This document shows positions 1 to 47,711 of a stretch of DNA of 47,711 nt, piece after piece (within the stretch, counting starts at the first letter, position 1; each line of letters starts with the position of its first letter). The stretch is taken from NCBI GenBank assembly GCA_026394015.1, contig JAPKZA010000268.1, positions 1-47,711 on the forward strand. The letters are read 5' to 3'. Made by a program: the position numbers and the translations under genes. Under the pieces are notes generated by a model that saw only the letters and a list, made by a program, of their open reading frames with translations, was not told the DNA's origin and did no database searches. Source of the stretch: Acidobacteriota bacterium. GTDB lineage: Bacteria > Acidobacteriota > Terriglobia > Bryobacterales > Bryobacteraceae.

Positions 1-243
1 CGTCACCGCACCCCGCGACCCGCGGCCGTCCCGCAAGCCCGCACCCTGTCCCGTCAACAAACCCCGCGACCCGCAGCCGTCCCGCAAACCCGCACCCTGT
101 CCCGTCACCAAACCCCGCGACCCACGACCGTCCCGCAAGCCCGCACCCTGTCCCGTCAACAAACCCCGCGACCCCCGACCGCCCCGCAAACCCGCACCCT
201 GTCCCGCCACCAATCCCCGCGACCCACGACCGTCCCGCAAACT
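1..243. repeat. 51-bp C-rich tandem repeat array, at least 4.6 copies
   Basis: Units begin with CCCCGCGACC at positions 11, 62, 113, 164 and 215, an exact 51-bp period. A partial unit occupies 1-10, so the array continues beyond the window. Units alternate between two versions: AAG...GTCAAC in the first and third, AAA...GTCACC or GCCACC in the second and fourth. The true period may therefore be 102 bp. There is no unique spacer between units, so this is not a CRISPR array. The array lies downstream of pilN. Because 51 is a multiple of 3, reading frames pass through it. On the minus strand a frame stays open from an ATG at 256 to the window edge, with a Gly-rich 17-residue repeat; all three plus-strand frames are also free of stops within a unit, so coding cannot be decided here. 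Confidence 0.9.
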
Positions 244-310
244 CCCACCCGGCCATTCACGGGCCGATCCCGCCAGTCGCAGCCACCACGCGCTCGCGCG
301 CTCACCGACT

Positions 311-877
311 CTAAAGCTTCTGCGCATAGTTCACACTCACTCGATACCGGTACAACGGCTCACTCTGCGACGGCGGCAGCATCGTCGCCATCGAAGGAAC
401 CGTAAACACTGTGGAATTCTCCATCCGCTTCAGCAGGTCAATCACCGGCTCAATACTCTGCGCCGCCACCGTCATCTCAAGCTGAATCTCGTTCTTCGCA
501 TTCGCCTGCGGACGCAGCGCCACCAGCCGTACATTGTGCGGCATCACCTGCTCCAAGTCCGCAAATAGCCTCGACCAACTGATCCCCTTCCGCGCGATCA
601 ACGTGTTCAAAAACACGCTCCGCTCCAGCACATCCGCGTTCTCCACCTTCCGCATCGACGCCTCCAGCGTCGCCTGCTCGCTCGCCATGCCCGCCACCTG
701 TTTCTCGGTCTGCGCAATCGCCGCCACCAGGTCGCTCTTGGCCTGCCGCTCGTTCACAATCATCAGCACGAGCAGCCCCAAAGTCACCGCCAGCAACCCC
801 GCCGCCACGCTCGCAAAAATGGTGACCGCCCGGTCCCGGCGGAACGGCTCACTCGACAAGTTAATCGGATACCGCAC
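311..877 (-). CDS. pilN: PilN-like type IV pilus inner-membrane assembly protein
   Basis: PilN is the bitopic membrane protein that links cytoplasmic PilM to PilO in the type IV pilus alignment complex. The protein opens with the family signature YPINLSSEPFRRDR. One membrane segment (IFASVAAGLLAVTLGLLVLM) follows, then a coiled-coil-like stretch rich in Ala, Gln and Glu, then a small periplasmic alpha/beta domain. I chose the GTG at 877 as start: it sits one base after the pilM stop codon, has GGGAGG upstream, and gives a short cytoplasmic PilN tail of 188 aa in all. An ATG at 943 would give 210 aa but would overlap pilM by 65 bp and add an Arg-rich extension. It is the last recognisable gene of the pil operon here; no pilO, pilP or pilQ follows within the window. 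Confidence 0.85.
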   Translation of the reverse strand: MRYPINLSSEPFRRDRAVTIFASVAAGLLAVTLGLLVLMIVNERQAKSDLVAAIAQTEKQVAGMASEQATLEASMRKVENADVLERSVFLNTLIARKGISWSRLFADLEQVMPHNVRLVALRPQANAKNEIQLEMTVAAQSIEPVIDLLKRMENSTVFTVPSMATMLPPSQSEPLYRYRVSVNYAQKL

Positions 878-878
878 T

Positions 879-1745
879 TTAATTCCGGCCTCCCGCTGCC
901 AGATATCCCAATAATCCCGCATTCGTCGCCGCCGGCGCTCCAAACGGACTCTGCAACGGCTCCACCGGCAACTCTACATCCGACGGCAACGACGCCAGCC
1001 CACACAAATGCACCGACTGCGGCCGCGTCTTCAACTCGTCTTCCAGGTAAGCCAGTGTCGGGTACAACACGCCCCCCAACTCTTCCTCGTCCGCCGTCGC
1101 GAGCTCCACGCACCGCAGCAACCGCAGGCTCCCGCCCATCGTCACCGCAATCGTCAGCACCTTGTTTGCCAGCTTCACGAGCACCCGACATCCATCCGCC
1201 GGCACCAAATCCAGCGCCGCCAACGTAGATGTCGTAATCCGTCCCGGCCACAATCCCGCCACCCGAAACGGAGCCTCGTACTTGGCCAGAATTTCGAGCG
1301 AAACCAACGTCGCCAGCACGTCGACCTCTTTGGCCGACCCCTGCCGCGGTTGTACAAAGCAGCTCACCGCCGCCGCGTCCACGTCAAACGGCACCGTCTT
1401 CTTCATCCGAAACCGCACGAGCGCCCGCTGCTCATCCGGGTCCGCCGGAAACTGGCTGAAGTCCAACACCGCCATCCGCGCGGCATAGTCCGGCAGGATC
1501 AAAACCGCCGTTCGCCGCTTCCGCCCCGTCTCCGGTCCCGCCGCTTCCTTGATCGCTTTCAGGAAGAAGTCGTTCCGCAGGATGTTGTCCTCAATCGGCG
1601 ATATCCGCAACGTCTCCGCCTCGTACGATGTCCACTGCGGAGACCCGCCCCGCTTGGCGTACGCCAGCCCCTGCGTCGATATCTCAAAACTCAGGTCCGG
1701 CGCCGGATCCGCCAGCAAACGATGAATGGTATCGGTAATCGCCAT
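879..1745 (-). CDS. pilM: PilM-like actin-fold pilus assembly protein
   Basis: PilM is a cytoplasmic actin/FtsA-like ATPase that binds the N-terminal tail of PilN. This 288-residue protein fits the family by position between pilB and pilN and by its pattern: an N-terminal beta-rich segment (FEISTQGLAYAKRGG), a central block (VLILPDYAARMAVLDFSQFP) resembling the PilM/GspL actin fold, and a C-terminal VHLCGLASLP strand. It is shorter than typical PilM (about 350 aa) and the phosphate-binding loops are not obvious. Nucleotide binding therefore cannot be claimed, and the family call rests partly on context. Its ATG overlaps the pilB stop by one base (TGATG), which implies translational coupling. 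Confidence 0.78.
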   Translation of the reverse strand: MAITDTIHRLLADPAPDLSFEISTQGLAYAKRGGSPQWTSYEAETLRISPIEDNILRNDFFLKAIKEAAGPETGRKRRTAVLILPDYAARMAVLDFSQFPADPDEQRALVRFRMKKTVPFDVDAAAVSCFVQPRQGSAKEVDVLATLVSLEILAKYEAPFRVAGLWPGRITTSTLAALDLVPADGCRVLVKLANKVLTIAVTMGGSLRLLRCVELATADEEELGGVLYPTLAYLEDELKTRPQSVHLCGLASLPSDVELPVEPLQSPFGAPAATNAGLLGYLAAGGRN

Positions 1746-3373
1746 CAGCCCTCGATAAAGGTCACTTTGTTGATCTCGCGCAGCGTCGTAATCCCCGACC
1801 GCACCCGCTCAATCGCACTCTCGCGCAACGTCGACATCCCCTCGCTCCGCGCATATCGCTTAATCTCACTCGTCGGTCGCCGATCCAGAATCATCTCCCG
1901 AATCTTCTCGGACATGTCCAGCAACTCATGAATCGCGCTCCGCCCGTGGTACCCCGTCCCGCCACAGTCAAAGCAACCCGCGCCTTCATAGAACGTCACC
2001 CCCACCCAATCCTCCGGCTTCAACGCCGAATCGATCAACTCCTGCTCCGTCACCACCGCCGGCTGCTTGCAGTGCTCGCAGATGTTCCGAACGAGGCGCT
2101 GCGCCAAAATACAGTTCATCGCCGACACAAAGTTGTACGGCTCCACGCCCATATTCAAAAACCGGCCCAGCACGTCAAACACGTTATTCGCGTGGACCGT
2201 CGTGAATACCAAATGTCCCGTCAGCGCCGAGTTGATCGCAATCTGCGCCGTCTCCTGGTCGCGAATCTCGCCCACCAGAATCTTGTCCGGATCATGCCGC
2301 AAAATACTCCGCAGCCCCCGCGCAAAAGTCAGCCCCTTCTTCTCGTTCACCGGGATCTGCGTGATCCCCTTGAGCTGATACTCCACCGGGTCTTCAATCG
2401 TGATGATCTTGTCTTCGTCGTTCTTGATCTCGCTCAGCGCCGCGTACAGCGTCGTCGTCTTGCCCGACCCTGTCGGCCCCGTCACCAAAACCATCCCGTA
2501 CGGCTCTTTGATGTACAGCCGAAACTTGCGGACGTCGTTCTCCGAGAAGCCCACGACATCCAGCGAAAGCTTCGAAAACTTCTCGCTCATCGACTCTTTA
2601 TCCAGCACCCGGAGCACCGAGTCTTCGCCATGCACCGTCGGCATCACCGACACCCGGAAGTCGATCAAGCGGCCCTTATAACGCACCCGAAACCGCCCAT
2701 CCTGCGGCACCCGGCGCTCAGAAATATCCAGCTCGCTCATCACCTTGATGCGCGAAATAATCCGCGAACTCCAGTCCTTCGCAATCGGCGACATCGCGTA
2801 GTGCAGTACCCCGTCAATCCGGTACTTGATCACCACTTCCTGGTCCCGCGTCTCGATATGAATATCGCTCGCCCGCCGCTCCAGCGCGTTGAAAATCGTA
2901 CTGTCCACCAGCTTGATGACCGGCGCGATATCATCGCCGCCCGCCGAGATCTTATCGATCGAAAGCGTCTCGTCCGGGTTCTCTTCCGAAACCACATCGA
3001 GCGTAAACCCTTCGGTGACCTCCTCAAGAACCCGCTGCGACTGCTCGGTCTTCTTCAACAAATCCGTGATCTGATGCAGCGGCGCAACCTTCACCCGCAA
3101 CCGTCGCCGCAGCAGCACGCTCAGCTCATCGATCAACTGCAGGTTCCGAGGATCCGCCACCGCGATCTCCATCGTCTCCCCCGCCGCGGTCTTCTCGATC
3201 AACACCGGCACAAAGTTGTACCGAAACATCATGTCCACTGGCACCAGGCGCAGTAACTCCAAATCCACCGCCGACTCTTTCAAATCCACGTACGGCGTCC
3301 GATACCGCAGCGCCAAAGCCTTGGCCTCCGCGATTTGCGCCGTCACTGCCGGAGCGATCACTTGCGTTCCCAT
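1745..3373 (-). CDS. pilB: PilB/GspE-type pilus extension ATPase
   Basis: This is the hexameric cytoplasmic motor ATPase that drives pilin polymerisation. The 542 residues show an N-terminal MshEN/GspE-N-type domain (about 15-110), then the ATPase core. Walker A is GPTGSGKT at 299-306, the Asp box with ITIEDPVEYQL lies around 324-334, Walker B is ILVGEIRD at 365-372 and the His box is TTVHANN near 391-397. A four-Cys zinc site (C432, C435, C467, C470) is characteristic of PilB/GspE and absent from the PilT retraction ATPase. Start ATG follows the pilC stop directly (TAGATG). With pilC upstream and pilM-pilN downstream, a type IV pilus role is more likely than type II secretion, though the ATPase alone cannot separate the two. 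Confidence 0.95.
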   Translation of the reverse strand: MGTQVIAPAVTAQIAEAKALALRYRTPYVDLKESAVDLELLRLVPVDMMFRYNFVPVLIEKTAAGETMEIAVADPRNLQLIDELSVLLRRRLRVKVAPLHQITDLLKKTEQSQRVLEEVTEGFTLDVVSEENPDETLSIDKISAGGDDIAPVIKLVDSTIFNALERRASDIHIETRDQEVVIKYRIDGVLHYAMSPIAKDWSSRIISRIKVMSELDISERRVPQDGRFRVRYKGRLIDFRVSVMPTVHGEDSVLRVLDKESMSEKFSKLSLDVVGFSENDVRKFRLYIKEPYGMVLVTGPTGSGKTTTLYAALSEIKNDEDKIITIEDPVEYQLKGITQIPVNEKKGLTFARGLRSILRHDPDKILVGEIRDQETAQIAINSALTGHLVFTTVHANNVFDVLGRFLNMGVEPYNFVSAMNCILAQRLVRNICEHCKQPAVVTEQELIDSALKPEDWVGVTFYEGAGCFDCGGTGYHGRSAIHELLDMSEKIREMILDRRPTSEIKRYARSEGMSTLRESAIERVRSGITTLREINKVTFIEG

Positions 3374-4594
3374 CTATCCTCCCACCGTATCCGCCAACGA
3401 AAAAATGGGCAAATACAGCGCCACCAGCACAAACGCCACGAAAATACCCATGAAAATCATAATGGCCGGCTCAATCAATGAAAGCGCCGCGCCTAATCGC
3501 GTCTGCACGTCGTCTTCAAAAAACTCGGCCACCGACCCCAACATCGCCGGCAACGCGCCCGTTGATTCCCCCACCTCAATCATGTCAATCGCCAGCGGCG
3601 GAAACACCCCCGTCGCCGCCAGCGACGACGACAACGTCTGTCCCTCCCGCACCGATTTCCGCGTCGACTCCAGCGCCCGCGCCAGCACCCGCGTCCCCAC
3701 GCTTTCCGCCGCAGTCTCCAGCGCCTGAATCAGTGGAATCCCGCCCAGCAGCAGCGTCGAGAGCACCCGCGCAAACTGCGCCACTTGGTACTTGATCCAA
3801 ATTTCGCCGGCAATCGGCAACTTCAACTTCACCCAGTCGAGCCGCTCTTTGCCGCTCTCGCTCTTCATCCACCAACGCAACGCCGCCGCCGCTCCGGCGA
3901 GCGAAACCACGCCCAGCCAAAAATACTCCTGCGCCGTCGTCCCCACCGAAATCAGCAGCGTCGTCAAAAACGGCAGCTTCGCGTTCATGCTCCCGTAGAG
4001 TGAACTAAACTGCGGCACCACGTAGGTGATCAGAAATACGACCAGAAGCAACACCAAAACAATCAGGAGTGTCGGATAGATCAACGAGGCAATCAGCTTC
4101 TTCCGGACGGCCAGCGTCATCCGCTGATAGCTGACAAACCGCTCCAGAACTTCCACCAGCGCGCCCGACCGTTCCCCCGCCAACATCGACGTCACGTAGA
4201 TCGGCGGGAAAACTCCCTGCCGCGCAAAGGCATCCGACAAACTAGTCCCGACGCGGACGTCGTCCCGCACCGCCGTCACCAGCGGACTCAACTTCGCATC
4301 CGTCAACCGCGTCGCCAGCAGATCGAGCGACTTCAAAATCGGCAATCCGGCCTTGATCAGCGTGACGAACTGCTGGTTGAAAATCAGGAACTTTTCCAGA
4401 TTCAGCTTCTTCTTCCGATTCGCTCCCGTCAATGAAGGTGCCAATTGATCGAATTTCCCTTTCGGCTTCACCGAATAAACGAGAAATCCTTGTTGCGTAA
4501 ACTTCTCCCGCAACTCCTGCTCCGTCGCCGCTTCCGCAATCTCTTGCTTGATCAGCCCCCGCGCGTCGGCGTACTTGAGGACGAACTCCGCCAT
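3374..4594 (-). CDS. pilC: PilC/GspF-type inner-membrane platform protein
   Basis: PilC is the polytopic inner-membrane platform on which PilB acts during pilus assembly. The 406-residue length is typical. After an N-terminal cytoplasmic region (MAEFVLKYADARG...) there are two related GspF domains of about 120 residues. Each has the conserved pattern in which FNQQFVTLIKAGLPILKSLD in the first copy matches FARVLSTLLLGGIPLIQALE in the second. Hydrophobic segments follow each domain (LIASLIYPTLLIVLVLLLVV and the C-terminal AIMIFMGIFVAFVLVALYLP). The start follows the lolA-like stop immediately (TAGATG) and the stop abuts pilB, so lolA, pilC and pilB form one transcription unit. Confidence 0.95.
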   Translation of the reverse strand: MAEFVLKYADARGLIKQEIAEAATEQELREKFTQQGFLVYSVKPKGKFDQLAPSLTGANRKKKLNLEKFLIFNQQFVTLIKAGLPILKSLDLLATRLTDAKLSPLVTAVRDDVRVGTSLSDAFARQGVFPPIYVTSMLAGERSGALVEVLERFVSYQRMTLAVRKKLIASLIYPTLLIVLVLLLVVFLITYVVPQFSSLYGSMNAKLPFLTTLLISVGTTAQEYFWLGVVSLAGAAAALRWWMKSESGKERLDWVKLKLPIAGEIWIKYQVAQFARVLSTLLLGGIPLIQALETAAESVGTRVLARALESTRKSVREGQTLSSSLAATGVFPPLAIDMIEVGESTGALPAMLGSVAEFFEDDVQTRLGAALSLIEPAIMIFMGIFVAFVLVALYLPIFSLADTVGG

Positions 4595-5242
4595 CTACTG
4601 TCCCCCTCCCGCGACCACTTCGACTCCCGGTGGCGCGACAAACGTAAACAACGAGTCGTTTAACGGCGGATTCCGAACTTCGCCGCTAAACCGGAAGATC
4701 ATGGTCGCCCCATCCTGCCCCTTAATCGTTAGCTCCGAAATCCGGCCGTCACGGCCCACGGTAAACGCTACGCTTTGAAACGGCGACTTTTGCGGATTCT
4801 TCGGTTCCGCCGTCACCGTCACGAGCTCTCCCGCCGGCTGCACCAAAAACTTTCCGAAGTCGCGCTGAAAATCCAACTTGCCGATCAAAAACGCCAACGG
4901 CGCCTGAATGTCCTGCGCCTCTTTCAATTTCATTTTCTCTGCCCGCTTGGCCATCACGGAGTAATACCAATACGTGCTGCCGTCCGAAATAAATAATTTT
5001 CCGTCCGGTTTCGTATATTCCCAGCGCATTCGCCCCGGTTTTCGAATCCGCAACGATCCCGCTTCCACCCTCCGCGCCTTATTCGGCGCGATATAGGTCT
5101 GTTCAAACGTCAACTCCAGCGTCCGAACCGAGTTGTAGCGGCTTTCGATCCCCGCGAGCAGCTTTGGCAAATCGACCGATTGGGCCGACAGCGAAGAGCT
5201 GGCTCCCAGAAAAAGGACGAAGATCGAGCGGAGTGACGTCAC
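4595..5242 (-). CDS. lolA: LolA-like periplasmic lipoprotein carrier protein
   Basis: LolA carries lipoproteins across the periplasm from LolCDE to the outer membrane. The 215 aa begin with a signal peptide (MTSLRSIFVLFLGASSSLSA, likely cleaved after SAQS). The mature part has the LolA half-barrel pattern: LLAGIESRYNSVRTLELTFEQ, then RKPGRMRWEYTKPDGKLFIS, then the strand segments around FLIGKLDF and ITIKGQDG-type turns. It is the first gene of the pil operon, directly touching pilC. That linkage suggests a job in delivering a pilus-associated lipoprotein such as a PilP- or pilotin-type factor, although housekeeping LolA remains possible. Other outer-membrane lipoprotein-sorting paralogues share this fold. 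Confidence 0.82.
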   Translation of the reverse strand: MTSLRSIFVLFLGASSSLSAQSVDLPKLLAGIESRYNSVRTLELTFEQTYIAPNKARRVEAGSLRIRKPGRMRWEYTKPDGKLFISDGSTYWYYSVMAKRAEKMKLKEAQDIQAPLAFLIGKLDFQRDFGKFLVQPAGELVTVTAEPKNPQKSPFQSVAFTVGRDGRISELTIKGQDGATMIFRFSGEVRNPPLNDSLFTFVAPPGVEVVAGGGQ

Positions 5243-5286
5243 TACTGGATAAGACGAACTAACGGCCTATCCCGTGCAAGGCAAAA

Positions 5287-5961
5287 TTAATCCTGCCCTA
5301 ACTCTTTGCGGGAAATCCGAACGTCATGCACCCCTTCGATACTTGCCATGCTCTTTGCGACTCCCTCTGCTCCGACGTCTGGTTTAAACCGGACTTGATA
5401 ACTTCCTTCGATCCCAAGGCCCTGCCCCGTCATCGCGATGCTCATGAGACGGAGATCGGTCACGAGCGGTCCAAGGCGTTCGGCTAAGAGACGGTCGAGG
5501 TTCAAGTCGGGCACAGCCCGGAGCCGGAGAACAAAGACTTCGGCCGGTTCGTTCTGGGTTCCTTTTGCCATTACAAAGGCGGCCGTACCGGCAACGAGAA
5601 TGCCCAGGATCGCCACCCAGAGGTTTTGCGAGCCAGCCGCCATCCCGGCGACGACCGCGAAGATGACAAAGGCGGTATCCCGCGTATCCCGCACAACCGT
5701 TCGGAACCGGACGATCGAAAGGGCCCCGACCAAACTGAACGCCCGAGCGACGTTGTCGCCGATGACCTGGGTGACCATGGCAATCAGGACGGCGAGGAGC
5801 ACGAGGGTCGTCGGAAAAGAGACGGAGTGGGCGTGACCCGTCGTCCGCCGATAGATCCAAGCCACGATTGCCCCGAGCAGAAGCGCCGTCACGAGCCGCG
5901 ACAAAATCACCCAGGGGTCTGCCGCCGGTTCCGCCGTTAGGACCTTCAAAAAATCGGGCAT
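5287..5961 (-). CDS. DUF4956 family membrane protein
   Basis: A 224-residue protein of the DUF4956 family, whose function is not established. About four transmembrane segments occur in the N-terminal 140 residues. The family hallmark VGALSIVRFRTVVRDTRDTA sits between two of them and is followed by another membrane helix, then a soluble alpha/beta domain of about 85 residues ending DVRISRKELGQD. DUF4956 proteins resemble the MgtC/SapB layout of a membrane domain plus an ACT-like soluble domain; this is a family-level analogy, not proof of function. Relatives are often found near exopolysaccharide or polyphosphate genes. It lies 69 bp downstream of the sugar aminotransferase gene on the same strand and could be the last gene of that unit. 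Confidence 0.85.
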   Translation of the reverse strand: MPDFLKVLTAEPAADPWVILSRLVTALLLGAIVAWIYRRTTGHAHSVSFPTTLVLLAVLIAMVTQVIGDNVARAFSLVGALSIVRFRTVVRDTRDTAFVIFAVVAGMAAGSQNLWVAILGILVAGTAAFVMAKGTQNEPAEVFVLRLRAVPDLNLDRLLAERLGPLVTDLRLMSIAMTGQGLGIEGSYQVRFKPDVGAEGVAKSMASIEGVHDVRISRKELGQD

Positions 5962-6030
5962 CTTATTCCCTCTGATGATAGGTCGAAAACTCGAAATCCG
6001 TCATTGATTTGACATAAGTTTGCAATCGGG

Positions 6031-7167
6031 CTAGCTCCAGCCGTTCACCGCCGCGATGACCCGTTCGACGTCCTCTTCGCTGAGTTGGGGGTGGATCGGC
6101 AGGCTTACCTCCCCTTGGGCTAAGCGGCGGGCCACCGGGAGAGCACCCCGTACCTCGTGGTTGGCGGTAGCCATTGCTTTCTGATCAGGGATCAGGATCG
6201 GGTAGTGGCGGCCTGACCCGACCGAGTGACTCTTCAGCCACCCCTCGAAGTCGGAACGTTGTTCGGCGGCGACCTCCACTGGAAAGAGGTGCTCGCAGGA
6301 GTCGCTGGCCGGATTGGGTCGGATCAGGCGTACCGCCGGATGCTGGATCCCTTTCGTGTACGCGGCGGCCACTTGCTGGCGTCGGGTAGTCCAGGCCGAT
6401 AAACGAGGGAGCACCGCTTCGGTGAGGATGGCGGCGTGGACCTCGTCCAGCCGGCTGTTCCAGCCGATCTCGTCGTGAAGGTACTTGGCCGATTGGCCGT
6501 AGTCGCGAAGCCGTCGGACTTTGTCCGCCAAACTGGCTTCGCTCGTCAACACGGCGCCGCCGTCGCCCATCGCCCCGAGATTCTTGGTCGGATAGAAGCT
6601 CGTCGCGGCCAATCGACCGACGGTTCCGGTCGCTCGTCCGCGCCACGATGCCCCGATCGACTGCGCGCAATCTTCGATAATCGTCGTTCCGTATTGGCTC
6701 TGGAAGGCGGCGAGACGGTCCAGGTCCAAGCTCTGGCCGAAAAGATGGACGGGGAGCAAAAACCGTACGTTGGCGTCGGTCCGGAGGATCTCTTCGGCGA
6801 GATCGAGGTTGAGGAGGCCGCTGTCGTCGGTGTCGCAAAAAATCGGGGTGCCGCCCACCCGCAGGATGGCGAGGGTGGTGGCGAAGGCCGACAGGGGTGT
6901 GGTCAGCACGGCATCGCCCGGTTGGAGTCCAGCGGCCCGTAGCGCGATCTCCAGGGCGTCGAGCCCACTGGCTACTCCGATCGTCTCGCGAACTCCCCAG
7001 TGGCGCGCCAGGTCCGTCTCGAAGTGACGTACCTCCTGGCCGAGCACGTACCAGCCGCTGGCACCAACCCTCTCCACGGCGCGGAGGACATCCGGGCCAA
7101 TTTCCGCCCACTGGCGCTTAAAGTCATTCAACAAGACAGGGTGCATCGGTACCACTACGGATGCCAC
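6031..7167 (-). CDS. DegT/DnrJ/EryC1/StrS sugar aminotransferase
   Basis: These PLP enzymes aminate nucleotide-linked 3- or 4-keto sugars to make amino sugars for glycans. In the 378 aa I see the PLP-binding region (GVASGLDALEIALRA), the IIEDCAQSIGA segment that contacts the cofactor, and the SFYPTKNLGAMGDGGA motif whose Lys forms the internal aldimine. The NSRLDEVHAAIL segment and the C-terminal HYPILIPDQ region are also typical. The open frame begins at a GTG three bases after the upstream stop. An ATG 21 bases further in (7146) gives MHPVLLNDFKRQW, closer to the usual family start; neither has a clear ribosome-binding site. It lies directly after the TPR-glycosyltransferase gene, which suggests it supplies an amino sugar for that enzyme, as FlmB/PseC-type enzymes do for flagellin glycans. 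Confidence 0.92.
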   Translation of the reverse strand: MASVVVPMHPVLLNDFKRQWAEIGPDVLRAVERVGASGWYVLGQEVRHFETDLARHWGVRETIGVASGLDALEIALRAAGLQPGDAVLTTPLSAFATTLAILRVGGTPIFCDTDDSGLLNLDLAEEILRTDANVRFLLPVHLFGQSLDLDRLAAFQSQYGTTIIEDCAQSIGASWRGRATGTVGRLAATSFYPTKNLGAMGDGGAVLTSEASLADKVRRLRDYGQSAKYLHDEIGWNSRLDEVHAAILTEAVLPRLSAWTTRRQQVAAAYTKGIQHPAVRLIRPNPASDSCEHLFPVEVAAEQRSDFEGWLKSHSVGSGRHYPILIPDQKAMATANHEVRGALPVARRLAQGEVSLPIHPQLSEEDVERVIAAVNGWS

Positions 7168-7170
7168 GAA

Positions 7171-8970
7171 TCAGGGCCGTAATGCAAGTTCGACGCGGGT
7201 TCGAAGGGCCTCCGCGACTGTTTGCAGGACACTGGCCCAGTCGTGGGACTCGGTCTGACGAAACAGTCGGGCCTTCGGGTACCACGGGGAATCGTCACGA
7301 TCGCGCATCCAACGCCAGTCGGCCGCCTTGGCCAGGAGCACCCAAGTCTCCTTGCCGACCGCCCCGGCTAAATGGGCCATCGAGGTATCGACGGAGATCA
7401 CCAGGTCCATCTCCTCCACCAACCCGGCGGTGCTCGCGAAATCGCCGATTTCGGCGGACAAGTCGAGCGCATGCAAGCTGGCCGGGACCGGGCGTCCGAA
7501 CTGGAGGTTGATCAACGCCACGCCCGGCACCTGGCCCAGGGGCGCGAATAGCTCAGCGGGGATGCTGCGATTCCGATCGTTCTTGTAGCGGGGATTTCCC
7601 TGCGAAACGAAGCCAACTCGTAGCTTCCTACCGAGGGGTTCGAGCCGCTGGCCCCAGGCCGATCTTGTCTCCGGCGCCGCCCGCAAATAGCCACCCGAGG
7701 CCGGGATCGAATCCAGGTCCGTTTTCAGGATCGCCGGAACGCTCAGGAGCGGGACGTAGAAATCTGTGGTTGGCGCAGCGCTGCCGGGTTCCATCAACAG
7801 AGTTGGGTTCGTTCGCAGCGAGCCGAGCAACCCCGCCAGCGAGCGGGGGCAGTCAAAATAGACTTTGGCACGGCGATCGGCCAGGAGTGGCAGGTAGCGA
7901 CAGAACTGCAGCGTATCGCCCAGGCCCTGCTCGGCATAAACGAGGATTGTCTTTCCCGCGAGGGGCTCCCCGTGCCAAAGGGGCATCGGATAGCTGCGAC
8001 GGGGCGTCGCGCCGGGAACCTCGAAGCGCCGCTCGTAACCGGCCCAACCCTGCTCGAATCGGCCCGCCGTCAGATGAGCGATCCCCGCGTTCCAGGCCGC
8101 GGCGGTCTCCCCCGGCTCCAGGGCCAGGGTTCGGCCGTAGCAGGACAGGGCGGCGGCGATTTCGCCGCACCCGAGCAGGCAGTTGCCGAGGTTCGTCCAG
8201 GCCGCGGCGTGCTCGGGATCGGCGGCGAGGACGGTTTGAAACTCGAAGGTCGCCGCTTCGAGGTCTCCGCGTTCCTGCAGGAGTGTGCCGAAATTGTAGC
8301 GGGCTTCGACGTAGGCCGGATCGAGGCTCAGGCACTGTTCGTAGTGAACAAGGGCCCGATCGTGCTCGCTTAGAGCATGGCAAAGCACCGCGAGATTGTT
8401 GTGCGCCTGGGCGTGGGTCGGTTCCGCGGCCACGACGGCGGCGAATGCGGAGACGGCATCTTGCGCGCGATCGAGCTGCATCAGGACGACGCCGAGCTCG
8501 AACCGCGAGGCGACGTGGTCGGGCGCAATGCGAAGGATCCGTTGGCTTTCGATCGGCGCCGAGGTCGTCTCGATGGCTCGACCCCAAGCTTGCGCCGCTT
8601 CGCCGTACCGGCCGAGACCACTCAGCAGTTCGGCCATGCGCGCCCAGAGGTCGGCGCTATTCGGCTCCCCGAGGACGGCCTGTCGATAGCAGGCGATCGC
8701 CGCTTCCTGTTTGTTCTGGCGTTCGAGGATGATCCCGAGATTTCGGCACAGGTGGGGCTTGGGGCCCTCAATGCCGATCGCGGCGCCGAGGAGTTGGGTG
8801 GCGGTGTCGGGTCGACCGGTGTCGGCGTGGAGGAGAGCGAGGAGATGCAGCCCGTCGGTTTCGCCGGGAGAGGCGTCGAGAGCTTGTAGGTAGAGCCGTT
8901 CTGCTTCCTGCCACCGGCCAGCGTTATGGAGTTGGCGGGCGTGTTCAATCTTTCGAGCGGCAGCTGTCAT
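7171..8970 (-). CDS. TPR-repeat protein with C-terminal GT-B (GT9-like) glycosyltransferase domain
   Basis: The 599-residue protein has about eight TPR repeats in the N-terminal half (for example AHNNLAVLCHALSEHDRALV and VEARYNFGTLLQERGDLEAA), reaching to about residue 310. A glycosyltransferase domain follows, beginning ILVYAEQGLGDTLQFCRYLP. The C-terminal VISVDTSMAHLAGAVGKETW matches the nucleotide-sugar-binding part of GT9/GT41-like GT-B enzymes. No signal peptide or membrane segment is visible, so it should act in the cytoplasm. The architecture is that of FlmG, the Caulobacter enzyme whose TPR part docks flagellin while the GT part adds a sugar. The gene follows two flagellin genes and precedes a sugar aminotransferase gene. 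A flagellin-modifying role is inferred. TPR-GT proteins of this kind also occur in other contexts. Confidence 0.87.
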   Translation of the reverse strand: MTAAARKIEHARQLHNAGRWQEAERLYLQALDASPGETDGLHLLALLHADTGRPDTATQLLGAAIGIEGPKPHLCRNLGIILERQNKQEAAIACYRQAVLGEPNSADLWARMAELLSGLGRYGEAAQAWGRAIETTSAPIESQRILRIAPDHVASRFELGVVLMQLDRAQDAVSAFAAVVAAEPTHAQAHNNLAVLCHALSEHDRALVHYEQCLSLDPAYVEARYNFGTLLQERGDLEAATFEFQTVLAADPEHAAAWTNLGNCLLGCGEIAAALSCYGRTLALEPGETAAAWNAGIAHLTAGRFEQGWAGYERRFEVPGATPRRSYPMPLWHGEPLAGKTILVYAEQGLGDTLQFCRYLPLLADRRAKVYFDCPRSLAGLLGSLRTNPTLLMEPGSAAPTTDFYVPLLSVPAILKTDLDSIPASGGYLRAAPETRSAWGQRLEPLGRKLRVGFVSQGNPRYKNDRNRSIPAELFAPLGQVPGVALINLQFGRPVPASLHALDLSAEIGDFASTAGLVEEMDLVISVDTSMAHLAGAVGKETWVLLAKAADWRWMRDRDDSPWYPKARLFRQTESHDWASVLQTVAEALRTRVELALRP

Positions 8971-9020
8971 CTAGGAAGGTTATCGGCAGAAAGGAGGGGA
9001 AAGAAAAGGCGAGAGAGCAC

Positions 9021-9057
9021 AAAAAAAGGCCCGGATTGTTCTGACAATCCGGGCCGA
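9021..9057 (-). terminator. Rho-independent terminator of the flagellin gene
   Basis: A perfect 12-bp stem (arm GGCCCGGATTGT) with a 4-base TCTG loop lies 16 bases after the flagellin stop. In the minus-strand direction it is followed by a run of seven T, read as AAAAAAA on the plus strand. It separates the flagellin transcript from the TPR-glycosyltransferase gene that starts at 8970. End positions may be off by one. Confidence 0.93.
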
Positions 9058-9072
9058 GCTACCGAGGGGTAA

Positions 9073-11472
9073 TTAGCCTCGGAGGAGCGAAAGCACCTGC
9101 TGGGGAGCCGAGTTCGCCTGAGACAGGGCGGAGATACCGGCCTGGAGGAGAATCTGAGCTTTGGTTAGGTTGGCGGCTTCTTCGGCGAGGTCGGCGTCGC
9201 GGATTCGCGATTCCGACGCTGCCAGGTTGGTGAGCTGGGACTGGGCCAGATTGACGGCGTAGGTGAACTGATTCTGACCTCGACCGACGACGGCTTGTGC
9301 GGTGCCGAGGGTGGCAATCGCTTCGCCGAGGGCGGTGACGGCCTTTTCGGCCGACGCTTGGCTGTTGATGCTGGCTGTGGAGCCAGTGCCAACCGTCGAA
9401 GCCGTCACTACCGTTCCTTGGCTGCCGATGCCGGTGCCGCCTGCATTGGTACCGACGCCGACCTTGAACGAGGCGAGATTGCTGATGAAGCGAATTCCTT
9501 CCGCTCCGCCAGCAGAAGCCTTGTCCTTCACGGCCACGACCTGCTTCAGCGTATCGTTGTTCGATTGCTGCAGCGCGGTGTTGATCGCGTCGATGGCTTC
9601 ATCGACGGTGCCGGCGTTCCGGACCGTGTTGTCATTGCGGAGGACCACCCCGAGGGATTGGGAAACCCCGGCAGAGTTGTTGGCGGTGATCGTAACTGTT
9701 TGGTCGTCGGCCCCGCTGTTGATGGCGGAGAAGGTCAGCAGGCTGGTCTGCTGGGCTCCGCCGGCGGAGAAGTGATTAATTGCTGTACCGGCGCTCTGCG
9801 TTTCGGCGACGTCGGCGAGGCCGGTGGCTTGGGCACCGCCGCGATCGTTGAAGCCGAAGATGTTGGTGGCGCCTACCGAATTCAGCCGGAACTTCGAATC
9901 GTTGGTGCTGGTGATGGTGATTGCGCCACCGCCGACGCTGGCGACCAAGCCGGCGGCGGAGAGGACGGAGTCGGACGCGATTTTCGCATTCAGGGCCTCG
10001 GCGGCTCCGGCGGCGGTAGCCGCCGTAACCGTGACCGCGAGGGACCGGGTTTGTCCGCCGCCGACGGAGAACTCAAGCGTTTCACTTCCAGCGGCGAAGG
10101 TGCCCGAAGTGTTGCCGACGATGGTTTTGTAGTCGAAGTTGCCGCTGGTACCGGCAGAGCTTTGGAAGGAGCCGAGGCCGAGGACGTTGCCGACGTCGCC
10201 CGATGAGCTGACTTCGAATTTCTCGCCGCGAGCGTTCGAGAAGACTAGGGCCGAGCCGGCGGTCGCCGTCGAGACGCTGATGCCCGCCGCCTGCAAGGCA
10301 GCGTTGCTGGAAACCGCGGAGGTCAAGCTGGTGAGAGCTTGCTCAATCGTGGTGCCGGCGGCAACGGTCAGGGAGAGATCGACCGGACTGGTCAGATTCG
10401 CCCCCTGGAGACGAACCTTGACGGTGCCGGCGCCGGTGGCTCCGAACGTCGAGGCTGCCGCAGCGGTAGCGGAGCCGCCGGTTACCGTATTGGTGAGGGA
10501 GACGCCGGTTGGGTTCGAACCGGACGTGACGTTGCCGAGTAGGGCGTTCGAGAGCCGATCACCGGCGGCGACCTGGAAGGCCGTGCTGGCCGAGGAAAAG
10601 CCCAAAGACTTTTTGCCGGTTGAGTCGGTCACGACGGTCGCTCGCACGCCAGCGTTTTTAAACGCGGTGGCTTGTTGGGAGGACGCCGCGCCGGCCGAGT
10701 CGATCGCGGCATTGATGTTCGTGGCCAGATTGTCGACGTTGGTGACGCCCGACAGATTGACGGAGACCTTGATTTGCTCTCCGTCGCTGAAGCCAGGACC
10801 CTTAAAGAAAAAGTCAGTGGATCCACCGACGGCGAGGGAGGCGACATTGGTCGCGTCCGAGACGACCGCCTGGACGCTGGTCGAGGCCGAGCCGGTACCG
10901 ATGTCGACCGAGGAGACGCCTTGGGCCTGGACGCCCTTAAGCCCCAGGCTCTTCGAGTCTACGGTCGACGTCGAGAGGTCGACGCCGACGGAACCGTTCG
11001 TGGTCGTCGAGATGCCGTTCGCACTGCGGCCACCACCGATGAAGACTGACAGGGATCGGGCGAAAGCGCCGCCCGTGGTGAGACCAACCGCCTGCGCTTG
11101 GCGGTCAATTTCGCCGATCACCGAAGAGAATTCGGTGTCTAGCACGCCGCGATCTCCAGTGAAGGTGCCGGAGGCCGACTGGGTGGCCAGGGTACGAGCC
11201 CGGTCGAGCAGTTTGCCAATGTTGTTGATACCACCGTCGAGCGTCTGGAGTGTGCTCAGCCCGTCGTTGGCGTTCCGAACGCCCTGCGATAGAACCGCCT
11301 GGTCGCTGCGGAACCCGTTGGCGATAGCCAAGCCGGCGGCGTCGTCGCCGCTGGCGATGATGCGTAAGCCGGAGGTTACCCGGTTGATCGTCTTGCCTTG
11401 CGACTCTTGAGTCTGGCGCAGGTATTCCTGTGACTGCAGAGACGCTACGTTAGTATTGACACGAAATGACAT
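9073..11472 (-). CDS. fliC: Flagellin, very long form (799 aa)
   Basis: Structural subunit of the flagellar filament. The conserved D0/D1 ends are intact: MSFRVNTNVASLQSQEYLRQ at the N-terminus with TSGLRIIASGDDAAGLAIAN, and a C-terminal ESRIRDADLAEEAANLTKAQ followed by QANSAPQQVLSLLRG. Between them lies a roughly 600-residue Ser/Thr/Ala/Gly-rich variable region with several repeats of the flagellin hook-IN type (such as NLSGVTNVDNLATNINAAID). Typical flagellins are 270-500 aa, so the outer D2/D3 domains are greatly enlarged and should be surface exposed. It is a tandem paralogue of the next flagellin gene, differing by an extra block of about 35 residues. It has its own sigma-28-like promoter, a CsrA-type leader and a strong terminator. 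The ribosome-binding site AAGGAG sits in a hairpin loop. Confidence 0.96.
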   Translation of the reverse strand: MSFRVNTNVASLQSQEYLRQTQESQGKTINRVTSGLRIIASGDDAAGLAIANGFRSDQAVLSQGVRNANDGLSTLQTLDGGINNIGKLLDRARTLATQSASGTFTGDRGVLDTEFSSVIGEIDRQAQAVGLTTGGAFARSLSVFIGGGRSANGISTTTNGSVGVDLSTSTVDSKSLGLKGVQAQGVSSVDIGTGSASTSVQAVVSDATNVASLAVGGSTDFFFKGPGFSDGEQIKVSVNLSGVTNVDNLATNINAAIDSAGAASSQQATAFKNAGVRATVVTDSTGKKSLGFSSASTAFQVAAGDRLSNALLGNVTSGSNPTGVSLTNTVTGGSATAAAASTFGATGAGTVKVRLQGANLTSPVDLSLTVAAGTTIEQALTSLTSAVSSNAALQAAGISVSTATAGSALVFSNARGEKFEVSSSGDVGNVLGLGSFQSSAGTSGNFDYKTIVGNTSGTFAAGSETLEFSVGGGQTRSLAVTVTAATAAGAAEALNAKIASDSVLSAAGLVASVGGGAITITSTNDSKFRLNSVGATNIFGFNDRGGAQATGLADVAETQSAGTAINHFSAGGAQQTSLLTFSAINSGADDQTVTITANNSAGVSQSLGVVLRNDNTVRNAGTVDEAIDAINTALQQSNNDTLKQVVAVKDKASAGGAEGIRFISNLASFKVGVGTNAGGTGIGSQGTVVTASTVGTGSTASINSQASAEKAVTALGEAIATLGTAQAVVGRGQNQFTYAVNLAQSQLTNLAASESRIRDADLAEEAANLTKAQILLQAGISALSQANSAPQQVLSLLRG

Positions 11473-11511
11473 GTTTCTCTCCTTGAAACGGCTTTTCGGG
11501 AGTCCTTCCCG
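11473..11511 (-). promoter_or_regulatory. Two CsrA-type GGA hairpins in the flagellin leader
   Basis: In the mRNA, GTTTC-AAGGAGA-GAAAC (11489 to 11473) forms a 5-bp stem with the Shine-Dalgarno AAGGAG in its loop, directly against the ATG. Eight bases upstream, CGGGA-AGGAC-TCCCG (11511 to 11497) forms a second stem with GGA in the loop. CsrA dimers bind GGA in hairpin loops, often at two nearby sites, so the pair fits a bridging site that would block translation. The same arrangement is found ahead of the second flagellin gene, and csrA and fliW are neighbours. Binding itself is inferred. Confidence 0.8.
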
Positions 11512-11540
11512 ACCGGTTGTGAAATCCGGTTACAGAGGGC

Positions 11541-11566
11541 TTATCGGAGAAGCGGGGAGAGTTTTA
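11541..11566 (-). promoter_or_regulatory. Sigma-28 (FliA)-like promoter of flagellin gene
   Basis: The minus strand reads TAAA, 14 bases, TCCGATAA. The enterobacterial FliA consensus is TAAA-N15-GCCGATAA, so this matches in both elements apart from one base of spacing and one leading base. It would start transcription near 11530, giving a leader of about 60 bases that contains both CsrA-type hairpins. Confidence 0.72.
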
Positions 11567-11600
11567 GTCAAAGTGCGGGGGAGTAGGGTAAGAATTGCGA

Positions 11601-11633
11601 GGGGGTAGGGTGGCTCAGGCTTCTCCTACCCCC
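11601..11633 (-). terminator. Stem-loop after the second flagellin gene
   Basis: A perfect 9-bp stem (arm GGGGGTAGG at 11601-11609 with CCTACCCCC at 11625-11633) lies ten bases beyond the stop codon at 11643. No T-run follows on the minus strand, so it may be a weak terminator or an mRNA-stabilising end rather than a classical intrinsic terminator. The remaining bases up to 11642 hold nothing else recognisable. Confidence 0.45.
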
Positions 11634-11642
11634 GGGGGTTGA

Positions 11643-13937
11643 CTATCCTTTGAGCAGGGACAAGACCTGCTGGGGAGCGGAGTTTGCCTGGGCCAGAGCG
11701 GAGATTCCGGCCTGGAGCAGGATCTGCGCTTTGGTCAAGTTGGCGGCTTCTTCGGCCAGGTCGGCGTCGCGGATACGGGACTCCGCGGCGGCCAAGTTGG
11801 TGAGTTGGCTAGCGGCCAGATTCACAGCGAAGGTGAATTGGTTTTGACCTCGACCGACGACGGCTTGGGCTTGGCCCAGGGAGGTGACGGCGGTAGCCAA
11901 AGCGGAGACGGCCGACTGGGCGCTTTCCTGGGTGCTAATGTCTGCCGTCGCCCCGGTTCCGGTGGTTGCCGAGGAGATGACGGTACCTTGGGAGCCGAGG
12001 CCGGTTCCGCCGCCATTGGTGGAGGCGGTTACTTTGAAGGAGTTCAAAGTACTCACAAACCGGATGCCTTCGGGGCCGGTGGGAGTGGCTTTGGCCTTGA
12101 CGGCGAAGAGTTTTTGCAGGGTCGGGTTGTTGGATTGTTGGAGGGTCGTGTTGATAGCGGAGATTGCTTCGTCGACGGTGCCGCCGTTGCGGAGAGTTCC
12201 ATCGTTGCGCAAGACCACGGCCAGGGACTGTTCGGGGCCACCGTTCTCGGCGGCGGTAAGGGTGATCGTCTGATCGTCGCCGCCACTGCGGATGCCGCTG
12301 AACGGGATCAGGCTGGTTTGTTGGGTTCCGCCGGAGATGAACTGGTTTACGTCGGTGTTTCCAGCCTGAGTCTCGGCGACGTCGGCGACTCCGGTGGCGC
12401 CGGCGGAGTTAAAGCCGAAGACGTTGCCGGCGCCTTGGGTGGCGATGCGGAAGCGGGTGCCGTTGGTGCTGGCTAGCTGGATTTCGCCGCCGCTATTGGT
12501 GGCGACGAGTCCGGCGGCGGCCAGAGTCGTGTTCCCGGCGATAGCGGAGTTCAGGGCCTGGATGGCGTCGCCGATGGTGGCCCCGGCGGGGGTAACGGCG
12601 AGGGGGATGGTCGCACCGCCGCCGATGGAAAACTCGAGCGTTTCGGCCGTGGCGGTGAAGGCACCGCCGGAACCGGTGAGGGTGGTGTAGTCGAAGGAGC
12701 CGGAGGCACCGTTCAGGCTGCGGAAGCTGCCGAGGCCGAGGAGGTTGTTGAGATCGCCGGAGCTTTGTGCCTCGAAACGTTCGCCGCGGGCGTTACCGAA
12801 GACGAGCGCCGATCCTGGCGTGGGGGAGGCGAGGGTGATTCCCGCGGCCTGCAGCGAACCGCTGGCGGCAACGGCGGAGGAGAGACTGGCCAGAGCCTGG
12901 GAGGCGCCGAACGTCGTGGTGGTGGCGGCGGTCGCCGAGCCCCCGGTGACCGTATTGGTGAGCGAGACTCCGGTGGGATTCGTCGGGGCGGTGACGTTAC
13001 CGAGCAAGGCGTTGGCGGTACGGTCCCCGGCTTCCACTTGGAAGGCGGAGTTGGCCGAGGTGAAGGCCAGGGAGCGCTTGCCGTCCGGGGCGGTGATGAC
13101 CGATGCCCGGACGTTGGCATTTTGGAAGGCGGTGGCGGCGGGGCTGACGACTTGGCCGGCGCTGGTCAAAGCGTTGTTGATCGCGCCGACCAAATTATCG
13201 ACATTCGTGACGCCGGAGAGATTGACGGAGACTTTGACTCGCTGGGCGTCGCCGAAGCCGGGCCCGCGGAAGTAGAGATCGGTGAAGCCGGCGGCACCGA
13301 GGGAAGCGACATTGGTGGGATCGTTAATGATCGTCGAGACGCTGGTGGAACCGGAGCCGGTGCCGATGTCGATTCCGGCGATTCCCTGCGCTTGGGAGCC
13401 CTTCAGGCCGAGGCTTTTGGCGTCGACGGTGGAGTTTGACAGGTCGACGTTGGAGGCGCCGTTTTGAATGGCGTTGATGCCATTCGAACTTTTGCCCCCC
13501 CCAATAAAGACCGAGAGGGAGCGGGCGAACTCGCCACCGGTGTTCAAGCCGATCGATTGGGCTTGGCGATCAATTTCCGCGACCACACTCGTGAATTCGG
13601 TGTTGAGGACGGCGCGGCTACCGGTAAAGGTTCCGGAGGCCGATTGCGTAGCGAGGGTTCGCGCGCGGTCGAGGAGCTTACTGATGTTGTTGATGCCGCC
13701 GTCGATGGTTTGGAGGGTACTGAGGCCGTCGTTGGCGTTGCGGATACCTTGTTGCAGGACCGCTTGGTCACTGCGGAAGCTGTTGGCAATCGACAGCCCG
13801 GCCGCGTCGTCGCCACTTGACAAGATGCGCAGGCCTGACGTGACGCGTCCAATGGCCTTGGCCTGATCCTCACTGGTGGTGCGTAGATACTCCCGCGACT
13901 GCAGCGAAGCGATGTTCGTATTGATGCGAAAAGACAT
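11643..13937 (-). CDS. fliC: Flagellin, very long form (764 aa)
   Basis: Second flagellin paralogue. D0/D1 regions are nearly identical to those of the neighbouring 799-residue flagellin: MSFRINTNIASLQSREYLRT and TSGLRILSSGDDAAGLSIAN at the N-terminus, and ESRIRDADLAEEAANLTKAQ with QQVLSLLKG at the C-terminus. The long central region has the same order of repeats but with substitutions throughout. It lacks about 35 residues between TTTFGAS and QALASLSSAVAA, where the other copy has a stretch beginning GAGTVKVRLQGANL, so an in-frame deletion or insertion separates the pair. The gene lies downstream of fliW-csrA and could be read from the same transcript or from a weak promoter overlapping the csrA stop. 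Its leader has the same CsrA-type hairpin over AAGGAG. Confidence 0.96.
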   Translation of the reverse strand: MSFRINTNIASLQSREYLRTTSEDQAKAIGRVTSGLRILSSGDDAAGLSIANSFRSDQAVLQQGIRNANDGLSTLQTIDGGINNISKLLDRARTLATQSASGTFTGSRAVLNTEFTSVVAEIDRQAQSIGLNTGGEFARSLSVFIGGGKSSNGINAIQNGASNVDLSNSTVDAKSLGLKGSQAQGIAGIDIGTGSGSTSVSTIINDPTNVASLGAAGFTDLYFRGPGFGDAQRVKVSVNLSGVTNVDNLVGAINNALTSAGQVVSPAATAFQNANVRASVITAPDGKRSLAFTSANSAFQVEAGDRTANALLGNVTAPTNPTGVSLTNTVTGGSATAATTTTFGASQALASLSSAVAASGSLQAAGITLASPTPGSALVFGNARGERFEAQSSGDLNNLLGLGSFRSLNGASGSFDYTTLTGSGGAFTATAETLEFSIGGGATIPLAVTPAGATIGDAIQALNSAIAGNTTLAAAGLVATNSGGEIQLASTNGTRFRIATQGAGNVFGFNSAGATGVADVAETQAGNTDVNQFISGGTQQTSLIPFSGIRSGGDDQTITLTAAENGGPEQSLAVVLRNDGTLRNGGTVDEAISAINTTLQQSNNPTLQKLFAVKAKATPTGPEGIRFVSTLNSFKVTASTNGGGTGLGSQGTVISSATTGTGATADISTQESAQSAVSALATAVTSLGQAQAVVGRGQNQFTFAVNLAASQLTNLAAAESRIRDADLAEEAANLTKAQILLQAGISALAQANSAPQQVLSLLKG

Positions 13938-14001
13938 GTTTCACTCCTTGAAACAGCTCTGGCGAGGGCCAGAGGATGGGGGATGCGGGAATCCGTTCCC
14001 G
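13938..14001 (-). promoter_or_regulatory. CsrA-type leader of second flagellin gene
   Basis: Next to the ATG the mRNA forms GTTTC-AAGGAGT-GAAAC (13954 to 13938), placing the Shine-Dalgarno in the loop. Further upstream, CGGGAA-CGGA-TTCCCG (14001 to 13986) is a 6-bp stem with a CGGA loop. A third stem, CTCTGG/CCAGAG (13974 to 13957), lies between them and lacks GGA in its loop. The two outer hairpins match those of the other flagellin leader in form though not in spacing. Upstream, TAAA overlapping the csrA stop at 14074-14077 is followed 14 bases later by CCCCTAAC, only a poor sigma-28 -10 element. Confidence 0.76.
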
Positions 14002-14074
14002 TGGACGCAGTCCGGCGCCGTTGGCGTCAGCCCACGTCTGTGTGGTCGATGGTTAGGGGATGGCCGAGAGCGCT

Positions 14075-14392
14075 TTAGGAGTGGCGCTTCGGATCAACGG
14101 GGAGAGTTTCAGGGGATACGACGACGGGGGTGATTGGCTCCAGCGGGTCGCCGGTGCCTTCGCTGCCTCGATACTGTTCGGCCAGCGTATTGAGCTTGTC
14201 GTCGACGGCCGGTGAGCCCGAGGCGACGCGATTTTGTTCTCTGGTAACTAAGATTTCCTTGCGCAGGACCGAAATGTGTTTCGGGGCACGAATACCGAGC
14301 TTGACTTGGGTCGGTGAGGTCTCAAGGATCTCTATTTCTACTTCATCGCCAACGGTGATCGACTCGCCTCGTCTTCGCCGGATGATTAGCAC
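14075..14392 (-). CDS. csrA: CsrA global carbon storage/translation regulator with long C-terminal tail
   Basis: CsrA is a small dimeric RNA-binding protein that represses translation by covering ribosome-binding sites at GGA motifs. The first 60 residues carry the canonical five-strand fold: LIIRRRRGESITVGDEVEIE, then VKLGIRAPKHISVLRKEI, with the RNA-binding Arg (here in VLRKEI) and the IRAP motif present. Most CsrA proteins end by residue 60-75; this one has 105 residues, adding a polar Ser/Pro/Glu-rich tail (SPAVDDKLNTLAEQYRGSEG...) of unknown role. The start is a GTG inside the end of fliW, with a 7-base overlap indicating translational coupling. Its likely targets are the two flagellin leaders just downstream. 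Confidence 0.96.
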   Translation of the reverse strand: MLIIRRRRGESITVGDEVEIEILETSPTQVKLGIRAPKHISVLRKEILVTREQNRVASGSPAVDDKLNTLAEQYRGSEGTGDPLEPITPVVVSPETLPVDPKRHS

Positions 14393-14871
14393 TCAGAGTC
14401 TCCTGATGCTGCTCTGGCGGCCATTCCGGAGGCATTTTCCTGACGGGTGCCGCGGAGCGGGTGAACGGCCGAGTAACGGCTATCTTCCCGAATGGCCTGG
14501 ACCCCGCGCATGGTCTCGCGGGAGAGGACGACCGGACCCAATAGGTTCGCTGTCGGAGCCGCATCCTGCGGCATGCAGACAATTGCCAGACACGCCAGAC
14601 TTTCTTGCATCTGGGCCAATCCTAACACCCGCAGGTCGTCTCGTGCCAGATCGAGTTCATACTCTGGCTCGACCGACTTGGCCGGCAGGGTAATGAAACA
14701 GATGCCCGGGTCGTCGGCGCTCTGCAGAAAGGTGATCGGATTGAGCCCCGGTCGCTCGACGCAAACGAACCGATGCGCCTGTTCGAATCCGGGTATCCCT
14801 TCCGGGAAATCAAAGATCGCATCGTCGCTAAACTGGAGGGTGCCAAATTGCTGAGTTTCTATCGTCGCCAT
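14386..14871 (-). CDS. fliW: FliW flagellar assembly factor, CsrA antagonist
   Basis: FliW binds CsrA and blocks its RNA binding; free flagellin competes for FliW, so the three proteins tie flagellin translation to secretion. The sequence has the FliW pattern: FGTLQFSDDAIFDFPEGIPG, then RFVCVERPGLNPITFLQSAD, then FITLPAKSVEPEYELDLARD and the C-terminal TANLLGPVVLSRE block. ATG at 14871 gives MATIETQQFG, which fits the family start. A TTG six codons earlier extends the frame to 14889. The protein is 161 aa, a little longer than the usual 140-155. It overlaps csrA by 7 bases. The 170 bases between here and glpD contain no clear promoter. Confidence 0.95.
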   Translation of the reverse strand: MATIETQQFGTLQFSDDAIFDFPEGIPGFEQAHRFVCVERPGLNPITFLQSADDPGICFITLPAKSVEPEYELDLARDDLRVLGLAQMQESLACLAIVCMPQDAAPTANLLGPVVLSRETMRGVQAIREDSRYSAVHPLRGTRQENASGMAARAASGDSEC

Positions 14872-15040
14872 AGTCTTTCGGGGGGGCAAGAGTGCGGCGT
14901 TGTCGTTGTGCGACTGGCCGTTTTCTGTGCCCTGCCTGTCTATCGTCGTGGCGGTCGGCAGACTTCACGAAAATGTGAGGAAAAAGCGAAGCGGGCGAGG
15001 TAAGATTATCCCGGTGCAAATCGGGTTTGTCCCAGGGAAG

Positions 15041-16492
15041 TTAGTGCGGAGCTAGTTCCTGGCGGAAGAGGAGAGCTCGATCTGCTTCCGCTCTATAGCG
15101 GTTGAGTTCGGCTTGTCGTTCGGTGGCATTCCAGCCGAGGAGTCTCGCCATAATGTCAGCGACTCGCGGGGCTTGGCTACGGCCTTGATCGTCGGCAAAG
15201 GCGGAGGGTTGGCGACGGAGGAGGAAGTCGGCGAGATGCCAGCAGTGTTCCAGGGCGATGGCTCGCTGGACGGTCTGATCGAGATCGAGGTTTTCGTGGT
15301 GGAGGGCTCCGGGCAGTAACTCTTTGTCAGTACGGCCGGGGGTTCGGTGGCCGAGTTTGGCGCAGGCGGCGTCGACGGCTTCTTCGGCGATGGCCCGGTA
15401 GCCGGTGATCTTTCCGCCGAGGACTGAAATGAGTCCGGGCTGGGTTTCCTCGATCTTGTGCATCCGGGAGACCGAAGAAGCGGAACCGTCCTGGCGTACC
15501 AGCGCTCGGACCCCGGCGTTAGAGGAGAAGATGGCGAGCTTGCGGACGTCGGGGAAGAAGGGCTCCACGGAGCGGAGGAGGTACTCGACGTCATCGCCGT
15601 CGGCGCGGACGGTGCTGGGGTCGGCGTCGAAGTCGGTATCGGTGGTTCCGATCCAGCATTGGCCGAGGAGGGGGATGACGAAGAAGAGGCGTCCGTCGAT
15701 GGGGGAGAACAGGACGCTGGCTTTGTGGTTCATCGGCTCACAGGTGATGTGAATCCCTTTGGTGGTGCGGAGGCGGGGTTTGGCGGGGCCGTGGGTTCGA
15801 TTCGAAACGCGGTCGAACCAGGCGCCGGTGGCGTTGAGGAAGACTTTGGCTTTGAGCTCTCCGGTCTCTCCGGTTTCGTTGGATTTGATTTGCAGGGCGA
15901 CGACGCGATCGCCTTCGCGGCGGGCGTCGACGACCTCGGTGTAGGAGGCGACGACGGCACCGTGGCTTTCGGCGTCGAGGATGTTTTCGAGGCAGAGCCG
16001 TTCGGGCATGGAGACCTGGGCATCGAAGTAGGCGGCGGCGCCTTGGAGGCCTTCGGGCCGAAGGGTGGGTTCTTCGGCGAGGGTTTCGGTGGCGTTCAAC
16101 ATGCGGTGGTTGGGGAGCGACTTGTCGTAGCTGAGCAGATCGTAGAGAGCCATGCCGACGCGCATTTTGAGGCGAAACCAGAGTGATGCGCCGTAGAAGG
16201 GGATCAGGAATTCGAGGGGTTTGACGAGGTGGGGGGCGATGCGGAGGAGGATTTCGCGTTCGCGGAGGTCCATGCGGACGAGGCCGAAATCGTACATTTC
16301 GAGGTAGCGGAGACCGCCGTGAATGAGCCGGGTGGAGCCGGAGGTGGTGCCGCTGCCGAAGTCGGCTTTTTCGACTAAGGCGACGGAGAGGCCGCGGAGG
16401 GCGGCGTCGCGAGCGATGCCGGCGCCGATGATGCCTCCTCCGATGACCGCGACGTCATAGCTTTGGTTAGTCAGCTTCCTGATCCCTTGCAT
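15041..16492 (-). CDS. glpD: Glycerol-3-phosphate dehydrogenase (FAD-dependent)
   Basis: Oxidises sn-glycerol 3-phosphate to dihydroxyacetone phosphate, passing electrons to the quinone pool at the membrane. The 483 residues begin with the FAD-binding Rossmann motif VAVIGGGIIGAGIARDAALR near residue 14, followed by the DAO-superfamily signature SGTTSGSTRLIHGGLRYLE. The substrate-binding region with FFVIPLLGQCWIGTTDTDF and the VLGGKITGYRAIAEEAVDA segment are typical of GlpD, as is the C-terminal helical extension. It is immediately downstream of rsmI (10-base gap) on the same strand; no glycerol kinase or facilitator gene is nearby. No obvious terminator lies between it and fliW, so read-through into the fliW-csrA genes is possible. 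Confidence 0.94.
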   Translation of the reverse strand: MQGIRKLTNQSYDVAVIGGGIIGAGIARDAALRGLSVALVEKADFGSGTTSGSTRLIHGGLRYLEMYDFGLVRMDLREREILLRIAPHLVKPLEFLIPFYGASLWFRLKMRVGMALYDLLSYDKSLPNHRMLNATETLAEEPTLRPEGLQGAAAYFDAQVSMPERLCLENILDAESHGAVVASYTEVVDARREGDRVVALQIKSNETGETGELKAKVFLNATGAWFDRVSNRTHGPAKPRLRTTKGIHITCEPMNHKASVLFSPIDGRLFFVIPLLGQCWIGTTDTDFDADPSTVRADGDDVEYLLRSVEPFFPDVRKLAIFSSNAGVRALVRQDGSASSVSRMHKIEETQPGLISVLGGKITGYRAIAEEAVDAACAKLGHRTPGRTDKELLPGALHHENLDLDQTVQRAIALEHCWHLADFLLRRQPSAFADDQGRSQAPRVADIMARLLGWNATERQAELNRYRAEADRALLFRQELAPH

Positions 16493-16502
16493 GCAGGCTT
16501 AA

Positions 16503-17321
16503 TTATCGCTCCATTTCGTCGTAGACCTCGCGTTTGGCGAGGCCGCGTTCTTTGGCCACCTGCTTGATGGCGTCCATGCGATCGACGCCGCTGCTGATGA
16601 GGCGCCGGACGGCTTCCTTGACGGGGACGACGAGACCGGTGGCGGCCTTTTCCCGAGAGATGAGGAGGGTGATTTCTCCCTTCTGCACGGCACGTTGGGC
16701 AAGGGTGGTTTTAACTTCCGAGACGCGACCGCGGAGGAACTCTTCATGGAGCTTGGTGAGTTCGCGGGCGACGACGATGGAGCGATCTCCGAGGACGGCT
16801 TCGATGTCGTCGAGAGATTCGAGGATGCGGTGGGGGGCTTCGTAGAAGACGAGCGTGGCTTCGACGGCGCCCCAGAGTTCGAGTGCCTTGCGCCGTTGCC
16901 CTTGTTTGGGGGGCAGGAAGCCGGCGTAGCAGAAGGCGTCGGTGGCGAGGCCGGAGCCGGCGAGGGCGGTGAGGACGGCGGAGGCGCCGGGGATGGGGAT
17001 GATGGTGATGCCGGCTTCGAGGGCGGCTTGGACGACGCGGTAGCCGGGGTCGGAGATCAGCGGAGTGCCGGCGTCGCTGACGACGGCGACGGATTGTCCG
17101 CCGAGAATTCGTTCGACCAGCTGGTTGGCGCGGGAGGTTTCGTTGTGCTCGTGGTAGCTGACCGAGGGGGTCGTGATTTCAAAATGGTCCAATAAACGTT
17201 GGGTGTGGCGGGTATCCTCACAGGCGATGACGTCGACTTCGCGCAGCAGCCGAATGCCGCGCAAGGTCATATCTTCTAGGTTGCCGATCGGCGTTGCAAT
17301 CAAATACAAGACTCCAGACAC
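16503..17321 (-). CDS. rsmI: 16S rRNA (cytidine-1402 2'-O)-methyltransferase
   Basis: Methylates the 2'-OH of C1402 in the decoding centre of 16S rRNA using S-adenosylmethionine. The 272 aa match RsmI closely: LYLIATPIGNLEDMTLRGIR at the N-terminus, then CEDTRHTQRLLDHF, then the SAM-binding VSDAGTPLISDPGYRVVQ and the IPGASAVLTALAGSGL block. The C-terminal RsmI-specific region (REVYDEMER) is present. The start codon is GTG at 17321. It reads divergently from the plus-strand gene at 17370 across a 48-base gap. In many bacteria this is a housekeeping gene beside unrelated neighbours. Confidence 0.96.
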   Translation of the reverse strand: MSGVLYLIATPIGNLEDMTLRGIRLLREVDVIACEDTRHTQRLLDHFEITTPSVSYHEHNETSRANQLVERILGGQSVAVVSDAGTPLISDPGYRVVQAALEAGITIIPIPGASAVLTALAGSGLATDAFCYAGFLPPKQGQRRKALELWGAVEATLVFYEAPHRILESLDDIEAVLGDRSIVVARELTKLHEEFLRGRVSEVKTTLAQRAVQKGEITLLISREKAATGLVVPVKEAVRRLISSGVDRMDAIKQVAKERGLAKREVYDEMER

Positions 17322-17369
17322 TTCCCTGACTATACTTGAAGAGATTTACCCTGTGAGGAGCTGACACAC

Positions 17370-18512
17370 TTGAACCCCGGATTGGATACCGTCCCTAAAG
17401 CGCCCTACTACTCCTGGCAACCGCCCCAAAAGCCGATTGCGATCCAATTGCAGTTCGATGTTGTGGATCGAATGATCCTGGAGGTGATGAAGGGATTCGG
17501 TGCGGTGCCGCGTCGTGGAGCGGAAGTGGGCGGGTTTCTGTTGGGTACGCGCGGCCAGATGGGCGACCAGTTGGTGGTGCAGATTCTTGATTTTGCGCCG
17601 GTGGCTTGTGAACACGCGCAGGGTCCGTCCTTCTTGCTGTCGGCCAACGACTTGGCGAATTGGAGTGAGACGATCCAGCGGTTGCAAGCGGGTCCGACGC
17701 AGATCGTGGGCTACTATCGCAGCCATACGCGGGACGGTTTGCATTTGGCGGCGGAAGACCTTTCGTTGCTGGACGAGTATTTTCCGGAGCGGGATTTGGT
17801 GTCGTTGATTGTGAAGCCTTACGCGACGAGGGCGAGTATGGCGGGTTTTTTCTTTTTTGAAGGCGGGTCGATCCACAGCGAATCGTCGTATTTGGAATTT
17901 CCGTTTCGACGGAAGGAATTAGGGGGCGGGGTTTCGAGTGTTGACCGGCAGGCGGCGGCGGCGCGGTTTGGTCAGAATCGGGCACCGATGGGCGGGGCGG
18001 TGGAGCCGAGCGCACGACCCGTTGCGGAATCTCGGGTGGGTCCGGGGCCGGGATCGCTGCCGCCGATTGAGCCGGGTGTTTCCAAGGAAGCACCGGTGCT
18101 GCCGCCGAAAGGTAAGGGCGTACGGAGTGGATGGGTTTGGATTCCCCTGTCGTTTATCTTTATGTTGCTGGGGGTGATTTTGGGGTTCCAGATTGCGATT
18201 AGCATGCGGCCGCGGACGCCGGCGAATCCCTATCTCGAGGCTTGGAATTTGGCGTTGGGGGTGCAGCGGTTGGAGGATCGGTTGGTGGTGAGCTGGGATC
18301 GGACGGCACCGGCGGTGCGGAATGCGAACCGGGGGGTGATGACGATTTTGGCCGGCGATGACAGCCGCCGGATTGAGCTCAGCTTCAACGACTTACAGGC
18401 CGGGCAGTTGATCTACCGGAGTTCGCCATCGACGGTGATTTTTCGGTTGGAAGTGTTTCCGAAAGACCGGACGAGCGTGGCCGAGACGTTGGAGTATCGT
18501 CAACCGCGGTAG
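17370..18512 (+). CDS. Membrane protein with degenerate JAMM/MPN-like domain
   Basis: The N-terminal half resembles the JAB/MPN fold: EVGGFLLG at 52-59 and GYYRSH at 114-119 followed by LHLAAED ending at D130. In an active JAMM metalloprotease the second block reads H-x-H-x7-S-x2-D. Here the first His is Arg117, the second is His119, the Ser is Ala127 and only Asp130 remains, so zinc-dependent cleavage is unlikely. After a Pro/Gly-rich linker a single membrane helix (IPLSFIFMLLGVILGFQIAI, about 258-277) leads to a roughly 100-residue C-terminal beta-rich domain. The start is TTG, chosen for the GAGGAG nine bases upstream and because no nearer ATG keeps the domain. Function is unknown. The stop lies inside the end of the opposing ketosynthase gene (13-base overlap). 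Confidence 0.75.
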   Translation: MNPGLDTVPKAPYYSWQPPQKPIAIQLQFDVVDRMILEVMKGFGAVPRRGAEVGGFLLGTRGQMGDQLVVQILDFAPVACEHAQGPSFLLSANDLANWSETIQRLQAGPTQIVGYYRSHTRDGLHLAAEDLSLLDEYFPERDLVSLIVKPYATRASMAGFFFFEGGSIHSESSYLEFPFRRKELGGGVSSVDRQAAAARFGQNRAPMGGAVEPSARPVAESRVGPGPGSLPPIEPGVSKEAPVLPPKGKGVRSGWVWIPLSFIFMLLGVILGFQIAISMRPRTPANPYLEAWNLALGVQRLEDRLVVSWDRTAPAVRNANRGVMTILAGDDSRRIELSFNDLQAGQLIYRSSPSTVIFRLEVFPKDRTSVAETLEYRQPR

Positions 18513-19723
18513 GCGCGGAAGAGGAGTACGGCGTTGAGTCCTCCGAAGGCGAAGGAGTTCGAAATGGCGTACTCGGCGTTACAGGCTTCGGGAGCGAGGA
18601 TGAGGGGCAGGTCGCAATCGGGGTCGAGGCCCAGATAGTTGGCGATGGGCGGCGCTTCGCGGCGGCCGAGGGTTAGGGTGGCGGCGACGGCTTCGAGGGC
18701 TCCCGCGGCGCCCAGGGTGTGGCCGTGGAGGGATTTGGTGGAGGTGACCCTGGCGTGGTCGGCTTGGGCACCAAGGACGCGGCGGATGGCGGCGGTTTCC
18801 ACCGGATCGTTGGCGGGGGTGCCGGTGCCGTGGGCGTTGATATGGCCGATGGCGGCCGCGTCGATGCGACCGTCTTCGAGGGCTCGCCGGATGGCGAGGG
18901 CGGGACCTTCGACCGTGGGTTGGGTGACGTGGTGGGCGTCCGCGCTCATGCCGAAGCCGGCGATTTCTCCGAGGATGACAGCACCGCGGGCTTGGGCTCG
19001 TTCTTCGGATTCGAGGACGAGCATGGCGGCGCCTTCGCCCAGGACGAGGCCTTTGCGATCCTTCGAAAATGGTCGGCAGGTGTCGGGACTGACGACGCGG
19101 AGGGCCTCCCACGCCTTCATGGACCCGGGGGTTAAGGGCGCTTCGCAGCCGCCGGTAACGGCGAGATCGCAGATGCCGGAGCGGACGAGCCAGAAGGCCT
19201 GGCCGATGGCGTGGTTGGCGGAGGAGCAGGCGGTGGAGACCGTATAGGACGGGCCTTGAAGGCCGAACTCCATGGCGATCCAACTGGTTCCGGCGTTGGC
19301 CATGAGACGGGGGATGGTCATGGGATGGACGCGGGCGCGCTTGCCGGGGTTGGCATAGATTTCGCGGAAGCCTTCGTCCTCGCTGGTTTTTCCGCCGTAG
19401 CAGGAACCGGTGACGACGGCGGTTCGTTCGCGTTCGGCGTCGGACCACTGGGGGTTGGCCTGGCGGACGGCCTCGCGAGCGGCGACGACGGCGAGTTGGG
19501 CAAAGCGGTCGAGGGGGATGAGTTGCTTGTCTTCGAAGTGTTCGGTGGGCACGAACCCATGAATCTCGGCGCCGTTTTGGAAACGCACGTCGCTCATGTC
19601 TAGGTTGCGAATGGGACCGATGGCGGATTCGCCGAGGCGAGCTTTGGCCCAGAACGACTCGACATCGGGGCCGAGCGGGGAGATGCAACCGAGTCCGGTG
19701 ATGACTACGCGGCGGTGGCTCAC
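18500..19723 (-). CDS. fabF: FabF-type beta-ketoacyl-ACP synthase
   Basis: Condenses malonyl-ACP with an acyl chain in fatty-acid or related chain elongation. The 407-residue protein has the full thiolase-fold triad: nucleophilic Cys in TVSTACSSANHAIGQ, His in INAHGTGTPANDPVE and His in STKSLHGHTLGAAGALEA. The N-terminal VVITGLGCISPLGPDVESFW and C-terminal YAISNSFAFGGLNAVLLF are standard. The GTG start overlaps the stop of the ACP gene by 4 bases (GTGA), so carrier and synthase are coupled. Linkage to a deacetylase gene rather than to fabD, fabG or plsX suggests a specialised pathway, not the main fatty-acid cluster; that is inference. Confidence 0.93.
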   Translation of the reverse strand: MSHRRVVITGLGCISPLGPDVESFWAKARLGESAIGPIRNLDMSDVRFQNGAEIHGFVPTEHFEDKQLIPLDRFAQLAVVAAREAVRQANPQWSDAERERTAVVTGSCYGGKTSEDEGFREIYANPGKRARVHPMTIPRLMANAGTSWIAMEFGLQGPSYTVSTACSSANHAIGQAFWLVRSGICDLAVTGGCEAPLTPGSMKAWEALRVVSPDTCRPFSKDRKGLVLGEGAAMLVLESEERAQARGAVILGEIAGFGMSADAHHVTQPTVEGPALAIRRALEDGRIDAAAIGHINAHGTGTPANDPVETAAIRRVLGAQADHARVTSTKSLHGHTLGAAGALEAVAATLTLGRREAPPIANYLGLDPDCDLPLILAPEACNAEYAISNSFAFGGLNAVLLFRAYRG

Positions 19724-19968
19724 GCGGTTTTCAGGGCAACTAGTTTTTCTACGCCCTCGGCGAGTTCTTTGATGCCGCGGACTTCGCGCGCGGCTTCGTC
19801 GGGAATGTTGATCTCAAATTCCGTTTCGAGGTGAAAGAGCAGCTGAATCCCGTCGAGAGAGTCGATGGCGAGTTCTGCGAACGTCGACTCGGCCGTGATT
19901 TTCTCGATGGGAAGCTTCTGGGCTTCGGCAACTACTTTGATGACCCTTTGCAGGATGTCGTCCGACAT
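19720..19968 (-). CDS. acpP: Acyl carrier protein
   Basis: An 82-residue acidic four-helix carrier with the phosphopantetheine attachment Ser in AIDSLDGIQL (Ser37). The order of helices is typical (DDILQRVIKVVAEAQ, then STFAELAIDSLDGIQLLFHL, then a terminal EGVEKLVAL helix). I took the ATG at 19968 (MSDDILQ); another ATG at 19980 would add four residues. The frame is open further upstream but the extra part is antisense-like Arg/Pro-rich sequence, not protein. It lies 35 bases downstream of the deacetylase gene and overlaps fabF by 4 bases, so it probably serves that synthase. Confidence 0.93.
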   Translation of the reverse strand: MSDDILQRVIKVVAEAQKLPIEKITAESTFAELAIDSLDGIQLLFHLETEFEINIPDEAAREVRGIKELAEGVEKLVALKTA

Positions 19969-20003
19969 GCTTTCCAGCATCGCAAAGTTCGGGGCGCTAT
20001 GCA

Positions 20004-20690
20004 CTATAGCAACTGACTGAGGGGAAGAATGGCCCAGCCGTTGGCGCGGAGTTGGAGCAGGATTTGGGCTACGGCGGCGACGGTGGGGTCGATGTTTGGA
20101 TTCGCGGCGGTGCCTCGGCCGTCGTGGAGGCAGATGATCGCTCCGTTTTCGGTGGCGCGGTTGACCCGATGGGCGATTTCGACGGCGGGGAGTTTCCAGT
20201 CTCTGCCGAGGCAGGTCCACATGGCACCTTGAAGGCCGAACTCGGCTTGGACCTGGCCGAGGCCCCACCAGCGGACGCCGAAGGGGGCGCGGAACCATTG
20301 GGGCGGGTTTCCGTGAACGTCGGTCAGCAGTTGCTGGGTGCGGCCGATTTCGTCGCGCATGGTGGCTTGGGAGGCGAAATCGAGGCGGCGGTGGGACCAG
20401 GTGTGATTGCCGATTTCGTGGCCGGCGACGGAGACGGCGCGGGCGAGACCGGGGTGGCGTTCGACGTTCTGGCCGCATTGAAAGAACGTCGCGGTGGCAT
20501 CGGCTTCGGCCAGGAGTTTCAGGATGGCGGCGGTGCCGGGGGAAGGGCCATCGTCGAAGGTGAGGGCGACGGCCTTGTGGGTTCGTTTTCCGCGCCAGAC
20601 GCTGGGGGCGAAGAGTTGGGAGGAGCGTCCGCGGACGGCCCAGGCGGCGGTGCCCAGGGCGGCGACGGCTCCGCCGATTGCGGCGATCAT
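20004..20690 (-). CDS. NodB-type polysaccharide deacetylase
   Basis: Metal-dependent removal of N- or O-acetyl groups from a sugar or polymer (carbohydrate esterase family 4). The 228-residue protein has a short N-terminal membrane helix (MIAAIGGAVAALGTAAWAV) followed by the CE4 motifs: TFDDGPSPGT (catalytic and metal-binding Asp pair), EIGNHTWSH (metal His pair) and RAPFG (motif 3). CLHDG near the C-terminus is the usual later motif with the catalytic His. The start ATG overlaps the stop of the enolase-family gene by 4 bases (ATGA). It probably acts at the outer face of the inner membrane; the substrate cannot be told from the sequence. Confidence 0.92.
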   Translation of the reverse strand: MIAAIGGAVAALGTAAWAVRGRSSQLFAPSVWRGKRTHKAVALTFDDGPSPGTAAILKLLAEADATATFFQCGQNVERHPGLARAVSVAGHEIGNHTWSHRRLDFASQATMRDEIGRTQQLLTDVHGNPPQWFRAPFGVRWWGLGQVQAEFGLQGAMWTCLGRDWKLPAVEIAHRVNRATENGAIICLHDGRGTAANPNIDPTVAAVAQILLQLRANGWAILPLSQLL

Positions 20691-21925
20691 CGGTCGAGGC
20701 CGGTGACGGCGTGGTCGCCGGTCACCGCGAAGCGGCCTGGCGGAGAGAGCAGGGTGAAGTACGACCAGGGGCCCGGGATCCACGGGAAGTTTTCGATGAC
20801 GCGTTCGTCGATGTCCACGCCGAGGCCAGGGGAGTGGGGAACGACGAGTTCGCCGGCCTCAATGATGAGGGGTTCGCGGAGCATTTCGGTCGCCAGGGGG
20901 AACTCGTACATGAACTGGCGGCCGGGTTGGGAGTAGAGCGGGTATTCGAGCCATTCGACGACCTGTTCGGGCCAGCAGACGCCGAGTTGGGCGGCGGCGA
21001 CGAGTTCGAGGTCGCTGCCCCAGGCGTGGAAGGCGAAGCGGAGGCCTTCGTGTTCGACGGCGTCGAAGATGCGGCGGCCGAGGGCGTAGCCGCCCTGGCA
21101 GACAACGTCCATTTGCACGTAGTCGACGCAGCCGCCTTCGATGAGGTCGAGGAAACCGTCTTGCGATGGCTCGTGTTCGCCGCTGGCGACGGGTACCAGG
21201 CCGGCGTCGCGGAGTTTTCGATAGGCGGGGTGGTCGGCGGGGGGCAGGGGTTCTTCGAGCCAGGTGAGCTCGTAGTCGGCCATCTGTTCGGCAACGCGGT
21301 GAATCGTCTCGGGGGAATAGGAGCGGTCACCCATACGCCACCAGGCGTGGGCGTCGACCATCAGCCCGAACTCGGGCGAGGTGGCGGCGCGCATGGCCTT
21401 GACGGCGGCGACGTCAGCTTCGGGGCCGGCGGCGGGGCGCATTTTGTACGCGGGGAAGCCGAGTTGCTGGCACAGAGCGGCTTCGGCGGCGTAGCCTTCG
21501 GGGGACTGGTACATGCCGGCGGAGCCGTAGCATTTGATGCGATCGCGAATGCGGCCGCCGAGGAGTTCAGAGACCGGCACGCCTTGGGCTTTGCCGAGAA
21601 GATCGTAGAGGGCGACTTCGACGGTGCCGTACAGTTTGGCGGTGAGCGGGTCGGGATGGAGCGATTGCTGGAACTGGACGCGGAGGGCGTCGATGTCGCC
21701 GAGCAGGCGGCCAACCAGCCAGGCGGCGATGGTCGTGTTAATTCGATGGCCGGCGTCTTCGCTGCCGGGTCCGGGGCCGTAGCCGACGAGGCCGTTTTCG
21801 GTCTCGACGCGGATGAGCATCGCGTCGCGCTTTAGAATCTGCCGCGAGCCGCCGTGGAACGAAAGCTCGATCGGCTGGGGGAACACATAAGAGAGAAGGT
21901 GCGCTTGCACCGAACGAATCCGCAT
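20687..21925 (-). CDS. Mandelate racemase/muconate-lactonising (enolase superfamily) enzyme
   Basis: A 412-residue enolase-superfamily enzyme, which abstracts a proton next to a carboxylate, typically in sugar-acid dehydration or racemisation. The metal ligands are visible as Asp in MVDAHAWW, Glu in WLEEPLPP and Glu in SGEHEP. The C-terminal HAWG supplies a likely catalytic His, and an N-terminal capping domain carries IELSFHGGSRQILKRDAM. These features suggest a sugar-acid dehydratase, but the substrate is not identifiable. The frame is open back to 21970, yet that start lies inside a terminator hairpin, so I used ATG at 21925 (MRIRSVQAH). No good ribosome-binding site is visible. It heads the unit that continues into the deacetylase, ACP and ketosynthase genes. 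Confidence 0.87.
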   Translation of the reverse strand: MRIRSVQAHLLSYVFPQPIELSFHGGSRQILKRDAMLIRVETENGLVGYGPGPGSEDAGHRINTTIAAWLVGRLLGDIDALRVQFQQSLHPDPLTAKLYGTVEVALYDLLGKAQGVPVSELLGGRIRDRIKCYGSAGMYQSPEGYAAEAALCQQLGFPAYKMRPAAGPEADVAAVKAMRAATSPEFGLMVDAHAWWRMGDRSYSPETIHRVAEQMADYELTWLEEPLPPADHPAYRKLRDAGLVPVASGEHEPSQDGFLDLIEGGCVDYVQMDVVCQGGYALGRRIFDAVEHEGLRFAFHAWGSDLELVAAAQLGVCWPEQVVEWLEYPLYSQPGRQFMYEFPLATEMLREPLIIEAGELVVPHSPGLGVDIDERVIENFPWIPGPWSYFTLLSPPGRFAVTGDHAVTGLDR

Positions 21926-21949
21926 ACGTGTATCAGAATAGCTGAATTC

Positions 21950-21984
21950 AAAAAAATGGCCGGGCGTCATGACGACGCCCGGCC
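21950..21984 (-). terminator. Rho-independent terminator of the molybdopterin-binding gene
   Basis: A perfect 11-bp stem (arm GGCCGGGCGTC, 21958-21968 with 21974-21984) and a 5-base loop, followed on the minus strand by A and then seven T. It lies 55 bases after the stop at 22040 and ends transcription before the enolase-family gene. Confidence 0.95.
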
Positions 21985-22039
21985 TTCTACTAAACCAGAA
22001 GCCTATCGGAGGTCAGGCTCATGGGTCGGAGGAGAACTA

Positions 22040-23011
22040 CTAACCTAAGAGACCGCCATGGCCCAAACCAGCGATCTCCCAGCCGGAGATGCGGTACTTG
22101 GCCAAAAGGGCGGGCAAAATAAGGTCGACGACGTTCATCTTAGCGGAGCGGAAGCAGCCCGGGGCAGAAATAATCGGAATTTCATCTTTATAGCCCATCA
22201 GGAGCAGGCTACCGGGTTCCACCGGGGCGAGAAAGCGTTCGAGGTGGCAGCCGATGCGGGCCATGGCGCGCCCGACGACGTCTTCCGGGCCGGCTGGAGC
22301 GGTGGTGGAAGCGACCAGGATGACGGATGGCTTGGCGCGGATGAGATGTTGGAGAGCGCGGGCGACGGAGGCTTCTTCTTCGATGGCGCTGAGGACAAAG
22401 TTGGAAGTGGCGCGGAACTTGTCGAGGCGCTGGCGCATGACATTTTCAAAAAGCTGACGGGCGCGGTCGCCGGCCACGGGGTCCGTATAAAGGACGGCGG
22501 CCTGAGGATCCTGCATGGCACGGGCCTGCAGAATCGGGCCGCGCTCCCGAAGGATGGAGGTGACGGCTTCGAGTTCCGGGGCGGCGACGGCAAACGGGGT
22601 AGATTTTACCGTTGCAACGCGCTGGCCGGCGACGGCGAAGCTGAAATTGGTCAAGGTGGCGATGACGATGGAGGCGGTGCAGTTGATTTGCTTCAGGAGT
22701 TCGTCGTCAACGAGCAGACAACAATCCTGTGTGGCGAAAAGGTTGGCGCGTCCGCCGGCGGCGGGCCGAATTTCAAGGGCACCGCAACCGATGGCCGCCG
22801 CGACTTGCATTACCGCCTCGTCTTCGGTGACTTCGCCTTCGTCCAAAGAGGTAACCCAGACCTCGGCCATACCCTCGGTTTCGAGCAAGCGGACATCCTC
22901 CTCATTCAGGACGTGTCCTTTCGCGAGGAGCTTTTTGCCGCCGGGTCGAAAAATGGTGCAGCAGAGAATGCGTCCGGTGGACTCGCGGACATCGACGGTC
23001 AGAGCCTTCAT
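22040..23011 (-). CDS. Stand-alone molybdopterin-binding protein (MoCF_biosynth-like)
   Basis: A 323-residue protein resembling stand-alone molybdopterin-binding proteins related to the MoeA/MogA fold. Supporting segments are the N-terminal GHVLNEEDVRLLETEGMAEV, the EDEAVMQVAAAIG block, the central ATVKSTPFAV, then ILVASTTAPAGPEDVVGRAM and the C-terminal ISAPGCFRSAKMNVVDLIL with EIAGLGHGGLLG. Relatives occur with molybdenum-hydroxylase maturation genes, but no such gene is present here, so the partner enzyme is unknown. ATG at 23011 (MKALTVDV) has AAAGAGG upstream and was preferred over a TTG at 23110 lying in the AT-rich promoter region. It is monocistronic, with a strong terminator downstream. 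Confidence 0.8.
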   Translation of the reverse strand: MKALTVDVRESTGRILCCTIFRPGGKKLLAKGHVLNEEDVRLLETEGMAEVWVTSLDEGEVTEDEAVMQVAAAIGCGALEIRPAAGGRANLFATQDCCLLVDDELLKQINCTASIVIATLTNFSFAVAGQRVATVKSTPFAVAAPELEAVTSILRERGPILQARAMQDPQAAVLYTDPVAGDRARQLFENVMRQRLDKFRATSNFVLSAIEEEASVARALQHLIRAKPSVILVASTTAPAGPEDVVGRAMARIGCHLERFLAPVEPGSLLLMGYKDEIPIISAPGCFRSAKMNVVDLILPALLAKYRISGWEIAGLGHGGLLG

Positions 23012-23255
23012 ACTTGCCTCTTTAAATCTGAAAAATCCGAATCTGAATTTATATACAGATGGGATACTTTGTTGCTGATTATACAGATAGGTGGCTTTTG
23101 TGGTACACAAGTTCTCTTATTAATTTTGGTTAATTTTTAGGGCGCTGCGGTTGACAAATGACAGACAACGTCGGACATGATCCAGGACGAAGTAGTACTA
23201 TACCTCCTGATTCTGTTGCAAGGATTCCACTTAGCCGCCAGTACTATTCCGTAGA
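23012..23255 (-). promoter_or_regulatory. AT-rich promoter region of the molybdopterin-binding gene
   Basis: This stretch has no gene. On the minus strand it contains two direct repeats, ATCTGTATAATC and ATCTGTATATAAA, about 25 bases apart, of which the first includes a TATAAT -10 element. Just upstream is the interrupted inverted repeat TTGTG-TAC-CACAA. A convincing -35 element at 17 bases is not visible. Low GC here contrasts with its surroundings and marks a regulated promoter. The distal half holds nothing I recognise. Confidence 0.4.
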
Positions 23256-23298
23256 GATACCCCCATATGGGGGTATCGTCGACCCCCCCCCTAGGGGG
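23256..23298. repeat. Perfect 22-bp palindrome plus adjacent C5TAG5 palindrome
   Basis: Positions 23256-23277 are a perfect palindrome with arms GATACCCCCAT and a central CATATG. A second palindrome, CCCCCTAGGGGG, spans 23287-23298 and includes the argA stop codon. The first has the layout of CsoR/RcnR-family operators (TACCC, A/T centre, GGGTA). It could instead be part of an argA terminator or mRNA end, though no T-run follows on either strand. Confidence 0.6.
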
Positions 23299-23818
23299 CT
23301 AGCGTCTTCAGCATCGCAATCTCATCGCAAGCTTGAAACTTCGGACACCGCAGGCAATCTTTCCAGGCCTTTAAGGGCAATTCTCCCCGGTCGACGACGT
23401 CGTAGCCCAACTTTCGGAAGAAGCCATCGACGTACGTGAAGGCGAAAAGTGTCCGGAGGCCGAAGGCGACGGCTTCCTTTTCCAGAGATTCGAGTAATTG
23501 GCGTCCTAGGCCGTGCTGTTTCCAGCCTGGGTCGACGGCGAGACTGCGGATTTCGGCGGCGAGAGGGCTATAGATGTGTAAGGCGGCGCAGGCGACGAGC
23601 CGTGAGCCGGCATATATAACGGTAAAGTCGCGGATATTTTCCGCCATTTCAAACTCGGTGCGGGGGAGCATGATCCCCTTGGCGGCGTAGTCATTGATGA
23701 GGCCGAGGAGCGGAGCGATGTCGCGGAGGGTGGCGCTTTTGAGAACGGTAGGACCTTCGACGTACTCGGAAGGCACAAGCGAGCGCGGCGCGGCGATCGA
23801 GATGAGGGGGCTACTCAT
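23291..23818 (-). CDS. argA: Short N-acetylglutamate synthase-like GNAT acetyltransferase
   Basis: Transfers acetyl from acetyl-CoA to glutamate, the first step of arginine synthesis, if the context is right. The 175 residues are one GNAT domain: PLLGLINDYAAKGIMLPRTE at the N-terminus, AEIRSLAVDPGWKQHGLGRQ with the acetyl-CoA pyrophosphate loop, and a C-terminal FFRKLGYDVV. The CLRCPKFQACDEIAM end with its Cys pair is typical of the short stand-alone NAGS (S-NAGS) proteins rather than the classical ArgA with an amino-acid-kinase domain. It follows argB by 7 bases, with AAAGGA as ribosome-binding site inside the end of argB. It is the last gene of the argCBA unit. Confidence 0.87.
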   Translation of the reverse strand: MSSPLISIAAPRSLVPSEYVEGPTVLKSATLRDIAPLLGLINDYAAKGIMLPRTEFEMAENIRDFTVIYAGSRLVACAALHIYSPLAAEIRSLAVDPGWKQHGLGRQLLESLEKEAVAFGLRTLFAFTYVDGFFRKLGYDVVDRGELPLKAWKDCLRCPKFQACDEIAMLKTLAP

Positions 23819-23824
23819 GAACGT

Positions 23825-24598
23825 CTATCCTTTCACGAAGCGGGTTCCGACCGGTCCGTTGGCCCGGAGACGGGCGACGATGTCGACGGCTCCGCCGGGG
23901 GCGATGACGACCTCTTCGACCCCGCCGAGGAGGGCGTCGGCGGCGGCGTTGAGTTTGGCCTGCATGCCGCCGGTGGCGACGCCGGTTTCGATGAGCGCCC
24001 GGCTTTGGGCCAGCGTGAGGACGGGGATCACCTGACCGGAAGCGTCCTTGACTCCGTCGACGTCGGTAAGGAACAGGAGTTTGGCGGCGCGGTAGCCGAT
24101 TGCGCAGGCGACGGCCATTTGGTCAGCGTTGACGTTATAGATATTACCGAAGCGGTCTCCGGCGACACAAGCGACGACGGGGAGGAGGTGACCGGCGGTG
24201 AGGACCTCGAGCACGGCCGGGTTCGAACGGATGACGCGGCCGACAGCGCCGAGTTCCGGGCGGAGTTGTTCGGCCTCAGTGAGCCCGGCGTCAATGCCGC
24301 TGAGGCCTACGGCCGGCGCACCGGCGGCGACGAGAGAGGCGACGAGCAGGTGGTTGACCGTGCCGGCGAAGACCTTCAGCACGGCGTCGAGCACCTCCGG
24401 CGTGGTGACGCGGAGGCCTTCCACGAAGTGGTTCTCGACGTTGCGTTCGGCAAGGAAACGGGTCATCTGCTTGCCGCCGCCGTGGACGACGACGGTTTCC
24501 GGATTAGCGGCAAAGGCTCGGGCGAGTTGGGCGCTGATGGCCGAGCGCGAGGCGGCGTCGTCGAGCAGAGTGCCGCCGAGTTTGAGGAGCAGTCTCAT
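23825..24598 (-). CDS. argB: Acetylglutamate kinase
   Basis: Phosphorylates N-acetylglutamate, the second arginine-pathway step. The 257 aa show the amino-acid-kinase fold: LLLKLGGTLLDD at the N-terminus, VVVHGGGKQMTRFLAERNV (nucleotide loop), GNIYNVNADQMAVACAIGY and LLFLTDVDGVKDASG. The C-terminal GGMQAKLNAAADALLGGVEE is the usual K-x-x-A segment. The start ATG overlaps the argC stop by 4 bases (ATGA). The frame is open far upstream, but that part is antisense to argC and not real protein. An N-terminal helix typical of arginine-inhibited hexameric NAGK is absent, so simple feedback inhibition is less certain. Confidence 0.96.
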   Translation of the reverse strand: MRLLLKLGGTLLDDAASRSAISAQLARAFAANPETVVVHGGGKQMTRFLAERNVENHFVEGLRVTTPEVLDAVLKVFAGTVNHLLVASLVAAGAPAVGLSGIDAGLTEAEQLRPELGAVGRVIRSNPAVLEVLTAGHLLPVVACVAGDRFGNIYNVNADQMAVACAIGYRAAKLLFLTDVDGVKDASGQVIPVLTLAQSRALIETGVATGGMQAKLNAAADALLGGVEEVVIAPGGAVDIVARLRANGPVGTRFVKG

Positions 24599-25575
24599 AG
24601 CAGCCCCTGGGTTTCGGGGAAGCCGAGGATGAGATTCATGTTCTGGATGGCTTGGCCGGCGGCGCCTTTGACGAGATTGTCGATGGCGGCGACGACGATG
24701 CCGCGTTTGGTGCGGCCGTCGAAGACGACGCCGATGTCGCAGAAGTTGGTGCGGGTGACGGCGCGGAGGTCGGGCACCTTGCCGGGTTCGTAGATGCGGA
24801 CGAAGGGTTCGTCGGCGTAACGGGTTTCGTACATGCCGACGATTTCGGCGGCGCTCTTCAGGTCCGACGCGCGGAAGTAGATGGTTTCGAGAATGCCGCG
24901 GTGCACCGGGATCAATTGGGCTGCAAAGCTGAATTCGGCTTCGCGGAGGCCGGTGTTCTGGAGCACTTCGGCGACGTGCCGGTGGTAGAGCAACGAATAG
25001 GCGGAGAAGTTCTCGGTGACTTCGCAGAAGTGGGTGGCGAGGCTGGCTTTGCGGCCGGCGCCGCTGACGCCGCTTTTGGCGTCGCAAACGACTCCGGCTT
25101 GGCGGTCAATGACGTCGACGAGGGGGGCGAGGGCGAGGCTGGCGGCGGTAGGGTAGCAGCCGGGGTTGGAGATGAGCCGCTTGCCGACGGCGTCCTGACG
25201 GTTGAGTTCCGGCAGGACGTAGGCGGCTTCGGCGAGCAGTTCGGGCTGGGTGTGTTCTTCTTTGTACCAGCGCTGGTAGCTTTCGACGGTGCCGAGGCGG
25301 AAGGCTCCGGAGAGGTCGACAAGCTTCGCGCCGGCGGCGAGATAGCCGGGGGCGAGTTCCATCGAAACTTCGGGCGGGGTGGCGAGGAAGATGCCATCGA
25401 GGCCGGCCGCGGCGACGGCGTCGGCGGTAGCGGGCATGGTGGTCTGGCCCTTGACGGCCGTCGGCTCTTCGCGGTGCTCCATAAGGAACACTTCGACGCC
25501 GCCGTGACGGCTCAGAAGCTGGGCGAGCTCGGCCCCGCTATAACCCCGAAAACCAACGATTCCAATCTTTTTCAT
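24595..25575 (-). CDS. argC: N-acetyl-gamma-glutamyl-phosphate reductase
   Basis: NADPH-dependent reduction of N-acetylglutamyl phosphate to the semialdehyde. The 326-residue protein has the dinucleotide-binding GIVGFRGYSGAELAQLLSRH at the N-terminus, the catalytic Cys in ISNPGCYPTAASLAL, and the HRHVAEVLQNTG and IPVHRGILETIYFRA substrate segments with the catalytic His. It is the first gene of argC-argB-argA. ATG at 25575 is only 4 bases from a pair of ARG-box-like sites, and there is no clear Shine-Dalgarno sequence, so the leader is very short. Confidence 0.96.
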   Translation of the reverse strand: MKKIGIVGFRGYSGAELAQLLSRHGGVEVFLMEHREEPTAVKGQTTMPATADAVAAAGLDGIFLATPPEVSMELAPGYLAAGAKLVDLSGAFRLGTVESYQRWYKEEHTQPELLAEAAYVLPELNRQDAVGKRLISNPGCYPTAASLALAPLVDVIDRQAGVVCDAKSGVSGAGRKASLATHFCEVTENFSAYSLLYHRHVAEVLQNTGLREAEFSFAAQLIPVHRGILETIYFRASDLKSAAEIVGMYETRYADEPFVRIYEPGKVPDLRAVTRTNFCDIGVVFDGRTKRGIVVAAIDNLVKGAAGQAIQNMNLILGFPETQGLL

Positions 25576-25578
25576 GGC

Positions 25579-25612
25579 TGATTAATTATTCATCCCAATG
25601 AATAATTATACC
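25579..25612 (-). promoter_or_regulatory. Tandem ARG-box-like operator and -10 element of argCBA
   Basis: Written on the plus strand, TGATTAATTATTCA (25579-25592) and TGAATAATTATACC (25599-25612) each resemble the ArgR/AhrC box TGAAT-wwww-ATTCA; their starts are 20 bp apart, two helical turns. The central part also forms a perfect inverted repeat AATTATTCAT / ATGAATAATT around CCCA. On the minus strand TATAAT at 25610-25605 is a -10 element, so a bound repressor would cover the promoter. No argR gene is in the window. Confidence 0.7.
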
Positions 25613-25614
25613 AT

Positions 25615-26079
25615 TCAGAGCGGTCGACTGTTGCTCTGCTCGTTCACGCTACGGTCGGCCATCTCGCCGACGATCGGCAGCCGGATGAGCTCATTGGCGG
25701 AGGTTTTGACGAGCATCAGGATCCAGGTGGCAACCAAACCCAGTTCGAGAATCGGAATAATCCGCCGGAGGCCGGAAACGCGCAGGACCGGCTCTAAGGC
25801 GATATCGACGATCATCCAGGCGACGAAAAGATACAGCCCTTGGAAGGCGTGGAAACGGACGAGACGGTCCGCGCGGAAGCGCGCCGTCGAAAGGATCACC
25901 AGGCTCATGATCCAGCCGATCCAGGGGACGTAGCAGAGAATCGACGCATTGCGGGGCTTCAGGGAGGCTAACGGACCGATTCCGGCAGCGGCGGCCGCTC
26001 CGGGCTGGGCCGTGCCGCAGCTTTGGCAGAAAGCAGCGGTGCTTTGGACCTGAGTTCCGCAATGTGTGCAAAAGGGCAT
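25615..26079 (-). CDS. Zinc-ribbon membrane protein (DUF4870-like)
   Basis: A 154-residue protein with an N-terminal zinc ribbon (CTHCGTQVQSTAAFCQSCGT, two CxxC pairs), an Ala-rich linker, and a hydrophobic domain with about three membrane helices (ILCYVPWIGWIMSLVILST, LYLFVAWMIVDIALEPVLRV and LELGLVATWILMLVKTSANE). This layout matches DUF4870-like small membrane proteins of unknown function with a cytoplasmic zinc finger. It ends 3 bases before the argCBA operator region and is probably its own unit, since the operator follows. It starts close to, and divergent from, the MBL-fold gene. Confidence 0.82.
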   Translation of the reverse strand: MPFCTHCGTQVQSTAAFCQSCGTAQPGAAAAAGIGPLASLKPRNASILCYVPWIGWIMSLVILSTARFRADRLVRFHAFQGLYLFVAWMIVDIALEPVLRVSGLRRIIPILELGLVATWILMLVKTSANELIRLPIVGEMADRSVNEQSNSRPL

Positions 26080-26153
26080 TTCCTGCCTCCTTATTCTGTT
26101 CTACGCAATCGGGGCTTGCGATGTTCCTGCCGTCTTCAGTAGCATGGGCAACG

Positions 26154-27152
26154 ATGAAATTCTTATCGACCCTTCTCCTGCTTTCGTTGACCGCCTTCCC
26201 GCTAGCCGCGGCGGAGAAGACGCTCGACATTTACTTTATCGATGTTGAAGGCGGTCAGGCGACTCTGATTGTTACCCCGGACAAGCAGTCCCTGCTGGTG
26301 GACACCGGTTGGCCAGGATTCGAGGACCGCGACGCGGACCGGATCGTGAAGGCCGCGAAGAAGGCGGGTCTCAAGAAGATCGACAATCTGGTGATCACGC
26401 ACTACCACCGCGATCACGTCGGCGGCATTTCGCAACTGCTGCAAAAGATGCCGGTGGTGAACTTTATCGACCACGGGCCGAATCGCGAGACGGATCGGGC
26501 GGCCGAGCAGTTGATGGCCGCTTACACAAAGGCCGCGGCGACCGGGCAGCGGAAGTCGGTGAAGCCCGGCGACATGATTGCGTTGAAGGGCGCCGAGGTG
26601 AAAGTGGTCAGCGCCGATGGGGAAGTTTTGAGCGGGGCGGGGGCGAAGAATCCGCATTGCAGCGAAGCGAAGAAAGAGGCGGATCCGACCGAGAACGCGC
26701 GGAGCCTGGGCTTCCTTTTGACGTTTGGCAAATTCAAGTTCGTCGATCTCGGCGACCTGACCTGGAACAAAGAGTTGGAGTTGGCCTGCCCGGCGGACCG
26801 GTTGGGCGCGGTGTCGGTGTACCTGACGACGCACCATGGCGCGGACACTTCGGGCGCGAAAGGGATGGTGCATTCGCTCCGGCCGCAGGTTGCCATCATG
26901 AACAACGGATCGAAGAAGGGCGGCTCGCCGGCGGCGTGGCAGACGGTGAAGGCGTCGCCAGGGCTCGAAGACATTTGGCAGTTGCACTACGCGATTGCGG
27001 GCGGGAAGGAGAACAACGCTCCCGACGCGTTTTTGGCCGATGTGGACGAGTTCGGTACGGGTAACTATCTGAAGGTGAGCGCGAGCAAGGACGGCTCGTT
27101 CTCGGTGTTCAACTCGCGGAACAAGTTTACGAAGACGTACCGGGCCCGGTAA
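26154..27152 (+). CDS. Secreted metallo-beta-lactamase-fold hydrolase (ComEC-like domain)
   Basis: A 332-residue exported protein: signal peptide MKFLSTLLLLSLTAFPLAAA, then LDIYFIDVEGGQATLIVTPD and SLLVDTGWPGF as in the ComEC/Rec2 MBL subfamily. The metal-binding HYHRDHVGG motif lies near residue 100, a later FGKFKFVDLGDLTW supplies the Asp, and TTHHGADTSG the third His. The substrate is unknown; MBL proteins of this subgroup include nucleases and phosphodiesterases. I took ATG at 26154 because it starts the signal peptide; the frame is open from 26064. Ribosome-binding signal is weak. The stop is 26 bases inside the opposing sbcC gene. Confidence 0.85.
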   Translation: MKFLSTLLLLSLTAFPLAAAEKTLDIYFIDVEGGQATLIVTPDKQSLLVDTGWPGFEDRDADRIVKAAKKAGLKKIDNLVITHYHRDHVGGISQLLQKMPVVNFIDHGPNRETDRAAEQLMAAYTKAAATGQRKSVKPGDMIALKGAEVKVVSADGEVLSGAGAKNPHCSEAKKEADPTENARSLGFLLTFGKFKFVDLGDLTWNKELELACPADRLGAVSVYLTTHHGADTSGAKGMVHSLRPQVAIMNNGSKKGGSPAAWQTVKASPGLEDIWQLHYAIAGGKENNAPDAFLADVDEFGTGNYLKVSASKDGSFSVFNSRNKFTKTYRAR

Positions 27153-29955
27153 TCCGGGTGGTGCTGCCGCGGGTGCCGGGCAGCACTTCCAGGCGGAGCG
27201 GGATGCGTTCCTTCATATCGGCCACGTGGGAGATGAGACCAACGAGGCGCCCGCTGCGCTGGAGATCGGCCAGGGTGTTCATGGCCAAGTCGAGGACCTC
27301 GGGGTCCAGCGTGCCGAAGCCTTCGTCGACGAAGAGTGAGTCCAGGCGGATGCCGCCGGTCGAAGCTTGGACGATGTCGGAGAGGCCGAGAGCGAGGGAG
27401 AGGGAGGCGAGGAACATCTCGCCTCCGGAGAGGGTCTCGACGCCGCGCATGACGCCCGTGTAGTAATCGCGCACTTTGAGTTCGAGGCCGCGGGCCCCGG
27501 GGGGATGGTGGAGTTCGTAGCGGCCGTTGCTCATGCGGCGGAGGCGGACCGTGGCGGCGGCGAGGACGTCCCTTAGGAACGAAATTTGCGCGTACTCCTG
27601 CAAGCTGAGTTTGCGGGGGTTGTCGCCGCCGACGACTTTGGCCATGCGGCCCACGGTGCGGTATTCGGTTTCGACGAGGGCTCCGGCTTTAATCAGACGG
27701 TCAAGTTCGGCGCCGACCTTTTGCAGGCTTTCCCTTTCTTGCGAGCGCTTGCCGCGTTCCTCGGCGACTTGCGCGGCGTGGGCGGCGGCCTGCGTCTTTT
27801 GGCTGTGAGCGGCGGCGAGGTCGGGCGGGGTGAGGCCGGCGGTGGCGGCTTCGGCGGCGGTGGCACGGGCGCGGTCGGCGGCCAGTTGCTCGCGAAAAGC
27901 ACGGAGTTGGGCGGCCCACTTTTCCTGCTTCTCTTTGGGCAGTCGGGCTTGCGCGGCGGCCGAGGAGTCGGCGAAATGGCAGGTGGCGAGGGCGGCTTCG
28001 GCGGCGCGTTGGGAGGCTTCCCAGAGTCGGGTGGCTTCCTTCGCGGCGTGGTCGGTCTCGGCTTCGGTGGCGGCGGCGGCACCGGCTTCGGTACGGGCTT
28101 GAGATTCGACGGTACGGGCCTCTTCGAGTTGGCGGTCGAGGGCGGCGATTTGGCGGGAGAGTTCGCCGATGGCTCGTTCGAGGGCCCCGGCGGCGCGGAG
28201 TTCGACGGGGACGGCACCCTCTTCCTTCGCGAGCAGCGTGGCGAGCCCGTGCCATTGGCGGTGGAGTTCGGCGGCTTGGTTTTGCAGGGTCTCGACGGCT
28301 AGGCTGGCTCGTTTCGCGAGTAGCCTGGCGTGTTCTGCAACGGCGCTGCGGCTTTCTTTTTCGTCCTTCTGCGCTTGATTGTAGAGGGCTTCGGCGTTGG
28401 GGGGAAGACCTGGGGGCAGGGCGGCGAGTTGCTCGCGGAGGACGGCGGCTTTTTCTGAGAGTTTGCGCCAGTCGGTGCCGGAGCCTTCGTGCTGATTGGC
28501 GGGGCTGGGGTGGTGAGTGGAGCCGCAGACGGGGCAGGGCTCGCCGGGTTGGAGGCGCTCGGCGAGGGCGGCGGCTTCGGCCTGTTCAGCGGCGGCGGCT
28601 TGGGGGCCGACGAGGGCATACTCAACTTGCCACTTGTCGTAGTTGCCGCGGTGCTCGTGGGTTTGCTTGGCTTCTATCGCCGCGACGGAGCGGTCGGTGG
28701 CGGTGGCGGCGAGTTTTTCGAGGGCGGGGAGTTTGGCGTCGATGGCGGTGCGTTCGGCGAGCTTGGCGGCGACGATCTGCTCGGCTTCGCGGAACTGCTT
28801 TTCGGCGAGTTGGGCGGACACCCTCTGGGCGACGAGCCGGTTGACGATGGGGCGGAGGGTTTCGAGGCGCGCGCGTTCGCCGAAGAGGCGGTCGCGGGCG
28901 TCGCGGGTGGCTTCGGCGTCGCGGAGGGCGGCGATGGCATTCTCGAGCGCGGCGAGGGCGGAGGCCGTTCGGTTGCGCGCGGCTTCGTGGCGGAGGGTAG
29001 TTTCGTGCCGCGCCTTAGCGCGGGCGGCGAGGTCTTCCAGGGCCGGCCAGACGGTGTCGGCGCGGGCGGCGGCCGCGAGGGTGGCTTCGGTGGTGGCCAC
29101 TCCTTCCAGGCGGGCCTCCTGGTCGGCGAGCGTCTTTTTTGCGGCGGTGAGTTCGTCGAAGAGGCGTTGGCGGTGGATGGCTTCGGCGAGGGCGGCCTCG
29201 GCGGTTTGCACGGCCTTGGCGGCTTCGGCGGCGGCTTGGTCCAGGGCGGCGATCTGGTCTGCTTGGGCGGCTAACTTGGCGGTGAGATCTTCGGGCGTGG
29301 GGCAGCCCGCCATTTCGAGGATGGCTTTGCGCCGGGTTTCAAAGTCCTGGAATTTAGCTCCGAGGTCTTTAGCGCGATCCTTTAGCCCGTCTTCAATGCG
29401 GCGGTAGAGATGGGTTTGGAAGAGGACGGCCAGGATGCTTTCGCGCTCGCTGGGTTTGGCGAGAAGGAACCGCTGGAACTCGCCCTGGGGCAGGAGGACG
29501 ACCTGGCGGAACTGATCGTCCTTGAAGCCAAGGAGCTCCGTGATGCGGGCGGTGACGTCGGTGACTTTGTTTTCGAGGAGGCGGTCGGCGTCGTCCCAGA
29601 GGTAGGCGTCGGGTTGCTTGGTGGTGAAGCCTTCGCCGCGTTGCTTCGGGAGTTCCTGAATGGGCGAGCGCTGGACGCGGTATTCCTTGCTGCCGAGGGC
29701 GAAGGAGAAGGTCACTTGGGTCGCCGTTTTGGGGTCGGCGAAGTCGCTGCGCAGCGTCCGGCCAGCGCGGAGGCCGCCGGAGGAATCGCCGTACAGGGCG
29801 AAACAGATGCCGTCCAGGATCGACGTTTTGCCGGCGCCGGTGGGGCCGCTGATGCTGATCAGGAACAGCGGCGATTCGCCGAGGCGGGTGAAATCGATGG
29901 TCTCGGTGCCGGAGTAGGGCCCGAAAGCCTGCATGGTGAGGCGGAGAGGTTTCAC
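27127..29955 (-). CDS. sbcC: SbcC, ATPase subunit of the SbcCD nuclease
   Basis: SbcC is the SMC-like ATPase of the SbcCD (Rad50-Mre11) complex, which opens hairpins and protein-blocked DNA ends. In 942 aa the N-terminus has Walker A GPTGAGKT at 37-44 and the Q-loop LLPQGEFQRFLLA. Long Ala/Glu/Arg-rich coiled coils flank a zinc hook CPVC at 474-477. The C-terminus has the ABC signature LSGGEMFLASLSLALG and Walker B LDSLFVDEGFGTLD. The start overlaps the sbcD stop by 4 bases (ATGA). It is slightly shorter than the E. coli protein (1048 aa), mainly in the coils. Confidence 0.96.
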   Translation of the reverse strand: MKPLRLTMQAFGPYSGTETIDFTRLGESPLFLISISGPTGAGKTSILDGICFALYGDSSGGLRAGRTLRSDFADPKTATQVTFSFALGSKEYRVQRSPIQELPKQRGEGFTTKQPDAYLWDDADRLLENKVTDVTARITELLGFKDDQFRQVVLLPQGEFQRFLLAKPSERESILAVLFQTHLYRRIEDGLKDRAKDLGAKFQDFETRRKAILEMAGCPTPEDLTAKLAAQADQIAALDQAAAEAAKAVQTAEAALAEAIHRQRLFDELTAAKKTLADQEARLEGVATTEATLAAAARADTVWPALEDLAARAKARHETTLRHEAARNRTASALAALENAIAALRDAEATRDARDRLFGERARLETLRPIVNRLVAQRVSAQLAEKQFREAEQIVAAKLAERTAIDAKLPALEKLAATATDRSVAAIEAKQTHEHRGNYDKWQVEYALVGPQAAAAEQAEAAALAERLQPGEPCPVCGSTHHPSPANQHEGSGTDWRKLSEKAAVLREQLAALPPGLPPNAEALYNQAQKDEKESRSAVAEHARLLAKRASLAVETLQNQAAELHRQWHGLATLLAKEEGAVPVELRAAGALERAIGELSRQIAALDRQLEEARTVESQARTEAGAAAATEAETDHAAKEATRLWEASQRAAEAALATCHFADSSAAAQARLPKEKQEKWAAQLRAFREQLAADRARATAAEAATAGLTPPDLAAAHSQKTQAAAHAAQVAEERGKRSQERESLQKVGAELDRLIKAGALVETEYRTVGRMAKVVGGDNPRKLSLQEYAQISFLRDVLAAATVRLRRMSNGRYELHHPPGARGLELKVRDYYTGVMRGVETLSGGEMFLASLSLALGLSDIVQASTGGIRLDSLFVDEGFGTLDPEVLDLAMNTLADLQRSGRLVGLISHVADMKERIPLRLEVLPGTRGSTTRITGPGTSS

Positions 29956-31007
29956 TGTTGCAGCTCCGCGATGATGGCTTCCTGCTCAGCGCTGGGAGCC
30001 TCGTTTTGGACGTACTGCCAGAAGCTGGAGAACATGGCTTGGGGGGTGGCGGCGGGGACGATGGCGTCGTCGCCGGTGGGGTCAATCACGCGGGGGGCGA
30101 GGCCGAGGAAATGGGGGTAGCGGTCTTGCAGGCGGCGGGCGACGTCGGGGATGAGGCCGGAGTCGGTGAGGGTGAAGTAGAGGTAGTCGTCGCTGCGGGG
30201 GGCTTGGAGGAGTTCATCGAACCCGGCTTCGACGCAGCGGAGATCGTGGCGGGGGGAGAGCGCGAACTCTTCGATGCCTTGGCCGAGGGTGACGAGGGTG
30301 ACGGACTTCTTCTGGTGGGCTTCGCTCGTGCTGTATTTCAGCAGGGAGCCGGAGTAGCGGGGGGTGCCGAGGGTTTGGGGCTGGTGGAGATGGCCGAGGG
30401 CGCCGTAGGCGTAGCCGGCGAAGGCGTTGACGCCGACCTGGCCGGCGGTGCCGACGGAGAGGGGGCGCTCGGATTCGGACTCGACGCCGCCGGCGACGAA
30501 GGCGTGGGCGATGGCGACGGCGGGGCCTTGGGCGGGCCGGAAGCGATCCAGGAGGAAGGCCAGGGCGGAGTGATGATCCTGCCCGGTGTAGTCAGGAAAG
30601 GCGCTGCGGACGCTGGCGGGTTCGGCGAAGGGGATGGCGACGAAGGTGGTATCGGCAACGATCACCGAGCCGGTGGATTCGACAGCGCCGAACAGGTGGA
30701 GGCCTTGGTGGCGCAGGAGGCGGGCGCCGAAATCGAGGCGCTGCTGACTATCGTGATTGCCGCCGATGGCGATGATGGGTACGCGGCAGCGGTCGGCTAG
30801 TTCATGGAAGGTGTCATCAAGGAGCGAGACGGCGTCGGCGGGTGGGAAGGCGCGGTCGTAGAGGTCGCCGGCGATGACGATGGCGTCGGGGCGGGTTTCG
30901 ACGGCGAGGTCGATGAACTGCCGGAGGACGTGGGCTTGGTCGTCGAGGAGGGAGTGGTTGCCGAGGACGCGGCCCAGGTGCCAGTCGGCGGTATGCAGGA
31001 AGCGCAT
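29952..31007 (-). CDS. sbcD: SbcD, nuclease subunit of the SbcCD complex
   Basis: Mn-dependent exo/endonuclease partner of SbcC. The 351 residues show the calcineurin-like phosphoesterase motifs in order: FLHTADWHLGR (motif I, metal Asp and His), VIAGDLYDRAFPP (motif II), IAIGGNHDSQQRL (motif III, Asn-His-Asp), AIAHAFVAGG, then YGALGHLHQPQ with the late metal-binding His. It is the first gene of sbcDC and reads divergently from the small plus-strand gene at 31039. About 30 bases lie between them, with no evident promoter. Confidence 0.96.
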   Translation of the reverse strand: MRFLHTADWHLGRVLGNHSLLDDQAHVLRQFIDLAVETRPDAIVIAGDLYDRAFPPADAVSLLDDTFHELADRCRVPIIAIGGNHDSQQRLDFGARLLRHQGLHLFGAVESTGSVIVADTTFVAIPFAEPASVRSAFPDYTGQDHHSALAFLLDRFRPAQGPAVAIAHAFVAGGVESESERPLSVGTAGQVGVNAFAGYAYGALGHLHQPQTLGTPRYSGSLLKYSTSEAHQKKSVTLVTLGQGIEEFALSPRHDLRCVEAGFDELLQAPRSDDYLYFTLTDSGLIPDVARRLQDRYPHFLGLAPRVIDPTGDDAIVPAATPQAMFSSFWQYVQNEAPSAEQEAIIAELQQ

Positions 31008-31038
31008 TAACTTGTTAGAGTAGCTTGCTTAAGGCTGC

Positions 31039-31317
31039 ATGGACGAACGTCAATATTTTATCGAGAGTAACACTACGCGGCCGGCGAACCTTTATTGTCC
31101 GTTTTGCCGGACGAGCGGGGGGTACGAACTGCGCTATTTGTTGCGGAAAAAGCGGGATCGGTTGCCGGCGGGGGGAGACGAGCGGGATCGGGCAAAGTTT
31201 GCGAAGTCGCAGAGTTACCTGGTTTTGCTGGACGATAAAGTGCGGTGCGGGAACGCCCGGTGCCGGAAGACGTTTGAGATTTCGGGCCTGAAGACGATGT
31301 CATTTTTAGCGGAGTAG
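31039..31317 (+). CDS. Small Cys-rich (putative zinc-binding) hypothetical protein
   Basis: A 92-residue basic protein of no recognised family. Two Cys pairs, CPFC at residues 20-23 and CGNARC at 70-75, flank a basic middle (LRYLLRKKRDRL and DERDRAKF), as in a split zinc ribbon. No signal peptide. ATG lies 31 bases from the start of sbcD on the opposite strand. The cupin gene starts 4 bases after its stop, so the two are probably cotranscribed. Confidence 0.65.
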   Translation: MDERQYFIESNTTRPANLYCPFCRTSGGYELRYLLRKKRDRLPAGGDERDRAKFAKSQSYLVLLDDKVRCGNARCRKTFEISGLKTMSFLAE

Positions 31318-31321
31318 AGCG

Positions 31322-31687
31322 ATGCCGGAACTGATTGCGAAGCCGACGCGGGTGACCGCGGCGGGGAATAAGCCGAAGTTGATTGACGAGTACGTGGGGC
31401 GGGTGAACACGGGGACCGAGGGGCTGAGCATTGCCCATATGCGGTCACCGGGCGGATGGGTGGAGCCGGGGCAGCGGCCGGAGTTTGACGAGTATACGGT
31501 AGTGCTGCGGGGGGCGGTGCAGTTGGAGTTTGAAGGGGGGCAGATGGTGGTGAGCGCGGGGCAAGGGGTTTTGACGCGGGCGGGGGAGTGGATTCGATAC
31601 AGCACGCCGGGCGAGGACGGGGCGGAATATATCGCGGTCTGCTCGCCGGCGTTTGCTCCGGGGACCGTGAACAGGGATAGTGACTAA
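31322..31687 (+). CDS. Cupin-domain protein
   Basis: A single-domain cupin of 121 aa. The beta-barrel signature is visible as GGWVEPGQRPEFDEYTVVLRG in the first motif and GQGVLTRAGEWIRYSTP in the second. The usual HxH metal pair of motif 1 is replaced (EPGQRPEFDE has no His), so metal binding may differ or be lost. It could be a sugar or small-molecule binding protein; the substrate is not apparent. It starts 4 bases after the small Cys protein. The 71 bases to metK include a short hairpin TTGGT/ACCAA but no convincing riboswitch. Confidence 0.82.
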   Translation: MPELIAKPTRVTAAGNKPKLIDEYVGRVNTGTEGLSIAHMRSPGGWVEPGQRPEFDEYTVVLRGAVQLEFEGGQMVVSAGQGVLTRAGEWIRYSTPGEDGAEYIAVCSPAFAPGTVNRDSD

Positions 31688-31758
31688 GCTGGCTGTGCTA
31701 AGCTCAAAAATTGGTTTGACGACCAAATATTCCCTACAGTTTTGGAGGCAGGGTTTTC

Positions 31759-32910
31759 GTGGCAGATGGAATGCGTCATATTTTTACTTCCGAGTCGGTA
31801 ACGGAAGGTCATCCCGATAAGATGGCTGACCAGATTTCCGACGCCGTTTTGGATGCCGTTCTTAAAGACGATCCGACGGGTCGAGTTGCTTGTGAGGTTC
31901 TGGTTACCACGGGCATTTGCCTAGTGGCGGGCGAGATCACGACGACGACCTACGTCGACGTGCCGAAGTTGGCGCGCGAAGTGATCGCTCACATCGGGTT
32001 CACCGATGCGGCGATGGGCTTCGACGCCAAGACCTGCGGCGTGTTGAACGTGATCCAGGCGCAGAGCCCCGACATCGCGATGGGCGTGGATACCGGCGGC
32101 GCCGGCGACCAAGGCCTGATGTTCGGCTATGCTTGCACGGAAACCGAAGAGCTGATGCCCCTGCCGATCACCTTGGCGCACAAGTTGGCTCGTCGGTTGA
32201 GCGAATCGCGGAACTCGAAAGAGTTGGCGTGGTTGCGCCCGGACGGCAAGAGCCAGGTTTCGGTGGAGTATGTCAACGGCCAGCCTGCGCGCATTGATGC
32301 GGTCGTCGTTTCGACGCAGCACGATGATGCGGTGAGCACCGAAGAGCTGCGCGCGGAAGTGAAGAAGAAAATTATCGACGTCGTCATTCCGGCGGATATG
32401 GTGGATTCGGGTACGAAGTACCACATCAACCCGACGGGTCGCTTTGTGATTGGCGGACCGCACGGCGATACGGGTTTGACGGGTCGGAAGATCATCGTCG
32501 ACACGTACGGCGGCATGGGTCGTCACGGCGGTGGCGCATTCTCTGGTAAAGATCCGACGAAGGTTGACCGTTCGGCTTGCTACATGGCTCGCTATGTGGC
32601 GAAGAACTTGGTGGCGGCTGGTTTGGCGACGCGCGTGGAAGTGCAATTGGCTTACGCGATCGGCGTGGCCGAGCCGGTATCGGTGAACGTGAACACGTTC
32701 GGCACGGGCGTTTTGGATGATGAGAAGATTGTGGGCTTGATTCGCTCGCACTTCTCTTTGACTCCGAAGGGCATGATCGACCACCTCGATCTGCGCCGTC
32801 CGATCTACCGTGCCACTGCTGCGTTCGGCCATTTTGGTCGGAACGAATTCCCGTGGGAGTCCACTGCGAAAGCCGCTGATTTGCGGTCTGACGCTGGGCT
32901 GACCAGCTAG
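31759..32910 (+). CDS. metK: S-adenosylmethionine synthetase
   Basis: Makes S-adenosylmethionine from methionine and ATP. The 383 residues have [32 protein letters not shown] (adenine site) and [19 protein letters not shown] (phosphate-binding P-loop), with the expected catalytic Lys, Asp and His residues. The GTG start has GGAGG 10 bases upstream; an in-frame ATG 12 bases later (MRHIFTSE) is an alternative. It is followed 18 bases later by the AhcY homologue, then tig, on the same strand, giving a plausible operon. Confidence 0.97.
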
Positions 32911-32928
32911 TTTCGTCTGAGGAATCTT

Positions 32929-34125
32929 ATGGCCACGAACGCGGATCCGACTGTCGATTTCGACATCCAGGATCTCGGCTTGGCCGAGTCAGGGAAGCGG
33001 CGTATCGAGTGGGCGTTCCAATCGATGCCGGTGCTGCAAGCGATTCGCAAGCAGTTCATCAAGGCGCAACCCCTGGCTGGATTCCGAGTGGCGGCCTGTC
33101 TACCGGTGGCACCGGAGACGGCAAATTTGATGGTGACGTTACGAGACGGAGGCGCTCAGATGGTACTGAGCGCCTCCGATTCGTTTGTGCGGCAGGACGA
33201 TATCGTGGCCGCGTTGGCGAAGGATTATTCGATCGCGGTGATGGGCGTGGCCGAGGCGCTGGCGACCGAGCCGCATTGGGCGCTGGACCACGGTGGTTTA
33301 TTGCTGCGCGATGCGCCGGCGAGTTTGATGGGGGCGACGATGGATCGGGCATCGTCTACAAGGGCGTTCGGGTTTCCGGTGATCGCGGTGGATCAGGCGC
33401 AGACGACCCATTTGTTTGATCATCGGTACGGCGCGGGGCAGTCGGTGATTGACGGGATTTTGCGGGCGACGAATTTGTTGCTGAGCGGGTTAACGATGGT
33501 GGTGGCGGGGTACGGATGGTGCGGCCGGGGCATCGCGACGCGGGTTCGGGGCATGGGGGCGAATGTGATCGTCACCGAGATTGACCCGATGCGGGCGCTC
33601 GAGGCTTTGATGGACGGCCACCGGGTGATGTCGATGCCGGAGGCGGTGAGTTTGGGGCACTTGGTGATCACAGCTACGGGCAACAAGAATACGATTGGCC
33701 GCGACCATATCGATAAAGTGAAGAGCGGGTCGATTCTCGTGAATGCGGGGCATTCGCCGGTGGAGATTGACCTGGGCGCTTTGGGGCGGATGGCTTCGAG
33801 CCATCGTCCGATCCGGGATTTGGTGGAAGAGTACGTTTTGCGGGACGGACGGCGGGTTTATGTGTTGGCGCAGGGACAGCCGATCAACGCGGCGGCGGCG
33901 GGCGGACAGCCGGCGACGGTGCGGGATATCAGCTTGGCGAACCACGCCCTTTCGCTCGAATATTTGAGCAAGAACTATACGAATATGCAGCATCGGGCGC
34001 ATGCGGTGCCCGAAGAGATCGACCGTCAGGTGGCGCGGCTCAAGCTTGAGGCGCTCGGTTTGAAGATTGATCGGCTGACTCCGGAACAGGAAGCCTACTT
34101 GGCGAGCTGGCCGGAAGCAAATTAA
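32929..34125 (+). CDS. S-adenosylhomocysteinase homologue with altered active site
   Basis: It looks like AhcY of the archaeal/Thermotoga type: the NAD-binding VAGYGWCGRG (193-201) and ANVIVTEIDPMRALEALMDG are well kept. However, aligned from memory to human AHCY, most substrate residues are changed. His55 is Pro59, Thr57 is Ala61, Asp131 is His121, the EETTTG block carrying Glu156 is missing (ATMDRASST in its place), Lys186 is Thr160 and His353 is Gln327. Asp190 (Asp164), His301 (His275) and Asn346 (Asn320) remain. At 398 aa it is shorter than usual (430-470). Since metK precedes it, a link to SAM metabolism is likely, but normal SAH hydrolysis is doubtful. It may be a pseudoenzyme, regulator or enzyme for another substrate. 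Confidence 0.85.
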   Translation: MATNADPTVDFDIQDLGLAESGKRRIEWAFQSMPVLQAIRKQFIKAQPLAGFRVAACLPVAPETANLMVTLRDGGAQMVLSASDSFVRQDDIVAALAKDYSIAVMGVAEALATEPHWALDHGGLLLRDAPASLMGATMDRASSTRAFGFPVIAVDQAQTTHLFDHRYGAGQSVIDGILRATNLLLSGLTMVVAGYGWCGRGIATRVRGMGANVIVTEIDPMRALEALMDGHRVMSMPEAVSLGHLVITATGNKNTIGRDHIDKVKSGSILVNAGHSPVEIDLGALGRMASSHRPIRDLVEEYVLRDGRRVYVLAQGQPINAAAAGGQPATVRDISLANHALSLEYLSKNYTNMQHRAHAVPEEIDRQVARLKLEALGLKIDRLTPEQEAYLASWPEAN

Positions 34126-34137
34126 GATAAGGATTCC

Positions 34138-35442
34138 ATGGCATTACTCGAAGGTTGCAAGCACGAAGTAGAATTGACCGTCCCGCTGCTGACGATTGCG
34201 GACGAAACGGATAAGGCGGTCGAGAAGATCCGCGCGAAGGTACAGCTACCGGGGTTCCGTCCGGGCAAGGTACCGGCGTCCCTGATTCGCCAACGGTTTC
34301 AGAGCGAGATCCGTCAGGATGTGATGGAAGCGGCGATTCCGAAGGTGTTTCACGAATACGCCACGACGGAGAAGCTGCAGGTTGTCAGCCAGCCGAACGT
34401 GGTGGACATGAAGTGGGAACCCAATGAGCCGATGTGGTTCAAGGCTCAATTCGAAGTAGCACCGGAGTTCGAGCTCGAAGATAACTACCGCGGGTTGACG
34501 GTGCCGTATGCGCAGCCGACGGTGGAGGACGCGACGATCGAAGAGCGCCTGGCGACCCTGCAGCAGCAAAAGGCCGAGTATGTGAACGTGGACCCGCGGG
34601 CGGCCGAGAGCGGCGACCATGTGCTGGTGGAACTCGAGAGCCTAAGTGGCGCGACGACGCCGATCAACGAGAAAGAGATCGCGCTGGAGTTGGGGGCCGA
34701 GGTGACCTTGCCGGCGTTCAACGAGAACGTGGTGGGCATGGAGCCGGGCGACGAGAAGCAGATCGAGATTGAGTACCCGGAAGACTACGGGGCTGAGAAT
34801 CTCGCGGGCAAGACCGTGAATTTCCGAGTGAAGTTGACGACGATTCGGCGGAAAGAGCTGCCGGAGCTGAACGACGATTTTGCGCAGGACTTGGGCGACT
34901 TCAAGACGCTGGACGAGTTGCGGGCGGCGATTAAGCGGTCGATGCTATCGGAGAAAGAACGTGAGGCGCAGGGCGCATCGCGGGAGAAGTTGCTGGATGC
35001 TTTGGTTGGCTTGTACGACTTCCCGATTCCGGAAGTGTTCGTGGAGCGGCAGGCGGAGAGTTCGCTGGAGCAGCGGCTGCGTGGATTGGCCGAACAGGGC
35101 ATTGACCCGCGGAAGCTGAATTTGGATTGGGCGAAGCTGCGCGAGTCGCAGGTGCCGCAGGCGACCAAGGACGTGCGGGCTTCGTTGTTGCTCGAGCGGA
35201 TTGGGGAGCGGGAAGCGATCCACGCGACTTCGGAAGAGGTGGACGCCGAGGTGAACCGGATCGCTCGTCAGGAGCGGGAAGCGGTGGCATCGGTGCGGCG
35301 TCGGTTGGAGAAAGAAGGGGTGATCGGGCGTATTGCCGGGCACATCCGGACGGAGAAGATCCTGTCGTTCTTGTTCGAGCAGGCGACGAAAGTGGCACCG
35401 GAGCCTGAAGTCGCGGCGATTGAGGCTCCGGCCGAGGAGTAG
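34138..35442 (+). CDS. tig: Trigger factor, ribosome-associated chaperone
   Basis: Folds nascent chains at the ribosome exit. All three domains are visible in 434 residues. The N-terminal ribosome-binding domain has the signature LPGFRPGKVPASLIRQRF around 37-55 (canonical GFRxGKxP). The PPIase (FKBP-like) domain spans about 150-245 and ends in VNFRVKLTTIRRKELPELND. The C-terminal helical arms follow, with LLERIGEREAIHATSEEVDA. The C-terminus has an acidic tail. It lies 12 bases after the AhcY homologue on the same strand. A clp operon, often downstream of tig, is not here. Confidence 0.97.
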   Translation: MALLEGCKHEVELTVPLLTIADETDKAVEKIRAKVQLPGFRPGKVPASLIRQRFQSEIRQDVMEAAIPKVFHEYATTEKLQVVSQPNVVDMKWEPNEPMWFKAQFEVAPEFELEDNYRGLTVPYAQPTVEDATIEERLATLQQQKAEYVNVDPRAAESGDHVLVELESLSGATTPINEKEIALELGAEVTLPAFNENVVGMEPGDEKQIEIEYPEDYGAENLAGKTVNFRVKLTTIRRKELPELNDDFAQDLGDFKTLDELRAAIKRSMLSEKEREAQGASREKLLDALVGLYDFPIPEVFVERQAESSLEQRLRGLAEQGIDPRKLNLDWAKLRESQVPQATKDVRASLLLERIGEREAIHATSEEVDAEVNRIARQEREAVASVRRRLEKEGVIGRIAGHIRTEKILSFLFEQATKVAPEPEVAAIEAPAEE

Positions 35443-35458
35443 GCGTCGATTCGCAATC

Positions 35459-35482
35459 GTCTCATCCGATTTCGGGTGAGAC
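35459..35482 (+). terminator. Stem-loop between tig and the DUF4394 gene
   Basis: GTCTCATCCG (35459-35468) pairs with CGGGTGAGAC (35473-35482), a 10-bp stem with one G-U pair and a 4-base loop. The next bases are TCGTAAGGAGG, the ribosome-binding site of the next gene, and there is no T-run. It may be a transcript end for tig or a leader structure of the DUF4394 gene. Confidence 0.45.
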
Positions 35483-35499
35483 TCGTAAGGAGGAGTAGT

Positions 35500-36297
35500 A
35501 TGCGACTACTTCACCTTCTTCCTTCGATGGCCCTGGGGGCCGCTTTAATTTTGCAGCCGACGCCCGCTTGGGCCGAGCCGGCCTTCGCCTTGGATTCTCG
35601 AAACCTGCTTTTGCGGTTCGACACGAACTCGCCGGGGTTTGTGGAGAGCACCCAGGTGATCCGGGGATTGGCGCCGGGCGAATCGATTCTGGGCATCGAC
35701 TTCCGGCCGGCGAATGGGACGTTGTACGGGCTGGGGAGCACGAGCCGGTTGTACGTGATTGACGTGATGACGGGCCAAGCGCGGGCGATGGGAGCGGGGC
35801 CGTTTACTCCGGCGCTGGAAGGGACCGAGTTCGGTTTCGACTTTAATCCGACGGTGGACCGGATTCGCGTGGTGAGCAATACGGGGCAGAACTTGCGGCT
35901 GCATCCGGACACGGGGGCGACGGCGGCGGTGGACCTGCGACTGAATCAGGACGGGGTGGCGCGGCCGCTGGTCGTGGCGGCGGCTTATACGAACTCGGTG
36001 GCCGGGGCGACGACGACCACGCTGTATACGATCGACGCCGAGACGCGGGCGCTGCAGACGCAGGTGCCGCCGAACGATGGGAAGCAGAACATGGTGGGGA
36101 TGTTGAACATCGACATGTCGGAGCTGGCGGGATTTGATATTTCGCCGACGACGGGGATGGCGTTTGTGGCGACGCGGGTGCGGGGAAGTAATGCTTCGGT
36201 GCTGTATCAGGTGAATCTGGTGAGCGCGACGACCTTGTTGCTGGGGGTGTTTGACCGGGCGGATCAGGTATCGGGGATCGCTTTGCCGACTCGATAG
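35500..36297 (+). CDS. Secreted DUF4394-domain protein
   Basis: A 265-residue exported protein consisting of a DUF4394 domain, a beta-propeller-like family of unknown function found in secreted proteins. Signal peptide MRLLHLLPSMALGAALILQP ends near WAEP. Diagnostic blocks are LLLRFDTNSPGFVESTQVIR, then GESILGIDFRPANGTLYGLG, then GTEFGFDFNPTVDRIRVVS and NLRLHPDTGATAAVD. ATG at 35500 has AAGGAGG close upstream; the frame could start 24 bases earlier but without this site. No PEP-CTERM or other anchor is visible. Confidence 0.9.
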   Translation: MRLLHLLPSMALGAALILQPTPAWAEPAFALDSRNLLLRFDTNSPGFVESTQVIRGLAPGESILGIDFRPANGTLYGLGSTSRLYVIDVMTGQARAMGAGPFTPALEGTEFGFDFNPTVDRIRVVSNTGQNLRLHPDTGATAAVDLRLNQDGVARPLVVAAAYTNSVAGATTTTLYTIDAETRALQTQVPPNDGKQNMVGMLNIDMSELAGFDISPTTGMAFVATRVRGSNASVLYQVNLVSATTLLLGVFDRADQVSGIALPTR

Positions 36298-36334
36298 GAC
36301 GGGGGCGTCTACACTGGATAGAAGCAAGCGCTGC

Positions 36335-38008
36335 ATGTCCAGACAGGTGCTCCATCTCCATACGTATTTTCTCTTCCCGTTCGTGATTGAACGGGAGGTG
36401 GTGGCCGACGCGCATCCGGAGCATTGGCGGGGGCAGCGGACCTGGATTGATGGCGTGGACGATTTCGTGCAGGCCGAGAGCAGTGCGGCGGCGCGGACAC
36501 CGCTCGTGGAGCACTTGGGGCCTTGGCGGCGAGTTTCTTACGGTCAATTTGACCAGGACTCGCCGGCCTACCAGGACATGGTGTTTTTCCATCCGTTTGT
36601 GCGGCGGGTGTTCTTTGACGTGAAGGCGGGTTGCGACGCGACGGGAGAGCAGGAGACGATGGTCCGCTGCTACGAGATGCCGTTGCCTGCCGCGGGGAAG
36701 GTGCAGTGGACGGCGTCGGTGCCGAACCGGCGGCAGGTGACGGTGGATGTCACGGATCTGCGGCTGTTTTTGTTTGCGAATGGCGTGGGGATTTTGTCGG
36801 TGGGGGTGGAGAAGTTCGACCTTCCGTTTGGCGAGGCGCTGTGGGTGAACGAGATGATGCGGAAGGTTTATCCGACGAGCGGGCGGCAGCGCCGGGAGGG
36901 TCGGATTCCGCATTTGTCGCGGATGCACTTGGGGAACACGACGCTGACCGAGGAGACGTTTGAGGGTGGGGCGCTTGTGAGCTTCCAGCCGCCGCTGTCG
37001 CGGGTGATTCGGGACTTACTTTACTTTTTGGATTATGGGCGGCGGGAGTACGAGCAGATCTTCGACGAGCGAATGATCGTGTATTCTTACGTCGCGGTGG
37101 AGCCGGCGGCGGAGGGGGAGAGTTACGTCTACAGCGATGAGCTGCAGGTGATGCTGAGCCGTTTTCTGTACGTGGATCGGAATGGGGACGATTTCCGGTA
37201 TGACCCGTTGTTTATGCGGGAGCAGATGAAGGAGCACCTTTATACTCGATGGGCGCATGAGGGGACTTACTACGGATTTACGCGGTACTCGAACGTGACG
37301 CTTTCGTTTGGGGTGTCGGATCGGGGCGACCATCTGATGCGGGAAGGGGCGTTGATTCATCGGATGTTCGTGACGCGGTACTACCTGATGGCGGTGGTGG
37401 CGTTGTTCTATCGGGCGGCGTTGCTGGACTTTACGGAGAACATTGCGCTGGTGTCGCGGCGGCTGTATTTGGATTTGCAGAGCGGGGCGTTGACGCGGCA
37501 GAACATGGAGATTGCGACGGACCTGCGGAGCGATTTCCTGAACTTTTCGAACTACTGGTACTTCACGGAGCTAGCGAATAAGGACGAGGAGATTGAGCAC
37601 TTTGCTCAGCAATGCAAGGCGTTTCGGGTGGAGGAGTTGCGGAAGGAGATTCAGGAGGAGCTCGAGAGCATGAACGCTTCGATTCTCGAGTTCAACCAGA
37701 GCCGGTCGACGGATGCGGTGAACCGGTTGGCGGTGTTGAGCATGATCTTCGGCGCGGGCGCGGTGTTGACCGGGTTCTTTGGGATGAACTTTGGGCAGGA
37801 GTTTGGGGCGTTGTTTTTCACGGCGACGCCGGGGCGGGAGTGGATTCACTATGGGTCGGTGGCGGCGGTGTCGTTGATTGCGATGGCGACGATTGGTTTT
37901 GGGATATTCTTGGTGACGTCGAATTGGCGGGACTATCGGTCGATCTTACGAGGGCGGCACGCGCGACGGCGAGCGCATCGGTGGTTCAGTATTCGAAATC
38001 GAGGCTGA
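36335..38008 (+). CDS. CorA-like divalent-cation transporter with enlarged N-terminal domain
   Basis: A 557-residue protein whose C-terminus has the CorA layout. A long helix (FRVEELRKEIQEELESMNAS) leads to a first membrane segment, LAVLSMIFGAGAVLTGFFGM, which ends in the GMN motif (GMNFGQ), then a short loop and a second segment, YGSVAAVSLIAMATIGFGIF. The GMN sequence forms the ion filter in CorA. The roughly 470-residue N-terminal part is much larger than in canonical CorA (about 250) and shows no motif I know. A Mg, Co or Zn substrate is the family expectation. The gene overlaps nothing and is followed 10 bases later by the membrane hydrolase gene, suggesting a pair. Confidence 0.8.
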   Translation: MSRQVLHLHTYFLFPFVIEREVVADAHPEHWRGQRTWIDGVDDFVQAESSAAARTPLVEHLGPWRRVSYGQFDQDSPAYQDMVFFHPFVRRVFFDVKAGCDATGEQETMVRCYEMPLPAAGKVQWTASVPNRRQVTVDVTDLRLFLFANGVGILSVGVEKFDLPFGEALWVNEMMRKVYPTSGRQRREGRIPHLSRMHLGNTTLTEETFEGGALVSFQPPLSRVIRDLLYFLDYGRREYEQIFDERMIVYSYVAVEPAAEGESYVYSDELQVMLSRFLYVDRNGDDFRYDPLFMREQMKEHLYTRWAHEGTYYGFTRYSNVTLSFGVSDRGDHLMREGALIHRMFVTRYYLMAVVALFYRAALLDFTENIALVSRRLYLDLQSGALTRQNMEIATDLRSDFLNFSNYWYFTELANKDEEIEHFAQQCKAFRVEELRKEIQEELESMNASILEFNQSRSTDAVNRLAVLSMIFGAGAVLTGFFGMNFGQEFGALFFTATPGREWIHYGSVAAVSLIAMATIGFGIFLVTSNWRDYRSILRGRHARRRAHRWFSIRNRG

Positions 38009-38017
38009 GGTGGACGG

Positions 38018-39520
38018 ATGGCGAGAACGGCGATCATTGTATTCCACGGGATTGGCCAGCATCAGGAGTTCGATACGCTCGAGGGAGTGGCCCACGCGCT
38101 GCTGAAGCGGGAGGGCGGGGATGGTGGGGTGACGGTGAGGTTGGTGGAGACCGGAGAGACGCCGGTGGCGGCGGCGACCGTGGAGTTGGGGGGAGAGCCG
38201 GTGGATTTGTATGAGGCGTATTGGTCGCCTTGGACGAAGGGCAAGGCGGGGTTGTTGACGATTTTCTGGTTCTTGCTGCTGGCGGGGGCGCGGGGGTTGG
38301 AGACGATTTTGTTTCGGAGGGCGCGGTTTCAGCGGTTTCTGTTTGGGCAGACGGAGGAGTTTCGGCTGTCGGTGGCGATAGGGTTTGCGCTGGCGTTTGT
38401 GATGGCGTTTGTGGTGGCGATTTTCGCCGTTGCGGGGGCTCTGATGTGGGTGGCGATTGGGTATGGGACGGCGGTGATGGGGCTGCCGCTCTTCGACCAG
38501 TGTTTGCTGCGGGATTTGCGGACTTGGCTGTATGTTCTACTGCTGGTGGGCGCGGCGTGGCTAGCGGTTTTTGGGGTGTTGGCTTACTTCGGCAAGGGTC
38601 GGTTGGCGGCGGTCTTGAACGTGGTGCTGGGCGGGTATATGGTATCGACGGTGGGGGGCTTGGTGCCGCTGGCGATGTGTGTGTATCGGCATTGGAATGG
38701 CCACGAGAATCGGCCATGGCCGCGGGGTTGTGGGGTTGATAGTTTGGATCCGTGGTTGGATTGGGTGGTTCCACCGAACTCGCTGCTACGGCCGTATTCG
38801 GACGATGCGACGTTGGGATGGCTGGTTCTGACGGTGATTGCCGTGGCGGTCGGGCTGAGCTACTTTTTTGTGATTCGGGAGCGGTTCACGGCCTACTTGG
38901 GGGACGTGGTGGCGTATTTTGGGGCGTATCGGATCACGGAGTATTACGAGGTTCGGGAGCAGATTCGGCGGCGGTGTTTGGCGCTGGCGCGGGTGGTGAT
39001 GGACCGGAAGGACGCGGCGGGTGAGCCGTACTATAGCCACGTGGTGGTGGCGGGGCATTCGCTGGGGACGGCGATTGGGTTCGACACGTTGAACGCCTTG
39101 TTACGGAGCAGCCCGGAGATGGCGGGGCGGATCAGCGCTTTTTTGACGCTGGGATCTCCGCTGGATAAGGCGGCGTTTTTGTTTCGGACCGATAGCGGGA
39201 CGGGGCTATCGGTGAGGACACAGTTGCTCGGGGCATTTCAGCCGATGATTTCGGATCAGGCGCTGCGGGAGCGGGTTCCGTGGGTGAACTTCTATTCGGG
39301 GCTGGACCCGATTAGCGGCTCGATTGAATACTACGATCCGCCTTCCCGGGGAATGGATTGGAAGGGTCGGGTGGTGAACGTGGTGGACCGGCGGGCGTCG
39401 ATTCCGATGGAGGCGCACACGCAGTATTGGGACCGCGCCGAGGTGGGGGAGGTGTTGTGGATGATGGCGCAGCCGGGCAACTTTTCGGCGGCGGAGATTC
39501 GGAAGAGAGCAAGTCGTTAG
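38018..39520 (+). CDS. Integral-membrane alpha/beta hydrolase (lipase/esterase-like)
   Basis: Five hundred residues. The first strand carries IIVFHGIGQHQEF, whose HGIG can form the oxyanion hole. About five membrane helices then fill residues 77-290 (for example FALAFVMAFVVAIFAVAGAL and WLVLTVIAVAVGLSYFFVI), interrupting the hydrolase fold. The nucleophile elbow VVVAGHSLGTAIGFDTL has Ser348. The C-terminal part contains a likely acid in FYSGLDPISG and a His in PMEAHTQYW. Such insertion of membrane helices between the oxyanion strand and the catalytic core is unusual. It probably hydrolyses lipid or ester substrates at the inner face of the membrane. Its stop overlaps the opposing protease stop by 4 bases. 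Confidence 0.78.
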   Translation: MARTAIIVFHGIGQHQEFDTLEGVAHALLKREGGDGGVTVRLVETGETPVAAATVELGGEPVDLYEAYWSPWTKGKAGLLTIFWFLLLAGARGLETILFRRARFQRFLFGQTEEFRLSVAIGFALAFVMAFVVAIFAVAGALMWVAIGYGTAVMGLPLFDQCLLRDLRTWLYVLLLVGAAWLAVFGVLAYFGKGRLAAVLNVVLGGYMVSTVGGLVPLAMCVYRHWNGHENRPWPRGCGVDSLDPWLDWVVPPNSLLRPYSDDATLGWLVLTVIAVAVGLSYFFVIRERFTAYLGDVVAYFGAYRITEYYEVREQIRRRCLALARVVMDRKDAAGEPYYSHVVVAGHSLGTAIGFDTLNALLRSSPEMAGRISAFLTLGSPLDKAAFLFRTDSGTGLSVRTQLLGAFQPMISDQALRERVPWVNFYSGLDPISGSIEYYDPPSRGMDWKGRVVNVVDRRASIPMEAHTQYWDRAEVGEVLWMMAQPGNFSAAEIRKRASR

Positions 39521-42500
39521 GGGGGGACCTGCCAGGCGCCGAGGGGTTTCCAAGTGCTGTTGAGGGCGCTGGAATTCAGGGCTCCGAAGACGATGCGGGG
39601 GCCGGCGAAGGCGGGCTTGAAGACGGTGTTGAGGTTGAGGGTGAGGGCGTTGCCGACGATGGAGACGCTGGAGCCCTGGGCGTTGATGCGGCACTGGGAG
39701 TTTTCGAGAAAGCCAGAGCCAGAGAGGGGCATGGCGGTGGCGTCGTTGCCATCGCCGTTGTCGGGGAAGAGTAGGAGGAGGTTGCCGGGGCGGAAGTAGG
39801 CGACGTAGCAGGCGCGGTCGGCGTTGACGGCGGAATTGATGAGGAGCCAGGTGGTTTGGATGTTGGTGGCGTTGGTGGCATCGAAGAAGGTGGCCGTGAG
39901 GGTGGGGTTGGCGACGGAGCCGGTGGTGGGGGAGAGGGTGTTGGCGCGCGGGAAGGGCGGGGTGGGTTCGGGTAAGGCGGAGACGCCCTGGGGCTGCCAG
40001 CCGGAGTTTTGTTCGGTGACCGAACGGGCGGCGAGGTAGATGACTCGATTGCCGGAGAAGGCGGAGGAGAAGGCGATGCTGAGAGTCAGGGTGAGTTCGG
40101 TGTTGGTGGAGGAGACGGACGACCCGGCGGAGAAGACGGTGCATTGGCTGTTGCTGACCGAGCCGGTGGCACCGAGCGTGAGCGGGCTGGAAAGGCCGGC
40201 GTCGGGCCCGGCGTTGTTGACGAGATAGAGAACGCGCTGGGGCTGGGAGAAGGCGATGTAGCAGGCGTTGCCGCCGTCGAGGGCGCGGTTGATGAGGGCG
40301 TTGAGGATGCCCAGTTCGGCGATGCCGGCGGGATGGGAGAAGCGGAGGGTGATGGTCTGGGTGGCCCCGGTGTGGAAGAGGGGACCCGTGGAGGTGACGG
40401 CGGGGACGACGGGCGTGGGGACGGGGGTTAAGAGGGCAGTCAGGGTGGTCGAGACGGCTACGTTGGGGGTGAACGAGGCGAGGGAGACGTAGTAGATGCC
40501 GGGTTGGAGGGGCGGGTTCGAGGCCGGGGTGATGACGATGGTTTCGTCGCCGGTGAGGGACTCGCCTTTGTAGTCGGCTTGGACGGTGCCGGAGAGGAGG
40601 GTGGGCGGGGTGCCGCGGCGGACGAAGAGGTCGACGTCGACGTTAGGGGTTTGGGTGCGGAGCCGGATTTCGAGGCGGGTGGCACCGACGGGGACGGTGA
40701 TCTGGCGACTGAGCGAGGCGGTGGTGTAGAGCTGAGCGGTGGTCCCGGAGGGGAGGAGCAGGGTGGATGGCGTATTGTGGAGCAGGGCGAGGTAGCCCGG
40801 GGCGGAGTTGAGGAGCTTGAGGGTGAACGAGCCTTCTGCGGCGGAGGGGAAGGTGGTGGCCTCGACGGTGTAAGTGCCGGTTGCCGGAAGGGTCAAGAGA
40901 CCGGTCGAGTTGGGGATGGCGGAGTTGAGGTTGCCGGCGGCGTCGTCGTCTTCGGCGAGTATGTTGCCGGTGGGGTCGAGGAGGTAGAGATAGGTATCGA
41001 GGGAGGGGGATTCGAGGACGATTTGGACGGTTTGGCCGACGGTGCCGGCGAAGGTGTAACGGGCGGCGAAGGTGCCGGGGGGGCGGAAGGTGGAACGGCA
41101 GGGGTTGGCGGCGGAGAGGGTGCCGGAGACGGTGACGCCGACGGTGAGGGGGGACGGGGCGCAGTTCGAGAGCGCGGCCTGGTTGACGGTGAGGGTGCGG
41201 CCGGCGATCAAGACGGTGCCGGAGCGGGGGGCGGCGGTGTTGTTGGCGGCGATATCGAGGCGGACGTCGGCGTTGCCGGCTCCGGAGGTGTTGGAGGCGA
41301 CGGCGATCCAGGAGGCTTGGGAGACGGCGGTCCAGTTGCAGCCGGCGGGGGTGGAGACGGCGATGTTGCGCTGTGCGGCGAGGGCGGCTTCGGTGAGGGT
41401 GGTGGGGTTAATCGAGTAGGTGCAGGCGACGGTGGTGGGGAGGATGGTCGTGAGGGTGAAGGCACCGGTGGCGGTGGCATCAAAGGCGGTGGCTTCGATG
41501 AGATAGGTGCCGGTAGAGGGGAGGGTGATGAGGCCGGTGCCGGCGGGGATGCGGCTATTGGTGCCGCCGCCGGAGTCGTCGTCTTCGGCGAGGACCGTGC
41601 CATCGGGACGGACGAGATAGAGATAGGTATCGAAGGCGGAGGAGCTGAGTTGGACGGCGATCTGTTGGCCGGCGACGCCGGCGAAGGAGTAGCGGGCGGC
41701 GCGGGTGTTGCCACGGAGGGGGCTGGTGCAGCTATTGGCGGAGAGGGAGGCGGAGGTAGCGGTGCCGAGAGCGAGGGGGGCGGTGGAGCAGGAGATGGTG
41801 AAGGCTTGTTCGACGATGTGGGTGGTGCCGCCGATTTGGATGGAGCCGCGGCGGAGGGCTCCGGAGCCGTTGGGGGCGACCTGATAGTTGAGGGTGGCGT
41901 TGCCCGAGCCGGAGGCGGGGGAGAGGCCGGTGATCCAGGAGGCTTGGGAGACGGCTTGCCAGGGGGCGGAGGTGGTGATGGAGACGGAGAAGGGGCCGCC
42001 GGCGGCAGGGACGGAGCGGGTGGGCGGGGCGAGGACGACGGGGACAGTGGTGCCGCCGCGGGGGCGGAAGGATTCGATGGTGGGGGCGGAGAGGGTGAAG
42101 GTTTGGGCGGCGTCGGCGCTTTGAGGATTGGAGGCGGGGAGGCCGATGGGGCGGCCGAGGACGAGGACGTCGGGGGAGGAGAAGTAGGGTTGGGTGGGGC
42201 AATCGGCGTTGGCGCATTGGTAGGCCATGATGTCGCGGAAGAAGGGCTGGGCTTCGGTGGACTGGTAGCCGAAGGAGTAGGAGAAGAGGCCTCGGCCGCC
42301 GGTGGCGCGGTCGTGGGCGGAGCCCATGTTGTGGCCGAGTTCGTGGGCGAAGGAGATGTTGCGCCAGAAAGTGGGGGATTCGGTGATGGTGACGCTGTAG
42401 GCGTTGCGGGCGAAGCTTTGGTCGTTCGTGGTCATGACCCAGGCGACGCCTCCGCAGTCGCCGCGGTTGACCCAGAAGCTGACGAGGTCGGCGCCGGTTT

Positions 42501-43308
42501 GGTCGCGGAGGGCGGGGACGTCGTCCATGACGCCGTCGTTGGGGTTGGTGATGCGGTCGAGGGCGGTGGAGCAGGAGCCGTTTTCGGTGTAGGTGACTTC
42601 GCGGGTGCCGACGAGGTTGATGCGGAGGGCGAGTCCGGTGTTGGCGTAGGCTTGGTTGGTAAAGGCGACGGTTTCGCGGATTTGGTTTTCGATGGCGGTG
42701 ACGCTGCCGGCGGCGGTGCGGGCGGCGGCGGAGTAGACGACGAGGACGTCGAGGATGCTGGCGGGTCCGGGGAGTTGGCGTTCGGGGAGGAGGGATTCGG
42801 CGGCTTGTTCCTGAGGCTGGTTGGGGGAGGGGCATTCGAGGCGGAAGGAGGCGGGGTCGACTTCGGTGATTTCGGCTTGGTTGACGGTCCCGGAGAGGTC
42901 GAAGATGCGGCCGGCGCCGGTGGCGAGGTAGCCGTTGAGTTGGCCGTCGGTGATGGCGAGGGAGAAGGATCCGGGGAGGGTGGTGTCGACGGTGCCGGTC
43001 CAGGATACGGAGGCGGATTCGGGCCAGAATTGGGCGTTTTGGATGGAGACGGGGAGGTCGAGGCCGGGGGCGACGTTGAAGCGGAGGCGGACGGGTTTGC
43101 CGGAGCGTTGGGCGGTGAGGAAGTGGGCGACGGAGGAGGGGTCGAAGAGAGCTTCGGCGAGGGCGGCGCGGTAGGCGGGGCGGAGGGCCCGGCGGGCGGC
43201 GTTATTCGGGGCGGGTTCGAGGCGATCGAAGGCGCGGGGAGGTAGGGGTTGGGCGGCTAGGGATCCGGCGACAAGGATCAGAAGGGCGAGCCGATGACGC
43301 AAGGGCAT
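39517..43308 (-). CDS. Secreted metzincin (M12-like) protease with BACON/PPC and tandem C-terminal domains
   Basis: A 1263-residue exported protein. The signal peptide (MPLRHRLALLILVAGSLAA) is followed by a propeptide-like region and a reprolysin-type catalytic domain with the metzincin motif HELGHNMGSAHD at 322-333 and Met-turn DIMAY near 360. Next come a BACON domain (about 420-500), a PPC domain (510-615, AEDDDSGGGTNSRIP), a second BACON (630-705), a second PPC (715-830, AEDDDAAGN) and a further PPC-like beta domain. It ends in two copies of a roughly 125-residue domain with the pattern ACYIAF...LYLVNNAG...SQC...AGSSVS...NSGWQPQG. The beta domains probably bind substrate or cell surface. 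No sorting signal such as a type IX secretion C-terminal domain is evident. Confidence 0.93.
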   Translation of the reverse strand: MPLRHRLALLILVAGSLAAQPLPPRAFDRLEPAPNNAARRALRPAYRAALAEALFDPSSVAHFLTAQRSGKPVRLRFNVAPGLDLPVSIQNAQFWPESASVSWTGTVDTTLPGSFSLAITDGQLNGYLATGAGRIFDLSGTVNQAEITEVDPASFRLECPSPNQPQEQAAESLLPERQLPGPASILDVLVVYSAAARTAAGSVTAIENQIRETVAFTNQAYANTGLALRINLVGTREVTYTENGSCSTALDRITNPNDGVMDDVPALRDQTGADLVSFWVNRGDCGGVAWVMTTNDQSFARNAYSVTITESPTFWRNISFAHELGHNMGSAHDRATGGRGLFSYSFGYQSTEAQPFFRDIMAYQCANADCPTQPYFSSPDVLVLGRPIGLPASNPQSADAAQTFTLSAPTIESFRPRGGTTVPVVLAPPTRSVPAAGGPFSVSITTSAPWQAVSQASWITGLSPASGSGNATLNYQVAPNGSGALRRGSIQIGGTTHIVEQAFTISCSTAPLALGTATSASLSANSCTSPLRGNTRAARYSFAGVAGQQIAVQLSSSAFDTYLYLVRPDGTVLAEDDDSGGGTNSRIPAGTGLITLPSTGTYLIEATAFDATATGAFTLTTILPTTVACTYSINPTTLTEAALAAQRNIAVSTPAGCNWTAVSQASWIAVASNTSGAGNADVRLDIAANNTAAPRSGTVLIAGRTLTVNQAALSNCAPSPLTVGVTVSGTLSAANPCRSTFRPPGTFAARYTFAGTVGQTVQIVLESPSLDTYLYLLDPTGNILAEDDDAAGNLNSAIPNSTGLLTLPATGTYTVEATTFPSAAEGSFTLKLLNSAPGYLALLHNTPSTLLLPSGTTAQLYTTASLSRQITVPVGATRLEIRLRTQTPNVDVDLFVRRGTPPTLLSGTVQADYKGESLTGDETIVITPASNPPLQPGIYYVSLASFTPNVAVSTTLTALLTPVPTPVVPAVTSTGPLFHTGATQTITLRFSHPAGIAELGILNALINRALDGGNACYIAFSQPQRVLYLVNNAGPDAGLSSPLTLGATGSVSNSQCTVFSAGSSVSSTNTELTLTLSIAFSSAFSGNRVIYLAARSVTEQNSGWQPQGVSALPEPTPPFPRANTLSPTTGSVANPTLTATFFDATNATNIQTTWLLINSAVNADRACYVAYFRPGNLLLLFPDNGDGNDATAMPLSGSGFLENSQCRINAQGSSVSIVGNALTLNLNTVFKPAFAGPRIVFGALNSSALNSTWKPLGAWQVPP

Positions 43309-43356
43309 TAGCGAGTTTTGACTATTAGGAGACGGAATGCAAGGGTCCCGTACGGG

Positions 43357-44151
43357 CTAGTAGGGAGGCTCCGGCTGGTCGGAAAAGACGTTGGTTTCGA
43401 CGGTGGAGCCCGCGGCGCGGACTAGCGGCTTGGCGGGACGCTCCAGAACGGGGCTCCAGCCGGTTTCGCGTTGGCTTCGCTCGCTGGTCGGGGGTGCCTC
43501 TTCCTCTTTTGTTTCTTGCACTTCGGTTGGCTCTTCGCGGAAGAGATGGTCGACGGGGCCGGCGTCGGGCCCTAGGTATTCGGTGTTCGGCCGAACCGGT
43601 GATTTGGGCATGGGATTCAGTTTCCGGAGCATATTTAGCTCTCGGAGGCTGGCGTTGATGAGCCGGACGAGGGCCGCTTCTTCCCGCTGGAGTTGTTGGG
43701 GAATTTTGGCATCGAGGGCCATCCGGTTGGCCATCATAAGATCGATCGCGCCGACCAGTTGGGGTGCTACCCCGGGGTACTCGGTTTCGCGCACGTCGGC
43801 CAGGCAGGATTCCAGTTCGAGCGTTTGGAGCCGGGAGTTGCGCAACTGGCGCCATTGGGCGTCGACAATGCGCTGGACGATACCGGTTTCGACGCGATTT
43901 CGGGGGGATAAGTAGCGCGAGTATTCTGCGACCATGTTGCGATACTCGGCGATGTCTTCGCCGGAGAGCAGGGCGAGTCCCGGGGCCCCGGTGTGGTCAA
44001 CGATGACGGTTCGGCTGCCGTTTTTGAGGCTGTTGATGCGGGAGTTCATCTTACCGGTTTGGGTTCGTGGTCCGGTACTCTTCTGGGCATTCTGCCGGTT
44101 GATTTCGGCGCGACGGGCCTTTTTCTCTTCGTCGGTTAGTTGCTGCGACAT
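43357..44151 (-). CDS. STGPRT-motif hypothetical protein
   Basis: A 264-residue protein of a family frequent in Acidobacteriota and Planctomycetota, defined by an N-terminal NRQNAQKSTGPRTQTGK-type segment followed by RINSLKNGSRTV. A mostly helical middle (PRNRVETGIVQRIVDAQWRQ, EAALVRLINASLRELNMLRK) and a Glu/Pro-rich tail follow. The family has no known function; its basic N-terminus suggests nucleic-acid binding, which is a guess. ATG has AAAGGAG upstream, directly after a terminator-like hairpin. It is 48 bases downstream of the protease gene in position but lies upstream of it in transcription and may be cotranscribed. Confidence 0.82.
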   Translation of the reverse strand: MSQQLTDEEKKARRAEINRQNAQKSTGPRTQTGKMNSRINSLKNGSRTVIVDHTGAPGLALLSGEDIAEYRNMVAEYSRYLSPRNRVETGIVQRIVDAQWRQLRNSRLQTLELESCLADVRETEYPGVAPQLVGAIDLMMANRMALDAKIPQQLQREEAALVRLINASLRELNMLRKLNPMPKSPVRPNTEYLGPDAGPVDHLFREEPTEVQETKEEEAPPTSERSQRETGWSPVLERPAKPLVRAAGSTVETNVFSDQPEPPY

Positions 44152-44177
44152 GTCGAAAACTCCTTTTGGAATAGAAA

Positions 44178-44207
44178 ACGCCCTGCCTGGAAGCCAGGTC
44201 AGGGCGT
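44178..44207 (-). terminator. Terminator-like hairpin in leader of STGPRT gene
   Basis: In the minus-strand transcript a 13-bp stem with one bulged A (ACGCCCTG-A-CCTGG, loop CTT) is followed by TTTTCTATT and then the ribosome-binding site AAAGGAG, 10-20 bases before the ATG. No gene lies upstream on this strand, so it cannot terminate another gene. It looks like a leader attenuator or the end of a short RNA. Confidence 0.72.
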
Positions 44208-44420
44208 GGTTGCTTTCGCTGGTTTCATCTTACACTACGGGTTCCAAATTTCGGGGGGTAGTGGGAGGGTGAAAAGTAGGTGTAGGTTGTTGAAAAGAAT
44301 GGAGTAAAAATAAATATGAATTACTTGTGAACGGGTTGCCCGGGGAGGCAAGAAACTCGCACTATGATCGTCTCCTTCGCAAAGCGCTATACTAGCGAAT
44401 TACTGTCGGAGGCAGAGCAG
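44208..44420 (+). promoter_or_regulatory. Divergent promoter region, AT-rich
   Basis: Contains an AT-rich patch around 44300-44330 and a small TTGCC/GGCAA hairpin near 44335-44350. On the plus strand a TATACT -10-like element sits at 44388-44393, about 28 bases before the ATG at 44421, and GGAGG is 8 bases before the ATG. A -35 element at the usual spacing is not clear. No gene is seen. Confidence 0.45.
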
Positions 44421-47400
44421 ATGGGGTTTAGCGACAAGAAAACCGAGGGCGGCCACTCGGCGTCCTACCCAAACTACGAAGTCCTTCCCATTCTCGCCGC
44501 GCCTTCTCATGGAAAAGAGAAGAACACCCTCCGCGAAGAGCTGATTCCCATTGGTTGCTGGAAGCTGGAGGATCTCCGCTTCCTGTTCGATTCCTCCATG
44601 GTGCTTCCCGATGCCAAGCCGGAATTCGATGAACTCGCCACCCTCAAGAACGCCCTACCCGGCTCGCCCCTCACCATCTTCGGCCACGCCGACCCGGTAG
44701 GCGACGACGCCTACAACAAGGTTCTCTCCGGCCGCCGCGCCCGCGCCGTCTACGCCGTCATCACCCGCAACATCGAGATATGGGAAGCACTCTATTCCAA
44801 CTCCGACGGCACCGGCGACGACTGGAGCCTTCGCCACCTCCAGATCATGCTCAAGGCCCTCGGCTTTGATCCCGGCAATACCTCCGGTTCCGCCACCACC
44901 CAATCGGCAAACGCCGTCAAAGACTTTCAGCGCAAGAATCCTCCTCTGAAAGACGACGGCGACCCCGGTAAGGAGACGCGCAAAAAGCTCTTCCAGGCCT
45001 ACATGGACTTCCTGTGCCCGGTGACCCTATCCAAGGCTGATTTCCTGGGACGCGGCGAAGACCCCGGTGGCAAGGCTGACTACCAGGGCTGCTCGGAATT
45101 CAATCCGCAGATGATGTTTTCGGCTGACGAAAACACCAAGTTCACGAACACCGCCGACAAGACCGAACGCAACGTGGAGAACTCCACAAACCGCCGCGTG
45201 ATGGCGCTGCTCTTCCGTCCCGGTACAAAAATCAATATCAATCGCTGGCCGTGCCCGCGCGCCGCGGAGAGCACCGCCGGCTGCGTCAAACGGCTCTGGG
45301 CGGACTCTGCCACGCGCCGCCAGTTCCAAGCGAAGCGCCGCACCAACGTAGCGGACCGCAATACCTTCGCCTGCCGTTTCTATGACCGCATGGTCGGCAC
45401 CTCTCCGTGCGAAGGCCCCATCGTTCCCATCGACGATCGGAAGCTCCGGGTCTTCCTCAAGCTGATGTATCTCGATCCGGAAGGAAAGCCGCAACCCTTC
45501 CCCAAAGATGTGCCGGTGACCGTTCTCAACCCCGCGGGCGATCAGAACGAAAAGACCCTCAACGACGGTTTGCTGATCTTCGACTTCGACCGGGCGAAGA
45601 ACTTTTTCACCCTTAGCTTCAACCATCCCGACCACTACTTCTCTGTGGCTACCGTTACCTCCACCGCCGCGGAGAAAAATCGCTGGCTCGCCGCCGCCGA
45701 TGTGCCAGCTGCCGTGAAGGACGCTTTCCACGTCTTCAAAGCCCCCAAGGAGTGGTCGCTTGTCACCTCGGACTGGAAGAAAGTCGATAGCGCCTTCTAC
45801 AACACCACCGAGTTCCGGTTCGAAAACCTCTCCCCGAAAACCGCCGAACTCGGCGTTGAGGGCGCGCCCGTCGAAATGCGCCTCGACCCCCATTGGCAGT
45901 TCGTCCGCTTTGAGTTCTTTGATCGGGCGTTCGGTCATGCCAGCCACGCCGGCAAGCGCATTTCGACGCCTCCCCTTCTCCTCGAAGGATTCCGCGACGG
46001 ATCGGCCACCCGCGGTGCCGTCCCCAACCCCGATACCCGTTCCAACTGTACGATCAACCTTGCCGATCCCGCTACCCAGACGCAAGCCTTGCCGTGGATC
46101 CTGCAGCGCAAGGCCGACAAATCCGCCGACGCTCGCCCCATCGCCAAAGTACTGCTGCAATTCACCCAGCCCGCCAATACCTTCATCGCCTCCCAGAACG
46201 GCACCACGCGAACGATCGAAGCCATAGCCGACGCCGCCAAACTCGCGCCCGGCCCCGATCGCATGAAGCTTTATGACCTGCCCGCGCTTTGGAAATCCAA
46301 CAAATACTTCACACGGGGAGCCGCCACCAACAAGTTCTACGATCAGCTCACGGACGCAGACGTCCTCACCTCCCTCGATAAGGCCAAACCGCTCACCTTT
46401 TCGCTCGATGACATCATCCTAGTCGACGCCGCAGGCGCGCCCAGCCCCGTGGGCGGCGACGAGCTAGCGCTCATTTTCTTCCATCAGTTCAAGAAACCCG
46501 CCGGCGGCAACGCGGACATCAAGGATCAAGGCGTCTGGAAACTCGGCACCGACTCGACGAAAGCCTTTTTCCCCTATTCCGACGTCAAGATGCCGGTCAA
46601 GCACTACGTGCAGGACTATGCCGACTGGACCCGGCTCGTGGTCGTGAACGGCAATCTATACGAGGCCTTCGCGGACCGCACGCCCGACGTCGGTGCCCAC
46701 GACGTGATCGGTGCCCGCGCCGCCAACATGTGGGTGGATTCGGTCGCCGCCGGGCAGACTCCCACTAATGCCGTCAGCCCCCGGCCCACCACCACTACCA
46801 AGCCGTTTTACTCCATCCAGCCGTTCTGCTTCCAAGACATCCACCGTGTTCGCTCGGCTTGCATGCCCGCCGGACAGTCGAATGAAAATACCGCCCAGGT
46901 CCCGTCTCATCCAGGCTTCTTCTACGGCCGCTATGACACGGCTTTGCTCCGGTGCTGCGACCTCGATGGAACGATTGAACTCGCCTTCAACGTCAATTTT
47001 TTCCGGTTCCACTTCGATTTCACGAATGCACCGGCCACCAACGCCGACAACTCCCCTTTCAGTAACGGCAATTACAAGAAGTTGATGCTCGAAAACGTCC
47101 CCAAACGTTGGAACGGTCCGGAAACACTGACGCTCACCGATGGCAGCGCCTTTGTCGCCAACACCGGGGACTACTTTTTTACGCCCCAGCCTCCCTCCGT
47201 GCTTCCATTCAAGTGCAAACCGTTCCTCTACTGCCAGGACACCCCGCAGCCGCGCGCTCACTTCCGCCTCAACGTGCTCAGCCAACCCCGCGCCGACATG
47301 AACGGAGTCACTGGCGTTGGCAATTTCACGGCGGGCAATGAAGTCGTTGACCTCAGGTCCGGCAGCTTCATCGCCGCACATGAAACCGGGCACGGCTACT

Positions 47401-47711
47401 CCCACCCCGACGAGTACAATGAACGTTGGAGCGCCGCTGCCTGTTCCTACACCTTTCCCGGTTTCGGGAGCCAAGTACCCGGCGATCCGTTCTCCAGCGA
47501 GTTCGGCGCGCTCATGATGGAAGGTACGGCCATCGTCGAGAACCGCTACTTCTGGCACTCCGCCGAATGGGTTCGGCGGATCATTTCCACCGGGCTCCAG
47601 GTCGAGTCGGCCGCGCATAAATATTTCGTACCGGGCCATCCCACCGCTGTCAACAACAGCCGCGCCTTCACCTACTTCCCTTTGCACATCAACTCGCGCG
47701 CCACCGGCGGC
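44421..47711 (+). CDS. Giant OmpA/peptidoglycan-binding protein with C-terminal HETGH zinc motif (3' end cut off)
   Basis: Open frame of 1097 codons running off the window; SD GGAGG 8 bases before the ATG. There is no signal peptide. Residues about 50-125 are an OmpA-like domain (DLRFLFDSSMVLPDAKPEF, LTIFGHADPVGDDAYNKVLS). Residues about 135-195 are a PG_binding_1 domain (LQIMLKALGFDPG, AVKDFQRK, GDPGKETRKKLFQAYM), followed by a conserved FLGRGEDPGGKADYQGCSEF block. A long middle follows, with a Cys-rich block near CFYDRMVGTSPCEG-like sequence and no recognised domain. Near residue 987 is HETGHGYSHPDEY, a HExxHxxxH zinc-protease-like motif with more acidic residues after it (GALMMEGTAIVENRY). 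Possibly an effector or spike-tethered enzyme of a contractile injection system; this is inference. Base composition differs from its left neighbours. Confidence 0.83.
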   Translation, partial: MGFSDKKTEGGHSASYPNYEVLPILAAPSHGKEKNTLREELIPIGCWKLEDLRFLFDSSMVLPDAKPEFDELATLKNALPGSPLTIFGHADPVGDDAYNKVLSGRRARAVYAVITRNIEIWEALYSNSDGTGDDWSLRHLQIMLKALGFDPGNTSGSATTQSANAVKDFQRKNPPLKDDGDPGKETRKKLFQAYMDFLCPVTLSKADFLGRGEDPGGKADYQGCSEFNPQMMFSADENTKFTNTADKTERNVENSTNRRVMALLFRPGTKININRWPCPRAAESTAGCVKRLWADSATRRQFQAKRRTNVADRNTFACRFYDRMVGTSPCEGPIVPIDDRKLRVFLKLMYLDPEGKPQPFPKDVPVTVLNPAGDQNEKTLNDGLLIFDFDRAKNFFTLSFNHPDHYFSVATVTSTAAEKNRWLAAADVPAAVKDAFHVFKAPKEWSLVTSDWKKVDSAFYNTTEFRFENLSPKTAELGVEGAPVEMRLDPHWQFVRFEFFDRAFGHASHAGKRISTPPLLLEGFRDGSATRGAVPNPDTRSNCTINLADPATQTQALPWILQRKADKSADARPIAKVLLQFTQPANTFIASQNGTTRTIEAIADAAKLAPGPDRMKLYDLPALWKSNKYFTRGAATNKFYDQLTDADVLTSLDKAKPLTFSLDDIILVDAAGAPSPVGGDELALIFFHQFKKPAGGNADIKDQGVWKLGTDSTKAFFPYSDVKMPVKHYVQDYADWTRLVVVNGNLYEAFADRTPDVGAHDVIGARAANMWVDSVAAGQTPTNAVSPRPTTTTKPFYSIQPFCFQDIHRVRSACMPAGQSNENTAQVPSHPGFFYGRYDTALLRCCDLDGTIELAFNVNFFRFHFDFTNAPATNADNSPFSNGNYKKLMLENVPKRWNGPETLTLTDGSAFVANTGDYFFTPQPPSVLPFKCKPFLYCQDTPQPRAHFRLNVLSQPRADMNGVTGVGNFTAGNEVVDLRSGSFIAAHETGHGYSHPDEYNERWSAAACSYTFPGFGSQVPGDPFSSEFGALMMEGTAIVENRYFWHSAEWVRRIISTGLQVESAAHKYFVPGHPTAVNNSRAFTYFPLHINSRATGG

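Follow-up and report, generated by a model that had tools for sequence, protein, structure and literature searches.

A candidate type VI secretion cargo protein with an OmpA and peptidoglycan-binding N-terminal module in Acidobacteriota

Described carrier modules and protease effectors

RIX effectors and adaptors, whose secretion has been shown experimentally, share an Arg-rich N-terminal domain that is widespread in Vibrionaceae and bear varied C-terminal extensions; in the excerpted descriptions, where a version lacks a toxic domain, the cargo is encoded by separate genes that follow it. At vgrG loci, LysM and PG_binding_1 domains occur as separate genes or fused with VgrG or with toxins; the available passages of that report state that LysM links VgrG and toxin and place PG_binding_1 in the same arrangements (PMC10673891). 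VgrG2b is described in part of another report as a metallopeptidase of the type VI secretion system (T6SS) that is toxic in the periplasm, with an immunity protein that requires its signal peptide and has one orthologue that is an outer-membrane lipoprotein (PMC6899460). More broadly, extracts from a survey of polymorphic toxins list metallopeptidase toxins and wall-binding domains among their components, with acidobacteria among the carriers of the T6SS and PVC types (PMC3482391).

The window analysed here, the whole stretch of 47,711 nucleotides, comes from an Acidobacteriota bacterium of the Bryobacteraceae (GCA_026394015.1, contig JAPKZA010000268.1, positions 1 to 47,711, forward strand) and ends in an effector-like gene (Table 1). 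As in the RIX descriptions available, its relatives share an N-terminal module with varied C-termini, and versions without a toxic domain precede separate cargo genes; unlike RIX, the module consists of OmpA, peptidoglycan-binding (PGB) and six-Cys regions, occurs in Acidobacteriota, and has an inferred secretion. The arrangement also resembles the vgrG-locus proteins, in that the PGB gene found upstream of module genes is homologous to one beside the organism's own VgrG; the main text of that source describes no OmpA domain, its available passages no six-Cys region or metzincin-like protease, and the LysM part of the PGB genes here is weakly supported (PMC10673891). Like VgrG2b with its partner (Tpe-Tpi), the protein would combine a zinc protease delivered by the T6SS and active in the periplasm with a downstream immunity product facing that compartment. 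VgrG2b, as described in part, is instead fused to VgrG, whereas here the OmpA-PGB module would act as carrier, an Asp at the spacing of metzincins is proposed as third ligand, and a propeller-like protein takes the place of the partner (PMC6899460). In the polymorphic toxins as excerpted, OmpA lies at the extreme C-terminus as a proposed toxin, whereas here it is N-terminal and constant (PMC3482391). Among the titles listed from the open-licence literature, none joins OmpA and PGB at an effector N-terminus in the manner of this module, and none of 15 titles listed concerns effectors of Acidobacteriota.

Table 1. Positions of the effector-like gene and its parts in the window
Feature	Positions	Strand	Basis
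Shine-Dalgarno-like GGAGG, 8 bases ahead of ATG 44421	44408..44412	+	sequence
Effector-like gene, 1097 codons up to contig end, 3' end absent	44421..47711	+	open frame, orthologue lengths
N-terminal module, residues 1-331, proposed loading module	44421..45413	+	conserved in 33 aligned proteins (alignment A1)
OmpA-like domain, residues 54-116	44580..44768	+	PF00691, E 9.6e-8
PG_binding_1 domain, residues 138-190	44832..44990	+	PF01471, E 1.5e-8
Cys-containing module end, residues 199-331, finishing in SPCE	45015..45413	+	alignment A1
C-terminal region of likely protease type, truncated by contig end	45414..47711	+	family in 11/200 genomes
Putative zinc motif H987-E988-x-x-H991-x5-D997	47379..47411	+	alignment A4, snapalysin alignment
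Met1032-Met1033, candidate Met-turn	47514..47519	+	alignment A4

Gene, module and C-terminal region

The frame is open through the window end, and its earliest start lies at 44364. The later start and the resulting 1097 residues are a reasonable choice because of the GGAGG sequence and because, in six relatives, the frame first offers a start codon at the equivalent residue. Since the window is the entire contig, the gene is truncated; two full-length orthologues have 1304 and 1310 residues. The start and frame of the initial annotation are retained, but the protein it described is not full length. On a second contig of the same genome (C40, not joined to the window), 207 bases match the window end at 98% identity and lead into the C-terminal part that the window lacks. 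Against three orthologues, dN is 0.16-0.20 and dS 1.1-1.8, values that mark it as a genuine gene kept by purifying selection. By hydropathy, neither start yields a hydrophobic N-terminal stretch (best 15-residue means 0.43 and 0.49), which bears out the earlier statement that a signal peptide is lacking and agrees with the absence of a Sec/Tat-type signal expected of T6SS cargo.

Both N-terminal domain matches exceed the Pfam cut-offs, confirming the two wall-binding domains noted previously. Cys46 and, within residues 199-331, Cys224, 278, 288, 318 and 330 are invariant, giving six invariant Cys in the module. The Cys-containing GTSPCEG block singled out earlier is present (residues 326-332) but is not an isolated element, as its SPCE terminates the conserved 331-residue module, and at this point conservation stops sharply. 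Behind the boundary, the C-termini of 40 proteins fall into nine groups (E 1e-4), and HExxH is present in 22 of them. A constant N-terminal module followed by unrelated C-termini is the architecture of a polymorphic effector with a marker domain. The Pal and OmpA NCBIfam models place the protein far below cut-off and, given the lack of a hydrophobic N-terminal stretch, it has neither the signal peptide nor the lipobox of a Pal/OmpA envelope anchor. The PGB part of the module is similar to its counterpart in the gene next to VgrG (E 1.8e-7 to 5.5e-4), although PGB domains are generally alike. The wall-binding part had been cast as an anchor; in view of this likeness and of the linkage of VgrG and toxin by LysM reported in the passages available (PMC10673891), a role as a loader looks likelier.

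In the C-terminal region, the segment HETGHGYSHPDEY begins at His987; for the protein's composition, 0.02 HExxH motifs would be expected by chance. His987, Glu988, His991 and Asp997 are invariant in all ten rows of alignment A4, whereas residue 995 is His only in the window and Leu in all nine relatives. HExxHxxxH, the zinc motif originally proposed, is therefore ruled out in favour of HExxHxxxxxD. Its spacing had also been thought to differ from the metzincin HExxHxxGxxH; Asp997 occupies the third-ligand position of HExxHxxGxxH/D, and the supposed difference therefore vanishes. The pattern HExxHxxxxxD/H with invariant ligands is that of metzincin-like (M7/M6 type) proteases; the Gly of HExxHxxG departs from it, occurring in three of the ten rows with Ser or Ala elsewhere. 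Within the candidate Met-turn, Met1033 is invariant in 10/10 rows and Met1032 in 9/10. When solved structures were searched with the profile of this C-terminal family (the C family), snapalysin (peptidase M7; PDB 1c7k, 1kuh, 4hx3) gave the only matches, weak at E 1e-3 and aligned over HExxHxxxxxD, and no other solved structure appeared at E up to 1. Snapalysin chains have 132-134 residues, whereas the motif here lies within a region of about 970 residues. Two structure models built from few alignment rows reached mean pLDDT values of 40 and, for the model that bore on the metzincin fold, 28, both too poor for use. The conserved motif and the weak profile match lend indirect support to the earlier view of the C-terminus as a protease, and on these grounds the region is a likely one.

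Type VI secretion genes, neighbourhoods and distribution

Injection-system genes, on whose presence the initial annotation had made its delivery proposal depend, are found in the genome. All T6SS core genes searched (TssC, Hcp, TssF, TssH, VgrG, TssM and PAAR) occur: there are three TssC matches, one VgrG, TssM, one PAAR and DUF4123, together with TssH (ClpV), TssF and Hcp over cut-off. In the window, no homologue of VgrG, DUF4123, the VgrG tail or the VgrG neighbour was found, the available neighbourhoods of close orthologues contain no T6SS-type gene, and the single PAAR match lies on another contig; the link to the T6SS therefore rests on relatives. Beside the organism's own VgrG, a PGB gene begins 3 bases past the VgrG stop. 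In relatives, homologues of this gene immediately precede module genes and are themselves usually preceded by a gene whose product has a homologue of the VgrG tail as a domain. The label "LysM" for the PGB gene is weak (PF01476 at E 0.077 in one homologue, the own copy unmatched). Counting as T6SS-type the upstream genes that resemble the own VgrG tail or VgrG-neighbouring PGB gene, one lies on the same strand within 2 kb of 16 of 41 module genes, the other 25 having none, and of four of five further C-family genes. In two loci, the C-family gene overlaps a small gene whose homologues come after VgrG and DUF4123 in three others. These neighbourhoods suggest that module proteins form a set of exchangeable weapons launched by the T6SS.

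Among 200 genomes of the family, TssC is found in 24 of the 25 that bear the module and in 112 of the 175 others (Fisher p 5e-4), in 12 of 13 module-bearing genomes when the own genus is left out (p 0.03), and in all 11 C-family genomes (p 0.013), values that overstate independence because the genomes share ancestry. Two genomes matching the C-terminal part only (G164 and G090) were excluded from the module count, and one (G076) carries the module with no TssC match. As at most three candidates were scored per genome, module copy numbers are to be read as "at least". Taken with the genome's T6SS genes and the relatives' neighbourhoods, this co-occurrence indirectly supports the type VI-like loading first proposed, and the protease effector is probably delivered by a T6SS. 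A wide spread of the module was considered and rejected: in a draw of 297 phylum genomes, only three of them from the own family by listing, whole-module matches occur in the own genome alone. Among the matches listed from other families, only the OmpA part is covered; the same holds for two plasmid matches, and phages gave no module match.

A propeller-like gene directly follows the C-family gene in nine of ten loci; for the present gene, the copy assigned to it sits on C40. An upstream start was chosen, from which the partner gene would overlap the effector stop and its product would have a signal-like leader; from ATG starts 64-124 bases past the stop, both the overlap and the leader vanish. 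From the overlapping start, the leader is clearly hydrophobic in five of the nine loci, and those of the own partner and three others did not reach the hydrophobicity limit of the screen or were noticed only by hand. A Cys lies near a lipobox in eight of nine partners, the own copy having no lipobox Cys. More widely, 12 of 22 HExxH-bearing module genes have no following partner counted as signal-bearing, and a lipoprotein-like gene with a 4-base overlap follows each of five further module genes, among them one of the own genome. The propeller-like protein is a possible immunity partner.

Readings of the locus

The reading we favour, with modest confidence, is that of a T6SS cargo effector of a polymorphic family. 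Residues 1-331 would dock the protein on the spike as a reusable loading module, probably via the C-terminal transthyretin-like tail of VgrG or a free copy of that tail, together with a LysM-like/PGB partner. The C-terminal zinc protease of HExxHxxxxxD type would then cut envelope or periplasmic proteins of the struck cell, and the producer would be protected by the signal-bearing propeller-like protein encoded directly downstream. Alternatively, the T6SS could secrete a protease that is not a periplasmic antibacterial toxin, one released to the surroundings or against eukaryotic predators, with the propeller-like protein as cofactor, inhibitor or receptor. Some module genes do precede genes for other enzymes, unlike those of usual antibacterial toxins, for example a tyrosinase (PF00264) downstream of the module gene in one locus (L049) with which two others (L045 and L047) cluster, and the dozen HExxH-bearing genes with no signal-bearing partner point the same way. 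Such release is rather unlikely, however, in view of the downstream gene conserved in nearly every C-family locus, with a clear leader from the overlapping start in five, and of the lipoprotein-like genes overlapping the five other module genes.

Binding to the wall of the producer itself is a common role of OmpA and PGB domains. The protein could accordingly be an envelope protease of the producer, held to the wall by both domains after export along an unrecognised route, a reading also in keeping with a window that has no T6SS-type gene. Against this stand the absence of a signal peptide by hydropathy, the T6SS-type neighbours in relatives and the nine C-terminal groups, which would be unusual for a housekeeping anchor; we consider it improbable. 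Cargo of an extracellular contractile injection system (eCIS) or tailocin, a route close to the contractile injection first suggested, is very improbable. Predicted eCIS toxins contain LysM and PGB domains according to excerpts of one report (PMC11297309), and the sheath family PF04984 has a match in 52 of the 200 family genomes, 44 of them above cut-off. Nevertheless, the own genome has no PF04984 match, nor do 10 of the other 11 sampled from its genus (G197 has one), while TssC occurs in all 12; divergent sheaths may escape PF04984.

Returning to T6SS cargo, we tentatively propose, at slightly less than even chances, that the OmpA-PGB-six-Cys module is an unreported T6SS carrier class in one Acidobacteriota family, in which wall-holding domains have been turned into a cargo-loading end. 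Cargo would be carried in cis, as several protease types, or in trans, as with the adjacent tyrosinase, and the LysM-like/PGB and free VgrG-tail proteins would serve as a detachable spike adaptor. If so, the module would offer a sequence marker for T6SS cargo in Acidobacteriota, including orphan genes far from T6SS clusters, and a second architecture of T6SS proteases, each paired with a candidate immunity protein. The question of how needle loading came to employ OmpA and PGB domains would become testable, and the tyrosinase neighbours would broaden the known kinds of cargo.

A shared N-terminal module with variable C-termini

From its architecture and the gene neighbours of its relatives, the window protein probably represents a new carrier class among type VI secretion system (T6SS) cargo effectors; it is filed as a probable rather than a proven member because no T6SS-type gene was found in the window. 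Its gene (window 44421..47711, plus strand) is a stop-free frame that opens at ATG 44421 (or at 44364) and is still open where the window ends; because the window is the whole of contig C268 in an assembly of 574 contigs and 7.9 Mb, the truncation comes from the assembly. Two complete orthologues encode 1304 and 1310 residues. The missing C-terminal part continues on contig C40, where a segment is 98% identical to the final 207 bases of the window; the C40 bases preceding it lack a match to the window, and the two contigs were compared and kept unjoined. A ribosomal L33 fragment at the start of C40 is probably an assembly chimera or contamination. Purifying selection acts on the gene (dN 0.16-0.20 versus dS 1.1-1.8). 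The OmpA and peptidoglycan-binding (PGB) domains of the initial annotation were borne out, since OmpA and PG_binding_1 both exceed their curated Pfam cut-offs; no further Pfam domain was found in the protein at E up to 1.

When the window protein was searched against 200 genomes of the same bacterial family, with the best three candidates per genome scored, 27 genomes gave a match, 25 of them to the first part and two (G164 and G090) to the C-terminal part only. Modules were detected with a single query sequence or a profile built from this bacterial family only, and the relatives' gene calls are mechanical frames. The module comprises 331 residues with six invariant cysteines (46, 224, 278, 288, 318, 330) in an alignment of 33 rows, and conservation ends immediately after SPCE. 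When the C-terminal parts of 40 module proteins were compared, with the window protein among them and two truncated copies (L062 and L071) excluded, single linkage at E 1e-4 gave nine groups. HExxH occurs in 22 of the 40, in varying settings: HExxHxxxxxD in the window, HExxHxxGxxH in L041 and neither in others. Proteins with the motif measure 714-1618 residues, versus 447-811 for the 18 lacking it; behind 16 of these 18 genes (the exceptions being L050 and L073), a same-strand frame of at least 295 residues begins within 250 bases downstream. Tyrosinase-type genes found behind module genes may possibly be cargo in trans. The window-type C-terminal region also follows a divergent or different N-terminus in five proteins (L075, L078, L079, L080, L082). 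In a phylum-wide draw of 297 genomes (best seven candidates per genome; by the listing, only three genomes from the same family), the whole module appeared, among the matches listed, in the own genome only. A scan of named genomes, which reaches close relatives only, found four relatives. One module protein, L051, possibly has two protease units within one chain.

Features in the window, the own genome and related loci
Feature	Location	Context	Evidence
Reprolysin-like metallopeptidase + PPC + BACON	window 39517-43308 (-)	second protease, two genes off	PF13583, E 3.1e-22; signal peptide judged by eye
264-residue protein	window 43357-44151 (-)	divergent, directly upstream of window gene	no Pfam match at E up to 1
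Ribosomal L33 fragment	L011:1-367 (C40 start), bases 1-138	shortly 5' of effector-gene tail	PF00471, E 1.7e-15
Counterpart of the window end	C40:368-574		match to window end
Free VgrG-tail-type protein	L056:10058-10639, L075:9652-10263 and similar	upstream of PGB gene	
Tyrosinase	L049:2487-3566	12-15 bases after module gene without HExxH	PF00264, E 1.9e-33
Tyrosinase-type genes	L047:7415-8395, L045:5078-6133	12-15 bases after module genes without HExxH	cluster with L049 (Pfam on L049 only)
1618-residue module protein	L051:5383-10236		two HExxH motifs (973 and 1564)
755-residue frame opening with DUF4123	L127:9179-11443	own contig C483	rest without Pfam match at E up to 0.1

The zinc motif and the downstream partner

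The zinc motif had been read as HExxHxxxH, and this reading had to be given up: in an alignment of the window protein with nine relatives (31-77% identity to the window), a Leu takes the place of the supposed third His (residue 995) in every relative, and the invariant positions include H987, E988, H991, D997 and Met1033. Searched against PDB sequences with a limit of E 1, the profile of this alignment matched two distinct sequences, each of them a snapalysin (E 0.0011 and 0.0012), in an alignment spanning HExxH plus the Asp. We take these entries, titled "extracellular small neutral protease" and "zinc endoprotease", to be snapalysin, and the Asp aligned with D997 is presumably its third ligand. 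An NCBIfam M6 domain model also matched weakly at the motif (E 0.098). Only three of the ten rows have the Gly of HExxHxxG; the C-terminal region is therefore called metzincin-like, without family assignment.

Nine of the ten loci carrying this C-terminal region (C-family) have a same-strand gene downstream (own C40, L007, L009, L008, L081, L075, L082, L079 and L080), and the remaining one, L078, has 177 bases left before its contig runs out. The products of this candidate immunity gene, the partner, give weak propeller-type matches: to PQQ_2, L079 scores E 4e-5 and L009 E 2e-3, both under the cut-off, and the own copy has no PQQ_2 match. Translation could start at an ATG 64-124 bases past the effector stop (83 in the own copy), leaving no leader, or at upstream codons 4 to 23 bases before the first base past that stop, giving 414-458 codons; the upstream start is preferred because it gives the product a hydrophobic leader. 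From that start the leader exceeds the hydrophobicity-screen limit in L081, L075, L082, L079 and L080, and a weaker one was assigned by hand from GTG in the own copy, L007, L009 and L008. Eight of the nine partners carry a Cys close to where a lipobox would have it, canonically in fewer, and the own copy has a Ser at this place. Behind five other module genes, including the own C52 paralogue, there is a partner of a second type, unrelated to the first; each of these five partners is lipoprotein-like and has a 4-base overlap, and four start from GTG. Altogether, a signal-like partner was counted for 10 of the 22 HExxH module genes (seven by screen, three window-type) and not for the other 12.

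Type VI secretion genes and a proposed route

Loading by a contractile or type VI-like apparatus had been suggested, and the own genome does encode TssC (three matches), Hcp, TssF, TssH, VgrG, TssM and PAAR; the eCIS marker PF04984 gave no match there. C338 carries TssC, Hcp, TssF, TssH and VgrG, TssM lies on C186, the single PAAR on C302, and there is one DUF4123 protein. The own VgrG ends in a CarboxypepD_reg/transthyretin-like tail (E 5.4e-5, under the curated cut-off), and a PGB-domain gene (E 2.7e-8) begins 3 bases past its stop; the "LysM-like" label of this gene family was given by eye (Pfam LysM E 0.077 in L056, nothing in the own copy).

In relatives, many module genes have a homologue of this PGB gene directly upstream, and the gene ahead of that homologue usually encodes a free protein of some 200 residues, one domain of which is homologous to the VgrG tail. 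Such an upstream neighbour was found for 16 of 41 module genes within a 2-kb, same-strand limit; the window's gene, outside the 41, has none in the window. In L077 (genome G058) the same-strand genes upstream also include one for DUF4123 (E 2.9e-32). For four of five further C-family genes the upstream neighbour is of T6SS type; the C-family genes of L079 and L082 each overlap a small gene whose homologues come after VgrG and DUF4123 in L131, L132 and L138, and L078 shows no T6SS-type gene across 7 kb upstream. TssC occurs in 24 of 25 module genomes versus 112 of the 175 genomes that lack the module (p 5e-4), in 12 of 13 when the own genus is left out (p 0.03) and in 11 of 11 C-family genomes (p 0.013), p values that are weakened by the shared ancestry of the genomes; G076 has the module and no TssC match.

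Passages in earlier reports supply precedents: RIX, in which T6SS effectors share an unchanging N-terminal part and differ in their C-termini (PMC10435454), a demonstrated VgrG-toxin link by LysM proteins, with PG_binding_1 in the same arrangements (PMC10673891), Vibrio T6SS secretomes in which LysM proteins were seen together with an OmpA_C protein of unknown role (PMC4549250), VgrG2b, a T6SS zinc protease acting in the periplasm with a signal-bearing immunity protein (PMC6899460), and DUF4123 paired with M12 peptidases in an Acinetobacter vgrG neighbourhood (PMC6838775). Following these, we propose that the module would load the protein on the T6SS spike, that the C-terminal protease would act in the periplasm and that the partner would protect the producer. 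Drawn step by step from architecture and neighbours, this joint proposal is one towards which we lean slightly. Long DUF4123-type frames resembling that of L127 occur in several genomes of the own genus, and by eye a kinase-like frame follows the one in L127.
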